From contig PNKH01000045.1 of NCBI GenBank assembly GCA_013822345.1, positions 1-55,089 on the forward strand: a stretch of DNA of 55,089 nucleotides. The letters run 5' to 3'. Below the pieces are notes generated by a model. The model searched no databases. It worked only from the letters and a program-made list of their open reading frames with translations, and was not told the DNA's origin. Position numbers and translations under genes: made by a program. This document shows positions 1 to 55,089 of the stretch, in pieces (the first letter of the stretch is position 1; every line of letters starts with the position of its first letter). The DNA comes from Isosphaera sp. Lineage in GTDB: Bacteria; Planctomycetota; Planctomycetia; Gemmatales; Gemmataceae.

Positions 1-67
1 TCCGGTGGGGCAGGCATTCCTGCCTGCCGAGCGAGATCCGGCAGGCAGGAATGCCTGCCCCACCGGA
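1..67. repeat. Interspersed palindrome, GGTGGGGCAGGCATTC family, copy 1
   Basis: A perfect inverted repeat with 29-base arms (1-29 and 39-67) around a 9-base loop. It begins at the first base of the window, so it may extend further left. It lies just past the stop of the minus-strand gene ending at 70, where it could act as a terminator hairpin. A near-identical copy is at 11331-11381. Confidence 0.85.
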
Positions 68-69
68 GA

Positions 70-516
70 CTACCCTCCGCCGCGGACGGCGAACGCCAGG
101 CCGGCCTTGGCCCCGCCCCGGACCGCCGGGACCGGCACCGCGAACAGGGCCGCCGACAGCCCGGCCACGGCGGCCGCGTCCGGGGAGGCGGCCGCCGGCG
201 TCACCGCGAGGTCGAAGGCCGCCCGCCCGCCGTCGAGGGTGACGGTGACGACCAGGCCGGCCGCCGGCCCGGTCGGCGGGAACACGTCGGCCCGGGCGAC
301 CGTGTCGGCGAGGGCGTCGAGGTAGCGGTCGAAGTCGGGGCGGCTGTGCGGGTCGTACGGCGGGATTGCGACCGCGGTGCTGATCCGGGTGACGGCCGGC
401 ACGTCGGCGGGCACCGGCACCGGGGTGGCGCACCTCGGGCAGCGGTCGGCCCGGCCGCGCATCTCGTACTCGACTGCGAACGGGTGACGGCACCGCGGGC
501 ACTCGACCGGGATCAT
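70..516 (-). CDS. Small zinc-ribbon protein of unknown function
   Basis: A 148-residue protein opening with MIPVECPRCRHPF and a second CPRC pair near residue 27, a four-cysteine zinc ribbon of the MJ0042 kind common at the N-terminus of planctomycete proteins. The rest is Ala/Pro/Val-rich with no recognised domain and no signal peptide. The ATG at 516 was chosen because it directly precedes the ribbon and overlaps the stop of the upstream hydrolase gene by 4 bases, implying translational coupling. The function is unknown. It is the last gene of a three-gene operon. Confidence 0.7.
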   Translation of the reverse strand: MIPVECPRCRHPFAVEYEMRGRADRCPRCATPVPVPADVPAVTRISTAVAIPPYDPHSRPDFDRYLDALADTVARADVFPPTGPAAGLVVTVTLDGGRAAFDLAVTPAAASPDAAAVAGLSAALFAVPVPAVRGGAKAGLAFAVRGGG

Positions 517-1412
517 CGCCGCCCCTCCGTGGCACACGCCGCCAGGAACCGCAGCCCGGTCGCACGGTACCGGGTCGGGTCGTGGGCGTGAAGCCCGACG
601 TGGTCGGCGCCGGGGAAGACGACTACCTCCGCCCGCGGGCCGACCCGCGCCGCGATCTCCTCCGCCTCCGCCGGCGGCGCCCGCCAGTCGGCCCCGCCGG
701 CGAGCAGCAGCGCCGGCACGTCCGGCGGGACGCCACCGGCCGCGTTCAGCGGAGAGATGCCGTCCACGTCGTCGAGGACGAACCGGACGGTGAGCGACAG
801 GCCGGTGTACGCCAGCCACCCGAGCGGCGGCGGGAGGTGGTGGCCGGTGCGGTTCCGGACCGCCGTCCGCAGGTCGCGGAACGGGCACTCCAACACGTAC
901 CCGCCGACCCGTCCGCCGAGGTCCCGCGCCGCGAACAGCGCCGCGGCCGCGCCCATCGACCGCCCCCAGACGACCGGCCGCGCCACCCCGTTCGCCTCCA
1001 GCCAGGTGACCGCCGCGACCACGTCGTGCCGGGCGGACCGGCCGAAGTCGTTCCGGTCGCCCGTCGAGTCGCCGTGACACCGGAGTGTCACGAGCAAGAG
1101 CGGGTGGCCTTCGGCGGCGAGGAACTCGGCCTGGTCGAGGCAGTCGGCGCGGCAGGCGCCGTTCCCGTGCAGCAGCACGACCGCGGGCCGATGCGGGCGG
1201 CCGGGCGCGAACCACGCCCCGAGCGTCTCGCCGTCGGCGGCGGTCAGCCGCACGTCCCGGAGCGTCGCCCACGGGACCGCCGGCGCCGGCTCTGGGCGGA
1301 CCGGGGCGGCGCGGCGGGTGAGTTGGTCGGCGACGAGCCACGACGTGAACAGCCACAGCGCCGCGACCAGCCCGGCGGCGGCGAGGAGGCGGCGTCGGAG
1401 GCGGCGGGTCAT
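513..1412 (-). CDS. Membrane-anchored alpha/beta hydrolase
   Basis: A 299-residue alpha/beta-hydrolase. A hydrophobic N-terminal segment (about residues 9-27) should act as a membrane anchor or signal. The oxyanion region reads LHGNG (81-85), the nucleophile elbow GRSMG places Ser at 152, and the acid and base are plausibly Asp242 (GADW) and His271 (GADH). The family includes esterases and peptidases related to COG1073; the substrate cannot be inferred. It overlaps both neighbours by 4 bases (ATGA), so the three genes are probably co-transcribed. Confidence 0.85.
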   Translation of the reverse strand: MTRRLRRRLLAAAGLVAALWLFTSWLVADQLTRRAAPVRPEPAPAVPWATLRDVRLTAADGETLGAWFAPGRPHRPAVVLLHGNGACRADCLDQAEFLAAEGHPLLLVTLRCHGDSTGDRNDFGRSARHDVVAAVTWLEANGVARPVVWGRSMGAAAALFAARDLGGRVGGYVLECPFRDLRTAVRNRTGHHLPPPLGWLAYTGLSLTVRFVLDDVDGISPLNAAGGVPPDVPALLLAGGADWRAPPAEAEEIAARVGPRAEVVVFPGADHVGLHAHDPTRYRATGLRFLAACATEGRR

Positions 1413-2032
1413 TCCGGCTTCTTCGGCGTGTCGGCCGGCTTCTTGAGGAACGGGTTCGGCTTCAGCTCGACCTTCTTGACCGACTGGAGGTAGTCGAGCA
1501 CCTTCCCGCCGTCCCGGGCGAGTTGGGCGTGGAAGTGGAGGGAGAAGCCGTGCGGGCCGCGGGCGTCGACCAGCTTCGGCTGGAGGGTGAGGAACGCCCG
1601 GACGGCGTCGAGTTGGCCCATCACGGCGGCGCAGAAGATGTCGATCCGGGCGCCCTTCTCGAGCAGGAACTCGACGATGTCGTACCGGGCCATGTGGGAC
1701 GCCCCGCCGAGTCCGGACTCCCAGTCGCCGGCGCCCCAGTCGACGAACCCGTCGACGAGGCGGGGCTCCTTCTCGGCGAGCTTCTTCACCATCTCGAGGT
1801 CCATGTGGGCGAAGACGACGAAGTCCTGGACGAGTTGGCGGTTGATCTGGGGGTTCTTCCAGGACGGGTTGAAGCCCGGCTTGGGGTAGTCGCGGGTGAA
1901 CGGGGCTTCGGTGGGGAGGGTGTGCGGCGGGGGGGCGACCGCCGGCGTGTCGGCCGACAGGGCTTCGGCGCCGAGGACGGCGGTGGCGGCGAAGGCGGTG
2001 GCGAAGGCGCGGCGGTCGATCGGGTCGGACAT
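1409..2032 (-). CDS. Exported ankyrin-repeat protein
   Basis: A 207-residue protein with a signal-like start (RRAFATAFAATAVLGAEALS), possibly a Tat or Sec signal. The body looks like two or three ankyrin repeats: HMARYDIVEFLLEKGARIDI and AVMGQLDAVRAFLTLQPKLV fit the ankyrin pattern. The tail is Lys/Pro rich. Related planctomycete proteins carry the same layout of signal followed by ankyrin repeats. The role is probably protein binding outside the cytoplasm; the partner is unknown. It is the first gene of the overlapping operon running down to 70. Confidence 0.75.
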   Translation of the reverse strand: MSDPIDRRAFATAFAATAVLGAEALSADTPAVAPPPHTLPTEAPFTRDYPKPGFNPSWKNPQINRQLVQDFVVFAHMDLEMVKKLAEKEPRLVDGFVDWGAGDWESGLGGASHMARYDIVEFLLEKGARIDIFCAAVMGQLDAVRAFLTLQPKLVDARGPHGFSLHFHAQLARDGGKVLDYLQSVKKVELKPNPFLKKPADTPKKPE

Positions 2033-2046
2033 GGGAGCCTTCGGGT

Positions 2047-2565
2047 TTAGATCACCTTGGCCTGGGTCAGGAACGCGGTGAGCCGCTGGTAAGCCTTGGC
2101 CGGGGTCATGGCAACCGGCGGGGGTTCGACCGCGGTCCGCCCGTGTGCGACCCAGTTCCGGTAGTCGATGACTTGCTTGACCTCACCCCGGAGGGCGGGG
2201 GCCACCGTCGTGAACACCTCGACGACCCGCGTCGAAATGTTCCAGAACTCCATGTCCCTCAACACCTCGTCGCGGACCCGGTCGGCGAGCGGGTCGCCCG
2301 ACCCGGGCCGGACGACTGGGAGGGCGGACAGGTGGTCCCGGAGCGTGCGCTCGAACACCGCGGTCAGCGCCAGGACCACGAGCCGGTTGAGTTCCTCGAG
2401 AGCTTGGTCGAGGGCCGACTCGTTCGCCTTCCGGTCCCGGCCGTGAAAGGTGTACTTCGCCGCGACGAGTCCGGGTGTCGCCTTTTGGACCGCCCGCCGG
2501 GTCACCCGCATGCTGTCCTTTGCGGTCGTGTACCAGGTGACGATCGGGTCGAGCGGGTTAGTCAT
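2047..2565 (-). CDS. HEPN-like protein with R-X4-H motif
   Basis: A 172-residue, mostly helical protein. Residues 135-142 read YRNWVAHG, giving Arg136 and His141 in the R-X4-H arrangement that forms the RNase active site of HEPN domains (RiboL-PSP and MAE-type HEPN proteins often have RN.x.HG). The preceding region contains long amphipathic helices (45-80, 95-130), as expected for the HEPN bundle. The start overlaps the end of the upstream gene by 8 bases. HEPN identity is inferred from motif and helix pattern; an RNase or toxin role is not shown. Confidence 0.6.
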   Translation of the reverse strand: MTNPLDPIVTWYTTAKDSMRVTRRAVQKATPGLVAAKYTFHGRDRKANESALDQALEELNRLVVLALTAVFERTLRDHLSALPVVRPGSGDPLADRVRDEVLRDMEFWNISTRVVEVFTTVAPALRGEVKQVIDYRNWVAHGRTAVEPPPVAMTPAKAYQRLTAFLTQAKVI

Positions 2566-3205
2566 GTTCGCCCAGGCAGGTCTCGGCCAACTCCCGGAAC
2601 AGCACCTCGGTGAGCGGGAGTTCCCGGTACGGGAGGTCGTTCGGGACGTGGCGCCACGAGTCCGTGGCCCGCGCGTACTCCAGGACCGCGGTGTCGTCCG
2701 GCCCGATCATGTCCACCCGCCCGTCCGCGCCGAGCGCCCAGGCGGCCACGGGCATGACCCGCATCTCGCGCCCGCCGCGGGTGATCACGAGTTTCGACGT
2801 CTCGTAACCGCCGCTGCGCGCCTCGACGACCCGGACCGGCTCGCGCCGGACGAGGGGATTTCCCGGCAACGCCTCGCTCCAGGGCTGGATGGTGGTGAGC
2901 AGCCGCTCGACCGCGAGCCGCCACGCCGCCACCTTCAGGAGGGCGTCCTTGAGGCCGCGGAGGCGGGTCTCGAACGCCTCGTCGTCGCGGACCTCTTCCG
3001 GGAGGAAGCCGACCCCGGCCTCGGCCCCGGACCGGTCGCGGAGGTGCAGGAACGCCCCGGGCCGGCCGCGCACGTCGGTCGCGCGGGACCACTCGGCATT
3101 GACGGTCGAAAGATCGATGATCGATTCCACCAACCAATTCCTGTTCGCCACCGTGGGGGACAAGTCCGCATCGGCCTGGAGGGTTCGATCCTGAGTGATC
3201 GGCAT
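2558..3205 (-). CDS. Unknown protein, upstream partner of HEPN-like gene
   Basis: A 215-residue soluble protein that I do not recognise. The N-terminal half is mixed (residues 1-80) with a helical stretch around 80-105, and the C-terminal half is beta-rich (KLVITRGGREMRVMPVAAWA). There is no signal peptide, membrane segment or obvious catalytic motif. Its stop overlaps the start of the HEPN-like gene by 8 bases, so the two are translationally coupled. Such coupling to a HEPN protein suggests a regulator, antitoxin or target-recognition subunit, but that is inference only. Confidence 0.6.
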   Translation of the reverse strand: MPITQDRTLQADADLSPTVANRNWLVESIIDLSTVNAEWSRATDVRGRPGAFLHLRDRSGAEAGVGFLPEEVRDDEAFETRLRGLKDALLKVAAWRLAVERLLTTIQPWSEALPGNPLVRREPVRVVEARSGGYETSKLVITRGGREMRVMPVAAWALGADGRVDMIGPDDTAVLEYARATDSWRHVPNDLPYRELPLTEVLFRELAETCLGEHD

Positions 3206-3241
3206 CGCGAGTCTCCGCCGGGCGACTGACCCCGCCCGCGC

Positions 3242-3270
3242 ATTGTACCCGCGGCTGGAGACCGGGTCAC
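3242..3270 (-). promoter_or_regulatory. Putative promoter of the HEPN module
   Basis: On the minus strand GTGACC (3265-3270), 17 bases, then TACAAT (3242-3247), about 37 bases upstream of the start at 3205. The AT-rich hexamer stands out in this GC-rich DNA. The -35 overlaps the stop codon of the DUF1501 gene, so the module could be expressed independently. Confidence 0.4.
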
Positions 3271-4751
3271 GCCAGCACGTCGCGGAGCAGCTGCCCGCCG
3301 GGCACCAGCGGCACCGGCCGGCCCGTCCGGTCCGTCAGCGTCGTCTCCAGGTCGTACCCGAGCAGGTGGTACGCGGTCGCCAGCAGATCCTTCGGCGACA
3401 CCGGCCGGTCCGCCACCGTCGCCCCAATGCTGTCCGTCTTCCCGACCACCTTCCCCCGCGCCACCCCCCCGCCGGCCAACAGCACCGTGTACGCCTGCGA
3501 CCAGTGGTCCCGCCCGCCGCCCTTCGCGGCGTTCATCTTCGGCGTCCGCCCGTGCTCGCTCAGCACCAGCACCAGCGTCTCGTCCAACATCCCCCGGGCG
3601 TCGAGGTCGGCGACCAGGCCCGAGAACCCGCGGTCGAACCCCGGCATCAGCTCGTTCCGCATCCGCGGGTAGTGCTCCCAGTGCGTGTCCCACCCCGACC
3701 CGGCCAGCCCGAACTCGTCCCAGAACACCGTCACGAACCGGCTCCCCGCCTCCACCAGCCGCCGCGCCGCCAGGCAGCTCTGACCGAACAGGAAGTGCCC
3801 GTAGCTCTCGCGCACCTTCGCCGGCTCCCGCCGCACGTCCAGCGCCTGCCGCACCTTCTCAGAGCCGATCAGCGTGTACGCCAACTCCCGGAACGGGTCG
3901 CGCGTTTCCTGGCCGTCGCGGCTGCGGCGGGCGTCCTCCATCTGGTCGAGCAGCGACCGCCGGCCGTTCAGCCGGTCGAGGGTGAGGTCGGCCGCCCCCT
4001 CGCCGCCGAGCGAGAAGTGCGCGTCCGGGGCGATGCCGGCGTACGGCTCGTCGAACTCCTGGGTGTTCGGGCTCAGCGTCTTGGTGATCTTCGCCGTCGC
4101 CTTGCCGTGGAACCGGGTGAAGTGCGGGGCGAACGGCCGGCCGAGGAACGCCGGGTACGGCCCGGCCCGGTGCACCTCGCCGGTCCGCTGGCTGCTGAAC
4201 GGGAACGGCAGCGCGACGTTGTCCGGGACCGGCTTGCGGGCCGACGCCGGGTTCGCCCGCTGTTCGAGGTGCGACACGACCGACCCGATGAACGGCCAAT
4301 GCCGGCCGTCGTGGGGGCTCAGCTCCATCGCCACGTCGATCTCGGGGACGGACGTGGTGGCGTAGGCGACGCCGTGGATCGGGTGCTTGTGGGTGACCGA
4401 CCGCACCACCGTGACGTTGTGCATCACCCGGCTGGTGTGCGGCAGGAGTTCGCACACGTCGCACCCGGGGAGCGTCGACCGGATGCCGCCGAGCTCGCCG
4501 CGCACCTCGACCGGGGCGTTCGGCTTCAGGTCGGCGAGTTCGAGCTGACTCGGGGAGCCGTAGAGGAACAGCAGGATGCACGACTTCGCCCGGCCGAAGT
4601 GGGCGTCCGGCCTGGCCGGCGACGGGGTTCTCCCGGCGTCGGCCCGCAGCGCGTCGGCGAGGGTGAGGCCGAGGGCGGCGCCGGCGGTGAGGAAGTCGCG
4701 GCGGGTGGCCCCGGTGCAGAGGGTCTTGGGCTGGCCGAGGACGCGCAGCAT
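3267..4751 (-). CDS. DUF1501 family exported protein
   Basis: A 494-residue DUF1501 protein, a planctomycete-expanded branch of the alkaline-phosphatase/sulfatase superfamily whose substrate is unknown. Residues 17-18 are the twin arginines of a Tat signal (RRDFLTAGAALGL). Typical DUF1501 features follow: ILLFLYGSPSQLELADLKP, the HPIHG stretch, the CLAARRLVEAGSRFVTV segment, and near the end VLVLSEHGRTPKMN and GGRDHWSQAYTVLLAGGG with likely metal ligands. The ATG at 4751 matches the family start (MLRVLGQPK). DUF1501 genes usually pair with a DUF1549/DUF1553 gene, as at 51289-55089; this copy stands alone. Confidence 0.9.
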   Translation of the reverse strand: MLRVLGQPKTLCTGATRRDFLTAGAALGLTLADALRADAGRTPSPARPDAHFGRAKSCILLFLYGSPSQLELADLKPNAPVEVRGELGGIRSTLPGCDVCELLPHTSRVMHNVTVVRSVTHKHPIHGVAYATTSVPEIDVAMELSPHDGRHWPFIGSVVSHLEQRANPASARKPVPDNVALPFPFSSQRTGEVHRAGPYPAFLGRPFAPHFTRFHGKATAKITKTLSPNTQEFDEPYAGIAPDAHFSLGGEGAADLTLDRLNGRRSLLDQMEDARRSRDGQETRDPFRELAYTLIGSEKVRQALDVRREPAKVRESYGHFLFGQSCLAARRLVEAGSRFVTVFWDEFGLAGSGWDTHWEHYPRMRNELMPGFDRGFSGLVADLDARGMLDETLVLVLSEHGRTPKMNAAKGGGRDHWSQAYTVLLAGGGVARGKVVGKTDSIGATVADRPVSPKDLLATAYHLLGYDLETTLTDRTGRPVPLVPGGQLLRDVLA

Positions 4752-4844
4752 GGCGGGGTCTCGGGCGGGGAGTGTCCGGCGGACTGTCATCATCGCCCGG
4801 GCGGCGGGGCGGGGCAAGCGGATTCGGCCGGCGGCGGCGCCCGG

Positions 4845-4874
4845 TTGTGCGGGTCGCGCCGGTCGGCGTAAGAT
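4845..4874 (+). promoter_or_regulatory. Putative promoter of ECF sigma gene
   Basis: TTGTGC (4845-4850), 18-base spacer, TAAGAT (4869-4874), upstream of the GTG start at 4970. The same TTGTGC-N18 arrangement occurs before the gene at 43882. Inferred from sequence pattern only. Confidence 0.4.
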
Positions 4875-4969
4875 GGGGGAGGATCGGAACCCGCGCGCCG
4901 CGGATTGAGGGGGCCTCCCGGCCCCGGTAGGCTCTACTCGGCTCCACTTCATCCCCGAGGGGCTCGCCC

Positions 4970-5725
4970 GTGGACTCGAACCCGTTCACCGCGGTCGACC
5001 GCGACCTGCTCAAGCGGTGCCTGAACCGGGCCCCCGGGTCGTGGAACGACTTCGTCGACCGGTTCCTCAGCCTCGTCTACCACGTGATCGGGTACACCGC
5101 CCACCTGCGGAGCGTCCGGCTCGGCCCGGAGGACGTCGAGGACATCGCCGCCGAGGTGCTGCTGAAGATCGTGTCGAACGACTTCAAGGTGCTCCGGGAG
5201 TTCCGGGCCGAGGCCAGCCTGGCCACCTACCTGACGGTCGTCGCCCGCCGGATCGCCATCCGGGAGTTGGTCCGCCGGCAGAAGAACAAGGCCGGGGCGG
5301 CGGCCGGGATGGACGCCCTCGGGGAGCGGGACGACGCCCCGGCCGCCCAGAAGGGGACGGAGAGCCTGGAGGAGGTCGAGAAGCTGCTCCGCCGGCTGTC
5401 CGGGAAGGAGCGGGAGATCGTCCGGATGTACTACCTGGAGGGGCGGACGTACGAGGAGATCAGCACCGCGACGGAGGTGCCGGTGAACTCGATCGGGGCG
5501 CTGCTGTCGCGGGCCCGGAAGAAGCTCCGGGCGGCGAAGCCGGTCGGCGGGGCGGACTCGCTCAGCGCCGCCCTCCTGTCCACCACCCCGCCGCCCGACC
5601 CGACCCCGCCGCCGGCCGGCCCGCGGCCGTCGAAGCTGGTCGCCCCGCCGGCCGGCCCGGCCAAGCCGGCGAAGCCGTCCAAGCCGGTGATCGAGAAGCC
5701 GGTCGAGAAGAAGGACGGGGACTGA
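4970..5725 (+). CDS. ECF-type RNA polymerase sigma factor
   Basis: A 251-residue sigma-70-family factor. Region 2 is visible in the DVEDIAAEVLLKIV segment and the following YLTVVARRIAIREL, and region 4 in LSGKEREIVRMYYLEGRTYEEI followed by the helix-turn-helix recognition segment ending SRARKKLR. The C-terminal 50 residues are a low-complexity Pro/Lys/Ala tail not needed for sigma function. No adjacent anti-sigma gene is present; the next gene is a Uma2-type nuclease. The start is GTG. Regulated promoters cannot be deduced. Confidence 0.9.
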   Translation: MDSNPFTAVDRDLLKRCLNRAPGSWNDFVDRFLSLVYHVIGYTAHLRSVRLGPEDVEDIAAEVLLKIVSNDFKVLREFRAEASLATYLTVVARRIAIRELVRRQKNKAGAAAGMDALGERDDAPAAQKGTESLEEVEKLLRRLSGKEREIVRMYYLEGRTYEEISTATEVPVNSIGALLSRARKKLRAAKPVGGADSLSAALLSTTPPPDPTPPPAGPRPSKLVAPPAGPAKPAKPSKPVIEKPVEKKDGD

Positions 5726-5753
5726 CCCCCACCCGCCGCACGGAGTGCGCCCC

Positions 5754-6548
5754 ATGCTCGCGTCCGAGATCCGTCCCCGGCCCGTGTTCCCGGACTCGGA
5801 CGGCAACCCCGTGGCCGACAACACCCTCCAGTTCGAGTGGCTGTCGACGATCAAGTGGAACCTCGAGCACCTGTTCGAGAGCGACCCGGCGGTGTTCGTC
5901 GCCGGGGACAACCTGATCTACCCGGACGAGACGGACCCGGGCGTCCGCCAGGCCCCGGACGTGTACGTCGCGTTCGGCCGGCCGAAGGGGTACCGGGGCA
6001 GCTACAAGGTGTGGGAGGAGGGCGGCGTCTTCCCGCAGGTGGTGTTCGAGGTGTGGTCGCCCGGGAACACGATGGCGGAGATGGACGGCAAGCGGGAGTT
6101 CTACGAGAAGTACGGGGCGGAAGAGTTCTACCTGGTGTTCCCCGAGTTCCCGGTCTGGGTGGCGGCGTGGTGGCGGGAGGGCGGACGGCTGGTCCGGACC
6201 AAGGAGACGAACGGGTTCACCAGCCCCCGGCTCGGCATCCACATCCGCTTCGAGTCCCGCCTCTTGACCATCACCGGCCCGGACGGGCGGGTGTTCCGGA
6301 ACCCGCTCCAGATCGCCCAGGACCGCGACGCGGCGGAGCGGCTCGCGGCCGACGAGGCCCGGCGGCGGCAGGCCGAGCGGGACCGGGCCGAGGCGGAGAA
6401 GCTGCGGGCCGAGGCGGAGGCGGCCCGGGCCGAGTCCCGGCGGCGGGAGGCGGAGGCCGAGCGGGACCGGGCGGAGGCCGAGAAGCAGCGGGCCGACAGG
6501 TTGGCGGCCAGGCTCCGCGAACTCGGCCTCGACCCGGACGCGGTTTGA
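5754..6548 (+). CDS. Uma2-family (DUF820) putative endonuclease with coiled-coil tail
   Basis: A 264-residue protein. The N-terminal 185 residues match the Uma2/DUF820 restriction-endonuclease-like fold: APDVYVAFG gives the catalytic Asp, VVFEVWSPGNT the second acidic position, and KREFYEKYGAEEFYLV the conserved Lys/Tyr helix. From about residue 190 to 260 the sequence is an uninterrupted Ala/Glu/Arg heptad-like coiled coil. Uma2 genes are multicopy in cyanobacteria and planctomycetes and have no settled function. ATG at 5754 is preferred over a GTG nine bases upstream. Confidence 0.85.
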   Translation: MLASEIRPRPVFPDSDGNPVADNTLQFEWLSTIKWNLEHLFESDPAVFVAGDNLIYPDETDPGVRQAPDVYVAFGRPKGYRGSYKVWEEGGVFPQVVFEVWSPGNTMAEMDGKREFYEKYGAEEFYLVFPEFPVWVAAWWREGGRLVRTKETNGFTSPRLGIHIRFESRLLTITGPDGRVFRNPLQIAQDRDAAERLAADEARRRQAERDRAEAEKLRAEAEAARAESRRREAEAERDRAEAEKQRADRLAARLRELGLDPDAV

Positions 6549-6571
6549 CGATGGCGGCCGGGCCGCCGGCG

Positions 6572-6586
6572 TGCGATAATCGCACT
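6572..6586 (+). promoter_or_regulatory. Small palindrome overlapping a -10-like site
   Basis: TGCGATAATCGCAC lies within the 15-base odd palindrome GTGCGATAATCGCAC (7-base arms around one base, starting at 6571). The GATAAT core resembles an extended -10 and is about 27 bases upstream of the DUF1501 pseudogene start at 6607. It could be an operator or simply a promoter; no second copy was found in the window. Confidence 0.3.
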
Positions 6587-6676
6587 CCCGCCCGGAGCCT
6601 CCCGCCATGCTCCCGTCCCGCCGCGATGTCCTCCGCGTCGGCACCGTGTCCGTCCTCGCGCCCGGCCTCGCCGCTG

Positions 6677-6693
6677 GGGGCTCACGCCCCCCG
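6677..6693. repeat. Single-arm copy of the GGGGCTCACGCCCCCCG motif
   Basis: These 17 bases are identical to part of the right arm of the palindrome at 7022-7085, 386 bases downstream in the same broken gene. Here they sit in frame, encoding part of AAGGSRPPQA after the signal-like N-terminus. Confidence 0.6.
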
Positions 6694-7021
6694 CAGGCCA
6701 AGGCCGTCATCCTCCTGTTCATGGACGGCGGGCCGTCCCACATCGACCTGTTCGACCTGAAGCCGGACGCCCCGGCCGAGGTCCGCGGCCCGTTCGCCCC
6801 GATCGCCACCACCGTCCCCGGGGTCCGCGTCTGCGAGCACCTGCCGCGCCTCGCGGCCCGGATGCACCACGTCCTGCAGCTCCGCTCCGTCCGCCACGCC
6901 GACGCGATCCACGACCCGGCCGTCTACCTCACCCTCACCGGCCGGCGGCACCCGACCCCGCTCGGCGGCCTCCGCACCTCCCCGACGACGCCCCGCACGT
7001 CGGGGCGCTGTTCTCCACCCT

Positions 7022-7085
7022 GGCGAGCGGGGGCGTGAGCCCCTGATCACCGTCCCGGATCAGGGGCTCACGCCCCCCGCTCGCC
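7022..7085. repeat. Palindromic element inserted in a DUF1501 gene
   Basis: An inverted repeat with arms 7022-7048 and 7058-7085 (27-28 bases, one extra G in the right arm) around a 9-base loop. It contains GGGGGCGTGAGCCCC and shares the GCGTGAGC core with the palindromes at 24474 and 33696. It interrupts the coding frame with a TGA. Confidence 0.85.
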
Positions 7086-8015
7086 GTGCCGTCCTTCGTC
7101 GAGCTGCCCGAGACGATGAAGATGGAGGCCCGCACCCTGCCGGGCCAGAACGGCGGGTTCCTCGGCCCGTCCGCCGACCCGTTCCGGTGCGAGGTGACCC
7201 CGGACGCCGAGGTCGTGCCGCCGCCGTTCGGGCTGCCGGAGGGCGTCGACGCCGACCGCCTGCTGCTCCGCGGCAACCTCCGGGCCGCCCTCGACCGGCA
7301 GCTGCTCGCCGCCGGGACCGGATTCGACCACGCCCGGTCCGCGGCCGCCGAGTTGCTCGCGTCGTCGAAGCTCCGCGACGCCTTCGACCTGTCCCGCGAG
7401 CCGGACAAGGTCCGCGACGCCTACGGCCGGTACCGGCACGGGCAGTCGGTGCTGCTGGCCCGCCGGCTGGTCGAGGCCGGGTGCCGGTTCGTCACCGTGT
7501 ACTGGGGGAGGGAGCCGCAGGACTGGGCGGACGGGAAGGGGGAGCGGCCGGCGAACAACCCGTGGGACACGCACCGGAACCACTTCCCGCTGCTGGCGGA
7601 CTCGCTCCTGCCGCGGGCCGACCGGACGCTGTCCGCCCTGCTCGACGACCTGCACGCCCGCGGGCTGCTCGCGTCCACCCTGGTCGTCTGGATGGGGGAG
7701 TTCGGGCGGACGCCGGTGATCTCGAAGCCGTGGGCGAGCCGGGACCACTGGCCGGGGGCGAGCACGGTCCTGCTGGCCGGGGCGGGGGTGGCGGCCGGGC
7801 ACGTCGTCGGGAAGACGGACCGCCGGGCCGCGGAGGTGGTTGACACCCCGGTGTCACCGGCGGACGTGGCCGCGACCGTGCTGGCCGCCGTCGGGGCCGA
7901 ACCGGGGGCCGAGGTGCGCGACCGGGCCGGCCGCCCGTTCCCCGCCTGCGAGGGCTCCCCGGTCCGCGAGGTGTACACTGGATGAGTCGGCGGCGTAGCG
8001 ACCGTTCACGCTTGC

Positions 8016-8020
8016 GGAGG
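8016..8020 (+). promoter_or_regulatory. GGAGG ribosome binding site deciding the LRR gene start
   Basis: GGAGG ends six bases before the ATG at 8027. No comparable site precedes the in-frame ATG at 7982, and the downstream start places a signal peptide at the N-terminus. Confidence 0.6.
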
Positions 8021-8026
8021 GTGATC

Positions 8027-9337
8027 ATGGTGCGGGTGCTGTCGGTCGTCGTGCTGGCCGGGTGGGCGGCCCCGGCCCGGGCCAACGAGGCCGAGGACAA
8101 GGCGGTCGCGCTCGTGGAGAAGCTCTTCGGCTTTGTCACGCGGGACGAGACGAGGCCGGGCAAGCCCGTCGTTCGTGTGTACCTTAGCGCGACGAACGTG
8201 ACGGACGCGGGCCTGGAGCAGTTGGCCGGGCTGAAGGACCTCGCCCGCCTCGACCTCAAGGGCACCAAGGTGACGGACGCCGGGCTTAAACATCTGGCAG
8301 GGCTGAAGAACCTCACCTCCCTCGAACTCGGCGAGACCGGGGTGACGGACGCGGGGCTGGAGCACCTGGCCGGGCTGAAGAACCTCACCGTTCTCTACCT
8401 CTACCAAACCAAGGTGACGGACACAGGGCTGGAGCACCTGGCCGGACTGAAGGACCTCGCCGCCCTCCACCTCGACCGCACCGAGGTGACGGGCGCCGGG
8501 TTCAAGCACCTGGCCGGGCTGAAGAACCTGACCACACTCGGCCTCAGCCGCACTAAGGTGACGGGCGCCGGGCTGGAGCAGTTGGCCGGGCTGGAGGAAC
8601 TCGAACTCTACGGCACCAAGGTGGTGGACGTCGGGCTCAAGCACCTGGCCGGGCTGAAGAACCTCACGCACCTCAGCCTCGTCGATGCCGCGGTGACGGA
8701 CGCCGGGCTGGAGCACCTCGCCGGGCTGGCGAACCTCACGCGCCTCGACCTCAGCCGCACCAAGGTGACGGGCGCCGGGTTCAAGCACCTGGCCGGGCTG
8801 AAGAACCTGACCACACTCGTCCTCGACGGCACCGCGGTGACGGGCGCCGGGCTGGAGCACCTCGCCGGGCTGAAGGAACTCTTCTACCTCGCCCTCGAGG
8901 GCACTAAGGTGACGGACGCCGGGCTCAAGCACCTGGCCGGGCTGAAGAACCTGAGGGTACTCGACCTCGACGACACCGCGGTGACGGGCGCCGGGCTGGA
9001 GCACCTGGTTGGGCTGGCGAACTTCACGCACCTTGACCTCTACGGCGCCAAGGTGACGGACGCCGGGCTCAAGCACCTGACCGGGCTGAAGAACCTGGAG
9101 AGTCTCAACCTCTCGGACACCGCGGTGACGGACGCCGGGCTGGAGCACCTGGCCGGGCTGAAGAATCTCAAGTACCTCTCCCTCGACGACACCAAGGTGA
9201 CGGACGCCGGGCTCAAGCACCTGGCCGGGGTGAAGACCCTCAGCCTCCTTTTCCTGTTCCACACCAAGGTGACGGCCGCGGGGGTGGCGGACTTGCGGAA
9301 GGCGCTGCCGGGGTGCGACATCTCCGGCGTCAAGTGA
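8027..9337 (+). CDS. Exported leucine-rich-repeat protein
   Basis: A 436-residue protein with a Sec signal (MVRVLSVVVLAGWAAPARA) and then 15 complete LRR units plus a partial one. The unit is 24 residues with consensus VTDAGLKHLAGLKNLTxL, the GALA/cysteine-containing-like bacterial LRR type abundant in Gemmata. Repeat 6 is only 21 residues long. Units tend to alternate between GLKHL and GLEHL. Repeats 5 and 9 are almost identical at the DNA level (8486-8540 and 8764-8818), pointing to a recent block duplication. LRR surfaces bind proteins; the ligand is unknown. The gene follows the DUF1501 pseudogene by 41 bases. Confidence 0.85.
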   Translation: MVRVLSVVVLAGWAAPARANEAEDKAVALVEKLFGFVTRDETRPGKPVVRVYLSATNVTDAGLEQLAGLKDLARLDLKGTKVTDAGLKHLAGLKNLTSLELGETGVTDAGLEHLAGLKNLTVLYLYQTKVTDTGLEHLAGLKDLAALHLDRTEVTGAGFKHLAGLKNLTTLGLSRTKVTGAGLEQLAGLEELELYGTKVVDVGLKHLAGLKNLTHLSLVDAAVTDAGLEHLAGLANLTRLDLSRTKVTGAGFKHLAGLKNLTTLVLDGTAVTGAGLEHLAGLKELFYLALEGTKVTDAGLKHLAGLKNLRVLDLDDTAVTGAGLEHLVGLANFTHLDLYGAKVTDAGLKHLTGLKNLESLNLSDTAVTDAGLEHLAGLKNLKYLSLDDTKVTDAGLKHLAGVKTLSLLFLFHTKVTAAGVADLRKALPGCDISGVK

Positions 9338-9378
9338 CCCGGTGCGGGCGGCGGCCGGGGCGGGGGCGGCCCGCCGGG

Positions 9379-9387
9379 TGATACAAT
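9379..9387 (+). promoter_or_regulatory. Extended -10 promoter (TGATACAAT), possibly leaderless
   Basis: TG-A-TACAAT ends 7 bases before the ATG at 9395, so transcription would begin at or next to that start codon. There is no good -35 and no Shine-Dalgarno sequence, consistent with a leaderless mRNA. Inference from spacing only. Confidence 0.4.
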
Positions 9388-9394
9388 GCCGGGT

Positions 9395-10177
9395 ATGGAA
9401 CGGCTCAACAAGTACCTGGCCCACGCCGGCGTCGGGTCCCGCCGGTTCTGCGACGCCCTGATCGCCGCCGGCCGGGTCAAGGTCGACGGCGTCCGCGTCA
9501 CCGACCTCGGCCTCAAGGTCGACCCGGCCGCCCACCAGGTGGCGGTCGACGACCAACCCGTCCGCGCCGAGAAGCCGGTCTACTGGGCGGTGAACAAGCC
9601 GGTCGGCCACCTCTGCACGAACGCCGACCCGGGCGGCCGGCCGCGGGCCGTCGACCTGCTGCCGCACGTCGACCAGCGGGTGTACACGGTCGGCCGGCTG
9701 GACGAGGCGAGCGAGGGCCTCCTCCTGATGACCAACGACGGCGACCTGGCGATGGGGCTGACCCACCCGCGGTTCGGGGTGCCGAAGACGTACCTCGTCC
9801 TCGTCGCCGGGAAGCCGACCCCGGACGACCTGCAAAAGCTGCTCGACGGCGTCTGGCTGAGCGACGGGAAGGTGCGGGCGCGGGCGGTCAAGCGGGCGAA
9901 GCCGCAGGGGAACAGCACCTGGCTGCGGGTCGTCCTGACCGAGGGGAAGAACCGCGAGGTCCGGCGGATGCTGGCGAAGCTCGGGCACAAGGTGATGCGG
10001 CTGCGGCGGGTGGCGATCGGCCCGATCCAGTTGGACAAGCTGCCGAAGGGGAAGGCCCGGCGGGTGAGCGAGGCGGAGCTGTCCGAGCTGCGGGCGTTCG
10101 TCGCGGCCGCCCGGGAGAAGGTCGAGAAGGCCCGCGCCCGGGCCGCCGCGAAGCGGCCGGGCGAACCCGGGGCGTGA
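9395..10177 (+). CDS. Pseudouridine synthase of the RsuA/RluB family
   Basis: A 260-residue enzyme that isomerises uridine to pseudouridine in rRNA. An N-terminal S4 RNA-binding domain (MERLNKYLAHAGVGSRRFCD to about residue 60) precedes the catalytic domain; the family motif GRLDEASEGLLL gives catalytic Asp103, and GKNREVRRMLAKLGHKVMRL is the conserved RsuA/RluB C-terminal signature. A Lys/Arg/Ala-rich tail of about 30 residues follows. Which rRNA position it modifies cannot be decided from sequence. ATG 9395 matches the family start; an ATG nine bases upstream lies inside the promoter-like sequence. Confidence 0.92.
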   Translation: MERLNKYLAHAGVGSRRFCDALIAAGRVKVDGVRVTDLGLKVDPAAHQVAVDDQPVRAEKPVYWAVNKPVGHLCTNADPGGRPRAVDLLPHVDQRVYTVGRLDEASEGLLLMTNDGDLAMGLTHPRFGVPKTYLVLVAGKPTPDDLQKLLDGVWLSDGKVRARAVKRAKPQGNSTWLRVVLTEGKNREVRRMLAKLGHKVMRLRRVAIGPIQLDKLPKGKARRVSEAELSELRAFVAAAREKVEKARARAAAKRPGEPGA

Positions 10178-10230
10178 GCGACGGGAGGGGGCGGGCGCCG
10201 GGCGGGTTGGGCTTGCCGGGTGTCTCGGCA

Positions 10231-10413
10231 GGTGGCATCCCCTCACCCGCCGGCGAAGCGCCGGCGACCTCTCCCCAGCGGGGAGAGGTAGGGCTGGTCC
10301 GGCCCTCGGAAGCTCGGCGATCCGGGAAGCTGACGAGGGGCACCGAGGCCCCACCTCTCCCCGCTGGGGAGAGGTCGGCCCGGCGCTCCGCCGGGCCGGG
10401 TGAGGGGCAACCA
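10231..10413. repeat. Large imperfect inverted repeat, CCCTCACCC/CCTCTCCCC family
   Basis: Arms of about 60 bases (10231-10289 and 10352-10413) pair imperfectly, each containing GGTGG, CCCCTCACCC, a GC-rich sub-hairpin and CCTCTCCCC. The 62-base middle has its own weaker pairing. It fills most of the gap between the pseudouridine synthase and pyrK. Related CCCTCACCC/CTCTCCC intergenic repeats are known in many bacteria. Similar sequence recurs at 14446 and 35528. Confidence 0.8.
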
Positions 10414-10470
10414 CCTGCCGCGAAGTCCGGCGGCCGACCCGCACCCCGTCGCTAACGCCCCGGGCTCGTC

Positions 10471-11295
10471 ATGTTCCACCGCACCGCCCCGGTCGCCGAG
10501 CACGTCGCCCTCGCCGACCGCACGTTCCGCGTCCGCTTGCGCTGCCCCGAGGTCGCCGCCGCGATCCGCCCGGGCCAGTTCGTCATGCTCCGCCTGCCCG
10601 GCACCACCGACCCGCTCCTCGGCCGCCCGTTCGCCCTGTACGACACCGTCCTCGACGACGCCGGGACGCCCGTCGGCCTGGACGTGGTCTACCTCGTCGT
10701 CGGGAAGATGACCGGCCGGCTCGCGGGGGTGAAGTCGGGCGACGCGCTCGAAGTCTGGGGGCCGCTCGGCCGGCCGTTCCTCGACGTCGGCACTCCGGAC
10801 CGGGTCACGCTCGTCGCCGGCGGGATCGGGCAGACACCGTTCCTGGCGTTCGCCCGCGAACTCCTCGGCGCCCGCGGGTACGGCGGCGACGCGCCCCGCA
10901 AACGGGCCGGGTCGGTGTCGCTCCTCTACGGCGTGCGGACGGCGGCGCTCGCCGCCGGGGTCGACGACTTCCGGGCCGCCGGCGTCGACGTTCACCTGGC
11001 GAGCGACGACGGGAGCGTCGGGGCGAAGGGGTACGTGACGCAGTTGCTGGCGGCGCGGGGGAAGACGGGGCCGCTGGTCGGGTGCGGGCCGGAGCCGATG
11101 CTGCACGCCCTGGCGAAGGTCGCCCGGGGGTGGGGGGTGCCCTGCCAGGTGTCGCTGGAGACGCCGATGGCGTGCGGGGTCGGGGTGTGCTTCAGTTGCG
11201 TGGCGAAGGTGGCGACGGCGGACGGCGGGTGGGACTACAAGCGGGTGTGCGTCGACGGCCCGGCGTTCGACGCCGGGCAACTCGTGTGGGGGTAG
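10471..11295 (+). CDS. pyrK: Dihydroorotate dehydrogenase electron-transfer subunit
   Basis: A 274-residue flavoprotein of the ferredoxin-reductase superfamily that passes electrons from dihydroorotate dehydrogenase B to NAD+ in pyrimidine synthesis. The FAD-binding motif is GRPFALYD, the nucleotide-binding loop is LVAGGIGQTPFLAFA, and the C-terminal [2Fe-2S] ligands are Cys235, Cys240, Cys243 and Cys260 (C-X4-C-X2-C-X16-C), the PyrK signature. No pyrD is adjacent, so the partner must be elsewhere. Length is normal for the family. Function in cytosol is inferred from family. Confidence 0.9.
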   Translation: MFHRTAPVAEHVALADRTFRVRLRCPEVAAAIRPGQFVMLRLPGTTDPLLGRPFALYDTVLDDAGTPVGLDVVYLVVGKMTGRLAGVKSGDALEVWGPLGRPFLDVGTPDRVTLVAGGIGQTPFLAFARELLGARGYGGDAPRKRAGSVSLLYGVRTAALAAGVDDFRAAGVDVHLASDDGSVGAKGYVTQLLAARGKTGPLVGCGPEPMLHALAKVARGWGVPCQVSLETPMACGVGVCFSCVAKVATADGGWDYKRVCVDGPAFDAGQLVWG

Positions 11296-11330
11296 GGCCG
11301 GGGTTGGGCAAAGAGGTGGTTTCAGGACCC

Positions 11331-11381
11331 GGTGGGGCAGGCATTCTTGCCTGCCCGGCAGGCAAGAATGCCTGCCCCACC
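11331..11381. repeat. Interspersed palindrome, GGTGGGGCAGGCATTC family, copy 2
   Basis: Perfect 25-base arms (11331-11355 and 11357-11381) with a single-base centre, nearly the same sequence as 1-67 (one C to T difference per arm). It lies between the convergent pyrK and TPR genes and may act as a bidirectional terminator. Confidence 0.88.
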
Positions 11382-11485
11382 CAGGCAAGCCCGCCGGCCG
11401 GAACGAAAGGACCCCGCGGGGTGAGCATCCGTGCGCCCCGCGGGGTCGAACCGGCGTCCGTGCCGGGGCTCAAGGTTCCGTCCCG

Positions 11486-12277
11486 TCAGGACCGGTCGGC
11501 CTTCCGGGCGCGGAGCCGGGCCAGGTGCGGCCGCGGGAACGACACCACGTCCCGCCGCACCGCCCCGCCGGCCGCCGACTTCGACCCGCCGTCCGGGCGC
11601 GCGAACGGGAGGACCACACGGCCGCCGTCCGTGGCGACTTCGGCATCCTGCCGGTGCCGTGTGGCCCCCCGCCGCCCGCGCCGGGCTTGTCTCGCGGTCT
11701 CGAACCGGACCCGCCCCCACAGTGCCGCCACGTCGCGGCTACCGGGGCACAGGAACCGGGCCGCCGTCACCACCCGCCGGGCCGCCGCCAGCCGCCCGGC
11801 CTCCAGCAACCCCTCGGCGACCACCCGCACCACCGCCACGTCCCCCGGGGCCGCGACCGCCGCGGCCCGCAGCGCCCGCACCCCGGCCTTCGCCCGCCCG
11901 CACCGCACCGCCGCCCGCCCGAACGCTGCCCGGTACAGGTGGTTCGCCGGCTCCAACCCGGCCGCCTTCCGGAACCGCACCGCCGCCCGCCGGTCGCACC
12001 CGTGCGGGTCGCGCTCCAGGGCCAGGCCCCACAGGTAGAAGAGCCGCGCCCGGTCCGGCCTCAGGGCCGCGGCGGCGCGCAGGTGGCGGCGCGCCTCGGG
12101 GAAGCGGTCGGCCCCGAGGAACACCTCGCCGGCCAGCGCGTGCGCCTCCGCGGCCACCCCGGCGGGGAGGTCCGGGCGGGCCAGCAGGCGGGTGGTGCGG
12201 GCCAGGGTGTCGGGGCGGTGGGCGGCCGTGCGGACGGCCTCCCAACCGGCGTCGATCAGGGTGAGCGTCCTGCTCAT
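11486..12277 (-). CDS. TPR-like helical repeat protein
   Basis: A 263-residue cytoplasmic protein made of helical pairs with TPR spacing: PEARRHLRAAAALRPDRARL, AAVRFRKAAGLEPANHLY and AKAGVRALRAAAVAAPGDVA are clear repeats (about residues 60-200). The basic C-terminal 60 residues (many Arg, with HRQDAEVATDGGRVV) could contact nucleic acid or be disordered. No enzymatic motif. The start is fixed by AGGAGG at 12285-12290, seven bases upstream. It is divergent from the GspA-like ATPase gene at 12536, with which it may share a regulatory region. Confidence 0.75.
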   Translation of the reverse strand: MSRTLTLIDAGWEAVRTAAHRPDTLARTTRLLARPDLPAGVAAEAHALAGEVFLGADRFPEARRHLRAAAALRPDRARLFYLWGLALERDPHGCDRRAAVRFRKAAGLEPANHLYRAAFGRAAVRCGRAKAGVRALRAAAVAAPGDVAVVRVVAEGLLEAGRLAAARRVVTAARFLCPGSRDVAALWGRVRFETARQARRGRRGATRHRQDAEVATDGGRVVLPFARPDGGSKSAAGGAVRRDVVSFPRPHLARLRARKADRS

Positions 12278-12331
12278 CCGACTGCCTCCTGCAGTGGGCG
12301 GGCGACGAGGTCGGTGTGATCGCGTGGGCAA

Positions 12332-12359
12332 AATATACCGGGGCGACGTGGCCCTGCAA
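12332..12359 (-). promoter_or_regulatory. Putative promoter of TPR gene
   Basis: On the minus strand TTGCAG (12354-12359), 16-base spacer, TATATT (12332-12337), about 55 bases from the start at 12277. The run AAAATATA is the most AT-rich stretch of this divergent intergenic region. Confidence 0.45.
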
Positions 12360-12535
12360 GTACGAAATCCGGTGCCGTTGCCCGGCTGAAAAACCCGTGA
12401 GTCGCACAGTCCCGGCCGGCCCGGCGCGAACGGTTCAAGTGGCGCGGCCGCGCCCGCCGATGTCCCCAGAACCCGGGATCGAACCCCGCCGCCGCGTCGG
12501 GCGGACACCAACACCACGGACGGAGGACGCCCGGC

Positions 12536-13468
12536 GTGGACTGGTCGCACCTCGGCTTCGACCGCCAGCCGTTCCGCCCGGCGGTCGACCCGGACGCGTA
12601 CTTCCCGGCCGGCGGGCACGAGGCCGCGCTGGCCGCCGTCGCCGCCGGGTTCGCCCGCCGCGACCCGGTCGTTCTGCTCGACGGGCCGACCGGGGTCGGG
12701 AAGTCGCTCGTCGCCCGGAAGTGGCTCGAGCACCTGCTCCCCGACGTGCCCCGCGTCGTCCTCCCCGGGTGCCGGGCGGCGGCGCCGGCGGAACTCCTCC
12801 AGCCGATCCTATTCGACCTCGGGGAGCCGTACCGCGGGCTGACCGAGGCGGAGCTGCGGCTGGCCGCCACCGGCCGGCTGCTCGACGCCGCGGCCGCCTC
12901 GGGTTACCCGACGGTGGTGGTGGTGGACGAGGCCCAGCACCTCGGCCGGGCGGCCCTGGAGGAGCTGCGGCTGCTCGGGAACCTGGAGACCCGCGGCGGG
13001 GCGGCGGTGTTCGCCCTGCTCGTCGCCCGGCCGACCCTCCGGGCGAGGCTGCGGCGGCCGGGTCTCGAGGCGCTGGCCCAGCGGGTCGGGGTGCCGGCGG
13101 CGGTCCCGCCGCTGTCCGCGGACGAGGCGGCGAAGTACCTGCGGCACCAGGTGCGGGCGGCCGGCGGGGCGCCGGAGCTGTTCGACGAGGCGGCGGTGGC
13201 GGCGGTGGTCGGGGCGTGCGGCGGGGTGCCGCGGGTCTTGAACCGGGCGGCCGGGCTGGCGCTGGAACTGGCGGCGGAAGCGGGTGCGACCGCGGTCGAC
13301 GTGGAGGCCGCGCTGGAGGCGCTCGACCGGCTCGGGCTGGCCGCGGCGGAGGAACCGGCGGGACCGGTCCTCTTGCCGCACCCCGGGCGGCCGGCCGCGG
13401 CCGGCCGGGATGAAGCGGCCCCGGCCCGGGTGCCGAAGAACACCGCGGCGCGGAAGCGGACCGCCTGA
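12536..13468 (+). CDS. AAA ATPase of the GspA/ExeA type
   Basis: A 310-residue P-loop ATPase. The opening DWSHLGFDRQPFRP is typical of ExeA/GspA and XrtA-associated ATPases. Walker A is DGPTGVGKSL (Lys56), Walker B VVVVDEAQH (Asp131, Glu132), and a winged/lid region follows with GGVPRVLNRAAGLAL near residue 230. The C-terminal 50 residues are disordered. Relatives power secretion assembly, exopolysaccharide clusters, or resemble MuB-type proteins. The next gene, 23 bases downstream, is CpsD-like, the combination seen in exopolysaccharide/exosortase loci, but no polysaccharide genes are nearby. The start is GTG. Confidence 0.8.
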   Translation: MDWSHLGFDRQPFRPAVDPDAYFPAGGHEAALAAVAAGFARRDPVVLLDGPTGVGKSLVARKWLEHLLPDVPRVVLPGCRAAAPAELLQPILFDLGEPYRGLTEAELRLAATGRLLDAAAASGYPTVVVVDEAQHLGRAALEELRLLGNLETRGGAAVFALLVARPTLRARLRRPGLEALAQRVGVPAAVPPLSADEAAKYLRHQVRAAGGAPELFDEAAVAAVVGACGGVPRVLNRAAGLALELAAEAGATAVDVEAALEALDRLGLAAAEEPAGPVLLPHPGRPAAAGRDEAAPARVPKNTAARKRTA

Positions 13469-13491
13469 CCGGACCCCGCACGAGGCACGGA

Positions 13492-14403
13492 ATGAGCCGG
13501 GTGTACAACGTGTTGACCGGGGCCGGCCGCCCCGCCGGTCCGGCCGCCGAGGCCCCCGACGACGAGGAGTCGTGGGAGGAGGCGGACGAGGCCCCGTTCG
13601 TCGAGGTCGGCGGGCCGGGCGGGCCGGTCTTCTCGCCGGCCGCCCCGCGCCCGACCCCGGCCCCCGCCCCGCCCGCCCCCGAATTCCCGCGCCTGGCCCC
13701 GCAGCCGGCGGCGCCGGCGTACCTGTCGGTCCGGTTCCACGACCTCGCCACCCGCGCCGGCCGGCCGGCCGGCGACGCCCCCGACCCCGGCCTCGTCGCC
13801 CTCCACGCCCCGGACCACCCGGCGAGCGCGGAGTACCGCACCCTGCGGGACGAGATCCGCAAGCAACTGCCGGAGGCGACCTCGCACGTCCTGACGTTCG
13901 CGGCCGCGGCCCCGGAGTCGGGGACGACGACGGTGCTCTTGAACCTGGCGGTGACGCTGGCCCGGGACGGGAAGTCGCGTGTGCTGGTGGCGGACGCGAA
14001 CACGACCCGGCCCGGGGCGGCGCAGAAGTTCGCCCTGAGGCCGGCCCCGGGGCTGGCCGAGGTGCTGGCCGGGCGGGTGCCGCTGGCGTGGGCGGTGCAG
14101 CCGGCGGGGCTGCCGAACCTGCACGTCCTGCCGGCGGGGGAGGCGACGGACGGGACCGCCGGCGCGGTCGGCCGCGACCTGCCGCGGCTGCTGGCGCAGC
14201 TGCGGCAGTGGTACGACTGGGTGCTGGTGGACGCCGGGGTGTGGGGCGACGCGGCCGAGCGGGACGCGGCCTGCCCGTCGGCCGACGCGGTCTACCTGGT
14301 GACCCGGGCGGACGCGGCCGAGCGGCCGGAGTTCGTGGCGGTCCGCGGGTGGGTACGGGAACTGGGCGGGCTGCTGCGTGGGTACGTCGCCACCCGGGCG
14401 TGA
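13492..14403 (+). CDS. CpsD/MinD-like ATPase with degenerate Walker A
   Basis: A 303-residue protein. After a disordered acidic and Pro-rich N-terminus (1-75), the segment HPASAEYRTLRDEIR (109-123) matches the conserved lead-in of bacterial tyrosine kinases of the CpsD/CapB type. The Walker A position reads APESGTTTVLLNLA (140-153): the usual GKS/T lysine is absent. Walker A' is VADANTTRPG (167-175) and Walker B WVLVDAGVW. There is no C-terminal tyrosine cluster. It is probably a non-catalytic or altered relative acting with the upstream GspA-like ATPase; the process is unknown. Confidence 0.75.
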   Translation: MSRVYNVLTGAGRPAGPAAEAPDDEESWEEADEAPFVEVGGPGGPVFSPAAPRPTPAPAPPAPEFPRLAPQPAAPAYLSVRFHDLATRAGRPAGDAPDPGLVALHAPDHPASAEYRTLRDEIRKQLPEATSHVLTFAAAAPESGTTTVLLNLAVTLARDGKSRVLVADANTTRPGAAQKFALRPAPGLAEVLAGRVPLAWAVQPAGLPNLHVLPAGEATDGTAGAVGRDLPRLLAQLRQWYDWVLVDAGVWGDAAERDAACPSADAVYLVTRADAAERPEFVAVRGWVRELGGLLRGYVATRA

Positions 14404-14445
14404 CGCGGCCGGCGCGCCTCCGCCGGGTGGTTTCCCCTCACCCTC

Positions 14446-14517
14446 CCGACGAGAACGCCCCGAGCCCCACCTCTCCCCGAAACCGGGGAGAGGTGGGGCT
14501 CGGGGCGTTCTCGTCGG
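14446..14517. repeat. Perfect 34-base palindrome with 4-base loop
   Basis: Arms 14446-14479 and 14484-14517 pair perfectly around AAAC. It contains CCACCTCTCCCC and belongs with the CCCTCACCC/CCTCTCCCC repeats at 10231 and 35528. It follows the CpsD-like gene and could terminate its transcript. Confidence 0.9.
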
Positions 14518-14652
14518 CTCCCCGGGGTTCCGGTCCCGCGGCGGCGGGCCGGCGCGGAATCCGCGACCCGGGTGGCGGACGGCGCGGGCCGGTCTTGCTC
14601 CCGTCGGCGGGGAGCCACCTCTCCCCGCACCGACCCACACGGGAGAACGCGC

Positions 14653-15726
14653 ATGGCTCGCACGTCCGCCACCCGCCTCGGCGTCCAGACCCTGGAGGCC
14701 CGGGACAACCCGGCCGGCAACATCCAGGCCGCCCTCGAGGGGAGCTTCCTCACCCTCTTCGGCGACGCCCTCGACAACCAGGTCCGCGTCACCCAGACGG
14801 CGACCGCCATCAACGTCGTCGGCCTCACCGGCACCACCATCAACGGCCTCGCCTCGGTCAGCTTCGCCACCACCGGCGTGAACGCGGTCGAGATCAAGAT
14901 GGAGGCCGGGAACGACCAGGTCATCCTCAACAACCTCCGGCCGGCGAACGACCTGTTCATCGAGACCAAGGAGGGGAACGACCGGGTCACCCTGAACGGG
15001 GTGAGCGTCGGCGGGAACCTGACCGTCGACCTCGGCCAGGGGGCCGACCAGATCAACGCCACCAACCTGACGGTCGGGGTCGACGCCAACATCAAGGGCG
15101 AGACCTCCGTGGTCGCGGTCCTGAACACCGCCAGCATCGGCCAGAGCCTGACCTTCACCGGGAGCAGCGGGAACGACCGGCTGACCGCCACCAACCTGAC
15201 CCTCGGCGGGGACCTCGTCGCCAGCACCGACCTGGGCAACGACGTCATCAACATCACCGGCGGGAACTTCGGCGGGGGGGCCTCGATCACCACCGGCGAG
15301 GGGAACGACAACGTCCGGGTCGACGGCGTCCGGCTCGGGTTCGGGGTCGCCTTCGGGAAGGACCTGGCCATCGACACCGACAAGGGCGACGACATCGTCA
15401 ACATCCTCGGGACCGACGTGTTCGGCGCGATCTTCGTCGGGACCGGCGAGGGGGCCGACCGGGTGACCGCCAGCGGCGTCACCTCCGGCCTGGACGCCGG
15501 CTTCGAGACCGGCGTCGGCAACGACACGGTCAGCCTGACGAACCTGTCGGCCGGCGGGAGCGTGAACGTGAACACGGACGCCGGGGCCGACCGGGTCACC
15601 GTCCAGAACGTGTCCGCCGCCCTCGACGCGAACCTGGTCGGCGGGTCGGACATCGACACCCTGACGAACCTCGGCATCACCGCCGGGAACATCCTGGACA
15701 TCAAGGAGTTCGAGATCTTCCTGTGA
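14653..15726 (+). CDS. Exported beta-repeat surface protein with LEAR motif
   Basis: A 357-residue protein. The N-terminus ATRLGVQTLEARDNPAGN matches the planctomycete 'LE.R..PA' motif that precedes secreted or surface proteins. The body is built of about 20-residue repeats rich in Gly, Asn, Asp, Val and Thr (forms such as GNDRVTLNGVSVGGNL and GADQINATNLTVG), as in parallel beta-helix or calcium-binding adhesin-like proteins. No catalytic site is visible. It ends directly after FEIFL with no anchor. The ATG at 14653 is chosen because upstream sequence is non-coding repeat. Likely cell-surface or matrix protein; function inferred. Confidence 0.8.
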   Translation: MARTSATRLGVQTLEARDNPAGNIQAALEGSFLTLFGDALDNQVRVTQTATAINVVGLTGTTINGLASVSFATTGVNAVEIKMEAGNDQVILNNLRPANDLFIETKEGNDRVTLNGVSVGGNLTVDLGQGADQINATNLTVGVDANIKGETSVVAVLNTASIGQSLTFTGSSGNDRLTATNLTLGGDLVASTDLGNDVINITGGNFGGGASITTGEGNDNVRVDGVRLGFGVAFGKDLAIDTDKGDDIVNILGTDVFGAIFVGTGEGADRVTASGVTSGLDAGFETGVGNDTVSLTNLSAGGSVNVNTDAGADRVTVQNVSAALDANLVGGSDIDTLTNLGITAGNILDIKEFEIFL

Positions 15727-15780
15727 CCGCCGAGTGGGGGCGGGGGTTCGGGCGGCGGGGCCGGGGGGGTCCCGCCGCCC

Positions 15781-15836
15781 TCATTTGTGAGATACAGGTG
15801 AAAGGAGGGCCGTTCGGGCTATAAGTGGGAGTATCT
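15781..15836 (+). promoter_or_regulatory. AT-rich putative promoter region of sigma/kinase operon
   Basis: A locally AT-rich stretch between 15781 and 15836 includes TTTGTGAGATACAGGTGAAA and TATAAG (15820-15825), about 60 bases upstream of the sigma gene. The -35 cannot be assigned with confidence. Confidence 0.35.
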
Positions 15837-15885
15837 CTGGCGGACCCCCCGCACGTCTCCTGCTCCTGACCGTTGAGGCCCCGGT

Positions 15886-16476
15886 ATGGCCGACACGCCT
15901 CCCGGCCCGGACGCGACCGACCGCTCCCTGCTGAGGCGGGTCCGGGCCGGCGAGGAGGACGCGGCCACCGCCCTGTACCTGCGGTACGCCGACCACCTGC
16001 GGGCCCTGGCGGCCCGGCAGAGTTCCGCCGCCCTGGCCACCCGGTTGGACCCGGACGACATCGTCCAGTCGGTGTTCCGCACCTTCTTCCGCCGGGTCGG
16101 GGACAACCAGTACGACGTGCCGGCCGGGGACGACCTGTGGCGGCTGTTCCTGGTCATCGCCCTGAACAAGATCCGGAACGCCGCCGCCCACCACCGGGCG
16201 GCCAAGCGCGACGTCCGGCAGACGGTCCCGATCGGGGACGACGCCCGGCGGGTGGAGGCGGACGGGGGCGCCACCGGGCTGGCGGTCCTGCGGATGGTGA
16301 TCGACGACGCCCTGGCCCGCCTCCCGGAGGGCACCCGGCGGATCGTCGAGCTGCGGGTCGAGGGGTTCGAGGTGGCCGAGGTGGCCGACCGGGTCGGGCG
16401 GTCGAAGCGGTCGGTCGAGCGGGTGCTCCAGCAGTTCCGGGACGAGTTGAAGGGGCTCCTCGATGAGGACCGGTGA
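15886..16476 (+). CDS. ECF sigma factor linked to a Ser/Thr kinase
   Basis: A 196-residue ECF sigma factor. Region 2 includes RLDPDDIVQSVFRTFFRRVG and region 4 ALARLPEGTRRIVELRVEGF with the HTH VAEVADRVGRSKRSVERVLQ. It is the planctomycete type found next to Ser/Thr kinase genes (ECF-STK groups). The kinase start overlaps its end by 14 bases, so the two are co-translated; regulation of the sigma factor by kinase phosphorylation is the usual proposal for such pairs, not shown here. Confidence 0.92.
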   Translation: MADTPPGPDATDRSLLRRVRAGEEDAATALYLRYADHLRALAARQSSAALATRLDPDDIVQSVFRTFFRRVGDNQYDVPAGDDLWRLFLVIALNKIRNAAAHHRAAKRDVRQTVPIGDDARRVEADGGATGLAVLRMVIDDALARLPEGTRRIVELRVEGFEVAEVADRVGRSKRSVERVLQQFRDELKGLLDEDR

Positions 16477-19400
16477 GCCGTCCGCCGCGCCGGGTTGGCT
16501 CGACATCGAGGCCGCGGTCGAGGCGTTCGAGTCCGCCCACGCCCGCGCCGGCTCCGCCGACCCGGCCGCGTTCTGCCCCCCGCCCGCCGACCCGCTCCAC
16601 CTCCCGGTGGCGGGCGAGCTGGTCCGGGCCGACCTGGAGTTCGCCGCCCGGGCCGGCCGGCCGAAGCGGCTCGACGACTACCGGGCCGCGTTCCCGGCGC
16701 TGTTCGCGGACCCGGCCGCCCTGGCGGCGGTGGCGTTCGAGGAGTTCCGCCTCCGCTGCCAGGCCGGCGAGCTGGTCGACCCGGACGAGTACCGGTCGCG
16801 GTACGGGGTCGACCCGTCCGGGTGGGCGGCCGGGAAGCGGTCCGAGTCGAACGGGTCCGTCGGGGGGCGGTCGGGGGTGACCCGCCTGCTGGCCGGGCTG
16901 CCGCCGGCGGCGGGGCCGGAGGCCGGGCGGTTCCCGGAGCCGGGGGCCGAGGTGGTCGGGTTCCGGCTGGCGCGGGAGCTGGGACGCGGGGCGTTCGCCC
17001 GGGTGTACCTGGCCGAGCAGGCCGACCTGGCCGGGCGGTTCGTCGCCCTCAAGCTGTCGACGAGACTCGTGGCCGAGGCCCAGACCCTGGCCCGCCTGCA
17101 GCACACGAACATCGTGCCGGTGTACTCGGTCCACCGGGTCGGGCGGTTCCACGCCGTCTGCATGCCGTACCTCGGGGCGGCGACGCTGGCGGACGTCCTG
17201 CACCGGCTCCGGGACCAGGGGTCGGTGCCGGCGACCGCCGAGGGGCTGGTCGGGACCGTGACCGGGCGCCGGGCCGACTCCACCGTCCCGGGAGACGGCG
17301 ACCCGGACCCGGTGCGGCCCGACCCGGGGTACACCGGCCCGCTGGACGCCCTCCGCCGGCGGTCGCACGTCGGGGCGGTGCTGTGGATCGGGGCCGAGCT
17401 GGCGGACGGGCTGGCCCACGCCCACGACCGCGGGGTCGTCCACCGGGACCTGAAGCCGGCCAACGTCCTGCTCACGGACGAGGGCCGGCCGATGCTCCTC
17501 GACTTCAACCTCGCCGCGGACGCCGGCCGGGCCGAGCCGGAGGTCGGGACGGTCGGCGGCACCCCGTCGCACATGGCCCCGGAGCAGTTGGCCGCGCTCG
17601 CCGGCGCGCCGGCCACGGTCGACGCCCGGAGCGACCTCTACGCGCTCGGCGTGATCCTGTACGAGCTGTTGACCGGCCGCCCGCCGCACCCGGTGCCGCC
17701 CGGCCGGTTCCGCGAACAGCTGGCCGAACTCCGGGTCGCCCGGTCGGCGTTACCCCCGCCGGCCCGGGCGGTGAACCCGGCCGTCACCCCGGCGGTGGAC
17801 GCGATCCTGGCGCGGTGCTTGGCCCCGGACCCGGCGGCCCGGTACCCGTCCGCCCGCCACCTCCACGAGGACCTCGCCGCCCACCTCGACGACCGCCCGC
17901 TGCGGCACACCCCCGAGCCGTCCGTCCGGGAGCGGGCGCGGAAGTGGGCCCGGCGGAACCGGTGGGTGAAGTCGGTCCCGTTCCTCGCCGCGGTGCTGCT
18001 GCTCGCCGCCGGACTGGGCGTCGGCGGGTACGTGTACCGCACCCGCCACCTCGAGCGGCAACTGGAGGCGGCGGACGCGGCCGAGACGTACCGGGCGTTC
18101 CGCGAGGAGGCGGCGGCCGCCCGGTTGCGGCTGACCGTCCGCGACCCGGAGCCGTCGCGGCGCGAGGCGGGGGTGCGGGCGGCGCTGGCCGCGGTCGGCC
18201 GGTACGGCATCCCCGACGCCCCGGACTGGGAGGCGGCCCCGCGGTTCGCCCGGCTCGACCCGGACGCCCGGACCGAGGTGCGGGCGGCGGCCGGGGAACT
18301 CCTCGTCCACCTCGCCCGGATGGCGGTGCGCCGGGCCGCGGAGGTCGAGGGGGCGGGGCGGGAGGCCGCGTTCGCCGACGCGGACCGGTGGTGCGCGGCG
18401 GCCGAGCGGGTGTACCCCGACGACCGCGGCCGGGCGACGGCCCGGTGGTACGCCGGCGAGGTGCGGGAGCTGGCCGCCGGGAACCGGGAGGGGAACTTCC
18501 GGAAGCGGCGGCGGGTGCCCGACGGGCCGGCCCCGCTGTACGTCCGGGCGACCGCCGGGTTCGACGCCGGGGACTACCGCGGGGTGGTCGCCCTGCTCCG
18601 GGCGGCCGACCCGGAGGAGGCCCGGAACCCGGTCTACTGGCACCTCCTGGGGCAGTGCCACGACGCCCTCGGGGACGGGCCGGGGGCGGTCGCCTGCTAC
18701 ACCGCCGGGATCGCCCTCCAGCCGGCCGACGGCGACCACTTCTACTTCGGCCGCGGGGCCGCCCACCTGCGGCGGAACGCCTTCCCCGAGGCGGCGGCCG
18801 ACCTCGACGCGGCCCTCAGGCTCCGCCCGGACGACCCGGTCGTGCTGCGGGACCGGGCCCTGGCCCGGCTCGGGCTGAAGGACTACGCGGGGGCCGTCGC
18901 AGACCTGAACCGGTCGGAGGAGCTCGACCCCGGGCACACCCGCGTCTACTTCACCCGGGCGAAGGTGTACGCCCGGTCCGGGGACCCGGCGGCGGCGAGG
19001 CGCCAGGCGGAAGAGGGGCTGAAGAAGACCCCGGGGGACGAGTTGAGCTGGGTCGCCCGGGCGCAGGCCCGCCGGCCCCGCGACCCGGCCGGGGCACTGG
19101 CCGACCTCGACCGGGCGATCGGGCTGAACCCGCAGTCGCTCCACGGGCTGCAGACGAAGGCGAGCGTCCTGGCCGAAGACCTCGGCCGGGTCGCGGACGC
19201 GGTCGCGGTACTCGACCGGCTGGTCGACGCCCACCCGGAGTACGTCCCGGCGCGGGCCGGCCGGGCGGTGCTGAACGCCCGCCTCGGGAGGCGCGACGCC
19301 GCCCACGCCGACGCGGCCGCGGTGCTGGACGGGGAGCCCGCCCCGTTCACCCGGTACCAGGCCGCCGGCGTCTTCGCCCTGACCTCGAAGACGCACCCGG

Positions 19401-19567
19401 ACGACCGGAAGGAGGCCCTCCGGCTCCTCGCCTCGGCCCTGCGCGACAAGGAGGGGCTGGCCCACGTCCCGACCGACCACGACCTCGACCCGGTCCGGTC
19501 GGACCCGGAGTTCGGGAAGTTGGTCGAGGCCGCGCGGGTGCTGGCGGCGGCCCCGGCGAAGCGGTGA
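16463..19567 (+). CDS. Membrane Ser/Thr protein kinase with C-terminal TPR domain
   Basis: A 1034-residue receptor-like kinase. The kinase domain spans about residues 165-480: glycine loop ELGRGAFARVYLA, catalytic Lys197 (VALKLS), HRDLKPANVLL with Asp329, and a variant DFN (347-349) where most kinases have DFG. An insert of about 45 residues lies between the hinge and the catalytic loop. A single transmembrane helix follows (about 507-528), then a region with TPR repeats (about 690-960; units such as VVLRDRALARLGLKDYAGAV). The N-terminal 160 residues resemble the pre-kinase region of planctomycete STKs. It is coupled to the upstream sigma gene. Confidence 0.92.
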   Translation: MRTGEPSAAPGWLDIEAAVEAFESAHARAGSADPAAFCPPPADPLHLPVAGELVRADLEFAARAGRPKRLDDYRAAFPALFADPAALAAVAFEEFRLRCQAGELVDPDEYRSRYGVDPSGWAAGKRSESNGSVGGRSGVTRLLAGLPPAAGPEAGRFPEPGAEVVGFRLARELGRGAFARVYLAEQADLAGRFVALKLSTRLVAEAQTLARLQHTNIVPVYSVHRVGRFHAVCMPYLGAATLADVLHRLRDQGSVPATAEGLVGTVTGRRADSTVPGDGDPDPVRPDPGYTGPLDALRRRSHVGAVLWIGAELADGLAHAHDRGVVHRDLKPANVLLTDEGRPMLLDFNLAADAGRAEPEVGTVGGTPSHMAPEQLAALAGAPATVDARSDLYALGVILYELLTGRPPHPVPPGRFREQLAELRVARSALPPPARAVNPAVTPAVDAILARCLAPDPAARYPSARHLHEDLAAHLDDRPLRHTPEPSVRERARKWARRNRWVKSVPFLAAVLLLAAGLGVGGYVYRTRHLERQLEAADAAETYRAFREEAAAARLRLTVRDPEPSRREAGVRAALAAVGRYGIPDAPDWEAAPRFARLDPDARTEVRAAAGELLVHLARMAVRRAAEVEGAGREAAFADADRWCAAAERVYPDDRGRATARWYAGEVRELAAGNREGNFRKRRRVPDGPAPLYVRATAGFDAGDYRGVVALLRAADPEEARNPVYWHLLGQCHDALGDGPGAVACYTAGIALQPADGDHFYFGRGAAHLRRNAFPEAAADLDAALRLRPDDPVVLRDRALARLGLKDYAGAVADLNRSEELDPGHTRVYFTRAKVYARSGDPAAARRQAEEGLKKTPGDELSWVARAQARRPRDPAGALADLDRAIGLNPQSLHGLQTKASVLAEDLGRVADAVAVLDRLVDAHPEYVPARAGRAVLNARLGRRDAAHADAAAVLDGEPAPFTRYQAAGVFALTSKTHPDDRKEALRLLASALRDKEGLAHVPTDHDLDPVRSDPEFGKLVEAARVLAAAPAKR

Positions 19568-19691
19568 CCGCCCCGCCGCGGTCGAAACCCGAGTACCTTC
19601 ATCCGCCGGGTGGCGGATGGCCGGTGGCGTTCCTGCTCCCGTAGGGTGGGACGTTCGCCCGCCCCGCCCGTGGCCTCCAGGAGACGCTCCC

Positions 19692-21674
19692 GTGGCGAAC
19701 CGCACCCGACTCGGGCTGGAGTCGCTCGAACTCCGGACGGTCCCCACCACCTTCGGGCTGCCGTGGGCCGACCCGACCCGGCTGACCATCAGCTTCGCCC
19801 CGGACGGCACCCCGGTCGCCGGCCGCACCTCCGACCTGTTCTCCAGCCTGAACCAGGACCGCTCCCCGGACGAGTGGCAGCGGGACGTGCTGCGGGCGTT
19901 CTACACCTGGTCCAGCCGGACCAACTTCGACGTCGCCGTGGTCCCGGACGGCGGGGCGGCCTTCGGCACCCCCGGGCGGCTCCAGGGCGACCCCCGGTTC
20001 GGGGACGTCCGGGTCGGCGGGAACCGGCTCACCCCGGACGTGCTGGCCGTCACCTCCCCGCCCGACCCGGCGCTCGCCGGCACCCTCGCCGGGGACGTGT
20101 TCGTGAACACCAACTACCGGTTCAAGGACACCCCCTACGACCTGTACTCCGTCCTGCTGCACGAGGCCGGGCACGCGTTCGGGCTGCCCCACAGCGCCGA
20201 CCCGAACTCGCCCATGTTCCCGCGGTTCAACAACACCCGGACCGGGCTGACGGCCGCCGACGTGACCGCGATCCAGACGCTGTACGGCCCGCGGCAGGAC
20301 GACCGGTTCGAGGGGGCGGCCGGGAACGGGACGATCGCCACCGCGTCCGCCGTCCCGGTCCCGACCGGGTACACCGGGGCCACCCCGCTGCTGGCCTTCG
20401 CCGACGTCAAGACGGCCGGCGACGCGGACGTGTTCTGGTTCGACACCGTCCCCGGCCGGGACGACGACCACAACGTCACGATCCGGGTGCAGTCGAGCGG
20501 GCTGAGCCTGCTCGCCCCGAAGGTGACGGTGTTCTGGCTGGAGAACGGCGTCCCGAAGGAGGTGGCGAACGTCAAGGCGGACTCCGCCCACTACACCGGG
20601 GCCACCCTGGAGGTGACGTTCGACGGGAAGGACGACGACGACGGCACCACCCGCCGGTACTTCGTCCGGGTCGAGGCGTCGGAGGACGGGCCGTTCAAGA
20701 CCGGGCGGTACGCCGTGGCCGTCACCTTCGACGGGGTGTCGACGGTGCCGCCGGCGAACCTCGGGGCGGTGATCGCCGGCCCGTACCAGGCGCTCGGGGC
20801 GGACGACCTGGCGGCCCTGCTGCGGAACCCGACCGGGGCGCTGGTGAACCGGGACGGCGGGACGAACGAGACGCCCGCGACGGCGACCGCGCTCGGCCCG
20901 ACCACGGCGTTCAACGGGGCGAGCCGGTCCGAGGCGGTCGGCAGCCTGGCCTCCGCGGCCGACGTCGACGTGTACCGGGTGACGGCGCCCGCCGGCGGGC
21001 CGAAGGTGCTGACGGTGAACGCGTGGGCGCTGCCGGGCCAGGCCGCCCGCCCGCGGGTCGAGGTGTTCGACGCGGCCGGGGGGCGGGTGCCGGCCGAGGT
21101 GCTGGTGAACGACGGCGGGGCGTACACCGTCCAGGCGGCCGGGCTGTCCGCGGGGGCGGCGTACTTCGTCCGGGTGGCCGGCACCGGGGCGGCCGGGAAC
21201 TACTACCTGACCGCCGACTTCGGTGCGGTGGCGACGGACGTGCGGACGTTCGCGGAAGGGCCGCTCCCCGCCGGCGTCACCCGGACCGACACCCTGTACG
21301 TCGGCCAGGCACAACTGTTCCACTTCGCGCTGACGGCGGACGCGGCCGGCGTCCCGCCGGGCGCGACGGTGACGGTTCGGGTCATCGGGCCGTCCGGCAC
21401 GTTCGTGCTGACCGCGACCGCCGGGGAGACGGTGTCGCTGCCGGCGGTGCTGCTGCGGCCGGGTGAGTATCGGGTGGAGTTCACCGCGACCGGGTCGGCG
21501 GTGCCGGTGACGTTCCGGCTGCGGGGGAACCGGGTGACCGACCCGGTCGGCCCGGTGGCCGAGGACGTGAGCCTGCTGGTGGAGTACAAGGACCCGGACC
21601 GCCCGGACCGGTTCCGGTACCCCGACGACTTCCTCTCCATCGACCCGTTCTACTGGGTCCCGGGCCTGATCTGA
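19692..21674 (+). CDS. Matrixin-like exported metalloprotease with LELR motif
   Basis: A 660-residue protein starting NRTRLGLESLELRTVPT, the planctomycete 'LE.R..P' N-terminal motif. The protease domain (about 20-215) contains the metzincin zinc site HEAGHAFGLPH (His157, Glu158, His161, His167) and SPMF as the likely Met-turn, typical of peptidase family M10. Downstream are two or three beta-sandwich segments (about 220-355, 390-510, 515-640) with the pattern DVDVYRVTAPAGG and AYFVRVAG of pre-peptidase C-terminal domains. It probably acts outside the cell. Start is GTG. Substrate unknown. Confidence 0.85.
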   Translation: MANRTRLGLESLELRTVPTTFGLPWADPTRLTISFAPDGTPVAGRTSDLFSSLNQDRSPDEWQRDVLRAFYTWSSRTNFDVAVVPDGGAAFGTPGRLQGDPRFGDVRVGGNRLTPDVLAVTSPPDPALAGTLAGDVFVNTNYRFKDTPYDLYSVLLHEAGHAFGLPHSADPNSPMFPRFNNTRTGLTAADVTAIQTLYGPRQDDRFEGAAGNGTIATASAVPVPTGYTGATPLLAFADVKTAGDADVFWFDTVPGRDDDHNVTIRVQSSGLSLLAPKVTVFWLENGVPKEVANVKADSAHYTGATLEVTFDGKDDDDGTTRRYFVRVEASEDGPFKTGRYAVAVTFDGVSTVPPANLGAVIAGPYQALGADDLAALLRNPTGALVNRDGGTNETPATATALGPTTAFNGASRSEAVGSLASAADVDVYRVTAPAGGPKVLTVNAWALPGQAARPRVEVFDAAGGRVPAEVLVNDGGAYTVQAAGLSAGAAYFVRVAGTGAAGNYYLTADFGAVATDVRTFAEGPLPAGVTRTDTLYVGQAQLFHFALTADAAGVPPGATVTVRVIGPSGTFVLTATAGETVSLPAVLLRPGEYRVEFTATGSAVPVTFRLRGNRVTDPVGPVAEDVSLLVEYKDPDRPDRFRYPDDFLSIDPFYWVPGLI

Positions 21675-21861
21675 CCGGTGGCGTTCCCGGCCGCCGGACC
21701 CAGACCAGCCCGAGCGAGTCGACGGCCGCGGACCGCGCGCGGCCGGGCAGAGGTGCGGGCGGGGACTGGTGGACCCGCCCCCCGCACCCGCCAGCGGCGG
21801 GCCCGGGCTCGCCCGGGCCGGCGCCGGCGGCGCGGGGCAAGGCCGCCGGACCAACCGCGGC
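21675..21861. other. Convergent intergenic gap without a large palindrome
   Basis: 187 bases between two convergent genes. It contains only short GC-rich self-complementary stretches such as GCCCGGGCTCGCCCGGGC near 21800; no gene and no long inverted repeat is seen. Confidence 0.5.
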
Positions 21862-24390
21862 TCACCTCCCCTTCTCGCGCGGCGGCGGGGCCTCGTCCGC
21901 CGGCGGCTTCGGGTCCGGCTTCTTCTCCGCCTCGACCTTCGGGGCCTCCGCGTCGAGCCGCCCGGCGATGTTCTCGCCCCCGGCCCGGGTCGCCATCGCC
22001 AACAGCAGGTCCGGCTTGATGTCCCCGGGGATCCACCGGACCGTCCCGTCGGCCATCAGGGCGAACGTCCCGACCCTCCCGTCCGGGTGGGTGTGCCGGA
22101 ACCCGCGCATCGGGTCGGCCGGGTCGAGCCCGCGGACCGTCGCCCCGCCGCCGGCGATCCACGGCTGCGACAGCCCCGGCGGGGTCTGCAGCAGGTAGAT
22201 GGTGTTCTCCAGCCCGTCCGCCACCTCCCCCACCTTCGACCCCCAGTCGTACCCGGTGATCCCGACCTTCTTCGCGTTCTCCGGGGCGGCCGGGTCGAGC
22301 CGGGCGGCGTCCAGCCCGACCCCGGCGACGGCGACGTAGTTCGTCCCCCCGAGCACCCGCCCGGCGGCCACCGCCGGGGAGGTCGCCCGCCACGACCCTT
22401 CCGGGTACGTCGAGACGAGCAACTCCGGTACCCACGCCTCCCCGGCCGCAAGGTTCGGGCCGTCCGCCGACCACGCCTGCCGGCGGTCGATCGTCTTCCC
22501 GAGCGCCTCCCGCCCGAGGTACGGGAGGAGCTCGGCGAAGAAGCTCACCCGGGTCGCCGGCGGGTACCGCAGCCCCATCCGGGCGATGTCCCCCGGCGGG
22601 CGGTCGGCGGTCCCGCGGGGGAACTCGTTGGTCGCCTCGACCCGCCTCCGGACGGCGTCCGCCAGGGCGTGGTACGACCGGTCCGACGCGAACACCGCCA
22701 GCTTCCCGCGCAGGGTGTTCGCCGCCCCGACCAGCCGCGGCTCGACCCGCGACCGGTACGTCTCCCCGTTCCAGTTCAGCACCACCGCCAGGTTGACCGT
22801 GTCGTCCGTCTTGGTCAGCTCCAGGTACGACGGGAGGACCGGCGGGGCGTCCGGGTCCTTCTCCTTCGGCGGGTCCACCCCGGGCACCGGCACGTCCGGC
22901 GGGAAGACGCCGGGCTGCTCCCGCCCGCCCTTCCCGACCGGCCGGCCCGGGTCGTCCCCGCCCGGGACGGCCGGGACGACGCCCCCGGGGTCGGTGCCCG
23001 GCACGGTCGGCGGGGCCCCGCTGGCGGTCAGGTTGCGGAACTCGACCGGGGTGTTCAGGTACACCGACGCGAGCGGGGCGGCGAGGGTCAGGCCCGGGAC
23101 GAGGTGCTCCTTCACCGCCTCGAACGCGGCCGTGTCCGAGTCCATCACCACCCGGACGGTGGCCGACAGGTGGGCGGTGCTGAACCCGTTCAGGGCCAGC
23201 CCGACGGCCTTCGCCCGGGACAGGACCGGGTCGAGGACGGCGAGGGCCGGCTGGTAGTCCGGCTTGACCGCCTTCGGGTCGTACCGGCCGGCCAGGTACG
23301 CCTCGGCGTACACCACCGCCGGCGGGGCCGGGGCCTCGGCCCCGAGGTCGCGGAGGGCGGACTTCAGCGGCGGGGCGACGGACAGGTACAGCGGCTCCTT
23401 CGCCTGGGCCTGGTCGGAGGTCGGGGTGAGGGACGACCGGAACTTCGGCAGCCCCTGGTCGTCGAGCCCGGCCAGGAACCCCTCCAGCCGGGCGAGGTCG
23501 CCGACCAGGACGTGCTGGGTGTCGTACACGCACAGCCCGACGACCCGGGCCGGCGGGGCCTTCGCCGGGTCGGCCGGCGGGCGGTCGAACAGCTCCCCGA
23601 ACAGCGACGGGAAGTGGAGGGCGTGGCCGACCGCGGTGGCGAACGGGTTCGACTTGAATGTGTACAGCCTGAACTTCTTCTTCCCGACGATCGCCGGGGC
23701 GGTGTGCGGGGCCATCCCGGCGACCACGTCCTTCTCGTCCACCGGGGCCTTCAGCCGGATCACCCCGAACGGGTCCCGGGCGGGCCCGACGGCGGCGTGG
23801 TAGTACACCGCGACCTGGTCGGTGCCGAGCCCGAACGACGCGCGGAACATGTCCTCGGTGGTCCGGTCGAACAGGAACCGGGCCGGGGTCTGGCGGAGCC
23901 GGTCGACGTCGAACCGGCCGACCGCGACCGTCTCCGGCGGCAGCAGGTTGCTCGCCTCCTTGTCGCTCGCGGGCGGCCCCGACTTCACCGGCGTCACGCC
24001 CGTGTCATCCGGCTTCTTGTCGTCCTTGTCCTTCTTCTCTTCCGGGACCGGGGGCGGGGGCGGATACCTGCCCGGCGGGTTCGGCTTCTTGGGCTTCCCG
24101 TCCCCGCCGATGAACGAGTACGCGGCGAACCCGAGGACCGCGACGGCCAGCACCCCGGCGACGACCGCCACCAGCTTCTTCTTGCTCTTCGCCCCGCCGG
24201 CCGCGGCCGCCTTCTTCTTGTCTTTCTTCTCGGCCTTCCCGGCCTCCGGCTTGGCGACCCCGCCGGCCGGGGCCTCGACCTTGAACCGGTACTTGCACTT
24301 CGGGCACTCGATCTTGGTCCCGATCAGCTCCTCGCCCTTGACCGGGACCTGGTGCTCGCAGCTCGGGCACGGGACCTTGAAGCTGGCCAT
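21862..24390 (-). CDS. Large zinc-ribbon membrane protein with DUF1559-like C-terminus
   Basis: An 842-residue protein. Residues 1-36 form a zinc ribbon (CPSC near 8-11, CPKC near 30-33). A Lys/Ala-rich stretch leads to one transmembrane helix (about 73-93), then a Pro/Lys linker and a large domain that should be extracytoplasmic. Its C-terminal third carries GGTNYVAVAGVG, NTIYLLQTPPG and HPDGRVGTFALMADGTVRWI, the pattern of DUF1559/H-X9-DG proteins. The middle contains repeated VGRFDVDRLR- and AVVYAEAYLAG-type segments of unknown nature. ATG 24390 directly precedes the ribbon. Possibly a cell-envelope assembly or pseudopilin-like factor; not established. Confidence 0.75.
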   Translation of the reverse strand: MASFKVPCPSCEHQVPVKGEELIGTKIECPKCKYRFKVEAPAGGVAKPEAGKAEKKDKKKAAAAGGAKSKKKLVAVVAGVLAVAVLGFAAYSFIGGDGKPKKPNPPGRYPPPPPVPEEKKDKDDKKPDDTGVTPVKSGPPASDKEASNLLPPETVAVGRFDVDRLRQTPARFLFDRTTEDMFRASFGLGTDQVAVYYHAAVGPARDPFGVIRLKAPVDEKDVVAGMAPHTAPAIVGKKKFRLYTFKSNPFATAVGHALHFPSLFGELFDRPPADPAKAPPARVVGLCVYDTQHVLVGDLARLEGFLAGLDDQGLPKFRSSLTPTSDQAQAKEPLYLSVAPPLKSALRDLGAEAPAPPAVVYAEAYLAGRYDPKAVKPDYQPALAVLDPVLSRAKAVGLALNGFSTAHLSATVRVVMDSDTAAFEAVKEHLVPGLTLAAPLASVYLNTPVEFRNLTASGAPPTVPGTDPGGVVPAVPGGDDPGRPVGKGGREQPGVFPPDVPVPGVDPPKEKDPDAPPVLPSYLELTKTDDTVNLAVVLNWNGETYRSRVEPRLVGAANTLRGKLAVFASDRSYHALADAVRRRVEATNEFPRGTADRPPGDIARMGLRYPPATRVSFFAELLPYLGREALGKTIDRRQAWSADGPNLAAGEAWVPELLVSTYPEGSWRATSPAVAAGRVLGGTNYVAVAGVGLDAARLDPAAPENAKKVGITGYDWGSKVGEVADGLENTIYLLQTPPGLSQPWIAGGGATVRGLDPADPMRGFRHTHPDGRVGTFALMADGTVRWIPGDIKPDLLLAMATRAGGENIAGRLDAEAPKVEAEKKPDPKPPADEAPPPREKGR

Positions 24391-24729
24391 GTCGGCTCCC
24401 ACGGGCGGCGGGGCGGGTCCAAGTTTTCATCCTAGCGGGTGACGTTCGCGGGGGGCAAAGGGAATCCCGATCGGTCCGAGCCGGAAGCGTGAGCGACGGT
24501 TCGGCGGAGACCGTCGCTCACGCTTCCGGCTCGGACGGTGCATCGGCGAGACCGACCCCCGGCCGCGTCCGGTCCGGTGGTGGCCCCCGGGGACCCGGCG
24601 GGTCGCGCGGGGCGGCCCGCCGGCCGGCGGCGGCGGAACGGTGTTTTTTTCTTCATTCCGCCGCCCGCGCCACTATCCTGTACCGAGTCGCCGCCGGCCC
24701 CCGGGCCGGTGCCGCGGAGCACCCGCACC
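24391..24729. other. Divergent intergenic region
   Basis: 339 bases between divergent genes. It holds the 63-base palindrome at 24474-24536, a GC-rich stretch with CCGCCGGCCGGCGG, a T run (24643-24650), and a -10-like TATCCT at 24674-24679 that may serve the hydrolase gene. No gene is seen. Confidence 0.6.
24474..24536. repeat. Palindrome, GCGTGAGCGACGG family, copy 1
   Basis: Perfect 27-base arms (24474-24500 and 24510-24536) around a 9-base loop. The arm contains CCGGAAGCGTGAGCGACGGT. A sister copy is at 33696-33764. It lies in a divergent promoter region, so it is not placed as a terminator here. Confidence 0.9.
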
Positions 24730-25578
24730 ATGTCCTCCCCGATCGACGGCCTGTTCGACCGCCTCCGCCCCCGCCGGTACGGCCGGAAGCAGCCGCTGGT
24801 CCTAATCAACGGGCTGGCCGAGCAGGCCGAGTCGTGGTACCGGAACCGGAAGTTCTGGGGCCGGTTCTTCGAGGTCCACACCCCGAACATCCTGGCGTAC
24901 GAGGGCGACGCCCTGCACCGGAGGCTGGCGGCCAAGGAGCCGGTCACCGTCGACTACCTGGTCGCCCAGCTCCACACCTACCTCGACCAGTTCGTCCAGA
25001 CCCCGCCGTACCACCTCGTGTCGAGCAGCCTGGGCGGGAAGGTGGCGGTCGAGTTCGCCGCCCGGTACCCGAACCTCGTCTCCCGGATGGTGCTCCTGTG
25101 CCCGTCCGGGATGGGGGACAAGGAGCGGCTGCCGATCATGGAGGGGGTCGTCGGGCGGGACGCCCACGCGATGGTCCGGAGCGTGTTCCACAAGCCCCGG
25201 CTCGCCGACCGGGAGTTGCTCCGGTACTACAAGTCGAAGTTCGCCAGCAAGCGGTGGAAGCTCGGGTTCATCAAGACCGTCCGCGGGACCCTGGAGCACA
25301 CCGTCCGCGGCCGGCTCAAGGAGATCGCCTGCCCGACCCTGCTGGTGACCGCCGCCCAGGACAAGATCTGCTGTCCGGCGACGGCCGAGGAGGCGGCCCG
25401 GGACCTGCCGCAGGGGCACTTCCACAAGGTCGCCCGGTGCGGGCACGCCCCGCAGATCGAAAAGCCGGCCAAGATCAACCGGCTGGTCGCCCACTTCCTG
25501 ACCTCGCCGCGGCCGACCGCCCGCCCGTCGTGGACCCAGCTCCTCCTCGTCAAACCCACCCGAGCCACCCCCAAATGA
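24730..25578 (+). CDS. Alpha/beta hydrolase
   Basis: A 282-residue soluble alpha/beta-hydrolase. The strand-loop LVLINGLA (about 23-30), nucleophile elbow VSSSLGGK (Ser100 in S-x-S-x-G form), acid in TAAQDKICCP and His in RCGHAPQIEKP complete a credible triad. The layout resembles the esterase/haloperoxidase-like group. Its stop overlaps the methyltransferase start by 4 bases and a GH3 gene follows, suggesting a common pathway involving acyl compounds or lipids (inference). The start ATG is at 24730; the upstream open frame is non-coding in character. Confidence 0.82.
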   Translation: MSSPIDGLFDRLRPRRYGRKQPLVLINGLAEQAESWYRNRKFWGRFFEVHTPNILAYEGDALHRRLAAKEPVTVDYLVAQLHTYLDQFVQTPPYHLVSSSLGGKVAVEFAARYPNLVSRMVLLCPSGMGDKERLPIMEGVVGRDAHAMVRSVFHKPRLADRELLRYYKSKFASKRWKLGFIKTVRGTLEHTVRGRLKEIACPTLLVTAAQDKICCPATAEEAARDLPQGHFHKVARCGHAPQIEKPAKINRLVAHFLTSPRPTARPSWTQLLLVKPTRATPK

Positions 25579-26249
25579 CGCCCGAGACCCCCGCCGCGGA
25601 CCCGAAGAGCAATCCCAACCCGCCGCCCGGCGAGCCCGGGTCCGGGGCCGCGCCGCGCGGGCCGGACTGGTGGCTGATGATGAAGGCGTTCCTCACCCAG
25701 GGGCGGAAGATCGCCTCGTTCGCCCCGTCGTCCGGGTTCATGGCCCGGAAGATGATCGACGGGATCGACTGGGAGCAGGCCCGGTGCGTGGTCGAGCTCG
25801 GGGCCGGGACCGGGCCGATCACCGCCCAACTCGTGAAGCGGCTCCGCCCGCACACCCGGGCCGTCGTGATCGAGCTCGACCCGACCCTGTGCGGCCGGCT
25901 CCAGGCCCGGTTCGCCGGGGTGCCGAACCTGGACGTGATCCAGGGGGACGCGACCCGGTTCGACGCGTACCTGGCCGAGCGCGGCATCCCGCAGGTCGAC
26001 CACGTCCTGTCCGGGCTGCCGCTCCCGTCGTTCCCGGCCGACCTCCGGGACGCGGTGCTGGAGACGTCGGCCCGGTCCCTGGCCCCCGGCGGGACGTTCC
26101 GCCAGCTGACCGTGATGCCGCTGGTCTACTACCGGATGTACGCCCGGTACTTCGACGACGTCCGGTTCCGGTTCTGCCCGTGGAACCTGCCGCCCGGCGG
26201 GGTGTACGTGTGCCGCGGGTTCCGGGGCGGGGCCGTCCCGGCGAAGTAG
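25575..26249 (+). CDS. SAM-dependent methyltransferase, phospholipid N-methyltransferase-like
   Basis: A 224-residue class I methyltransferase. Motif I is VVELGAGTGPITAQL, the acidic loop VVIELDP binds SAM ribose, and VIQGDATRF is motif III. HVLSGLPLPSFP replaces the NPPY-type motif and is characteristic of COG3963 (PmtA-like phospholipid N-methyltransferases); the preceding FLTQGRKIASFAPSSGFMA also fits this group. It probably methylates a lipid headgroup such as phosphatidylethanolamine, but the substrate is not proven. It is translationally coupled to the hydrolase, and its TAG stop overlaps the palindrome that begins at 26249. Confidence 0.78.
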   Translation: MTPETPAADPKSNPNPPPGEPGSGAAPRGPDWWLMMKAFLTQGRKIASFAPSSGFMARKMIDGIDWEQARCVVELGAGTGPITAQLVKRLRPHTRAVVIELDPTLCGRLQARFAGVPNLDVIQGDATRFDAYLAERGIPQVDHVLSGLPLPSFPADLRDAVLETSARSLAPGGTFRQLTVMPLVYYRMYARYFDDVRFRFCPWNLPPGGVYVCRGFRGGAVPAK

Positions 26250-26335
26250 GGTGGGCCGAGCCCGGCTCTGCGGGCGAGTCCCACCACCGTCCCGCATGGT
26301 GGGACTCGCCGGCGAGGCGCCGGCTCGGCCCACCC
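26249..26335. repeat. GTAGGGTGGGCCGAG palindrome, copy 1
   Basis: Imperfect 38-39-base arms (26249-26286 and 26297-26335). The element begins GTAGGGTGGGCCGAG, and its TAG is the stop codon of the methyltransferase. It lies between that gene and GH3. Sister copy at 42931-43019. Confidence 0.85.
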
Positions 26336-26347
26336 GACGAGGACCCC

Positions 26348-27919
26348 ATGCCGAGCACCGCGTTCCTGGCCCCGGTGGCCGGCACCCGGGTGGTCCGCCG
26401 GCTCGCCGACGCCCTCCTCCTCCGGTACGCCCACAACCGGGCCGTCGCCCTCGACCGGATGGACGCCGGCCGGGTCCAGCACGACACCCTCCTGTCACTC
26501 GTCCGCCGCGCCCGCCACACCCGGTTCGGCCGGGACCACGACTTCGCCCGCATCTCGTCGCTCGCCGACTACCAGGCCCGCGTCCCGGTCCGGGAGTACG
26601 AGTTCTTCTGGAACACGTACTGGAAGGACGTTTACCCGCGGCTCGACGACGTGACGTGGCCGGGGAAGGTCCCGTACTACGCCCTGTCGTCGGGGACGAC
26701 CAGCGGGGCGACGAAGTACATCCCGGTGTCGCAGGAGATGGTGCGGTCGAACAAGAAGACGGCGTTCACGACCATCGCGCTGTTCCGCCACGCCCACCCG
26801 GACGCGAAGCTGTTCACCGGGAAGTTCTTCTTCCTCGGCGGCAGCACCGACCTGCGGAAGCAGCCCGACGGCAGCCTCGCCGGCGACCTGAGCGGCATCT
26901 CCGCCCGCGAGTTGCTCGACGTGCTCCGGCCGTACGTCTTCCCGCCGTTCGACCTGACGCTGATCACCGACTGGCAGGAGAAAGTGAGCCGGTTCGCGGA
27001 GCTGGCGGCCCGGGAGCGGATCACCGCGATCAGCGGCATCCCGGCGTGGATGCAGCGGCTGTTCGACCGGGTGAAGCAGGTGACCGGCAAGCGGACGGTG
27101 GCGGAGGTGTGGCCGGACCTGCGGCTGGTGGTCCACGGGGGGACGAAGTTCGACCCGTTCCGGGACCTGTTCGTGCGGGAGATCGGGAGCGACCGGGTGT
27201 CGTTCTGCGAGGTGTACCCGGCGTCCGAGGGGTTCGTGGCGACGGAGGACCCGCGGTACGGACTGCTGCGGGTGGTGCCGGACCACGACGTGTTCTTCGA
27301 GTTCGTCCCGGTCGAGGACCTCGGGAAGCCGCGGCCGGCCCGGCACACGCTGGCGGATGTCGAGGTCGGGGTGCAGTACGCGGTGGTCGTCACGTCGTGC
27401 GCCGGGCTGTGGTCGTACCTGATCGGGGACACCGTGGCGTTCGAGCGGCGGGTGCCGCCGCTGATCCGGTTCACCGGGCGGACGAAGTACTTCCTGTCGG
27501 CGTTCGGGGAGCACCTGATCTCGGAGGAGGTGGAGCGGGCGGTGGCGGCGGCGTGCCGGGAGACCGGGGCGTTCCAGAGCGACTTCCACGTCGGCCCGGT
27601 GTTCCCGTCGGACCCGGGGAAGCCGGGCCACCACCTGTACCTGGTCGAGTTCGCGGGGGAGGTGCCGGACCTGAAGCGGTTCGCCGCGGCGATCGACGCC
27701 GAGTTGACGCGGCTGAACGAGGACTACGGCCCGCACCGGGTGGGGGACCTGGCGATGCTGATGCCGGAGGTGCGGGCGGTGCGGCGGGGCGGGTTCGACG
27801 AGTGGATGAAGGCGCGGGGGAAGTACGGCGGGCAGAACAAGGTGCCGCGGATGGACAACGGGGGGACGATGACCGCCGACATGCTGGGGTGGTTCGGGGC
27901 GAACGGCTGGCTGGCCTGA
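26348..27919 (+). CDS. GH3 auxin-responsive-promoter family protein
   Basis: A 523-residue GH3-fold acyl-adenylate-forming enzyme. The ATP-binding P-loop-like motif is YYALSSGTTSGATKYIPVS, a second conserved segment is FCEVYPASEGFVATED, and YLIGDTVAF and RTKYFLSAFGEHLISEE are the later GH3 signatures. Plant GH3 enzymes join amino acids to acyl acids such as jasmonate; bacterial members are widespread but largely uncharacterised. It follows the methyltransferase by 98 bases containing a palindrome. With the hydrolase and lipid methyltransferase upstream it could belong to an acyl-amide or lipid pathway (inference). Confidence 0.88.
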   Translation: MPSTAFLAPVAGTRVVRRLADALLLRYAHNRAVALDRMDAGRVQHDTLLSLVRRARHTRFGRDHDFARISSLADYQARVPVREYEFFWNTYWKDVYPRLDDVTWPGKVPYYALSSGTTSGATKYIPVSQEMVRSNKKTAFTTIALFRHAHPDAKLFTGKFFFLGGSTDLRKQPDGSLAGDLSGISARELLDVLRPYVFPPFDLTLITDWQEKVSRFAELAARERITAISGIPAWMQRLFDRVKQVTGKRTVAEVWPDLRLVVHGGTKFDPFRDLFVREIGSDRVSFCEVYPASEGFVATEDPRYGLLRVVPDHDVFFEFVPVEDLGKPRPARHTLADVEVGVQYAVVVTSCAGLWSYLIGDTVAFERRVPPLIRFTGRTKYFLSAFGEHLISEEVERAVAAACRETGAFQSDFHVGPVFPSDPGKPGHHLYLVEFAGEVPDLKRFAAAIDAELTRLNEDYGPHRVGDLAMLMPEVRAVRRGGFDEWMKARGKYGGQNKVPRMDNGGTMTADMLGWFGANGWLA

Positions 27920-27922
27920 CGG

Positions 27923-28132
27923 CTACCCGGCCTTCGCGCGGTCCGGGGCGGCCGGAGCGGGGGGGACCTTGGGATCGAGTTCGGGCGGCGGGGGCGGCGG
28001 AATTACGACCCGGCCGCTCAGCCGCTCCCGCGACTGAACGTCCCGGACCATAGCCGCGATGTCGTAGTTGAACCGGGCGGCGTGGGCGTCGCGGTAGGCC
28101 CGGATCTCCGCGATGATGTCAACGTCCTTCAT
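27923..28132 (-). CDS. Small putative antitoxin paired with PIN toxin
   Basis: A 69-residue protein: MKDVDIIAEIRAYRDAHAAR, then FNYDIAAMVRDVQSRERLSG and a Pro-rich tail. The N-terminal half matches small ORFs regularly found just downstream of VapC-like genes (EIR..RD.HA..FNYD..A pattern). It overlaps the end of the PIN gene by 14 bases, implying coupled expression. Antitoxin function is inferred from context; it lacks an obvious AbrB- or RHH-type DNA-binding domain. Confidence 0.65.
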   Translation of the reverse strand: MKDVDIIAEIRAYRDAHAARFNYDIAAMVRDVQSRERLSGRVVIPPPPPPELDPKVPPAPAAPDRAKAG

Positions 28133-28610
28133 CGCCGCCCTCGTACTTCAGTTCCAGCGGGGTACAGATCTGCGGCGGGGTGTGTCCGAGGTCCCGGCAC
28201 CGCTGCTCGACCCGGGCCCGGAGGACCGCGTTCGCCAGGTGGGTCAGGTTCCAGGTTAGCAGGTACTCGACCCGGTGCAACGTGGCCACGGCGATGTGCA
28301 GGGCGTCGGTCCGGGCCCGCGGCGGGAGCGGCACCCGGGCGGCCAGGTCCTCGGCCAGCTCGACCGCCGCGTCCGGCGTCGCGACGACTGGGATGTCGGC
28401 CAGGGCCACGAGCCGTTCGGCCGCCGCCGCCGGGTCGCCGGCCGCACACTCGTCGAGCACGAACTGCGAGACGACGAGGTCGAAGTTCGGCCGCTGCTCG
28501 GCCCACCAGTCGCGGGTGGCCTGCTGGTGGGCGGCCCGGAGCAGGTCCCGACTCGGCCGCCCCGTGAGGTAGCTCGGCACCGTCGTCTCGACGTACACCC
28601 GCGGCTTCAT
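28119..28610 (-). CDS. PIN-domain (VapC-like) toxin
   Basis: A 163-residue PIN-domain protein. Likely metal-binding acids are Glu8 (VYVETTVPSYL), Glu54 (VLDECAAGD) and Asp102 (RTDALHIAVA); the fourth position is Asn121 (LLTWNLTHLANA), a variant usual in this subfamily. PIN proteins are Mg2+-dependent RNases, and as VapC toxins they cut tRNA or rRNA. The small partner gene lies downstream instead of upstream, the reverse of classical vapBC. RNase activity and toxicity are inferred. Confidence 0.8.
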   Translation of the reverse strand: MKPRVYVETTVPSYLTGRPSRDLLRAAHQQATRDWWAEQRPNFDLVVSQFVLDECAAGDPAAAAERLVALADIPVVATPDAAVELAEDLAARVPLPPRARTDALHIAVATLHRVEYLLTWNLTHLANAVLRARVEQRCRDLGHTPPQICTPLELKYEGGDEGR

Positions 28611-28671
28611 GGCCGCATCCTAACCGGCCGCGGCGGGGGTCGCAACCCGTGCCCGGCGTGGAGGTTCGCCC

Positions 28672-30138
28672 GTGCACTGGTGGCAGCAACTGTTCGCCCG
28701 GCAGCACCCGCCCGGCGGGACGCCGAACCCCAACCCCCCGCCCCGGGTGCTCGGGGCCTGGGGCCTCACCTCGATGGGGATCGGGGCGACCATCGGGGCC
28801 GGCATCTTCGTCACCGCCGGGCCGGTCGCCCGGGAGGCCGGGGCCGGCGGGGTGATGCTCGCGTTCCTGATCGCCGGGGTCGCCTGCGCCCTGGCCGGGC
28901 TGTGCTACGCCGAGTTCGCCGCCCTCGCGCCCCGCGGCGGCAGCGCGTACACCTACGCCTACTCCACCATGGGCGAGCTCCTCGCCTGGGTCATCGGCTG
29001 GGACCTCGTCCTCGAGTACCTGTTCGCCGGGTCGACCGTCGCCGTCGAACTCTCGGCCCACCTCGTCGAACTGCTCACGCTGCTGGGCGTCCCGGCCCCG
29101 GGCGGGCTGAAGGTCCACGTCGCCTTCCCCGACCCGGTGGGGCTCGTGGCCGTCGATGTCCTCGCGATGGCGATCATGGCCGTGATCACCGCGATCCTCG
29201 TCCGCGGCGTCGAGGAGAGCGCCCGGATGAACAACGTGATGGTGCTGGTGAAGGTCGGGGTGGTGCTGTTCGTGATCGGCGTCGGGGCGTGGTTCGTGAA
29301 CGCGGCCAACTGGGCGAACCCGCCGCCCCCGGCCCCGCAGGGGTGGCTGCCGAACACGTTCGCGGCGGCGGTGGCCGGGGCCGGGATCGTCTTCTTCTCC
29401 TACATCGGGTTCGACGCCGTCTCCACCCACGCCGAGGAGACCCGCGAGCCGCAGGGGCGGAACCTGTGCTTCGGCATCCTCGTCTCGCTGGTCATCTGCA
29501 CCCTCCTCTACTTCGGGGTGGCGGTGGTGCTGACCGGGATGATCCCGTGGCCGGACATGCCCGAGCAGGCCCCGGTCGCGGCGGCGTTCCGGCTGGTCGG
29601 GATGCCGTGGGCCGAGTTCCTGATCCTGATCGGGGCGATCGCCGGGATGACCAGCGTGCTGATCGTCACCTTCTCCGGACAGGCCCGGATCTTCCGGTCG
29701 ATGGCGAACGACGGGCTGCTGCCGCGGAACGTGTTCGCGGCCGAGCACCCGCGGTACCGCAGCCCGCACCGGTCCCTGGTCCTGACCGGGGCGGTCGCGG
29801 CGGTGGTCGCCGGCCTGGTGCCGTCGGACGAGTTGTTGCAGATGGTGTCGATCGGGACGCTGCTGGCGTTCGCGCTGGTGTGCGCCGCGGTCCTGATCCT
29901 GCGGAACACGAACCCCGAGTTCCACCGCCCGTTCCGGTGCCCGGCGGTGTACGTGGTCGCCCCGCTCGGGATCGCGGTGAACGTGTACATGATGGCCAAC
30001 CTGAAGCCCGACGCCTGGGTCCGGCTCGGGGCGTGGCTGGCCGTCGGGCTGGTGGTGTACTTCGCCTACGGGTTCTGGAACAGCGCGGTCCGCGGGCGGG
30101 GCCCCGCCCCGGAGTCCGCCCGACCGCCCCGCGGGTGA
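28672..30138 (+). CDS. APC-superfamily amino-acid permease
   Basis: A 488-residue integral membrane protein of the cationic amino-acid transporter (CAT/YfnA) type. TM1 carries the substrate-binding turn GIGATIGAGIFV, followed by hydrophobic segments giving about 12 predicted helices: e.g. VMLAFLIAGVACALAGLCYA, GIVFFSYIGFDAVSTHAEE, LVICTLLYFGVAVVLTGMIP and LILIGAIAGMTSVLIVTFSG. The GFDAVSTHAEE and QARIFRSMANDGLLP segments are family signatures. It should import amino acids with H+ or exchange them; specificity is unknown. Start is GTG. Confidence 0.9.
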   Translation: MHWWQQLFARQHPPGGTPNPNPPPRVLGAWGLTSMGIGATIGAGIFVTAGPVAREAGAGGVMLAFLIAGVACALAGLCYAEFAALAPRGGSAYTYAYSTMGELLAWVIGWDLVLEYLFAGSTVAVELSAHLVELLTLLGVPAPGGLKVHVAFPDPVGLVAVDVLAMAIMAVITAILVRGVEESARMNNVMVLVKVGVVLFVIGVGAWFVNAANWANPPPPAPQGWLPNTFAAAVAGAGIVFFSYIGFDAVSTHAEETREPQGRNLCFGILVSLVICTLLYFGVAVVLTGMIPWPDMPEQAPVAAAFRLVGMPWAEFLILIGAIAGMTSVLIVTFSGQARIFRSMANDGLLPRNVFAAEHPRYRSPHRSLVLTGAVAAVVAGLVPSDELLQMVSIGTLLAFALVCAAVLILRNTNPEFHRPFRCPAVYVVAPLGIAVNVYMMANLKPDAWVRLGAWLAVGLVVYFAYGFWNSAVRGRGPAPESARPPRG

Positions 30139-30143
30139 TGGGC

Positions 30144-30183
30144 GGTCTCGCGGCACCGGTCTCCCGACCGGTGCCGCGAGACC
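30144..30183. terminator. Perfect 17-base hairpin between convergent genes
   Basis: Arms 30144-30160 and 30167-30183 pair perfectly around CTCCCG. It lies just past the permease stop and before the end of the minus-strand gene at 30246, a suitable bidirectional terminator, although no U run follows. Confidence 0.65.
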
Positions 30184-30245
30184 CACACCACCCCGGCCAC
30201 CCGCGGACCGGTGGGGCGGGCTCCGGGCCGGCGCCGCCGCCGGCC

Positions 30246-30617
30246 CTACTTCTTCGGCTTCACCCGCCTGTACGCCTCCTCCTTGCCGTCCGACCCGGTC
30301 CCGACCAGGTCGTCGTCGGTCAGCTTGCTCAGGGTGACCGTCTCCTTCCGGTCCGCGTCCCCGACCTTCGCCGCCAGCTCCAGCTTGTCCCCGGTCAGCT
30401 TCCAGGTGCCGTCCACCTTCTCGGTCTTCCCGCCGACGGCGACGGTCAGGGTGAACTTGTCCTTCTCCAGGAACTCGACCGCCACCGCCCTCTTCGGGTC
30501 GGCCGACTCCCACCGCCCGACCAGCTTCTTCGGGTCGAACGGCCCGTCCTTCTTGTCCTGCCCGGCGGCGGCCCCGGCCAGCGCCAGGACCACTGCCGCC
30601 CCGATCAGCCTCCGCAT
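30246..30617 (-). CDS. Exported lipocalin-like protein, TIGR03066-type paralogue 1
   Basis: A 123-residue protein with a Sec signal (MRRLIGAAVVLALAGAAAGQ). The mature part is beta-rich: KLVGRWESADP, VAVEFLEKDKFTLTVAVGGK, GTWKLTGDKLELAAK and LSKLTDDDLVGT. It resembles the Gemmata paralogous family TIGR03066, whose function is unknown; the shape suggests a small lipocalin-like barrel. It is the downstream member of a tandem pair with the gene at 30654, separated by 36 bases. Confidence 0.78.
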   Translation of the reverse strand: MRRLIGAAVVLALAGAAAGQDKKDGPFDPKKLVGRWESADPKRAVAVEFLEKDKFTLTVAVGGKTEKVDGTWKLTGDKLELAAKVGDADRKETVTLSKLTDDDLVGTGSDGKEEAYRRVKPKK

Positions 30618-30653
30618 GGTCGTCCCCCTGGGTGTCGTCGGACCGCGGCCGGG

Positions 30654-31091
30654 TCACTTCTTCCGCCGGAACTTCTCCGTCTTGCCCCGCGAGTCCTCGG
30701 TCTCCAGGGCGGCGTCGGTCAGGGCCTTGACCGTCAGCGTCTCCTTCACCTCCTTCTCCCCGAGCCGGAGGGTGACGTTCAGCTTGTCCCCCTCGACCTT
30801 GTACCGCCCGCCCGCCCGGTCCTCCTTCCCGCCGGTCGTCACCGTCAGCGACACCGTCCCCTCCCCCGGCAGCTTCGGGTCGGCGGCGAACTCCAGCACC
30901 ATCGCCGGGCCGGGCGGCGGCTTGTCCTTCTTCTCGTCCTTCTTGTCCTTCTTGTCCTTCTTCTCCGGCTCCCCCTCCGGGGCCGGCTCCCACTTCCCGA
31001 CCAGCTTCTTCGCGTCGACCGGGGCCTGGCCGGAGACGGCGACCCCGGCGGCCAGCGCCAGCACGGCGGCGCACCCGAGAACGGCCCGCAT
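30654..31091 (-). CDS. Exported lipocalin-like protein, TIGR03066-type paralogue 2
   Basis: A 145-residue paralogue of the neighbour, with the same order of signal peptide (MRAVLGCAAVLALAAGVAVS), KKLVGKWEP, MVLEFAADP, GRYKVEGDKLNVTLR and KALTDAALET. It differs by an insert of about 20 residues rich in Lys/Asp/Glu (KKDKKDKKDEKKDKPP, near residues 43-60). Function is unknown; the two genes look like a tandem duplication that has diverged. Confidence 0.78.
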   Translation of the reverse strand: MRAVLGCAAVLALAAGVAVSGQAPVDAKKLVGKWEPAPEGEPEKKDKKDKKDEKKDKPPPGPAMVLEFAADPKLPGEGTVSLTVTTGGKEDRAGGRYKVEGDKLNVTLRLGEKEVKETLTVKALTDAALETEDSRGKTEKFRRKK

Positions 31092-31133
31092 GGCGGACCT
31101 CCGTTGATGGGGAGGGAAACCGACCCGGACAGC

Positions 31134-32423
31134 TTACCCGGCCCGGTCCCCGCCGGCCTCCCCCGGCGGCGGCTCCACCCCGAGCCCGCGGATCACCAGC
31201 GGGAGGGTCAGCCCCTGCCCGACCAGGGTGGCGAAGATCACCCCGAACGTCAGGAACTGGATCAGGTCCCGGTCCGGGAACGGCCGGCCGTCGGCCGTCC
31301 GCTCCGGCAGGGCCAGGGCGGCCGCCAGCGACACCACCCCGCGCATCCCGGTCCACCCGACCACGGCGACCCACTGCCACGGCGGGTACGGGGTCGGCAC
31401 CCCGAGCACCGCCCGGTCCAGCCACCGCGGGACGTACGCCCCGGGGAACACCCACAGGAGCCGGGCCACGACCACCGCCCCGGTCACCGCCGCCGCGTGC
31501 CCGAGCAACTCCGGGAAGGTGAACTGCCCGGCGAACGTGTCCAGCATGTCCCGCAGCTCGAACCCGATCAGGATGAACACCAGGCTGTTCAGCAGGAACT
31601 CGACCCACTCCCACACCGCCCGCGCCTCCTCGTACGACTCGTGCCGGAACACCGCCTCGCACCGGTTCCCGACCCAGAACCCGGCCGTCACCGCCGCCAG
31701 CACCCCGGACACGTGCAGCCGCTCCGCCGGCAGGTACACCGCGAACGGCACCAGCAGCGTGGCGGTAATGAACGTCTTGGTGTCGGCCAGGTCGGTCCGG
31801 TCGAGCCAGCGGAGCACCCGGACGGCGACCACCCCACCGAGGAACCCGACCGCGATCCCGCCGGCGCTGACGATCAGGAACTGCGTCCCGGCCTCGGCCA
31901 GTGAGAACGTCCCGACCGCCACCGCCGCCACCGCCAGCCGGAGGATCACCAGGGCCGCGGCGTCGTTCACCAGGCTCTCGCCCTCCAGGATGGTGGTGAC
32001 CGTCTTCGGCACCCGGAGCCGCTGGGTGACGGCCATCGCCGCGACCGCGTCCGGCGGGGACACGATCGCCCCGAGGATGAACGCCGTCGGCCACGACATC
32101 CCGACCGCGTAGTGGGCGACGGCCGCGACCGCGGCGGTGGTGAACAGGACCAGCCCGACGGCCAGCAGGGTGATGGCGCGGAGCTGGGCCCGGAACTCCG
32201 GCCACTCGGTCCGGAACGCCCCGGCGTACAGGAGCGGGGGGAGGAACAGGAGGAACACCACCTGCGGGTCGAGGGTGAACGGCGGGGCCCCGGGCTGGAG
32301 CCCGACGAGCAGCCCGCCGAGGACGAGCAGGATCGGGTACGCGACCCGGACCCGGTTCGCCAGCACCCCGAGGGCGACGGCGACCACCAAGAGCCCGACG
32401 ACCAACTCGACCGGGTGGAACAC
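31134..32423 (-). CDS. CPA1-type Na+/H+ antiporter
   Basis: A 429-residue membrane protein with about 12 predicted helices. The CPA1 core is clear: VSPPDAVAAMAV (TM unwound region) and ESLVNDAAALVILRLAV containing the Asn-Asp pair required for transport, plus WTGMRGVVSLAAALALP in TM10-11. Members exchange Na+ (or K+) for H+ in the cell membrane. It lacks the long cytoplasmic C-terminal domain of many CPA1 proteins, ending soon after the last helix. Ion preference cannot be decided. Confidence 0.9.
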   Translation of the reverse strand: MFHPVELVVGLLVVAVALGVLANRVRVAYPILLVLGGLLVGLQPGAPPFTLDPQVVFLLFLPPLLYAGAFRTEWPEFRAQLRAITLLAVGLVLFTTAAVAAVAHYAVGMSWPTAFILGAIVSPPDAVAAMAVTQRLRVPKTVTTILEGESLVNDAAALVILRLAVAAVAVGTFSLAEAGTQFLIVSAGGIAVGFLGGVVAVRVLRWLDRTDLADTKTFITATLLVPFAVYLPAERLHVSGVLAAVTAGFWVGNRCEAVFRHESYEEARAVWEWVEFLLNSLVFILIGFELRDMLDTFAGQFTFPELLGHAAAVTGAVVVARLLWVFPGAYVPRWLDRAVLGVPTPYPPWQWVAVVGWTGMRGVVSLAAALALPERTADGRPFPDRDLIQFLTFGVIFATLVGQGLTLPLVIRGLGVEPPPGEAGGDRAG

Positions 32424-32442
32424 GTCACGACCTCTCCGGGCG

Positions 32443-32531
32443 GTGTGGCGGTCGGGGTTGGAGTCCCGGCTTCAGCCGGTCTTCGGCCCCGGCACCGGCT
32501 GAAGCCGGGACTCCAACCCCGACCGCCACAC
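32443..32531. repeat. Perfect 38-base palindrome, CGGCTTCAGCCGG family
   Basis: Arms 32443-32480 and 32494-32531 pair perfectly around a 13-base loop; the arm contains GGGTTGGAGTCCCGGCTTCA in part. Unlike most, it sits between divergent gene starts (antiporter and NHL gene), immediately upstream of the NHL promoter. Confidence 0.9.
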
Positions 32532-32566
32532 GACGTGGAACGCGGTCTAAACATACCGGCGGCGCG

Positions 32567-32596
32567 TTGACGCTCACACCCCGACCCGCTTACCCT
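32567..32596 (+). promoter_or_regulatory. Putative promoter of NHL-repeat gene
   Basis: TTGACG (32567-32572), 18-base spacer, TACCCT (32591-32596), 28 bases before the ATG at 32624. The -35 is the closest to consensus on the plus strand in this window. Confidence 0.5.
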
Positions 32597-32623
32597 GCCA
32601 CCATCCCCACCCGGAGCCCCGTC

Positions 32624-33691
32624 ATGCGCCGCCTCGCCGCCGCCCTCTTCCTCTCCGCGGCCACGACCGCCGCGGCCGCGGACAAGCTCGTCCTCGTCGC
32701 CGGCGGCGGGGACGGGGCCGACGGGACGGAGGCGACGAAGGCGAAGCTGATCCAGCCGTTCGGGGTGGACTTCGTCGAGCACGCGGTCGTGATCGTGGAG
32801 ATGGCCAAGGGCGAGCGGGTCCGGGGGATCGACCCGGAAGGGAAGCTGGTCACCGTCGCCGGCAAGGAGGGGGCGAAGGGGAACGACGGCGACGGCGGGC
32901 CGGGCCTGAAGGCCACGTTCAACGGGATGCACAGCCTCGCCGTCAGCCGGGACGGGAAGGTGTACCTGGCCGACACCTGGAACAACCGCGTCCGCCTGTA
33001 CGACCCGTTCGCCTACCAGGTCACCGCGTTCGCCGGGACCGGGGAGAAGGGGTTCGGCGGGGACGGCGGGCCGGCCAAGGACGCGAAGTTCAACGGCGTC
33101 TTCTGCGTCTCCTTCGACCCGAAGCGCGAGAACCTCTACGTCACCGACCTCGGCAACCGCCGGATCCGCAAGGTCGACCTGAAGACGCAGGTCGTCACCA
33201 CCGTCGCCGGGAACGGCGAGAAGGGCGTCCCGAAGGACGGCGGGGACGCGACGAAGCAGCCGCTCGTCGACCCGCGGGCGCACGCCGTCGACGCCGACGG
33301 GAACCTGTGGGTCCTCGAGCGCGGCGGGCACGCCCTGCGGGTGGTGGACCAGGCCGGGAAGATCAAGACCGTCGCCGGGACGGGCAAGGCCGGCATGGGG
33401 ACCGGGAAGGCGCTGGAGGCGGCGATGAACGGCCCGAAGCACCTGTGCGTCGACCGGGACGGCACCGTCCTGATCGCCGACACCGAGAACCACCGGGTCG
33501 TCCGGTACAGCCCGAAGGACAACACACTGTCGGCCGTCGCCGGGACCGGCAAGAAGGGGACGGCCGGGGTCGGCGGGGACCCGCTGAAGGCCGAGTTCAA
33601 CCAGCCGCACGGGGTGATCGTCCACCCGAAGACGGGCGAGGTCTACATCTCCGACGCGAGCAACGGGCGGGTGCTGAAGGTCGTGCGCTGA
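32624..33691 (+). CDS. Exported NHL-repeat beta-propeller protein
   Basis: A 355-residue protein with a signal peptide (MRRLAAALFLSAATTAAAA) and about five or six NHL-type repeats: MHSLAVSRDGKVYLADTWNN, VSFDPKRENLYVTDLGNRRI, HLCVDRDGTVLIADTENHRV and GVIVHPKTGEVYISDASNGR. Between them recur TVAGTG.KG segments. It should fold as a six-bladed propeller in the periplasm or outside. NHL propellers bind ligands or act as lyases; no catalytic site is identified. It is transcribed from its own promoter and ends at a palindrome. Confidence 0.85.
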   Translation: MRRLAAALFLSAATTAAAADKLVLVAGGGDGADGTEATKAKLIQPFGVDFVEHAVVIVEMAKGERVRGIDPEGKLVTVAGKEGAKGNDGDGGPGLKATFNGMHSLAVSRDGKVYLADTWNNRVRLYDPFAYQVTAFAGTGEKGFGGDGGPAKDAKFNGVFCVSFDPKRENLYVTDLGNRRIRKVDLKTQVVTTVAGNGEKGVPKDGGDATKQPLVDPRAHAVDADGNLWVLERGGHALRVVDQAGKIKTVAGTGKAGMGTGKALEAAMNGPKHLCVDRDGTVLIADTENHRVVRYSPKDNTLSAVAGTGKKGTAGVGGDPLKAEFNQPHGVIVHPKTGEVYISDASNGRVLKVVR

Positions 33692-33695
33692 CCGG

Positions 33696-33764
33696 CCCGT
33701 CCGAGCCGGACGCGTGAGCGACGGGTCTTGCTCGACCGTCGCTCACGCGTCCGGCTCGGACGGG
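33696..33764. repeat. Palindrome, GCGTGAGCGACGG family, copy 2
   Basis: Perfect 29-base arms (33696-33724 and 33736-33764) around an 11-base loop. It lies between convergent genes, starting four bases after the NHL stop and directly abutting the stop codon of the HD-GYP gene at 33765. Likely bidirectional terminator. Confidence 0.9.
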
Positions 33765-35345
33765 TCAGTTCCGCGGGTCCGGCTCGTACTCCTCGGCGAC
33801 GTGCGGGATCGGGGTGTCGATCTCGACCCCGGGGACCAGCTCGGCCATCGCCCGCAGGACCGGCTCGCGGACGGCCAGCATCGCGGCCGCGCACCGCGGG
33901 TCGAACTGCCGCCCGGCCTGCCGCTCCACCTCCGCGAACGCCCACGCCGGCGGCCGCCCCTTCTTGTTCTCGTGGTACGGGCGGTGGCTGGTCATCGCGT
34001 CGAACGCGTCGGCCACCGCCACGACCCGGGCCAGGAACGGGATGTCCTCGCCGGCCAGCCGGTCCGGGTACCCGGTCCCGTCCCACCGCTCGTGGTGGCT
34101 GCGGACGATCGGGATGATCGGGTGCATCTCCGGGATCGCCTGGAGGATCTCCGCCCCCATGGTGGTGTGCCGCTGCATCCGGGCGTACTCGTCCGGGGTC
34201 AGCTTCCCCTCCTTGCGGAGGATGGCGTCGTCGATCCCGATCTTGCCGATGTCGTGGAGCGGCCCGCCGAGCTTGACCACCTCCAACTGGTCGTCCGGCA
34301 GCCCGAGGTGCTCGGCCATGAGGGTGGCGTACCGGGTGACCCGCTGGGTGTGCCCGCCGGTGTAGTCGTCCCGCATCTCCACCACCTGGGCCATCAGGGT
34401 GATGGTGCGGTGGAAGAAGTCCTTCTGCCGGCGGAGCAACAGGGCGCTCTCGATCGCCGCCGAGACGTGGGCGGCCAGGGCGTCGGCCAGGTGGAGGTCG
34501 TCCTCGGTGAACGCCTGCTGGGACAGGTTCCGGTCCAGGTGGAGGACGCCGAGCCGCCGCCGCGGGGTGCGGAGCAGGACGCACAGGACGCTGGCCATCG
34601 CCCCGTCCTGGATGCTCTGGGTGAGCCGGGCGTCGTCGTCGTCCCCGTTGGTCAGCATGCTGTACAGGAGGGAGACGCCGCCGGCGTAGCACCGGTGGGT
34701 GAGCTTCTTGGAGAAGTGGAACCGGCCCGGGGCCTCGCCGACCCCGACCGCCAGGGCCCGGAGCTTGAGCGGCGGGTCCGGCCCGTCCCCGTCGGCCAGG
34801 ACGATCGCCCCGCGCTGGGCCTCGAGCACGCTGACCGCGTCGTTCAGGACCACCTGCAGCAGGTGGTCCTCGCTCTGGACGCTGACGAAGTGGTGACCGG
34901 CCCGGAGCAGGGCGACCAGCTGCTCCCCGGCCCGGGGCATCTGGTTCCGGTCGTACGCCAGCCGGCGGATGCCGTCCTCGAACGCGGACGGGGCGGCGGC
35001 GACGACGTGCTGGTTACTCGGCGGGCCGCCGCTGTCGGACGGGGCCCCGTCCGCCTCGACGACCAGGGCGACCTTGCCGAACTGGACCACGTCCCGCGGG
35101 CGGACCGGCTGCTCCCCCGGCCCGACCCGGGTCCCGTTCACGTACGTCCCGTTGGTGCTCTCCAGGTCGCGGACGTACCACCCGTCGTCCCCGCGGCGGA
35201 CCTCGGCGTGCCGCCGGCTGACCGAGCTGTCGTCCAGCACCACATCCAGGGACGCGAGCCGGCCGGCGCGGAGGAGGGTGTCGGACTCCCACGTCCGCCC
35301 CTTCACCTCGCCGCTGATCCCGCGGAGCCGGATGGTGTGCTTCAC
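33765..35345 (-). CDS. FHA-GAF-HD-GYP signalling protein
   Basis: A 526-residue cytoplasmic regulator. An FHA domain (about 20-95) has the phosphothreonine-binding residues in SVSRRHAEV and STNGTYVNG. A GAF domain follows (about 150-300). The HD-GYP phosphodiesterase domain (about 312-500) has HD at 364-365 (LHDIGKIG), HH at 417-418 and GTGYP at 423-427, so c-di-GMP hydrolysis is plausible. FHA suggests control by Ser/Thr kinases, which this genome has. GTG 35345 (MKHTIRLRG) is preferred as it opens the FHA domain; an in-frame GTG at 35429 would add 28 low-complexity residues. Confidence 0.88.
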   Translation of the reverse strand: MKHTIRLRGISGEVKGRTWESDTLLRAGRLASLDVVLDDSSVSRRHAEVRRGDDGWYVRDLESTNGTYVNGTRVGPGEQPVRPRDVVQFGKVALVVEADGAPSDSGGPPSNQHVVAAAPSAFEDGIRRLAYDRNQMPRAGEQLVALLRAGHHFVSVQSEDHLLQVVLNDAVSVLEAQRGAIVLADGDGPDPPLKLRALAVGVGEAPGRFHFSKKLTHRCYAGGVSLLYSMLTNGDDDDARLTQSIQDGAMASVLCVLLRTPRRRLGVLHLDRNLSQQAFTEDDLHLADALAAHVSAAIESALLLRRQKDFFHRTITLMAQVVEMRDDYTGGHTQRVTRYATLMAEHLGLPDDQLEVVKLGGPLHDIGKIGIDDAILRKEGKLTPDEYARMQRHTTMGAEILQAIPEMHPIIPIVRSHHERWDGTGYPDRLAGEDIPFLARVVAVADAFDAMTSHRPYHENKKGRPPAWAFAEVERQAGRQFDPRCAAAMLAVREPVLRAMAELVPGVEIDTPIPHVAEEYEPDPRN

Positions 35346-35722
35346 AACCGCCTCGGGGTCGCCCGTACGGGCCGGTGGCGCGGGGGGACGGGCCGCGCCG
35401 GCGCCGGTCGCGCCCGGCAAGTTTAACACGCCTCTCGCCCGAATGCACCCACCGGGGTCGGGTTGCGACGGTTTTCACCCCCCGCCGCTGCGCCCCCGGG
35501 CGAATCGTCCGCCCGGCGCGAAGCTGGTCTTCCCCCTCGCCGGAGGGGGAGAGGGCGGCGAGCGGCGTCAGGCGCGAGCTGGGTGAGGGGACGGCGGACC
35601 GAGGTGGCCGGGGGCGTGAACCCGACCGGGCGCCTCCGGCCGCCCTGCCCCTCACCCGGCCGGTCGCTCCGCTCCCGACCGCCCACTCCCCCTTCGGGGG
35701 CGAGGGAGAAGAACGGCCGGCC
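35346..35722. other. Intergenic region filled by an imperfect palindrome
   Basis: About 377 bases between two minus-strand genes. It contains the inverted repeat at 35528-35713 and, before it, non-coding GC-rich sequence including GTTTAACACGCC near 35420 that could be promoter DNA for the HD-GYP gene. No gene is supported. Confidence 0.55.
35528..35713. repeat. Large imperfect inverted repeat, CCCTCGCC/CCCTCACCC family
   Basis: Imperfect arms of about 60 bases (35528-35590 and 35649-35713). Each contains TTCTTC/TCCCCCTCGCC, GGGGGAGAGGGCGG and GGGTGAGGGG. It belongs with the repeats at 10231 and 14446 and is followed directly by the stop of the gene at 35723. Confidence 0.78.
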
Positions 35723-36613
35723 TCACGGCACGTCGCCGTGCCGGCCGAGCACCACGTCGGCCCGGTGGGCCCCGGCCCCGACCGCCCCGAACTGGTTCAG
35801 GAAGATGTGGTCCCCGCCCGGGCCGACGTGCGGGGTGGTGGTGAACCGGACGGACCCGCCGGCGTGCAGGACGTTCATCCCGCCCGGGTGCGGGGAGACC
35901 GGCCCGGCCGCCGGGGCGGCCTCCGCGGTCGGGTAGTCGGCCGAGATCGGGACGAGGTCGTGCTCGCCCCCCGCGGCCGGGCGGGACGGCCCGACGAGAT
36001 TCCCGTCCGGGGTCCGGTATCCGAGCGAGTAGGTGTACCCGACCGCCCCGACAGCCCGACCGGCCGGGCAGCCGGGGCGGAACCCGGGCGGGACCTGGCC
36101 GGACTGAGCCAGGGCGTCGGCGAACGACCCGGCCGGTGCCCCGGGCCCGACCTTGGGGTACCGGCCGGCGTGGAGGTTGGCGTACCCGTCCAGTCCGGTG
36201 TACACCTCCCGCAGGTGGTCCATGCAGGCGACCTGGTCGCCCCGGGCCCGGACCTTCCCGACCCCCGACACCACCAGCCCGCCGGCGAACAGGGCGATGC
36301 CGCAGGCGACGAGCACGTCGAGCCGGGGGACCCGGCCGCCCGCCGCGGGCTGCGGGGCCGCCCGCCGGGCGCGGGGCGGGGCCGGGAAGACCGGCGGGCG
36401 GGCGGCGGCCGCGACCCGGTCGAGGGTGCGGGCGACGAGCCCGGGCGGGGGTTCCGGGTGCCGGCGGTCGGCGGCGAGCGGGGCCAGGGCCGCCCGCCAC
36501 CGGTCCAGCCGGGCCGCCGCCGCGGGGTCGGCCGCCAGCCGCGCCTCGGCCGCCGCCCGGTCGGCCGGGGCGAGGGCGTCGAGCAGGTAATCGATCAGGT
36601 CGTCGTCGGTCAT
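35723..36613 (-). CDS. Anti-sigma-like membrane protein with H-X9-DG-like C-terminus
   Basis: A 296-residue protein. The N-terminus DDDLIDYLLDALAPADRAAA is the pattern of anti-sigma factor N-termini in ECF operons (zinc-less). One transmembrane helix lies at about 108-125 (VLVACGIALFAGGLVVSGVG). The outer part begins CMDHLREVYTGLDGYANLH and includes HPGGMNVLHAGGSVRFTTTP, the arrangement of DUF1559/H-X9-DG pseudopilin-like proteins, but with Gly in place of Asp. It starts four bases after the end of the ECF sigma gene. Sigma control from the membrane is inferred. Confidence 0.78.
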   Translation of the reverse strand: MTDDDLIDYLLDALAPADRAAAEARLAADPAAAARLDRWRAALAPLAADRRHPEPPPGLVARTLDRVAAAARPPVFPAPPRARRAAPQPAAGGRVPRLDVLVACGIALFAGGLVVSGVGKVRARGDQVACMDHLREVYTGLDGYANLHAGRYPKVGPGAPAGSFADALAQSGQVPPGFRPGCPAGRAVGAVGYTYSLGYRTPDGNLVGPSRPAAGGEHDLVPISADYPTAEAAPAAGPVSPHPGGMNVLHAGGSVRFTTTPHVGPGGDHIFLNQFGAVGAGAHRADVVLGRHGDVP

Positions 36614-36617
36614 GGGT

Positions 36618-37247
36618 CTATTCCGCGTTCCCCGTTCCGCACCCCGCGTTCGACTCGGCCCAGTCCTCGGCCAGCTTCGCCAGGGCGGCGTGGAGCCGGG
36701 ACTTGACCGTCCCGACCGGGATGCCGAGGGCGTCGGCCGCGTCCTGGTACTTGAGCCCCTGGAAGTACACCAGCAGGACGGCCTGGCGGAGCAGTTCGGG
36801 GAGCCCGGCGACGGCCTCCCGCACCCGGCCGCGCACCTCCGCCCGGTCGGCGGCGTCCGGGGGGGCGTCGCCGGGGGCCGGGAGCAGCTCGAACAGCGGC
36901 CGCGGCTCCCCGTCCTCGTCCGGGGCGCTGACGGTGTCGGCCGGGCGGTCGGCGGACCGCCGGGCCCGCCGGCGGAGGGCGTCGATCGCCTGGTTGGTGG
37001 CGATCGCGTACAGCCACGGGCGGGCCGGCCGGCCGGGTTCGTACTGTTTCGCCTTGAGGAAGACCTGGACGAACGTATTCTGGAAGACGTCGTCCGCGAG
37101 GTCGTCGTCCCCGACGTACCGGCGGAGGTACCCGAACAGCTCCCGCTCGTACCGCCGGACCAGCGGGCCGAGCGCCCCCCGGTCCCCGCCCCGGAGCCGG
37201 GCGAGCAGGTCTTCGTCGGCGTCCGGGGGTGGCGGGTGGTCCGGCAC
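36618..37247 (-). CDS. ECF RNA polymerase sigma factor
   Basis: A 209-residue ECF sigma factor. Region 2 is YLRRYVGDDDLADDVFQNTF with RPWLYAIATNQAIDALRRRA, and region 4 LPELLRQAVLLVYFQGLKYQ with the HTH DAADALGIPVGTVKSRLHAA. It is the first gene of a two-gene operon with the anti-sigma-like protein. A perfect minus-strand TTGACA lies upstream (37327-37332). Regulon unknown. Confidence 0.93.
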   Translation of the reverse strand: MPDHPPPPDADEDLLARLRGGDRGALGPLVRRYERELFGYLRRYVGDDDLADDVFQNTFVQVFLKAKQYEPGRPARPWLYAIATNQAIDALRRRARRSADRPADTVSAPDEDGEPRPLFELLPAPGDAPPDAADRAEVRGRVREAVAGLPELLRQAVLLVYFQGLKYQDAADALGIPVGTVKSRLHAALAKLAEDWAESNAGCGTGNAE

Positions 37248-37298
37248 GGGCCCTCGGGGGTGGTACGAGGCCGGGGGGTCGGGCGTTCGCGCGGGAAT

Positions 37299-37332
37299 GG
37301 TATATCAGACGGGCGCGGGGGCCGGTTGTCAA
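37299..37332 (-). promoter_or_regulatory. Putative promoter with perfect TTGACA
   Basis: On the minus strand a consensus TTGACA occupies 37327-37332 and an AT-rich TGATATACC follows at 37299-37307. The spacing to TGATAT is 19 bases, long for sigma-70, so the precise -10 is uncertain. It lies about 55 bases from the sigma start. Confidence 0.45.
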
Positions 37333-37363
37333 GCCGGCCGGGTCTCTTCGGAAGGGGCGGGCG

Positions 37364-37945
37364 ATGGAACGGGTGGTGACCGTGTTCGGGTCGGCGGTCG
37401 TCCGGGTCGAGCCGGACGTGATGTCGCTGCGGCTGGCGGTGTCCCGCCAGGGGCCGCGGCCGCGGGACGTGATCCGGGAGACGCAGCAGGCGGCCCAGAT
37501 CGTCCGGACGCTCCTCGGGAAGGCCGGGGTGACGGACGTGGCCGCGTCCCGGCTGATTCTCGCCCAGGTGGCGGAGGGGCCGGGTCAGGCCCGGGGGTTC
37601 GCCGCCCGGATCGGGTTCACCGCCGTGATGCCCGACCTGTCCCGGACGGAGGAGGTGTTGATCGGGGTGGTGGACGCCGGGGCGAACGAGATCGGGGCGG
37701 TCGAGTTCCACACGTCGCGGTGGGCGGAGCTGCGGGCGGAGGCCCGGCGGCGGGCGGTGGACGCCGCCCGGGCGGCGGCGGAGGCGTACGCCCGGGCGGC
37801 CGGGGTCGGGCTCGGGTCGGTGGTCGGGATCGCCGACCAGGCCGTCGGCCCGGACCCGGCCGACGACGGCCACCCGACCACCGCCCTCGCCCCGGACGCG
37901 ATCCCGGTCGCCGCCCGCGTCGCGGTGACGTTCGAGCTGGTGTGA
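37364..37945 (+). CDS. SIMPL-domain (DUF541) protein
   Basis: A 193-residue protein. VTVFGSAVVRVEPDVMSLRL at the start and the C-terminal RVAVTFELV are the SIMPL/DUF541 boundaries; the middle has the helix ARRRAVDAARAAAEAYARAA. Many SIMPL proteins are periplasmic with a signal peptide; this one begins directly with the domain, so it is probably cytoplasmic. The function of the family is not settled. A GAAGGGGCGG stretch precedes the ATG. Confidence 0.82.
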   Translation: MERVVTVFGSAVVRVEPDVMSLRLAVSRQGPRPRDVIRETQQAAQIVRTLLGKAGVTDVAASRLILAQVAEGPGQARGFAARIGFTAVMPDLSRTEEVLIGVVDAGANEIGAVEFHTSRWAELRAEARRRAVDAARAAAEAYARAAGVGLGSVVGIADQAVGPDPADDGHPTTALAPDAIPVAARVAVTFELV

Positions 37946-37981
37946 CCGGGCGAGGTTAGCACCCGTCGCCCGGGGGTGGTC

Positions 37982-38101
37982 CGCCCGGGGTTGGCACCCC
38001 GGGCTATTCCCTCGCCGCCCCTTCGGGGCTGAGGGCTTGGGGCTTGGTCTTGAACCCCGAAGGGGTGGGCAGGTAATAGCCCGGGGTGCCAACCCCGGGC
38101 G
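37982..38101. repeat. Imperfect 50-base-arm palindrome, GCCCGGGGTTGGCACC family
   Basis: Arms 37982-38031 and 38052-38101, each with GCCCGGGGTTGGCACCCCGG, GCTATT and CCCCTTCGGGG (itself a small hairpin), around a 20-base centre. It lies between the SIMPL gene and dnaE, just before a TATAAC -10-like site. Confidence 0.85.
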
Positions 38102-38133
38102 CCTCCGCGCCGCGAACCCCTCCCCGCCTCACC

Positions 38134-38162
38134 TTCCGTCGCCCGTCCGCCGCGGCTATAAC
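38134..38162 (+). promoter_or_regulatory. Putative promoter of dnaE
   Basis: TATAAC (38157-38162) lies 32 bases before the ATG, with TTCCGT 17 bases upstream as a weak -35. Assigned from position and local AT content only. Confidence 0.35.
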
Positions 38163-38194
38163 GGGTGGCCCCTGACCCTTTGGGCCGCCGCGTT

Positions 38195-41100
38195 ATGTCG
38201 AACCGCTTCTGCCACCTCCACCTCCACACCCACTACAGCCTGCTCGACGGGTTCAACCGCATCCCGGCCCTGGTCGAGCGGACGAAGGAGCTCGGGATGA
38301 CGGCGTGCGCCGTCACCGACCACGGGAACCTGTACGGGGCGGTCGAGTTCTACACCGAGTGCAAGAAGGCCGGCATCAACCCGGTGATCGGGTACGAGGC
38401 GTACGTCGCCGGGACGGACCGGCGGGAGCGGAAGAAGGACGACCTCGGCGAGGTGTACTACCACCTCACCCTGCTGGCGAAGAACACGACCGGGTTCAAG
38501 AACCTCATCAAGCTCTCCAGCATCGCGTTCCTGGAGGGGTTCTACTACAACCCGCGGATCGACCGGGGGGTGCTGGAGGCCCACAAGGACGGGTTGATCT
38601 GCCTGAGCGGGTGCCTGGCCGGGTCGTTCAACCAGCTCATCCTCCGCGACAAGGTGAAGGAGGCCCGGCAGCTCGCCGAGTGGTACGCCCGGGTGTTCGG
38701 GAAGGACTTCTACGTCGAGATCCAGAACAACGGGATCAAGGCCCAGGACGAGTGCACCCCCGTCGCGGCCGACATCGCGAACGCCCTCGGGGTGCCGCTG
38801 GTGGCGACCGCCGACGCCCACTACCTGTGCGCGTCCGACGCGGTCGCCCACGACATCCTGTTCTGCATCAACACCCAGCAGAAGCACGACCCGCGGCGGA
38901 AGAAGTACCCGGAAGAGCGGATGGCGAACCCGTACTACGTCCGCAGCCCGGACGACATGTACCGGCTGTTCCCGGGGCACGCCGACGCGGTCGCCCGCAG
39001 CGCCGAGATCGCCGACGCGGTCGACATCGAGATCGACTTCAAGAAGCGGCACTTCCCGGTGTTCCGCCCGCCGGAGGGGCGGACCCCGGAGGAGTTCCTG
39101 CGGGAGTTGTGCGAGCAGGGGGTGCGGGAGCGGTACGGCGAGAACCCGTCGGAGGCGGTGCGGAGGCGGCTCGACCACGAGCTGGGCATCATCACCAAGA
39201 TGGGCTTCGCGAGCTACTTCCTGATCGTCTGGGACTTCGTCCGGTTCGCCCGGGAGTCGGGCATCCCGTCCACCGCCCGCGGGTCCGGGTGCGGGGCGAT
39301 CGTCAGCTACGTGCTGTACCTGAGCCACGTCTGCCCGCTGGAGTACGACCTGCTGTTCGAGCGGTTCCTCGACCCGAACCGGAGCGAGGCCCCGGACATC
39401 GACATCGACTTCTGCCAGGACCGGCGGGAGCTGGTGATCGAGTACGTGAAGCGGAAGTACGGGGTCGAGTCGGTGGCCCAGATCGGGACGTTCGGGACGC
39501 TGGCGGCGAAGGCGGCGATGAAGGACGTCGGGCGGGTGCTGGACGTGCCGCTGGAGCGGGTGAACCAGATGTGCAAGCTGGTCCCGATGCACGGGGCGAT
39601 CGCCGGGGACCTGGACGAGGCGCTGGCCAGCCCGGACTTCCGGCGGGAGTACGACCAGGACCCGCAGGTCCGGCAGATGGTCGACGTCGCGCGGAAGCTG
39701 GAGGGGACGAACCGGAACGTCGGGACGCACGCCGCCGGGGTGGTGATCGCGAACGGCCCGATCACGGATTACGTGCCGGTGCAGCGGGTGGTGCGGAAGG
39801 CGGACGGGGACGGGTCGGAGAAGGGGTCGGTGGCGGTGACGACGCAGTGGGAGATGGGGGTGCTGGAGAAGGTCGGCCTCTTGAAGATGGACTTCCTGGG
39901 GCTGCGGAACCTGACGGTGCTGGACAACTGCGTGAAGCTGATCAAGCGGACGCGCGGGGAGGACGTGGACCCGGCGAAGTTCCCGCTGGACGACAAGGAG
40001 ACGTACGCGCTGCTGCAGCGCGGGGACGCGAAGGGGGTGTTCCAGTTGGAGTCGGAGGGGATCCGGGAGCTGCTGAAGCGGATGAAGCCGGACAACATCC
40101 GGGACCTGATCGCGGTGCTGGCGCTGTACCGGCCCGGGCCGCTCGAGGGCGGGATGGTGGACGAGTACGTGGAGTGCAAGCACGGCCGGCGGCGGCCGGC
40201 GTACCCGCACCCGGTGATGGAGGAGGTGCTGAGCGAAACGTACGGGGTGATGTGCATCCACGAGGACGCCCGGGTGGCGATGGCCGACGGGACCGAGAGG
40301 CCGATCCGGCACGTCCGCCGGGGCGATCGGGTCCACTCGCTGAACCTGGAGACGCGGGCGGTCGAGGCGAAGGAGTGCCACGGGTGCGGCCCGACCCGTC
40401 GCGAGGACGGCCTGCGGCTGACGCTGGAGAACGGGTTCGCGGTGACCTTGACCCGGGACCACAAGGTGTGGACGTGGGCCGGGTGGAAGGAGGTTCAGGA
40501 CCTCGACCCCGGGACGGACCTGGTGGCGTGCGGCCTCCGCACCCCGCAGGAATTGCCCGAGGTCGCCGGCCTCGCCCCGTGGCTCGGGTCGGACGAGGAC
40601 GTGGCCTACCTGCTCGGGCTGCTCACCGGCGACGGGTGCCTGACCAGTAGCGGCATCACCATCGCCACGGGGACGGCGGCCGCCCACGACCGGATCGTCG
40701 CGTGGCTCCGGGACCGGTTCCCCGGGTTGCAGGTGTCGCCGTACTTCCACCTGCGGTCGTGGTACGTCAACCTGTCGCACCCGGAGCTGCTGAACGACCC
40801 GAACCACGGCAACCGCAAGACGAAGCTTCACCACCTGCTCGACACCCACGGCCTGAAGAAGAAGGCCACCGCGAAGCGGGTGCCGGAGGCGATCTTCCGC
40901 TGCCCCGGCCCGGTGCGAGGGGCGTTCCTCGCCGGCATCCTCGACTCGGACGGGTGCCTCGCCACCAACTCGAACGGGGCGGGCGTCTCCTTCATCTCCT
41001 CGGCGTCCCCGGGACTGGTTCAAGACTTGCGCCGGCTCTGCCAGTTGATCGGCGCGGCAGTGAAGGTCTACCCCCAGCGCCTCCAGGTGTGGGGCCTCCG

Positions 41101-42919
41101 GCGCCTCCGCGAGGAGGTCGCGCCGCACCTCGTCGTCAAGACGTTCCCCGCCGAGTGCCCGGCGGGCGCGACCGTCGGGTGGGTGCCGCGGGACGAGCTG
41201 TTCGCCGCGATCCCCGCCGGGGAATCGCGCCGGGCCTTCGCCGCCCGGACGGGGATCGAGCGGCGGGGCATGTCCCACCGGTTCCCGTTCGCGAAGTCCT
41301 CGACCGCCGCCAAGGCCGGCATCCGCCTCGGCGACGTGCGGTACTTCCGGATCGCGTCGGTCGTGGTCGTCCCCGACCAGCAGTTCTACGGCATGTCGGT
41401 CGCCGGCCACCACAACCTGCTGGCCGACGGCGTGGTGGTGAAGAATTGTTACCAGGAACAGGTGATGCGCATCCTCAACCGCCTGGGTGGCATCGAGCTG
41501 TCTAAGGCGTACGCTTGCATCAAAGCCATCAGCAAGAAGAACAAGGAGTTGATCGCCACCCGGAAGGCGGACTTCCTCGCGGGCTGCGTCGAGCGGGGGA
41601 TGGCCGAGGAGAAGGCGGGGGAGATCTTCGGCCTGATCGAGTTGTTCGGGGGCTACGCCTTCAACAAGTCGCACACCGCGGCGTACGCCCAGATCGGGTA
41701 TCAGACGGCGTACCTCAAGGCCCACTACCCGGCCGAGTACATGGCCGCCATGCTCTCGTCCGAGATCGACGACGCGAACAAGCGGGACGTGATGGTCGAC
41801 CACATCGCCGACGCCAAGAAGCTCGGCATCGACGTCCTCCCCCCGGACGTCAACCGCGGGGCCGCCGACTTCGACGTCCACCACAACCGCATCACCTTCG
41901 GCCTCACCGCCATCAAGGGCCTCGGCCGCAACGCCGCCGAAGAAGTGGTCCGCGCCCGGACCGCCGCCGGCGGGCGGTTCAAGGACCTGTTCGACTTCTG
42001 CGAGCGGGTCGACCGGCGGGTGGTGCCGAAGGCCGCGGTCGAGCGGCTGGTCATGGCCGGGGCGTTCGACGCGTTCGGCCGCCGGGCCGCCCACTTCGCC
42101 GCCGTCGCCAAGGCGTACCAGGCGGCCGACGAGCGGGCCGCCGACCGCCGCCGCGGCCAGAAGAGCTTCCTCGACCTGTTCGAGGGGAACGGCGAGGACG
42201 GGGCCGACGGCCACGACCCCGGGCCGGAGCACGGCCTGCCGGACGTGCCCGAGTGGCCGGAGCGGGAGAAGCTCCGGTTCGAGAAGGAGGCCCTCGACTT
42301 CTTCATCTCCGGCCACCCGCTCGCCCAGCACGACGAGCAGCTGCGGCGGTTCCGCACCCACGACTGCGCCGACCTCGGCAGGAGCAAGCCCGGCACCGAG
42401 GCCCGCGTCGGCGGGATGATCGTCGAGCTGGTGGTCCGCACCGCGAACAAGGGGCGGAACACGGGGCGGAAGTACGCCACCTTCCGGATCGAAGACTTCA
42501 GCGGGGCGGTACGGTGCATCCTGTGGTCGGACGAGTACGCCCGGTACAAGGACCTGGTGGCGGCCGACGCGGTCCACCTGTTCGAGGGGACGCTGAACTG
42601 GCAGGAGGGCCGGGCCGAGCCGGACTTCCAGGTGAAGAAGGTGCTGACGGTCGAGGAGGCCCGGGCCGAGTTCACCAAGAGCCTGCTGATCAAGATGCCG
42701 TACGGCGACGACGAGGGGTGCCTGAAGAAGCTCGACGCGGTGGCCGTCGCCCTGCGGCGGTGCAAGGGGGCGTGCCCGGTGTACCTGAGCGTCCGGGACG
42801 CGGCCGGCCGGCAGGTGCAGCTGAAGCTGGGCGACGACTTCCGGGTGAACCCGGCCGCCCTGCCGGTCGAGGAGCTGGAGCTGGTGCTCGGCCGCGGGGC
42901 GGTGCTGTTCAGCCGGTAG
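38195..42919 (+). CDS. dnaE: DNA polymerase III alpha subunit containing an intein
   Basis: A 1574-residue precursor; removing the 398-residue intein leaves 1176 residues, normal for bacterial DnaE, the replicative polymerase. The PHP domain opens with HLHLHTHYSLLDG. The palm has PDIDIDF with Asp401 and Asp403, the same positions as in E. coli, and KMDFLGL with Asp566 as the third acid. The finger and thumb motifs (RNVGTHAAGVVI, GVFQLESEG, YGGYAFNKSH-like) are intact. A C-terminal OB fold lies near 1400-1490 (GGMIVELVVRTANKGRNTGR). The intein occupies residues 687-1084 between YGVM and CYQEQVM. The gene is complete on both sides and must be spliced to work. Confidence 0.96.
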   Translation: MSNRFCHLHLHTHYSLLDGFNRIPALVERTKELGMTACAVTDHGNLYGAVEFYTECKKAGINPVIGYEAYVAGTDRRERKKDDLGEVYYHLTLLAKNTTGFKNLIKLSSIAFLEGFYYNPRIDRGVLEAHKDGLICLSGCLAGSFNQLILRDKVKEARQLAEWYARVFGKDFYVEIQNNGIKAQDECTPVAADIANALGVPLVATADAHYLCASDAVAHDILFCINTQQKHDPRRKKYPEERMANPYYVRSPDDMYRLFPGHADAVARSAEIADAVDIEIDFKKRHFPVFRPPEGRTPEEFLRELCEQGVRERYGENPSEAVRRRLDHELGIITKMGFASYFLIVWDFVRFARESGIPSTARGSGCGAIVSYVLYLSHVCPLEYDLLFERFLDPNRSEAPDIDIDFCQDRRELVIEYVKRKYGVESVAQIGTFGTLAAKAAMKDVGRVLDVPLERVNQMCKLVPMHGAIAGDLDEALASPDFRREYDQDPQVRQMVDVARKLEGTNRNVGTHAAGVVIANGPITDYVPVQRVVRKADGDGSEKGSVAVTTQWEMGVLEKVGLLKMDFLGLRNLTVLDNCVKLIKRTRGEDVDPAKFPLDDKETYALLQRGDAKGVFQLESEGIRELLKRMKPDNIRDLIAVLALYRPGPLEGGMVDEYVECKHGRRRPAYPHPVMEEVLSETYGVMCIHEDARVAMADGTERPIRHVRRGDRVHSLNLETRAVEAKECHGCGPTRREDGLRLTLENGFAVTLTRDHKVWTWAGWKEVQDLDPGTDLVACGLRTPQELPEVAGLAPWLGSDEDVAYLLGLLTGDGCLTSSGITIATGTAAAHDRIVAWLRDRFPGLQVSPYFHLRSWYVNLSHPELLNDPNHGNRKTKLHHLLDTHGLKKKATAKRVPEAIFRCPGPVRGAFLAGILDSDGCLATNSNGAGVSFISSASPGLVQDLRRLCQLIGAAVKVYPQRLQVWGLRRLREEVAPHLVVKTFPAECPAGATVGWVPRDELFAAIPAGESRRAFAARTGIERRGMSHRFPFAKSSTAAKAGIRLGDVRYFRIASVVVVPDQQFYGMSVAGHHNLLADGVVVKNCYQEQVMRILNRLGGIELSKAYACIKAISKKNKELIATRKADFLAGCVERGMAEEKAGEIFGLIELFGGYAFNKSHTAAYAQIGYQTAYLKAHYPAEYMAAMLSSEIDDANKRDVMVDHIADAKKLGIDVLPPDVNRGAADFDVHHNRITFGLTAIKGLGRNAAEEVVRARTAAGGRFKDLFDFCERVDRRVVPKAAVERLVMAGAFDAFGRRAAHFAAVAKAYQAADERAADRRRGQKSFLDLFEGNGEDGADGHDPGPEHGLPDVPEWPEREKLRFEKEALDFFISGHPLAQHDEQLRRFRTHDCADLGRSKPGTEARVGGMIVELVVRTANKGRNTGRKYATFRIEDFSGAVRCILWSDEYARYKDLVAADAVHLFEGTLNWQEGRAEPDFQVKKVLTVEEARAEFTKSLLIKMPYGDDEGCLKKLDAVAVALRRCKGACPVYLSVRDAAGRQVQLKLGDDFRVNPAALPVEELELVLGRGAVLFSR
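40253..41446 (+). mobile_element. DnaE intein with LAGLIDADG homing endonuclease
   Basis: A 398-residue intein encoded in frame. Cys1 opens block A (CIHEDARVAMADG), block B has the T-x-x-H of TLTRDH (Thr67, His70), and the two endonuclease motifs are LLGLLTGDG (120-128) and FLAGILDSDG (225-234), with catalytic Asp127 and Asp233. Block F reads FYGMSVAGHHNLL and the C-terminus is VVVKN followed by extein Cys. The usual penultimate His is Lys397. All other splicing residues are present, so it may still splice. The site (YGVM/YQEQVM) differs from that of the cyanobacterial split DnaE intein (before CFNKSH). Confidence 0.93.
41444..41524 (+). other. dnaE: Codon-usage anomaly at the C-extein junction
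   Basis: From the last intein codon AAT through 81 bases of extein there are TGT, GAA, GGT, TCT, GCT and AAA codons, A/T-ending forms that are scarce elsewhere in this gene. It looks like flanking DNA brought in with the intein. Confidence 0.55.
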
Positions 42920-42930
42920 GTTGGGGTTTC

Positions 42931-43019
42931 GTAGGGTGGGCCGAGGTCCGCTTCGGACCGAGTCCCACCGGGCCGGGGTGGTGGGACTCGCCCGCAGAGC
43001 CGGGCTCGGCCCACCCTAC
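42931..43019. repeat. GTAGGGTGGGCCGAG palindrome, copy 2
   Basis: Arms of about 40 bases (42931-42969 and 42980-43019) with a small inner hairpin in the left arm (GGTCCGCTTCGGACC). Both ends carry GTAGGGTGGGCCGAG; on the minus strand the right end supplies the TAG stop of the glycosyltransferase gene. It sits between convergent dnaE and the glycosyltransferase. Confidence 0.88.
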
Positions 43020-43786
43020 CCGCGCTCCAGCCCGAAGACGTTCCGCACCCCGATCAGCAGGATCATGCTCAGCGACCGGGCCGCCTCCCGCAGGTTCACC
43101 TTGCTCACCCCGGCCCGCCGGTTCTCGAACAGGATCGGGTACTCGCCCATCTTCGCCCCGGCCTTGTGGCACCGGAACAGCACCTCCTGCTGGAACGAGT
43201 ACCCGCGCGACCGCACCCGCTCCAGCCGGGCGTCCCGCAGCGTGCTCACCCGGTAGCACCGGTACGCCCCGCTCGCGTCCTTCACCGGCATCCGGAACAG
43301 GAACCGGACGACGTAGTTCACCGTCCGGGAGATCACCCGCCGGGACAGCGGCCAGTTCTCCGTCCCGCCGCCGCGGACGTACCGCGACCCGATCATCACG
43401 TCGTGCGCCCCCATCCCGGCCAGGATCCCCGGCAGGTACCGCGGCGGGTGGCTGAAGTCCGCGTCCATGTTCTGCAGCAGGTCGTACCCGTGGTCCATCG
43501 CGTACCGCATGGCCGCGAGCGTCGCCGTCCCCAGCCCGAGCTTCCCCGGGCGGCGCAGCAGCCTCACCCGCGGGTCGGCGGCGCCCAGCTCCTCGACGAT
43601 CTTCCACGTCCCGTCCGGGGAGTTGTCGTCGATCACCAGGATGTCCGCCCGGGGGAGGAACTTGTGGATCTCGCCGATCAGGGCGGCGACGTTCCCGGCC
43701 TCGTTGTAGGTGGCGAGCGACACCAGGAGGCGGGGCTCGGCGGGGGTTGGCGGGGCCGCCCAGGGGGCTCCGGACGGGTCGGACAT
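43016..43786 (-). CDS. Polyprenol-phosphate mannosyltransferase-like GT2 enzyme
   Basis: A 256-residue family GT2 glycosyltransferase resembling dolichol-phosphate-mannose synthase (DPM1). The nucleotide-sugar site begins LVSLATYNEAGNVAALIGEI, VIDDNSPDGT binds UDP/GDP-sugar, and NMDADFSHPPRYLP is the DXD-type metal site. The later segment ASGAYRCYRVSTL and GYSFQQEVLFRCHKAGAKMG are DPM1-like. It would transfer mannose (or glucose) from GDP/UDP to a polyprenyl phosphate at the cytoplasmic membrane face. No C-terminal membrane helices are seen. The sugar is not determined. Confidence 0.87.
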   Translation of the reverse strand: MSDPSGAPWAAPPTPAEPRLLVSLATYNEAGNVAALIGEIHKFLPRADILVIDDNSPDGTWKIVEELGAADPRVRLLRRPGKLGLGTATLAAMRYAMDHGYDLLQNMDADFSHPPRYLPGILAGMGAHDVMIGSRYVRGGGTENWPLSRRVISRTVNYVVRFLFRMPVKDASGAYRCYRVSTLRDARLERVRSRGYSFQQEVLFRCHKAGAKMGEYPILFENRRAGVSKVNLREAARSLSMILLIGVRNVFGLERG

Positions 43787-43800
43787 GCAACGTTACCTGG

Positions 43801-43830
43801 TTGTGCCCCGGGCGGGGGGTGAGCTATCTT
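43801..43830 (+). promoter_or_regulatory. Putative promoter of zinc-ribbon gene
   Basis: TTGTGC (43801-43806), 18-base spacer, TATCTT (43825-43830), 52 bases before the ATG at 43882, the same -35 and spacing as upstream of the sigma gene at 4970. Confidence 0.4.
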
Positions 43831-43881
43831 TCTAGAACACTTCTGCCGCCCCGTCCGTGCCCGCGCCCGCGGAGGCCCCCG

Positions 43882-44574
43882 ATGTCGTCTGCCGTGGACC
43901 TCGCCTGCCCGAACTGCGAGAAGCCGCTGAAGGTCCCGCCGGCGGTGTTCGGCAAGCGGGTCAAGTGCAAGCACTGCGACCACCCGTTCGTGGCCGCCGA
44001 CCCGGCCGCGGCCCGGCCGGCGAAGCCGGCCCGGCCCGGGGCGAGGCCGGAGCCCGCCCCGCCGCCGCCCCCGGCCCCCGCCCCGGCCGGCGGGGCCGCC
44101 CTCCGGTTCGCGGACGACGACGACGGGCCGCAGAAGATCGAGGTGGTGCAGGAGAGCGACACCCCGCGGTGCCCGCACTGCGCCCAGGAGCTCGACCCGC
44201 CGGACGCCAAGGTGTGCATCCACTGCGGGTTCAACAACCAGACCCGGACGAAGGCGGAGACGAAGAGGGTGTGGGCCCCGACCACCGAGGACTGGATCAT
44301 CCACCTCGGCCCCGGGGTGGCGGCCGTCGCCACCATCATCTCCCTGATCGCCCTGAACGTCACCTGCTTCCTCCAAATGCGGGAGTGGCTGACCGGGACG
44401 TTCCTGGACATGGAGGAGAAGGACGCGGCCGGGCGGCAGCGGTTCTACATCCACCCGGCGGCGTTCAAGTTCGCCGTCCTGGCGATGACCATCCCGGCCG
44501 TGGTCGCGGCCGGGCGGTTCGCGTACGACCGGCTGGTCCGGAACAACCGGCCGGAGGAGAAGGTGAAGAAGTGA
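43882..44574 (+). CDS. Membrane protein with two zinc-ribbon segments
   Basis: A 230-residue protein. The N-terminus has an MJ0042-type ribbon (ACPNCEKPLKV, KCKHCDHPFV), and a second ribbon lies at about 99-117 (RCPHCAQELDPPDAKVCIHC). Between them is an Ala/Pro-rich linker. Two transmembrane helices follow (about 139-160, VAAVATIISLIALNVTCFLQ; and 196-214). Function is unknown; similar ribbon-membrane proteins are numerous in planctomycetes. It is followed 37 bases later by the histidine kinase gene and may be co-transcribed. Confidence 0.75.
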   Translation: MSSAVDLACPNCEKPLKVPPAVFGKRVKCKHCDHPFVAADPAAARPAKPARPGARPEPAPPPPPAPAPAGGAALRFADDDDGPQKIEVVQESDTPRCPHCAQELDPPDAKVCIHCGFNNQTRTKAETKRVWAPTTEDWIIHLGPGVAAVATIISLIALNVTCFLQMREWLTGTFLDMEEKDAAGRQRFYIHPAAFKFAVLAMTIPAVVAAGRFAYDRLVRNNRPEEKVKK

Positions 44575-44611
44575 CGGCCCCGGCCCGCCGACTCCCCGAC
44601 TCCCCACCCCG

Positions 44612-47600
44612 ATGACACACCCCCCGCCCGCCGCCCCGGCCCCGCCGGCCCCGACCGAGGAGCGGCTCCGGCTGATCGTCGACGCCCTCCCGGACCTGAT
44701 CTCGTACGTCGGGGCGGACGGGCGGTACCAGCTCGTCAACCGGTCGTACCAGGCGTGGTTCGGCCGCACCCCCGAGGAGGTGGTCGGGCGGCACATGCGG
44801 GAGGTGCTCGGGGAGGCGGCGTGGGAGGCGATCCGTCCCCACGTCGAGGCGGCCCTCTCCGGCCGGCGGGTGCGGTTCGAGGCCGAGCTGCCGTACCGGT
44901 ACGGCCCGACCCGGTGGGTGCGGGTGACCTACGCCCCGCACCTGGCCCCCGGCGGGGCGGTCCTCGGGTTCGCGGTCCTGGTGGACGACGTCTCGGCCGA
45001 GCGGCGGCAGCAGGAGGCCCTGCGGGCCAGCGAGGAGCGGTTCCGGCGGGCGGCCGACGCGGTCGACGGAATCATCTACGAGTACGACGCCCGGACCGGG
45101 CGGGTGGAGCGGTCCCGCGGGCTGTTCGAGGTCCTCGGGTACCGGCCGGAGGACGTCCCGCCGACCGCCGACTGGTGGCTCGACCAGGTCCACCCGGACG
45201 ACCGCCCGCGGCTGGCGGCGGCGTTCGCGGCCGCCGGCGGGCACCTGACGACCGCGTACCGGGTCCGCCACCGGGACGGGCGGTGGCTCCACGTCGAGGA
45301 CCGGTCGGTCGTGGTCCGGGACGCCGCCGGGGCGGTCGCCCGGACCGTCGGGTGCACCCAGGACGTGACCGAGCGGGTGCGGGCCGAGGAGCAACTGCGG
45401 CGGAACAGCGAGACGTTCTTCAACCTCGTCGAGAACGCCCCGTTCGGGGTGTACGTGGTGGACGCCGACTTCCGCCTCCGGCAGGTCAGCGCCGGGGCCC
45501 GGAAGGTGTTCGAGAACGTCCGCCCGCTCTTGGGCCGGGACTTCGCCGAGGTCCTCCGGGTGGTCTGGCCGGAGCCGTTCGCGGCCGAGGCGGTCGGCCG
45601 GTTCCGCCACACCCTGGCGACCGGGGAGCCGTACCGGGCGGCGGACACCACCGAGCGGCGGGCCGACACCCCGGACACCGAGTCCTACGACTGGAAGATC
45701 GAGCGGGTCGCCCTGCCGGACGGGCGGTTCGGGGTGGTCTGCTACTTCTACGACCTGACCGAGCGGCGGAAGGCCGAGCTGGACGCCCGGTTCCTGGCCG
45801 ACCTGGGGGAGCAGGTCCGGGCCGCGGCCGACGCCGGCGCGCTGCTGGCGGCCGCGGCCGGGCTGGTCGGGCGGCACCTGCGGCTGGACCGGTGCCACGT
45901 GTCCGAGATCGACCTGGCCGGCGACCGGTGGTGGGTCCGGGACGACTACCGGGCCGGCGGGCTGCCGTCGGTCGCCGGCGAGTACCGCGTGTCGGACTAC
46001 CCGCCGGAGCACGTGGCGGACCTCCGGGCCGGGCGGGTGGTGGTGTCCGAGGACACCCGGGCCGACCCGCGGACGGCCGCCCGGTACGCGACCGCCTACG
46101 AGCCGCTCCACCTCCGGGCGGTGGTCGCGGTCCCGCTCACCCGGGGGGGGCGGGTGGTGGCCTGCCTGGGGGCGGTGGCGGCCGCCCCGCGGCGGTGGGA
46201 GGGGCGGGAGGTGCGGCTGCTGGAGACGGTCGCCGAGCGGGTCTGGAACGCGGTCGAGAAGCTGCGGCTGGACGCCAACCTGCGGGAGGGCGAGCGGCGG
46301 CTCCGGCTGGCCCAGCAGGCCGGCCGGGTCGGGGTGTTCGAGTGGCTGATCCCGGAGAACCGGGTCGTCTGGTCGGCCGAGCTGGAGGCCCTGTACGGGC
46401 TCCCGGAGGGCGGGTTCGAGGGGGCCTACGCCGACTGGGCGAAGCGGGTCGCCCCGGAGGACTTCCGGGCGGTCGGGGCGGGGATCGAGGCGTGCCTCCG
46501 GGACCGGGTCGTCGACCACGAGTACGAGTTCCGGGCCGTCCTCCCGGACGGGTCGACCCGGTGGCTCGCCGGGCGGGCCCAGTTCGTGTACGACCCGGCC
46601 GGCCGGCCGCTCCGGATGATCGGGGTGAACGTCGACGTCGACGACCGGAAGCGGGCCGAGGAGGCCTTGCGGGAGGCCGACCGGCGGAAGAACGAGTTCC
46701 TGGCCGCCCTGGCCCACGAGCTCCGCAACCCGCTCGCCCCGGTCCGGGCCGGGCTGGAGGTGATGCGGGCCGCCGGCGACGCCCCGGCCGCCGCCCGCCC
46801 GGTCCGGGAGATGATGGAGCGGCAGGTCGCCCAGATGGCCCGGCTGATCGACGACCTGATGGACGTGGCCCGGATCACCCGCGGGAAGATCACCCTGCGG
46901 CCGGAGCCGACCGACCTGGCCGCGGTGGTCGGGGCGGCGGTGGAGGCGAGCGCCCCGCTGGTCGAGGCGGGCGGGCACCGGCTGACCGTCGCCCTCCCGC
47001 CGGCCCCGGTCCGGCTCGACGCCGACCCGGCCCGGCTCACCCAGGTGCTGTCGAACCTGTTGAACAACGCCGCCCGGTACACCGACCCGGGCGGCCGGAT
47101 CGAGCTGGTCGCGGAATGCGGGCCGCGGGGCGCGGGCCCGGAGGCGGGAGACGGACCGCCGCTCCTCACCCTGCGGGTGCGGGACACCGGGGTCGGGATC
47201 CCGCCGGGGATGCTGGCCCACGTGTTCGAGCCGTTCACCCAGGTGGACGAGACTTCGGACCGGTCCCAGGGCGGCCTCGGGATCGGGCTGACGCTGGTCC
47301 GCACCCTGGTCGAGCTGCACGGCGGGACGGTCGAGGCGCGGAGCGACGGCCCCGGGACCGGGAGCGAGTTCGTCGTCCGCCTGCCGCTGCCGGACGCCCC
47401 GGCCCCCGTCGCCCCGCCGCCCCCCGCCCCGGCCCGGCCGGCCGGCCGGCGGGTGCTGGTGGTCGACGACAACGAGGACGCGGCCGACGCCCTGGCCACC
47501 CTGCTGTCGCTGACCGGGTACGACGCCCGGGCCGCCCACGGCGGCCCGGCCGGGCTGGCGGCGGCGGACGCGTTCCGCCCGGAGGTGGTGCTCACCGACC

Positions 47601-47803
47601 TCGGGATGCCGGGGCTGGACGGGTACGAGCTGGCCCGCCGGCTGCGGGCCCGGCCGGAGTTCCGGGACACCGTCCTGGTCGCCCTGACCGGGTGGGGCCA
47701 GGACGACGACCGCCGCCGCACCGCCGAGGCCGGGTTCGACCACCACCTGGTCAAGCCGGTCGCCCCCGACGCCCTGCACCGCCTGCTGGCCGCACCCCAC
47801 TGA
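44612..47803 (+). CDS. Hybrid sensor histidine kinase (PAS-PAS-PAS-GAF-PAS-HisKA-HATPase-REC)
   Basis: A 1063-residue cytoplasmic sensor kinase with no membrane helix. PAS domains lie at about 18-130, 145-255, 270-385 and 560-680, with a GAF domain at about 390-545. The phosphoacceptor is His702 in LAALAHELRNPLAPV. The ATPase domain has NLLNNAARYTDPG (N box), DTGVGIPPGM and GGLGIGLTLV. A C-terminal receiver (about 950-1063) starts VLVVDDNED with phospho-Asp996 in LTDLGMPG. Input signals are unknown. There is no adjacent response-regulator gene with a DNA-binding domain. Confidence 0.92.
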   Translation: MTHPPPAAPAPPAPTEERLRLIVDALPDLISYVGADGRYQLVNRSYQAWFGRTPEEVVGRHMREVLGEAAWEAIRPHVEAALSGRRVRFEAELPYRYGPTRWVRVTYAPHLAPGGAVLGFAVLVDDVSAERRQQEALRASEERFRRAADAVDGIIYEYDARTGRVERSRGLFEVLGYRPEDVPPTADWWLDQVHPDDRPRLAAAFAAAGGHLTTAYRVRHRDGRWLHVEDRSVVVRDAAGAVARTVGCTQDVTERVRAEEQLRRNSETFFNLVENAPFGVYVVDADFRLRQVSAGARKVFENVRPLLGRDFAEVLRVVWPEPFAAEAVGRFRHTLATGEPYRAADTTERRADTPDTESYDWKIERVALPDGRFGVVCYFYDLTERRKAELDARFLADLGEQVRAAADAGALLAAAAGLVGRHLRLDRCHVSEIDLAGDRWWVRDDYRAGGLPSVAGEYRVSDYPPEHVADLRAGRVVVSEDTRADPRTAARYATAYEPLHLRAVVAVPLTRGGRVVACLGAVAAAPRRWEGREVRLLETVAERVWNAVEKLRLDANLREGERRLRLAQQAGRVGVFEWLIPENRVVWSAELEALYGLPEGGFEGAYADWAKRVAPEDFRAVGAGIEACLRDRVVDHEYEFRAVLPDGSTRWLAGRAQFVYDPAGRPLRMIGVNVDVDDRKRAEEALREADRRKNEFLAALAHELRNPLAPVRAGLEVMRAAGDAPAAARPVREMMERQVAQMARLIDDLMDVARITRGKITLRPEPTDLAAVVGAAVEASAPLVEAGGHRLTVALPPAPVRLDADPARLTQVLSNLLNNAARYTDPGGRIELVAECGPRGAGPEAGDGPPLLTLRVRDTGVGIPPGMLAHVFEPFTQVDETSDRSQGGLGIGLTLVRTLVELHGGTVEARSDGPGTGSEFVVRLPLPDAPAPVAPPPPAPARPAGRRVLVVDDNEDAADALATLLSLTGYDARAAHGGPAGLAAADAFRPEVVLTDLGMPGLDGYELARRLRARPEFRDTVLVALTGWGQDDDRRRTAEAGFDHHLVKPVAPDALHRLLAAPH

Positions 47804-47897
47804 ACCCGCCCGGGGTTTCTCCCGACACCCGCCGGCCCCGAACCTGCACCCTCCCGGCCCGGCGGCCGCCGGCCGCCGTCACTGTGGGGGGCGCGCG

Positions 47898-49504
47898 ATG
47901 AACCTGATCGGGCGGGTGAGGGCGCTGCTCGGGCTGGGCCAGGCGGCGCCGGCCGGCACGGTCCGCGTCTGCGACCCGAGCCGGCTGAACTGGCTGTACG
48001 TCACGTACAACACGACCGAAGAGCTGGTCCGGGTCAGCCCGGCCGGGGCGACCGTGCCGGCGGCGATGACGGGCTACACGTGGGCGGACGACCGGACGCT
48101 CGACGTGGCCGTCCGGAAGGGGAACCGGTTCCCGGGCGGCGAGCCGGTGACCGCGGCGACGGTGAGGAAGGCGTTCGACGAGGTGATGCGGTGGGCCGCC
48201 CCGCACCCGCCCGGGACGCACTTCAACCTCCACCCGGGGACGACCTGCGAGGTGACCGGCGAGTACGCGGTGCGGTTCCGGTTCCCGGAGGTGGACGGGC
48301 CGGCGGTCGGGGAAGCTGCGGGCGATGCACCTGATGAGCGCCGGGTTCTGGGCCGGCCCCGGGTTCGGGTACGCCCGGAACGGGACCGGCGAGGGGAGGT
48401 GGTGAGCGGTCGACGCGGCCGGGCCGTGGGGCACCGGGCCGTTCACCCTGGTCGAGGGTGAGTCGACGATCGACGGCGGGCCGGCGGTGGTCCGGAAGGC
48501 CCCGTTCGCGGCGACGTGGGTGTGGCGGGAGGCCCGGGCCCCGCGGGTCCGGCTCCTCGCCAACCCGCACTACTGGGACACCGCCCGCGGCCCTTGCCTG
48601 AAGGAAGTGGTGTTCCGCAACGACGTGCCGCCCGGCCAGGCGCTCGACCTGGTCTGCACGACCGAGGGCGAGTTCGACCTCGTCACCGAGGTGCCGCCGG
48701 CCGCGGCGGCGCGGGTGAAGGGCTCGCGGTTCGCGAAGCTGGTGGCGATCGACCCGGTGCGGGCGGTGGCCGGGGTGATCAACCGGGAGGCGGACGGGCT
48801 GCCGCTGGCGGACGTGCGGGCCCGCCAGGCACTGAACCACGCGGTCGACCGGGACCGGCTGGTGAAGGAGGCGCTGGCCGGGTACGGGGCGCCGCTCGCC
48901 GGGCTGACCCCGTCGTGCGCCGTGACTCGGCCGCTCCGGCTGTCGCCGTACCGGCACGACCCGCGGGCGGCGGCGGAGCTGTGGCGGGCGGCCGGCGGCG
49001 GGAGCCGGGCGGTCCGGGTCGCGGCGTTCGCCGACGGCGAGGCGGCCGCCCGGCGGGCGGCCGACGACCTGTGGGCGGCGCTCGGGGTGGCGACCGAGGT
49101 GACGGTCCACGACCGGGAGGGCGAGTTGCAGGTCCGGAGGCGGCTGGCGGAGCGGGCCGGGCCGCACCCGTGGGACGTGCTGGTCCTGGCGCAGGGGTGC
49201 CAGGCGGCGGAGTCGGTGGCGCTGGAGCTGCACCGGGCGTTCGCCGGGGAGACCGGCGAGTACCGGGCGGGGCCGGTGGTGCCGGCGTTCGAGGCCGGGT
49301 ACGCGGACCTGGTCCGGCAGACGTCCGTGATGGCACAGGGCGCCGTCACGCGGAAGCTCGACCGGCTGGTGTACGACGAGGCGCTGGCGCTGTTCCTGTG
49401 CACCCCGCACGCCCTGTACGCGGTGAACCGGGAGGTGACTTCGCCCCGTACCGGACGACGTTCGAGCTGGCCGGGTGTCGCGGCGGCACTGGTCCCGGCG
49501 GTGA
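47898..49504 (+). pseudogene. Decayed extracellular solute-binding protein (SBP_bac_5) gene
   Basis: A degraded gene for a family 5 (peptide/oligopeptide) ABC substrate-binding protein. The opening frame has WADDRTLDVAVRKGNRFPGG and the later frame ADVRARQALNHAVDRDRLVKEA, both SBP_bac_5 hallmarks. At least four lesions are seen: a frame change at the GGGG run near 48309-48312, a TGA at 48403-48405, a frame change near 49436, and another before the ending HWSRR with stop at 49502-49504. No permease or ATPase gene is adjacent. The ribosome could not make a full protein. Sequencing error is possible for single indels, less so for four lesions. Confidence 0.78.
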
Positions 49505-49506
49505 GT

Positions 49507-49571
49507 GGTTCCGAGCCCGAGCGCCAGCGAGGGTCTTGCGGTGACCCTCGCTGGCGCTCGGGCTCGGAACC
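49507..49571. repeat. Perfect 29-base palindrome, CGAGCGCCAGCGAGGG family
   Basis: Arms 49507-49535 and 49543-49571 pair perfectly around a 7-base loop, starting two bases after the stop of the pseudogene and eight bases before the end of comM. Likely bidirectional terminator between convergent genes. No other copy of this family was noticed in the window. Confidence 0.9.
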
Positions 49572-49578
49572 GGGCGCG

Positions 49579-51114
49579 TCACCGCGTCCACAGCTTCCGG
49601 TCCAACGTGCGGTACCCGATCGCCTCGGCGACGTGGCCCGGGTCGATCCGGTCGCTCCCGGCCAGGTCGGCGACCGTCCGGGCGACCCGCAGGATCCGGT
49701 CGTGCGCCCGCGCGCTCAGCCCCAGGTCGTCCATCGCCGACTTCAACAGCCCCTCGCCCTCCGCGTCGAGCGGGCAGTGCCGGCGGATCAGCCGGCCGGT
49801 CATCCGCCCGTTCAGGGTCCGCCCGTCCCCGCCGAACCGCGCCTTCTGCCGGTCGCGCGCCGCCAGCACCTGGTCCCGCATCGCGGCGCTGCTCGTCCCG
49901 TCCGCCTTCGCGGTGAGCTGGTCGAACGGCACCGCCGGCACCTCGACGTGCAGGTCGATCCGGTCGAGCAGCGGCCCGCTCACGCGGCCGAGGTACTTCT
50001 CGACCTGCTGCGGCGAGCACTTGCACGGCCGGCTGGCCGACCCGAGGTACCCGCATTGGCACGGGTTCATGGCCGCGACCAGGATGAACGACGCCGGAAA
50101 GGTGGTCGAGCCGGTGGCCCGGGCGATGGTCACCAGGCCGTCTTCGAGGGGCTGGCGGAGGACTTCGAGGCTCTTCCGGTTGAACTCCGGCAGCTCGTCG
50201 AGGAACAGGACGCCGTGGTGGGCCATGCTGATCTCGCCCGGCTGCGGGATGTGGCCGCCGCCGACCATCCCGGCGTCGGAGATGGTGTGGTGCGGGCTGC
50301 GGAACGGCCGGGTGGTCAGCAGCGACTCGCCCGGCCTCAGTTGCCCGACCGCGGAGTAGATGCGGGTGGTGTCGAGGCTCTCGGCGGCGGTCAGCGGCGG
50401 GAGGATGGTGCCGAGACGCTTCGACAGCATCGACTTCCCGCTCCCGGGACTCCCGATCATCAGCAGATTGTGCCCGCCGCTGGCGGCGATCACCATCGCC
50501 CGCTTGGCGAACTCCTGCCCGCGGACCTCGGCGAAGTCCACGTCGTACCGGTTCAGCCGGTCGGCGAGTTCCTCCGGCTGGTACGCGACCGGGTCGAGCT
50601 CGACCTGCCCGGTGACCAGGCCGACCGCCTCCGCCAGCGAGGTGACGGCGAACACCTCGAGTTCCTGGACGACGGCCGCCTCGCGGGCGTTGTCGCGCGG
50701 CACGAGGAGCCGCTTCAGCCCCTGGTCGCGGGCCGCCATCGCGACCGACAGGACGCCCTTCACCGGGCGGACGGCCCCGTCCAGGGCGAGTTCCCCGACG
50801 GCCGCGAGGTCGGAGAGTTGGTCCGGTTTGACCTGCCCGGTGGCGACGAGCATCCCAAGGGCGATCGGCAGGTCGAAGGCGCCGGCGTCCTTGCGGAGGT
50901 CGGCCGGGGCGAGGTTGATGATGGTCCGGCCGGTCGGCCGGGCGTACCCGAGGTTGGCGAGGGCCCGCTCGATCCGGTGGACGCTCTCCCGGACGGCCAG
51001 CTCCGGCAGCCCGACGAGGATGGTCTTCGGCAGCCCGGCGGCGGCGTCCACCTCGACCTCGACGGGGACGGCGTCGATCCCGACCAGGGCGAACGCGCGG
51101 AGCTTCGCGAGCAT
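49579..51114 (-). CDS. comM: YifB/ComM-family Mg-chelatase-like AAA ATPase
   Basis: A 511-residue protein. The N-terminal ChlI-like domain (about 1-175) has VEVEVDAAAGLPKTILVGLP and LNLGY.RPTGRTIINLAPAD-like sequence. The AAA domain has Walker A IGSPGSGKSM (about 222-231) and Walker B GVLFLDELPEF, followed by the cysteine pair in AMNPCQCGYLG and CKCS. ComM is a hexameric helicase that aids branch migration in natural transformation in proteobacteria; the bacterial family is wide and the role here is inferred. ATG 51114 (MLAKLRAFALVGID) matches the family start. Confidence 0.9.
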   Translation of the reverse strand: MLAKLRAFALVGIDAVPVEVEVDAAAGLPKTILVGLPELAVRESVHRIERALANLGYARPTGRTIINLAPADLRKDAGAFDLPIALGMLVATGQVKPDQLSDLAAVGELALDGAVRPVKGVLSVAMAARDQGLKRLLVPRDNAREAAVVQELEVFAVTSLAEAVGLVTGQVELDPVAYQPEELADRLNRYDVDFAEVRGQEFAKRAMVIAASGGHNLLMIGSPGSGKSMLSKRLGTILPPLTAAESLDTTRIYSAVGQLRPGESLLTTRPFRSPHHTISDAGMVGGGHIPQPGEISMAHHGVLFLDELPEFNRKSLEVLRQPLEDGLVTIARATGSTTFPASFILVAAMNPCQCGYLGSASRPCKCSPQQVEKYLGRVSGPLLDRIDLHVEVPAVPFDQLTAKADGTSSAAMRDQVLAARDRQKARFGGDGRTLNGRMTGRLIRRHCPLDAEGEGLLKSAMDDLGLSARAHDRILRVARTVADLAGSDRIDPGHVAEAIGYRTLDRKLWTR

Positions 51115-51185
51115 GCCGGTGGGCTCCGGACGGGGGCGGGTGGCGCACATCCTACCCCGGCCGCCGCCCGGACGCCACCGGGGGC

Positions 51186-51213
51186 TTGCGGCCGGGTCGG
51201 ACTCTGGTAAGAT
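51186..51213 (+). promoter_or_regulatory. Putative promoter with extended -10 before the DUF1549 gene
   Basis: TGG-TAAGAT (51205-51213) is an extended -10, with TTGCGG (51186-51191) 16 bases upstream. The ATG follows at 51289. Confidence 0.45.
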
Positions 51214-51288
51214 CGCACTTGTCCTCCCGCCGACTCCGGGGACACGGGTCCCCGCCCCGCCGACGCCCGCCCCGCCAGAACCACCGCC

Positions 51289-53568
51289 ATGCTGCGACCC
51301 GCCTTCGCACTCGCCCTACTCGCGCCCGCGGCCGCGGCCGCCGCCGACCCGGACCCGGCGCGGGTCGAGTTCTTCGAGAAGAAGATCCGCCCGGTCCTGG
51401 TCGAGCACTGCCTGAAGTGCCACTCGGCCGACGCCGAGAAGGAGAACAAGCTCCGCGGCGGGCTCAAGCTCGACACCCGGGCCGGGTGGGAGAAGGGCGG
51501 CGACACCGGCCCGGCGGTCGTCCCCGGCAAGCCGACCGAAGGGACGCTGCTCAAGTCACTTCATTACGCCGACGCCGAGCTGAAGATGCCGCCGAAGGGG
51601 AAGCTCCCGGACGCGGTGGTGAAGGACTTCGAGACGTGGGTCGCGGACGGGGCCGCCGACCCGCGCACCGGCGCCGCCGCGAAGCCCGCCGCCGGCATCG
51701 ACTTCGAGAAGGGGAAGCAGTTCTGGAGCTTCCAGCCGCCCCGGGAACCGGCGGTCCCTGAAGTTCGAAGTCCGAAGCACGAAACTCGAAACGAGATCGA
51801 TCGGTTCGTGGCCGCGAAGTGGGCCGAGAAGGGGCTGACGCCGGCCCCGCCGGCCGACCCGCGGGCGCTCCTCCGCCGCGTCCACCTCGACCTCGTCGGC
51901 CTGCCGCCGACGCCGGAGGAGGTCGACGCCTTCCTCGCCGACCCGTCCCCGGCGGCGCTGGCCAAGGTCGTCGACACGCTCCTCGCGTCGTCGCACCACG
52001 GGGAGAAGTGGGCCCGGCACTGGCTCGACGTAGCCCGGTACGCAGAGGACCAGGCGCACACGTTCGCGGTCAAGCCGAAGCCGCAGGCGTGGCGGTACCG
52101 CGACTGGGTCATCGCCGCGTTCAACGCCGACATGCCGTACGACCGGTTCGTCAAGCTCCAGATCGCCGGCGACCTGGTGAAGGACGACCTCGACCCGTTC
52201 ACGAAGTTCGCCGGCCTCGGGCTGATGGGCCTCGGGGCCGAGTACTACAAGAACACCGCCCGCGAGCAGGCCATCGCCGAGGAACTGGACGACCGCGTCG
52301 ATACCCTGACCCGCGGGTTCCTCGGGCTGACGGTCAGCTGCGCCCGCTGCCACGACCACAAGTTCGACCCGATCCCGACCCGCGACTACTACGCCCTCGC
52401 CGGCGTCTACATGGGCACGACCATGTCCGACGCGTCGCTCGGCAAGCCGGAGGAGCTGAAGGCGTACACCGAGGCGCAGGCGAGGGTGAAGGCGGCCGAG
52501 GACAAGCTGAAGAAGGCGACGGCCGCGGCCAAGGCGAAGCCGGACGACAAGGACCTCGCCGAGCAGGTGAAGGAGTGCACGGCCGAGGTGGCGGCGCTGA
52601 AGAAGGCGGCCCCGCCGCTACCGGCGGTCGCCCACGTCCTGAGCGGGAACGGGGCCGGGATGAAGGTGTACGTCCGCGGGAACCCGGCGACGAAGGGCGA
52701 GGACGCCCCGAAGGGGTTCCTCCAGGTGCTGCCGTGCGACGCCGACCCCGGCCCGAAGTTCACCCGCCTCGACCTGGCGAGCGCGATCGCGTCGAAGGAC
52801 AACCCGCTCACCGCCCGGGTGATCGTGAACCGCGTCTGGTCGTGGCACTTCGGCCGCGGGCTGGTGAACACCCCGAGCAACTTCGGCTCACTCGGCGACC
52901 GCCCGACCCACCCCGAGCTGCTCGACTGGCTGGCGGTCAACTTCATGAAGAACGGCTGGTCGCTGAAGTGGCTGCACCGGCAGATCGTGCTGTCCGGGGT
53001 GTACCAGCTCGACAGCCGGCCGGACGCCGGCAACGACAAGGTCGACGCGGCGAACGTGTACCTGTGGCGGGCGAACCGCCGGCGGCTCGACGTGGAGGTG
53101 TGGCGGGACTCGGTGCTCGCGGTGAGCGGGTCGCTCGACCGGACCCGCGGCGGACCGGCGTTCAGCCTCCGCGACCCGGCGGCGAAGCGGCGGACGGTGT
53201 ACGCCCGGATCAGCCGGCACGAGCTGGACGGGCTGTTGCGGCTGTTCGACTTCCCGGACGCGAACGTGACCGCCGACAAGCGGGTGGTGACGACGGTGCC
53301 GCAGCAGCAGTTGTTCGCGCTGAACAGCGAGTTCATGGCGGGCCAGGCGAAGGCGTTCGCGGCCCGGGTGGAGAAGCTCGGCTCGACCGACGCCGAGCGG
53401 GTGACGGCCGCGTACCGGCTGGCGTTCGGGCGGAGCCCGGAGCCGCGCGAGGCGGAGTTGGCAGAGCGGTTCCTGAAGCTGCCGACGAAGACCGACGACA
53501 AGCTGACCCGGTGGGAGCAGTACGCCCAGGTGCTGCTCGCCAGCAACGAGCTGATGTACGCGGACTGA
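51289..53568 (+). CDS. Cytochrome c / DUF1549 / DUF1553 protein
   Basis: A 759-residue exported protein. A signal peptide (residues 1-19) is followed by a planctomycete cytochrome c domain with HCLKCH (Cys41, Cys44, His45) for haem, then DUF1549 (about 165-375, ending with the diagnostic CARCHDHKFDPIPTRDYY) and DUF1553 (about 490-745; NRVWSWHFGRGLV, QQQLFALNSEFM). A Lys/Ala helix lies between (about 395-440). This architecture is largely confined to Planctomycetes and relatives and is nearly always followed by a DUF1501 gene, as here. Its redox role and partner are unknown. An unusual heptad repeat is inserted near residues 157-168. Confidence 0.9.
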   Translation: MLRPAFALALLAPAAAAAADPDPARVEFFEKKIRPVLVEHCLKCHSADAEKENKLRGGLKLDTRAGWEKGGDTGPAVVPGKPTEGTLLKSLHYADAELKMPPKGKLPDAVVKDFETWVADGAADPRTGAAAKPAAGIDFEKGKQFWSFQPPREPAVPEVRSPKHETRNEIDRFVAAKWAEKGLTPAPPADPRALLRRVHLDLVGLPPTPEEVDAFLADPSPAALAKVVDTLLASSHHGEKWARHWLDVARYAEDQAHTFAVKPKPQAWRYRDWVIAAFNADMPYDRFVKLQIAGDLVKDDLDPFTKFAGLGLMGLGAEYYKNTAREQAIAEELDDRVDTLTRGFLGLTVSCARCHDHKFDPIPTRDYYALAGVYMGTTMSDASLGKPEELKAYTEAQARVKAAEDKLKKATAAAKAKPDDKDLAEQVKECTAEVAALKKAAPPLPAVAHVLSGNGAGMKVYVRGNPATKGEDAPKGFLQVLPCDADPGPKFTRLDLASAIASKDNPLTARVIVNRVWSWHFGRGLVNTPSNFGSLGDRPTHPELLDWLAVNFMKNGWSLKWLHRQIVLSGVYQLDSRPDAGNDKVDAANVYLWRANRRRLDVEVWRDSVLAVSGSLDRTRGGPAFSLRDPAAKRRTVYARISRHELDGLLRLFDFPDANVTADKRVVTTVPQQQLFALNSEFMAGQAKAFAARVEKLGSTDAERVTAAYRLAFGRSPEPREAELAERFLKLPTKTDDKLTRWEQYAQVLLASNELMYAD
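51759..51793. repeat. GAA-heptad short repeat inside the DUF1549 gene
   Basis: Five consecutive 7-base units of the form N-GAA-NNN (starting TGAAGTT, CGAAGTC, CGAAGCA, CGAAACT, CGAAACG). The block is far less GC-rich than its surroundings and encodes EVRSPKHETRNE in frame, in the linker between the cytochrome and DUF1549 domains. Confidence 0.7.
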
Positions 53569-53580
53569 CCAGGGACAGGG

Positions 53581-53693
53581 CGGAAGAGTTTCGACAGGAT
53601 AACAGGATGAGCAGGATCAGAGGCCAGAAGAGTGACCTGCCGTCTTCTGGCCTCTGATCCTGCTCATCCTGTTATCCTGTCGAAACTCTTCCG
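53581..53693. repeat. Perfect 51-base-arm palindrome with ACAGGAT units
   Basis: Arms 53581-53631 and 53643-53693 pair perfectly over 51 bases with an 11-base loop. The arm includes three ACAGGAT/GCAGGAT-like units in a row and is much more AT-rich than the flanks. It lies in the 156-base gap between the DUF1549 and DUF1501 genes, which normally form one operon. Confidence 0.93.
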
Positions 53694-53724
53694 ACGTGGA
53701 CGGACCAGACCCGGAGCCTTCCCG

Positions 53725-55089
53725 ATGACGCCGCTTTCCCGCCGCGACCTGCTCGCCCGCACCGGCACCGGCCTCGGCGTCCTCGGCCTCGCCGGGCTGC
53801 TCGCCGACGACGCCCGGGCCGCCGACCCGCTCGCCCCGAAGAAGCCGCACTTCCCGGCGAAGGCGAAGCACGTCATCCACCTGTTCATGAACGGCGGCCC
53901 GAGCCAGGTCGACACGTTCGACCCGAAGCCGGAGCTGACCAGGCGGCACGGCCAGCAGCCCGGCGCCGCCGGCCTCAAGACCGAGCGGAAGACCGGCCCG
54001 CTGTACAAGTCGCCGTTCGCGTTCAAGAAGTACGGCCAGTCCGGCGTCGAGGTGAGCGAGATCTTCCCCGAGATCGGCTCGTGCGTCGACGATGTCTGCG
54101 TCGTCCGGTCGATGCACACGAACATCCCGAACCACGAGCCGGGCCTCCTGCTGATGACGTGCGGGAACACCCAGCCGATCCGCCCGAGCATGGGCAGCTG
54201 GCTGACGTACGGCCTCGGCACCGAGAACCAAAACCTGCCGGGGTTCGTGGTGATGTGTCCGGGCAAGCCGGTGGTCGGCCCGGCCCTGTGGAACAACAGC
54301 TTCCTCCCCGGCGTGTTCCAGGGCTGCCACATCCAGAACCTCGACCCGAAGCGCGTCATCGACCACGTCCGGAACGCGAACGTCGGGGCCGGCACCCAGC
54401 GCGAGCAACTCGACCTCCTCAACCAGCTCAACGGCATCCACAAGGACAAGCGGGACGGCGACGACCAGCTCGACGCCCGGATCCGGTCGCTGGAGACGGC
54501 GTACCGGATGCAGACCGACGCGCAGGAGGCGTTCGACGTGAGCCGCGAGCCGGTGAAGGTGCGGGAGCGGTACGGGAAGGGGTACTTCGCCGACGCCTGC
54601 CTGGCGGCCCGCCGGCTGGTCGAGCGCGGGGTGCGGATGGTGCAGGTCTTCTACGGGTCGGGTCAGCCGTGGGACGACCACGGGAACATCGAGACCGGGC
54701 ACCGGAACAAGGCGAGGGACAGCGACAAGGCGGTCGCCGCACTGCTCCGCGACCTGAAGCAGTTCGGCCTCCTGAACGAGACGCTGGTGCTGTGGGGCGG
54801 GGAGTTCGGGCGGACGCCGACGAGTGAGGGGCAGAACGGCCGGGACCACAACAACCACGGGTTCAGCGTGTGGCTCGCCGGCGGCGGGGTGAGGGGCGGC
54901 CTGGCCTACGGGGCGACGGACGAGTTCGGGTTCGCGGCGGTCGAGAACAAGGTGCACGTCCACGACCTGCACGCGACGATTCTGCACCTGATGGGCATCG
55001 ACCACGAGAAGCTGACGTACCGGTATAGCGGCCGGGACTTCCGGCTGACCGACGTGCACGGGACGGTGGTGAAGGACATCCTGGCCTGA
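53725..55089 (+). CDS. DUF1501 family exported protein, partner of the DUF1549 protein
   Basis: A 454-residue DUF1501 protein with a Tat signal (twin Arg at residues 6-7, SRRDLLARTGTGLGVLGLAG). Family motifs are HLFMNGGPSQVDTFDPKP near 52-69, CLAARRLVERGVRMVQVFYG, and the C-terminal WGGEFGRTPTSEGQNGRDHN with conserved Asp/His positions of the alkaline-phosphatase fold. It is complete, ending at the last base of the window. It follows the cytochrome/DUF1549/DUF1553 gene, the usual planctomycete pair. Substrate and electron partners are unknown. Confidence 0.92.
   Translation: MTPLSRRDLLARTGTGLGVLGLAGLLADDARAADPLAPKKPHFPAKAKHVIHLFMNGGPSQVDTFDPKPELTRRHGQQPGAAGLKTERKTGPLYKSPFAFKKYGQSGVEVSEIFPEIGSCVDDVCVVRSMHTNIPNHEPGLLLMTCGNTQPIRPSMGSWLTYGLGTENQNLPGFVVMCPGKPVVGPALWNNSFLPGVFQGCHIQNLDPKRVIDHVRNANVGAGTQREQLDLLNQLNGIHKDKRDGDDQLDARIRSLETAYRMQTDAQEAFDVSREPVKVRERYGKGYFADACLAARRLVERGVRMVQVFYGSGQPWDDHGNIETGHRNKARDSDKAVAALLRDLKQFGLLNETLVLWGGEFGRTPTSEGQNGRDHNNHGFSVWLAGGGVRGGLAYGATDEFGFAAVENKVHVHDLHATILHLMGIDHEKLTYRYSGRDFRLTDVHGTVVKDILA

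Follow-up and report, generated by a model that had tools for sequence, protein, structure and literature searches.

A planctomycete DnaE intein with lysine for the penultimate histidine and glycine at block F position 4, and its same-site relatives in bacterial and viral contigs

How might an intein inside a replicative DNA polymerase splice when the histidine that usually precedes its C-terminal asparagine is replaced by lysine? The question is raised by the dnaE gene (DNA polymerase III alpha) of an Isosphaera sp. genome. The window, by which we mean the whole stretch of 55,089 nucleotides analysed here, is one contig of a 226-contig assembly with a genome completeness of 95.2%, and dnaE runs through it as a single open frame (38165-42919, + strand) interrupted in frame by a 398-residue intein. 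A first-pass annotation of this DNA had placed the intein at 40253-41446, and we confirmed it there by its length of 398 residues, Cys1, a TxxH motif, Asn398, Cys+1 and Pfam matches. The features of the locus are given below, where family members are the window intein and its four relatives at the same site.

38165..40252, + strand: DnaE N-extein, GTG start with an alternative ATG at 38195, last residues ETYGVM (open frame)
40253..41446, + strand: class 1 intein with LAGLIDADG endonuclease domain, 398 aa (motifs, Pfam, predicted fold)
40253..40255, + strand: Cys1, first nucleophile, block A (invariant in 5/5 family members)
40451..40462, + strand: block B TRDH, T67...H70 (T67 and H70 invariant in 5/5)
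40631..40633, + strand: Asp127, acidic residue of the first LAGLIDADG motif, LLGLLTGDG (kept in 4/4 endonuclease-bearing members)
40949..40951, + strand: Asp233, acidic residue of the second LAGLIDADG motif, LAGILDSDG (kept in 4/4 endonuclease-bearing members)
41390..41392, + strand: Gly380, block F position 4, usually Asp (invariant in 5/5; ungapped match to Mtu RecA intein variants)
41411..41413, + strand: His387, block F histidine at the Mtu RecA H429 position (invariant in 5/5; aligned to Mtu RecA)
41441..41443, + strand: Lys397, penultimate residue, usually His (codon AAG; Lys in 3/3 bacterial and Ser in 2/2 viral-contig members)
41444..41446, + strand: Asn398, C-terminal, cyclising residue (invariant in 5/5)
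41447..42919, + strand: DnaE C-extein, first residues Cys+1 and then YQEQVM

The insertion site reads YGVM/CYQEQVM. The intein opens with CIHEDARVAMADG and closes with FYGMSVAGHHNLLADGVVVKN ahead of CYQEQVM, so that its C-terminal end is GVVVKN followed by Cys+1. By alignment this Cys corresponds to residue 685 in the alpha chain of E. coli, the adjoining Tyr being residue 686 of 2hnh. The spliced DnaE, of which YGVMCYQEQVMR is a stretch, has 1176 residues when counted from the ATG at 38195, in agreement with the length predicted earlier, and 1186 when counted from the GTG at 38165.

To which class the intein belongs is indicated by Cys1 (5/5), Asn398 with Cys+1 (5/5) and the block B TxxH (T67, H70), all of which are class 1 features. 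Two further features that are common in class 1 without defining it are absent, namely the penultimate His (0/5 members; Lys397 in the window intein) and the Asp at block F position 4, hereafter F:4 (Gly in 5/5). The first-pass annotation had credited the intein with all standard blocks; this holds for Cys1, block B and the block F His, but not for F:4, which is Gly380. Its LAGLIDADG endonuclease does appear intact, as had been proposed, with acidic D127 and D233 in the two motifs and PF14528 above its cut-off. The Pfam model Intein_splicing matched with E 9.4e-9 and 35.7 bits, just below the cut-off of 35.8; LAGLIDADG_3 (E 4.5e-8) and Hom_end (E 1.1e-4) were both above theirs, and Hint also matched. 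An AlphaFold2 model built from four sequences was of middling quality (mean pLDDT 72, pTM 0.49). Its splicing domain superposed on the Ssp DnaB intein (Z 21.3, rmsd 1.4, 138 residues), the Npu DnaB intein (Z 20.1, 138 residues) and the Mtu RecA intein (Z 19, 135 residues), and in a Foldseek search with the full-length model the best matches were VMA inteins with an endonuclease, at a TM of about 0.45.

Three other assignments were rejected. A class 2 intein requires that the N-terminal nucleophile be missing, and Cys1 is present; class 3 is marked by a Trp-Cys-Thr triplet whose Cys lies at F:4 and by the lack of a nucleophile at the first residue, and in these two places we found Gly and Cys, respectively; and a cyanobacterial split DnaE intein is incompatible with one open frame and the site YGVM/CYQEQVM. 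The insertion point thus differs, as had been noted, from that of the cyanobacterial split intein, .../CFNKSHS.

The replacement of the penultimate His is real at the level of the codons, which read AAG AAT TGT at 41441-41449 (Lys397, Asn398, Cys+1) and give the end VVVKN/C. A sequencing or assembly error might be suspected in a window that is a single contig among 226, but the step from AAG to a His codon takes two base changes, and the identical Lys recurs in two other planctomycete genomes (L005 and G050). Because of this recurrence Lys397 is not a base-calling error, and we give that reading, already refuted by the relatives, practically no weight. The outcome that the first-pass annotation had named as fatal to its proposal, His in all same-site homologues together with a base error here, failed, with His in 0/4 same-site relatives. 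On this comparison of sequences the variant is inherited within its lineage.

Those four relatives share the site consensus YG[VI][ML]/CYQEQ[VI]M with the window intein. A genome-contig scan gave a full-length relative in a Planctomycetaceae MAG (L005; about 52.5-53% identical, end IVVKN/C), and among the 95 family genomes searched, G050 has a mini-intein of 139 residues that lacks the endonuclease (53.7% identical, end IVVKN/C). The other two are full-length inteins in the DnaE genes of metagenomic viral contigs, L028 (about 43-43.9% identical, end IVVSN/C) and L029 (about 38-39.8% identical, end ILISN/C). The penultimate residue is therefore Lys in the three bacterial members, Ser in the two viral-contig members and His in none of the five. 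Since the G050 mini-intein has no endonuclease yet still lies in frame in dnaE, its splicing part has persisted in the absence of homing.

When the neighbouring ORFs of L028 and L029 were scanned, PHROGs labelled the interrupted ORFs themselves as DNA polymerase and found a single-strand-binding protein encoded beside the L029 DnaE. Both contigs are presumably phages, judging from their membership of the IMG/VR collection. The motif KAI[SG]KK is common to their DnaEs and to those from L005, G050 and the window, a hint that their hosts may be planctomycetes. In the third DnaE from a viral contig, that of L040, RRAMGKK stands in its place. In L029 (192-4983) the DnaE gene is in pieces: one ORF ends in an apparent intein N-half, a further ORF is possibly a free-standing endonuclease, and the next opens with an intein C-half before SHAAGM. 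This arrangement resembles the fractured-gene split inteins of phage metagenomes.

The second departure from the usual pattern lies in block F, which reads FYGMSVA..HNL in 5/5 members, with Gly at F:4 and the block F His kept. In an ungapped alignment to the Mtu RecA intein, Gly380 is the counterpart of residue 422, His387 that of the block F His at 429 and Lys397 that of the penultimate His (numbering of 422 and 429 as used in PMC9033041). The block F statistics given in PMC4031507 rank Asp first, Cys second and Trp third at F:4, with mostly His at F:13.

Is Gly at F:4 simply usual for inteins of this genus? Other intein ends in the window's genus (n=26) served as control and showed penultimate His in 25/26 and F:4 Asp in 25/26, figures to be read knowing that many of these ends are mutual alleles and that a search with PF14890 is biased towards canonical ends, the window intein not being retrieved by it. 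That search covered 19 genomes of the genus and gave 50 rows; we read those 25 that had both a locus and a match at the C-terminal end. Of these, L091 stops short, and in the remaining 24 the penultimate residue is always His, F:4 being Asn in a single end and Asp in the other 23. Eight further rows extend to the C-terminal end but carry no locus and lie outside the control count. The genome to which the window belongs supplied the other two control ends, L002 with Asp and His and L004 with Asp and Ser. This genome (G000) holds several more inteins, on contigs C80, C12, C62 and C41, the last being that of L004. A second set, loci sampled by similarity to the window intein, gave 11 distinct other ends (L002, L003 and L004 among them) with Asp in 11/11 and His in 10/11. 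The text pattern used to locate them overlooks ends that are spaced unusually, such as that of the second L029 intein, and three of its matches, in L009, L012 and L040, were discarded as shifted or due to chance.

The viral-contig DnaE L040 is interrupted at exactly this site by an unrelated intein, only 23% identical to that of the window, whose end YDITV...LIVHN has both Asp and His. Therefore it is the lineage, and not the site, that carries the change. L004, where Ser occurs with the F:4 Asp kept, shows also that absence of the His need not entail absence of the Asp. On the minus strand of L040 (3378-9309) we observed, in addition, that an ORF lying upstream contains, at GRG/CFVAGS, what resembles the beginning of another intein.

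What could the joint absence mean for splicing? In the relevant passages of PMC9033041, Asp422 is hypothesised to hold back C-terminal cleavage until the exteins are joined, and the D422G exchange to lift this restraint; similarly, the gp41-1 exchange D107G increases C-cleavage (as described in part of PMC12245125). PMC5050341, where it treats this point, indicates that the block F His is able to substitute for the penultimate His, and it describes mycobacteriophage inteins whose penultimate residue is Gly, Lys or Ser, in one of which a Gly-to-His exchange slowed splicing. Against this background we consider it likely that the window intein belongs to a mobile, splicing-competent class 1 lineage, carried by scattered planctomycetes and by presumed phages, and that in this lineage the disappearance of the Asp brake makes up for that of the penultimate His. 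Splicing would follow the usual four steps, namely an N-S shift at Cys1, transfer to Cys+1, cyclisation of Asn398 and an S-N shift. In those class 1 inteins that have been studied for it, the F:4 Asp slows Asn cyclisation and the penultimate His promotes it; here this brake and this accelerator would have been lost together. Because both are gone, cyclisation would rely on the block F His387 as the helper that is left, and release from the Asp brake may compensate for the absent penultimate His. Lys397 probably has no catalytic part and is simply tolerated, given that Ser takes its place in the viral-contig members. The endonuclease, predicted to be active, probably drives homing into alleles of the DnaE site. 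A point against this explanation is that Asp-to-Gly exchange in engineered inteins favours C-terminal cleavage, which would be harmful to DnaE unless other residues restore coordination.

The weakest step of this explanation is the coupling of Asp and His, which to judge from the alignments rests on one lineage. Since the five sequences form one family, F:4 Gly with a non-His residue is effectively one evolutionary event, and it could be a founder effect of a single lineage and not a functional coupling. In line with this, the element might be an ordinary class 1 intein whose penultimate residue has drifted, the block F Gly being unrelated, Lys or Ser neutral, and splicing like that of cyanobacterial DnaE inteins. 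In such inteins Ser or Ala takes the place of the penultimate His (PMC5874633), in mycobacteriophage inteins the position is filled by Gly, Lys or Ser (PMC5050341), and L004 in the same genome has Ser with Asp kept. However, drift does not readily account for Gly at F:4 being fixed with the His loss in 5/5 members when Asp and His each stand in 25/26 other ends of the genus, nor for the Asp and His of the unrelated L040 intein at the same site. We regard drift as a serious alternative, though a less probable one than compensation.

A search of the window's own genome for a second, inteinless DnaE with the N-extein as query gave one match only (E<=0.001, genome 95.2% complete), and because only one DnaE was found, the polymerase probably needs splicing, as had been claimed for this essential enzyme. 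Identity between the window intein and its full-length relatives is also higher in the splicing blocks than in the endonuclease plus linker: 62% against 47% for L005, 57% against 37% for L028 and 53% against 32% for L029. The absence of two usual catalytic residues might instead point to a decaying or slow intein that splices poorly and is maintained by its endonuclease alone. The sole DnaE, the excess conservation of the splicing blocks and the persistence of the block residues in the endonuclease-free G050 mini-intein all speak against decay, which we consider unlikely. Block conservation and an endonuclease-free mini-intein kept in frame fit active splicing, as far as sequences can indicate it; splicing itself is what we infer from them.

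Regulation, by which the absence of His and Asp would tie splicing to pH, redox or temperature and make DnaE maturation conditional, is suggested by analogy with an engineered Mtu RecA mini-intein that has Gly at F:4 and cleaves more than 20x faster at pH 6 than at pH 8 (relevant passages of PMC9033041). There is Cys at both junctions, and in one published case the penultimate residue modulates the build-up of precursor (described in part of PMC5050341). Conditional loss of the only DnaE found would nevertheless be costly, and we think regulation of this kind quite improbable.

How widely has the lineage spread? With the family alignment at E<=1e-20, 3/102 genomes of the order matched, namely the window's own, G050 and G042. 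The G042 match covers residues 1-276 only (E 1.4e-21) and ends differently, in LLSHN/S, and was excluded from the family. Samples of the phylum (392 genomes, with at most four candidates scored per genome) gave no further family member: besides the own genome, two matched at E<=1e-12 with the protein and four at E<=1e-15 with the alignment, over residues 1-274 at most. The pattern for the occupied site was found in 1/334 phylum genomes (the window itself) and in 2/95 family genomes (the window and G050). Scans of viral contigs found L028 and L029, and repeats returned the same two contigs plus L040 of the other lineage. A plasmid search gave no family member, and when 50,697 phage records were searched by tblastn with the window intein, only the terminase of Caulobacter phage CcrPW matched (two records; 25% of the query, 33% identity). 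Other phyla were covered by the single genome-contig scan.

For L005 (52.5% against 45-50%), L028 (43.9% against 36-37%) and L029 (39.8% against 35-37%) the intein is more similar than its flanking DnaE, which is what lateral spread would produce. The comparison with G050 runs in the opposite direction, with 53.7% for the intein and 77% and 68% for the flanks. It could reflect vertical descent with faster change in the mini-intein, and this closest relative, on its sequence, counts against lateral spread.

Where the site is uninterrupted, its +1 residue may bear on past occupation. In the family, 37/95 genomes matched the empty-site pattern, with Val in 27, Cys in 7, Thr in 2 and Ile in 1; the other 58 gave no match because the pattern is exact. 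Outside the family, 145 places in 141/372 phylum genomes had Val (84), Leu (51), Ile (5), Ala (4) or Met (1), and Cys in none. In these samples, inteinless Cys (L032-L038, in G004, G021, G023, G040, G049, G060 and G093) is confined to the intein-hosting family. In a DnaE tree of 36 rows, 4/40 having been dropped as short (G007, G035, G090 and G050), the Cys genomes fall on several branches and the nearest neighbour of the window, G022, has Val. A clustering test counted 2 changes against a shuffled mean of 1.9, with no separation from shuffled labels. Scars of lost inteins are thus a possible explanation of the inteinless Cys, and repeated drift or pre-adapted sites are also candidates.

The fullest version of the proposal would be a natural lineage that has lost the F:4 Asp and the His as a matched pair, splices efficiently on the block F His alone, moves between planctomycetes and phages through the DnaE site and leaves inteinless Cys as scars; taken as a whole we hold it to be tentative and rather doubtful. 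Non-His penultimate residues, Lys and Ser included, are already published, and Lys397 alone is not new. In the open-licence literature we found no paper that treats the window intein or the combination of Gly at F:4 with Lys before the final Asn, nor a description of F:4 Gly with missing His in a planctomycete and viral DnaE homing lineage that includes a mini-intein. InBase reportedly lists a Gemmata DnaE intein. The locus is of interest since engineered F:4 Asp-to-Gly gains C-terminal cleavage, yet Gly is naturally fixed in five polymerase-gene inteins. If these five splice, they would represent a second way of timing Asn cyclisation and could serve directly as a template for intein tools, with the 139-residue G050 mini-intein as a small scaffold, and viral-contig and bacterial alleles at one conserved site make phage-borne intein transfer testable.

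Compared with known systems, the L040 intein (IMGVR 3300037295_000333; 370 residues) shares the DnaE site, but with its low identity and canonical Asp and His it is a separate lineage. A second DnaE intein site, FNK/SHTAAYAQ, has canonical ends (Asp, His) in six genomes of the genus (L092-L096 and L104; G009, G011, G014, G017, G025 and G026) and is also represented by L023 in G035. Cyanobacterial DnaE inteins are split and have no endonuclease. The Ssp and Npu split inteins resemble the window intein in host protein, in Ser or Ala for the penultimate His (PMC5874633) and in fold (Z 16), whereas they keep the block F Asp (Asp118 in Npu) and occupy another site. Mycobacteriophage class 1 inteins, in the passages of PMC5050341 that describe them, are alike in their non-His penultimate residues, Lys included, and in the phage link; the one tested, the RDF intein with penultimate Gly, spliced completely. 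They differ in host genes (terminase, RDF and others), and the likeness concerns the penultimate residue. Finally, the Mtu RecA intein is likewise class 1, with the same splicing fold and ungapped blocks F and G. Its chain 2in8 has Gly at the D422 position, like the window intein, whereas 3ifj has Asp, and the delta-I-CM form is D422G. The natural Mtu RecA intein, however, has Asp422 and the penultimate His and is hosted by recA, whereas the window intein carries Gly and Lys naturally, in dnaE.
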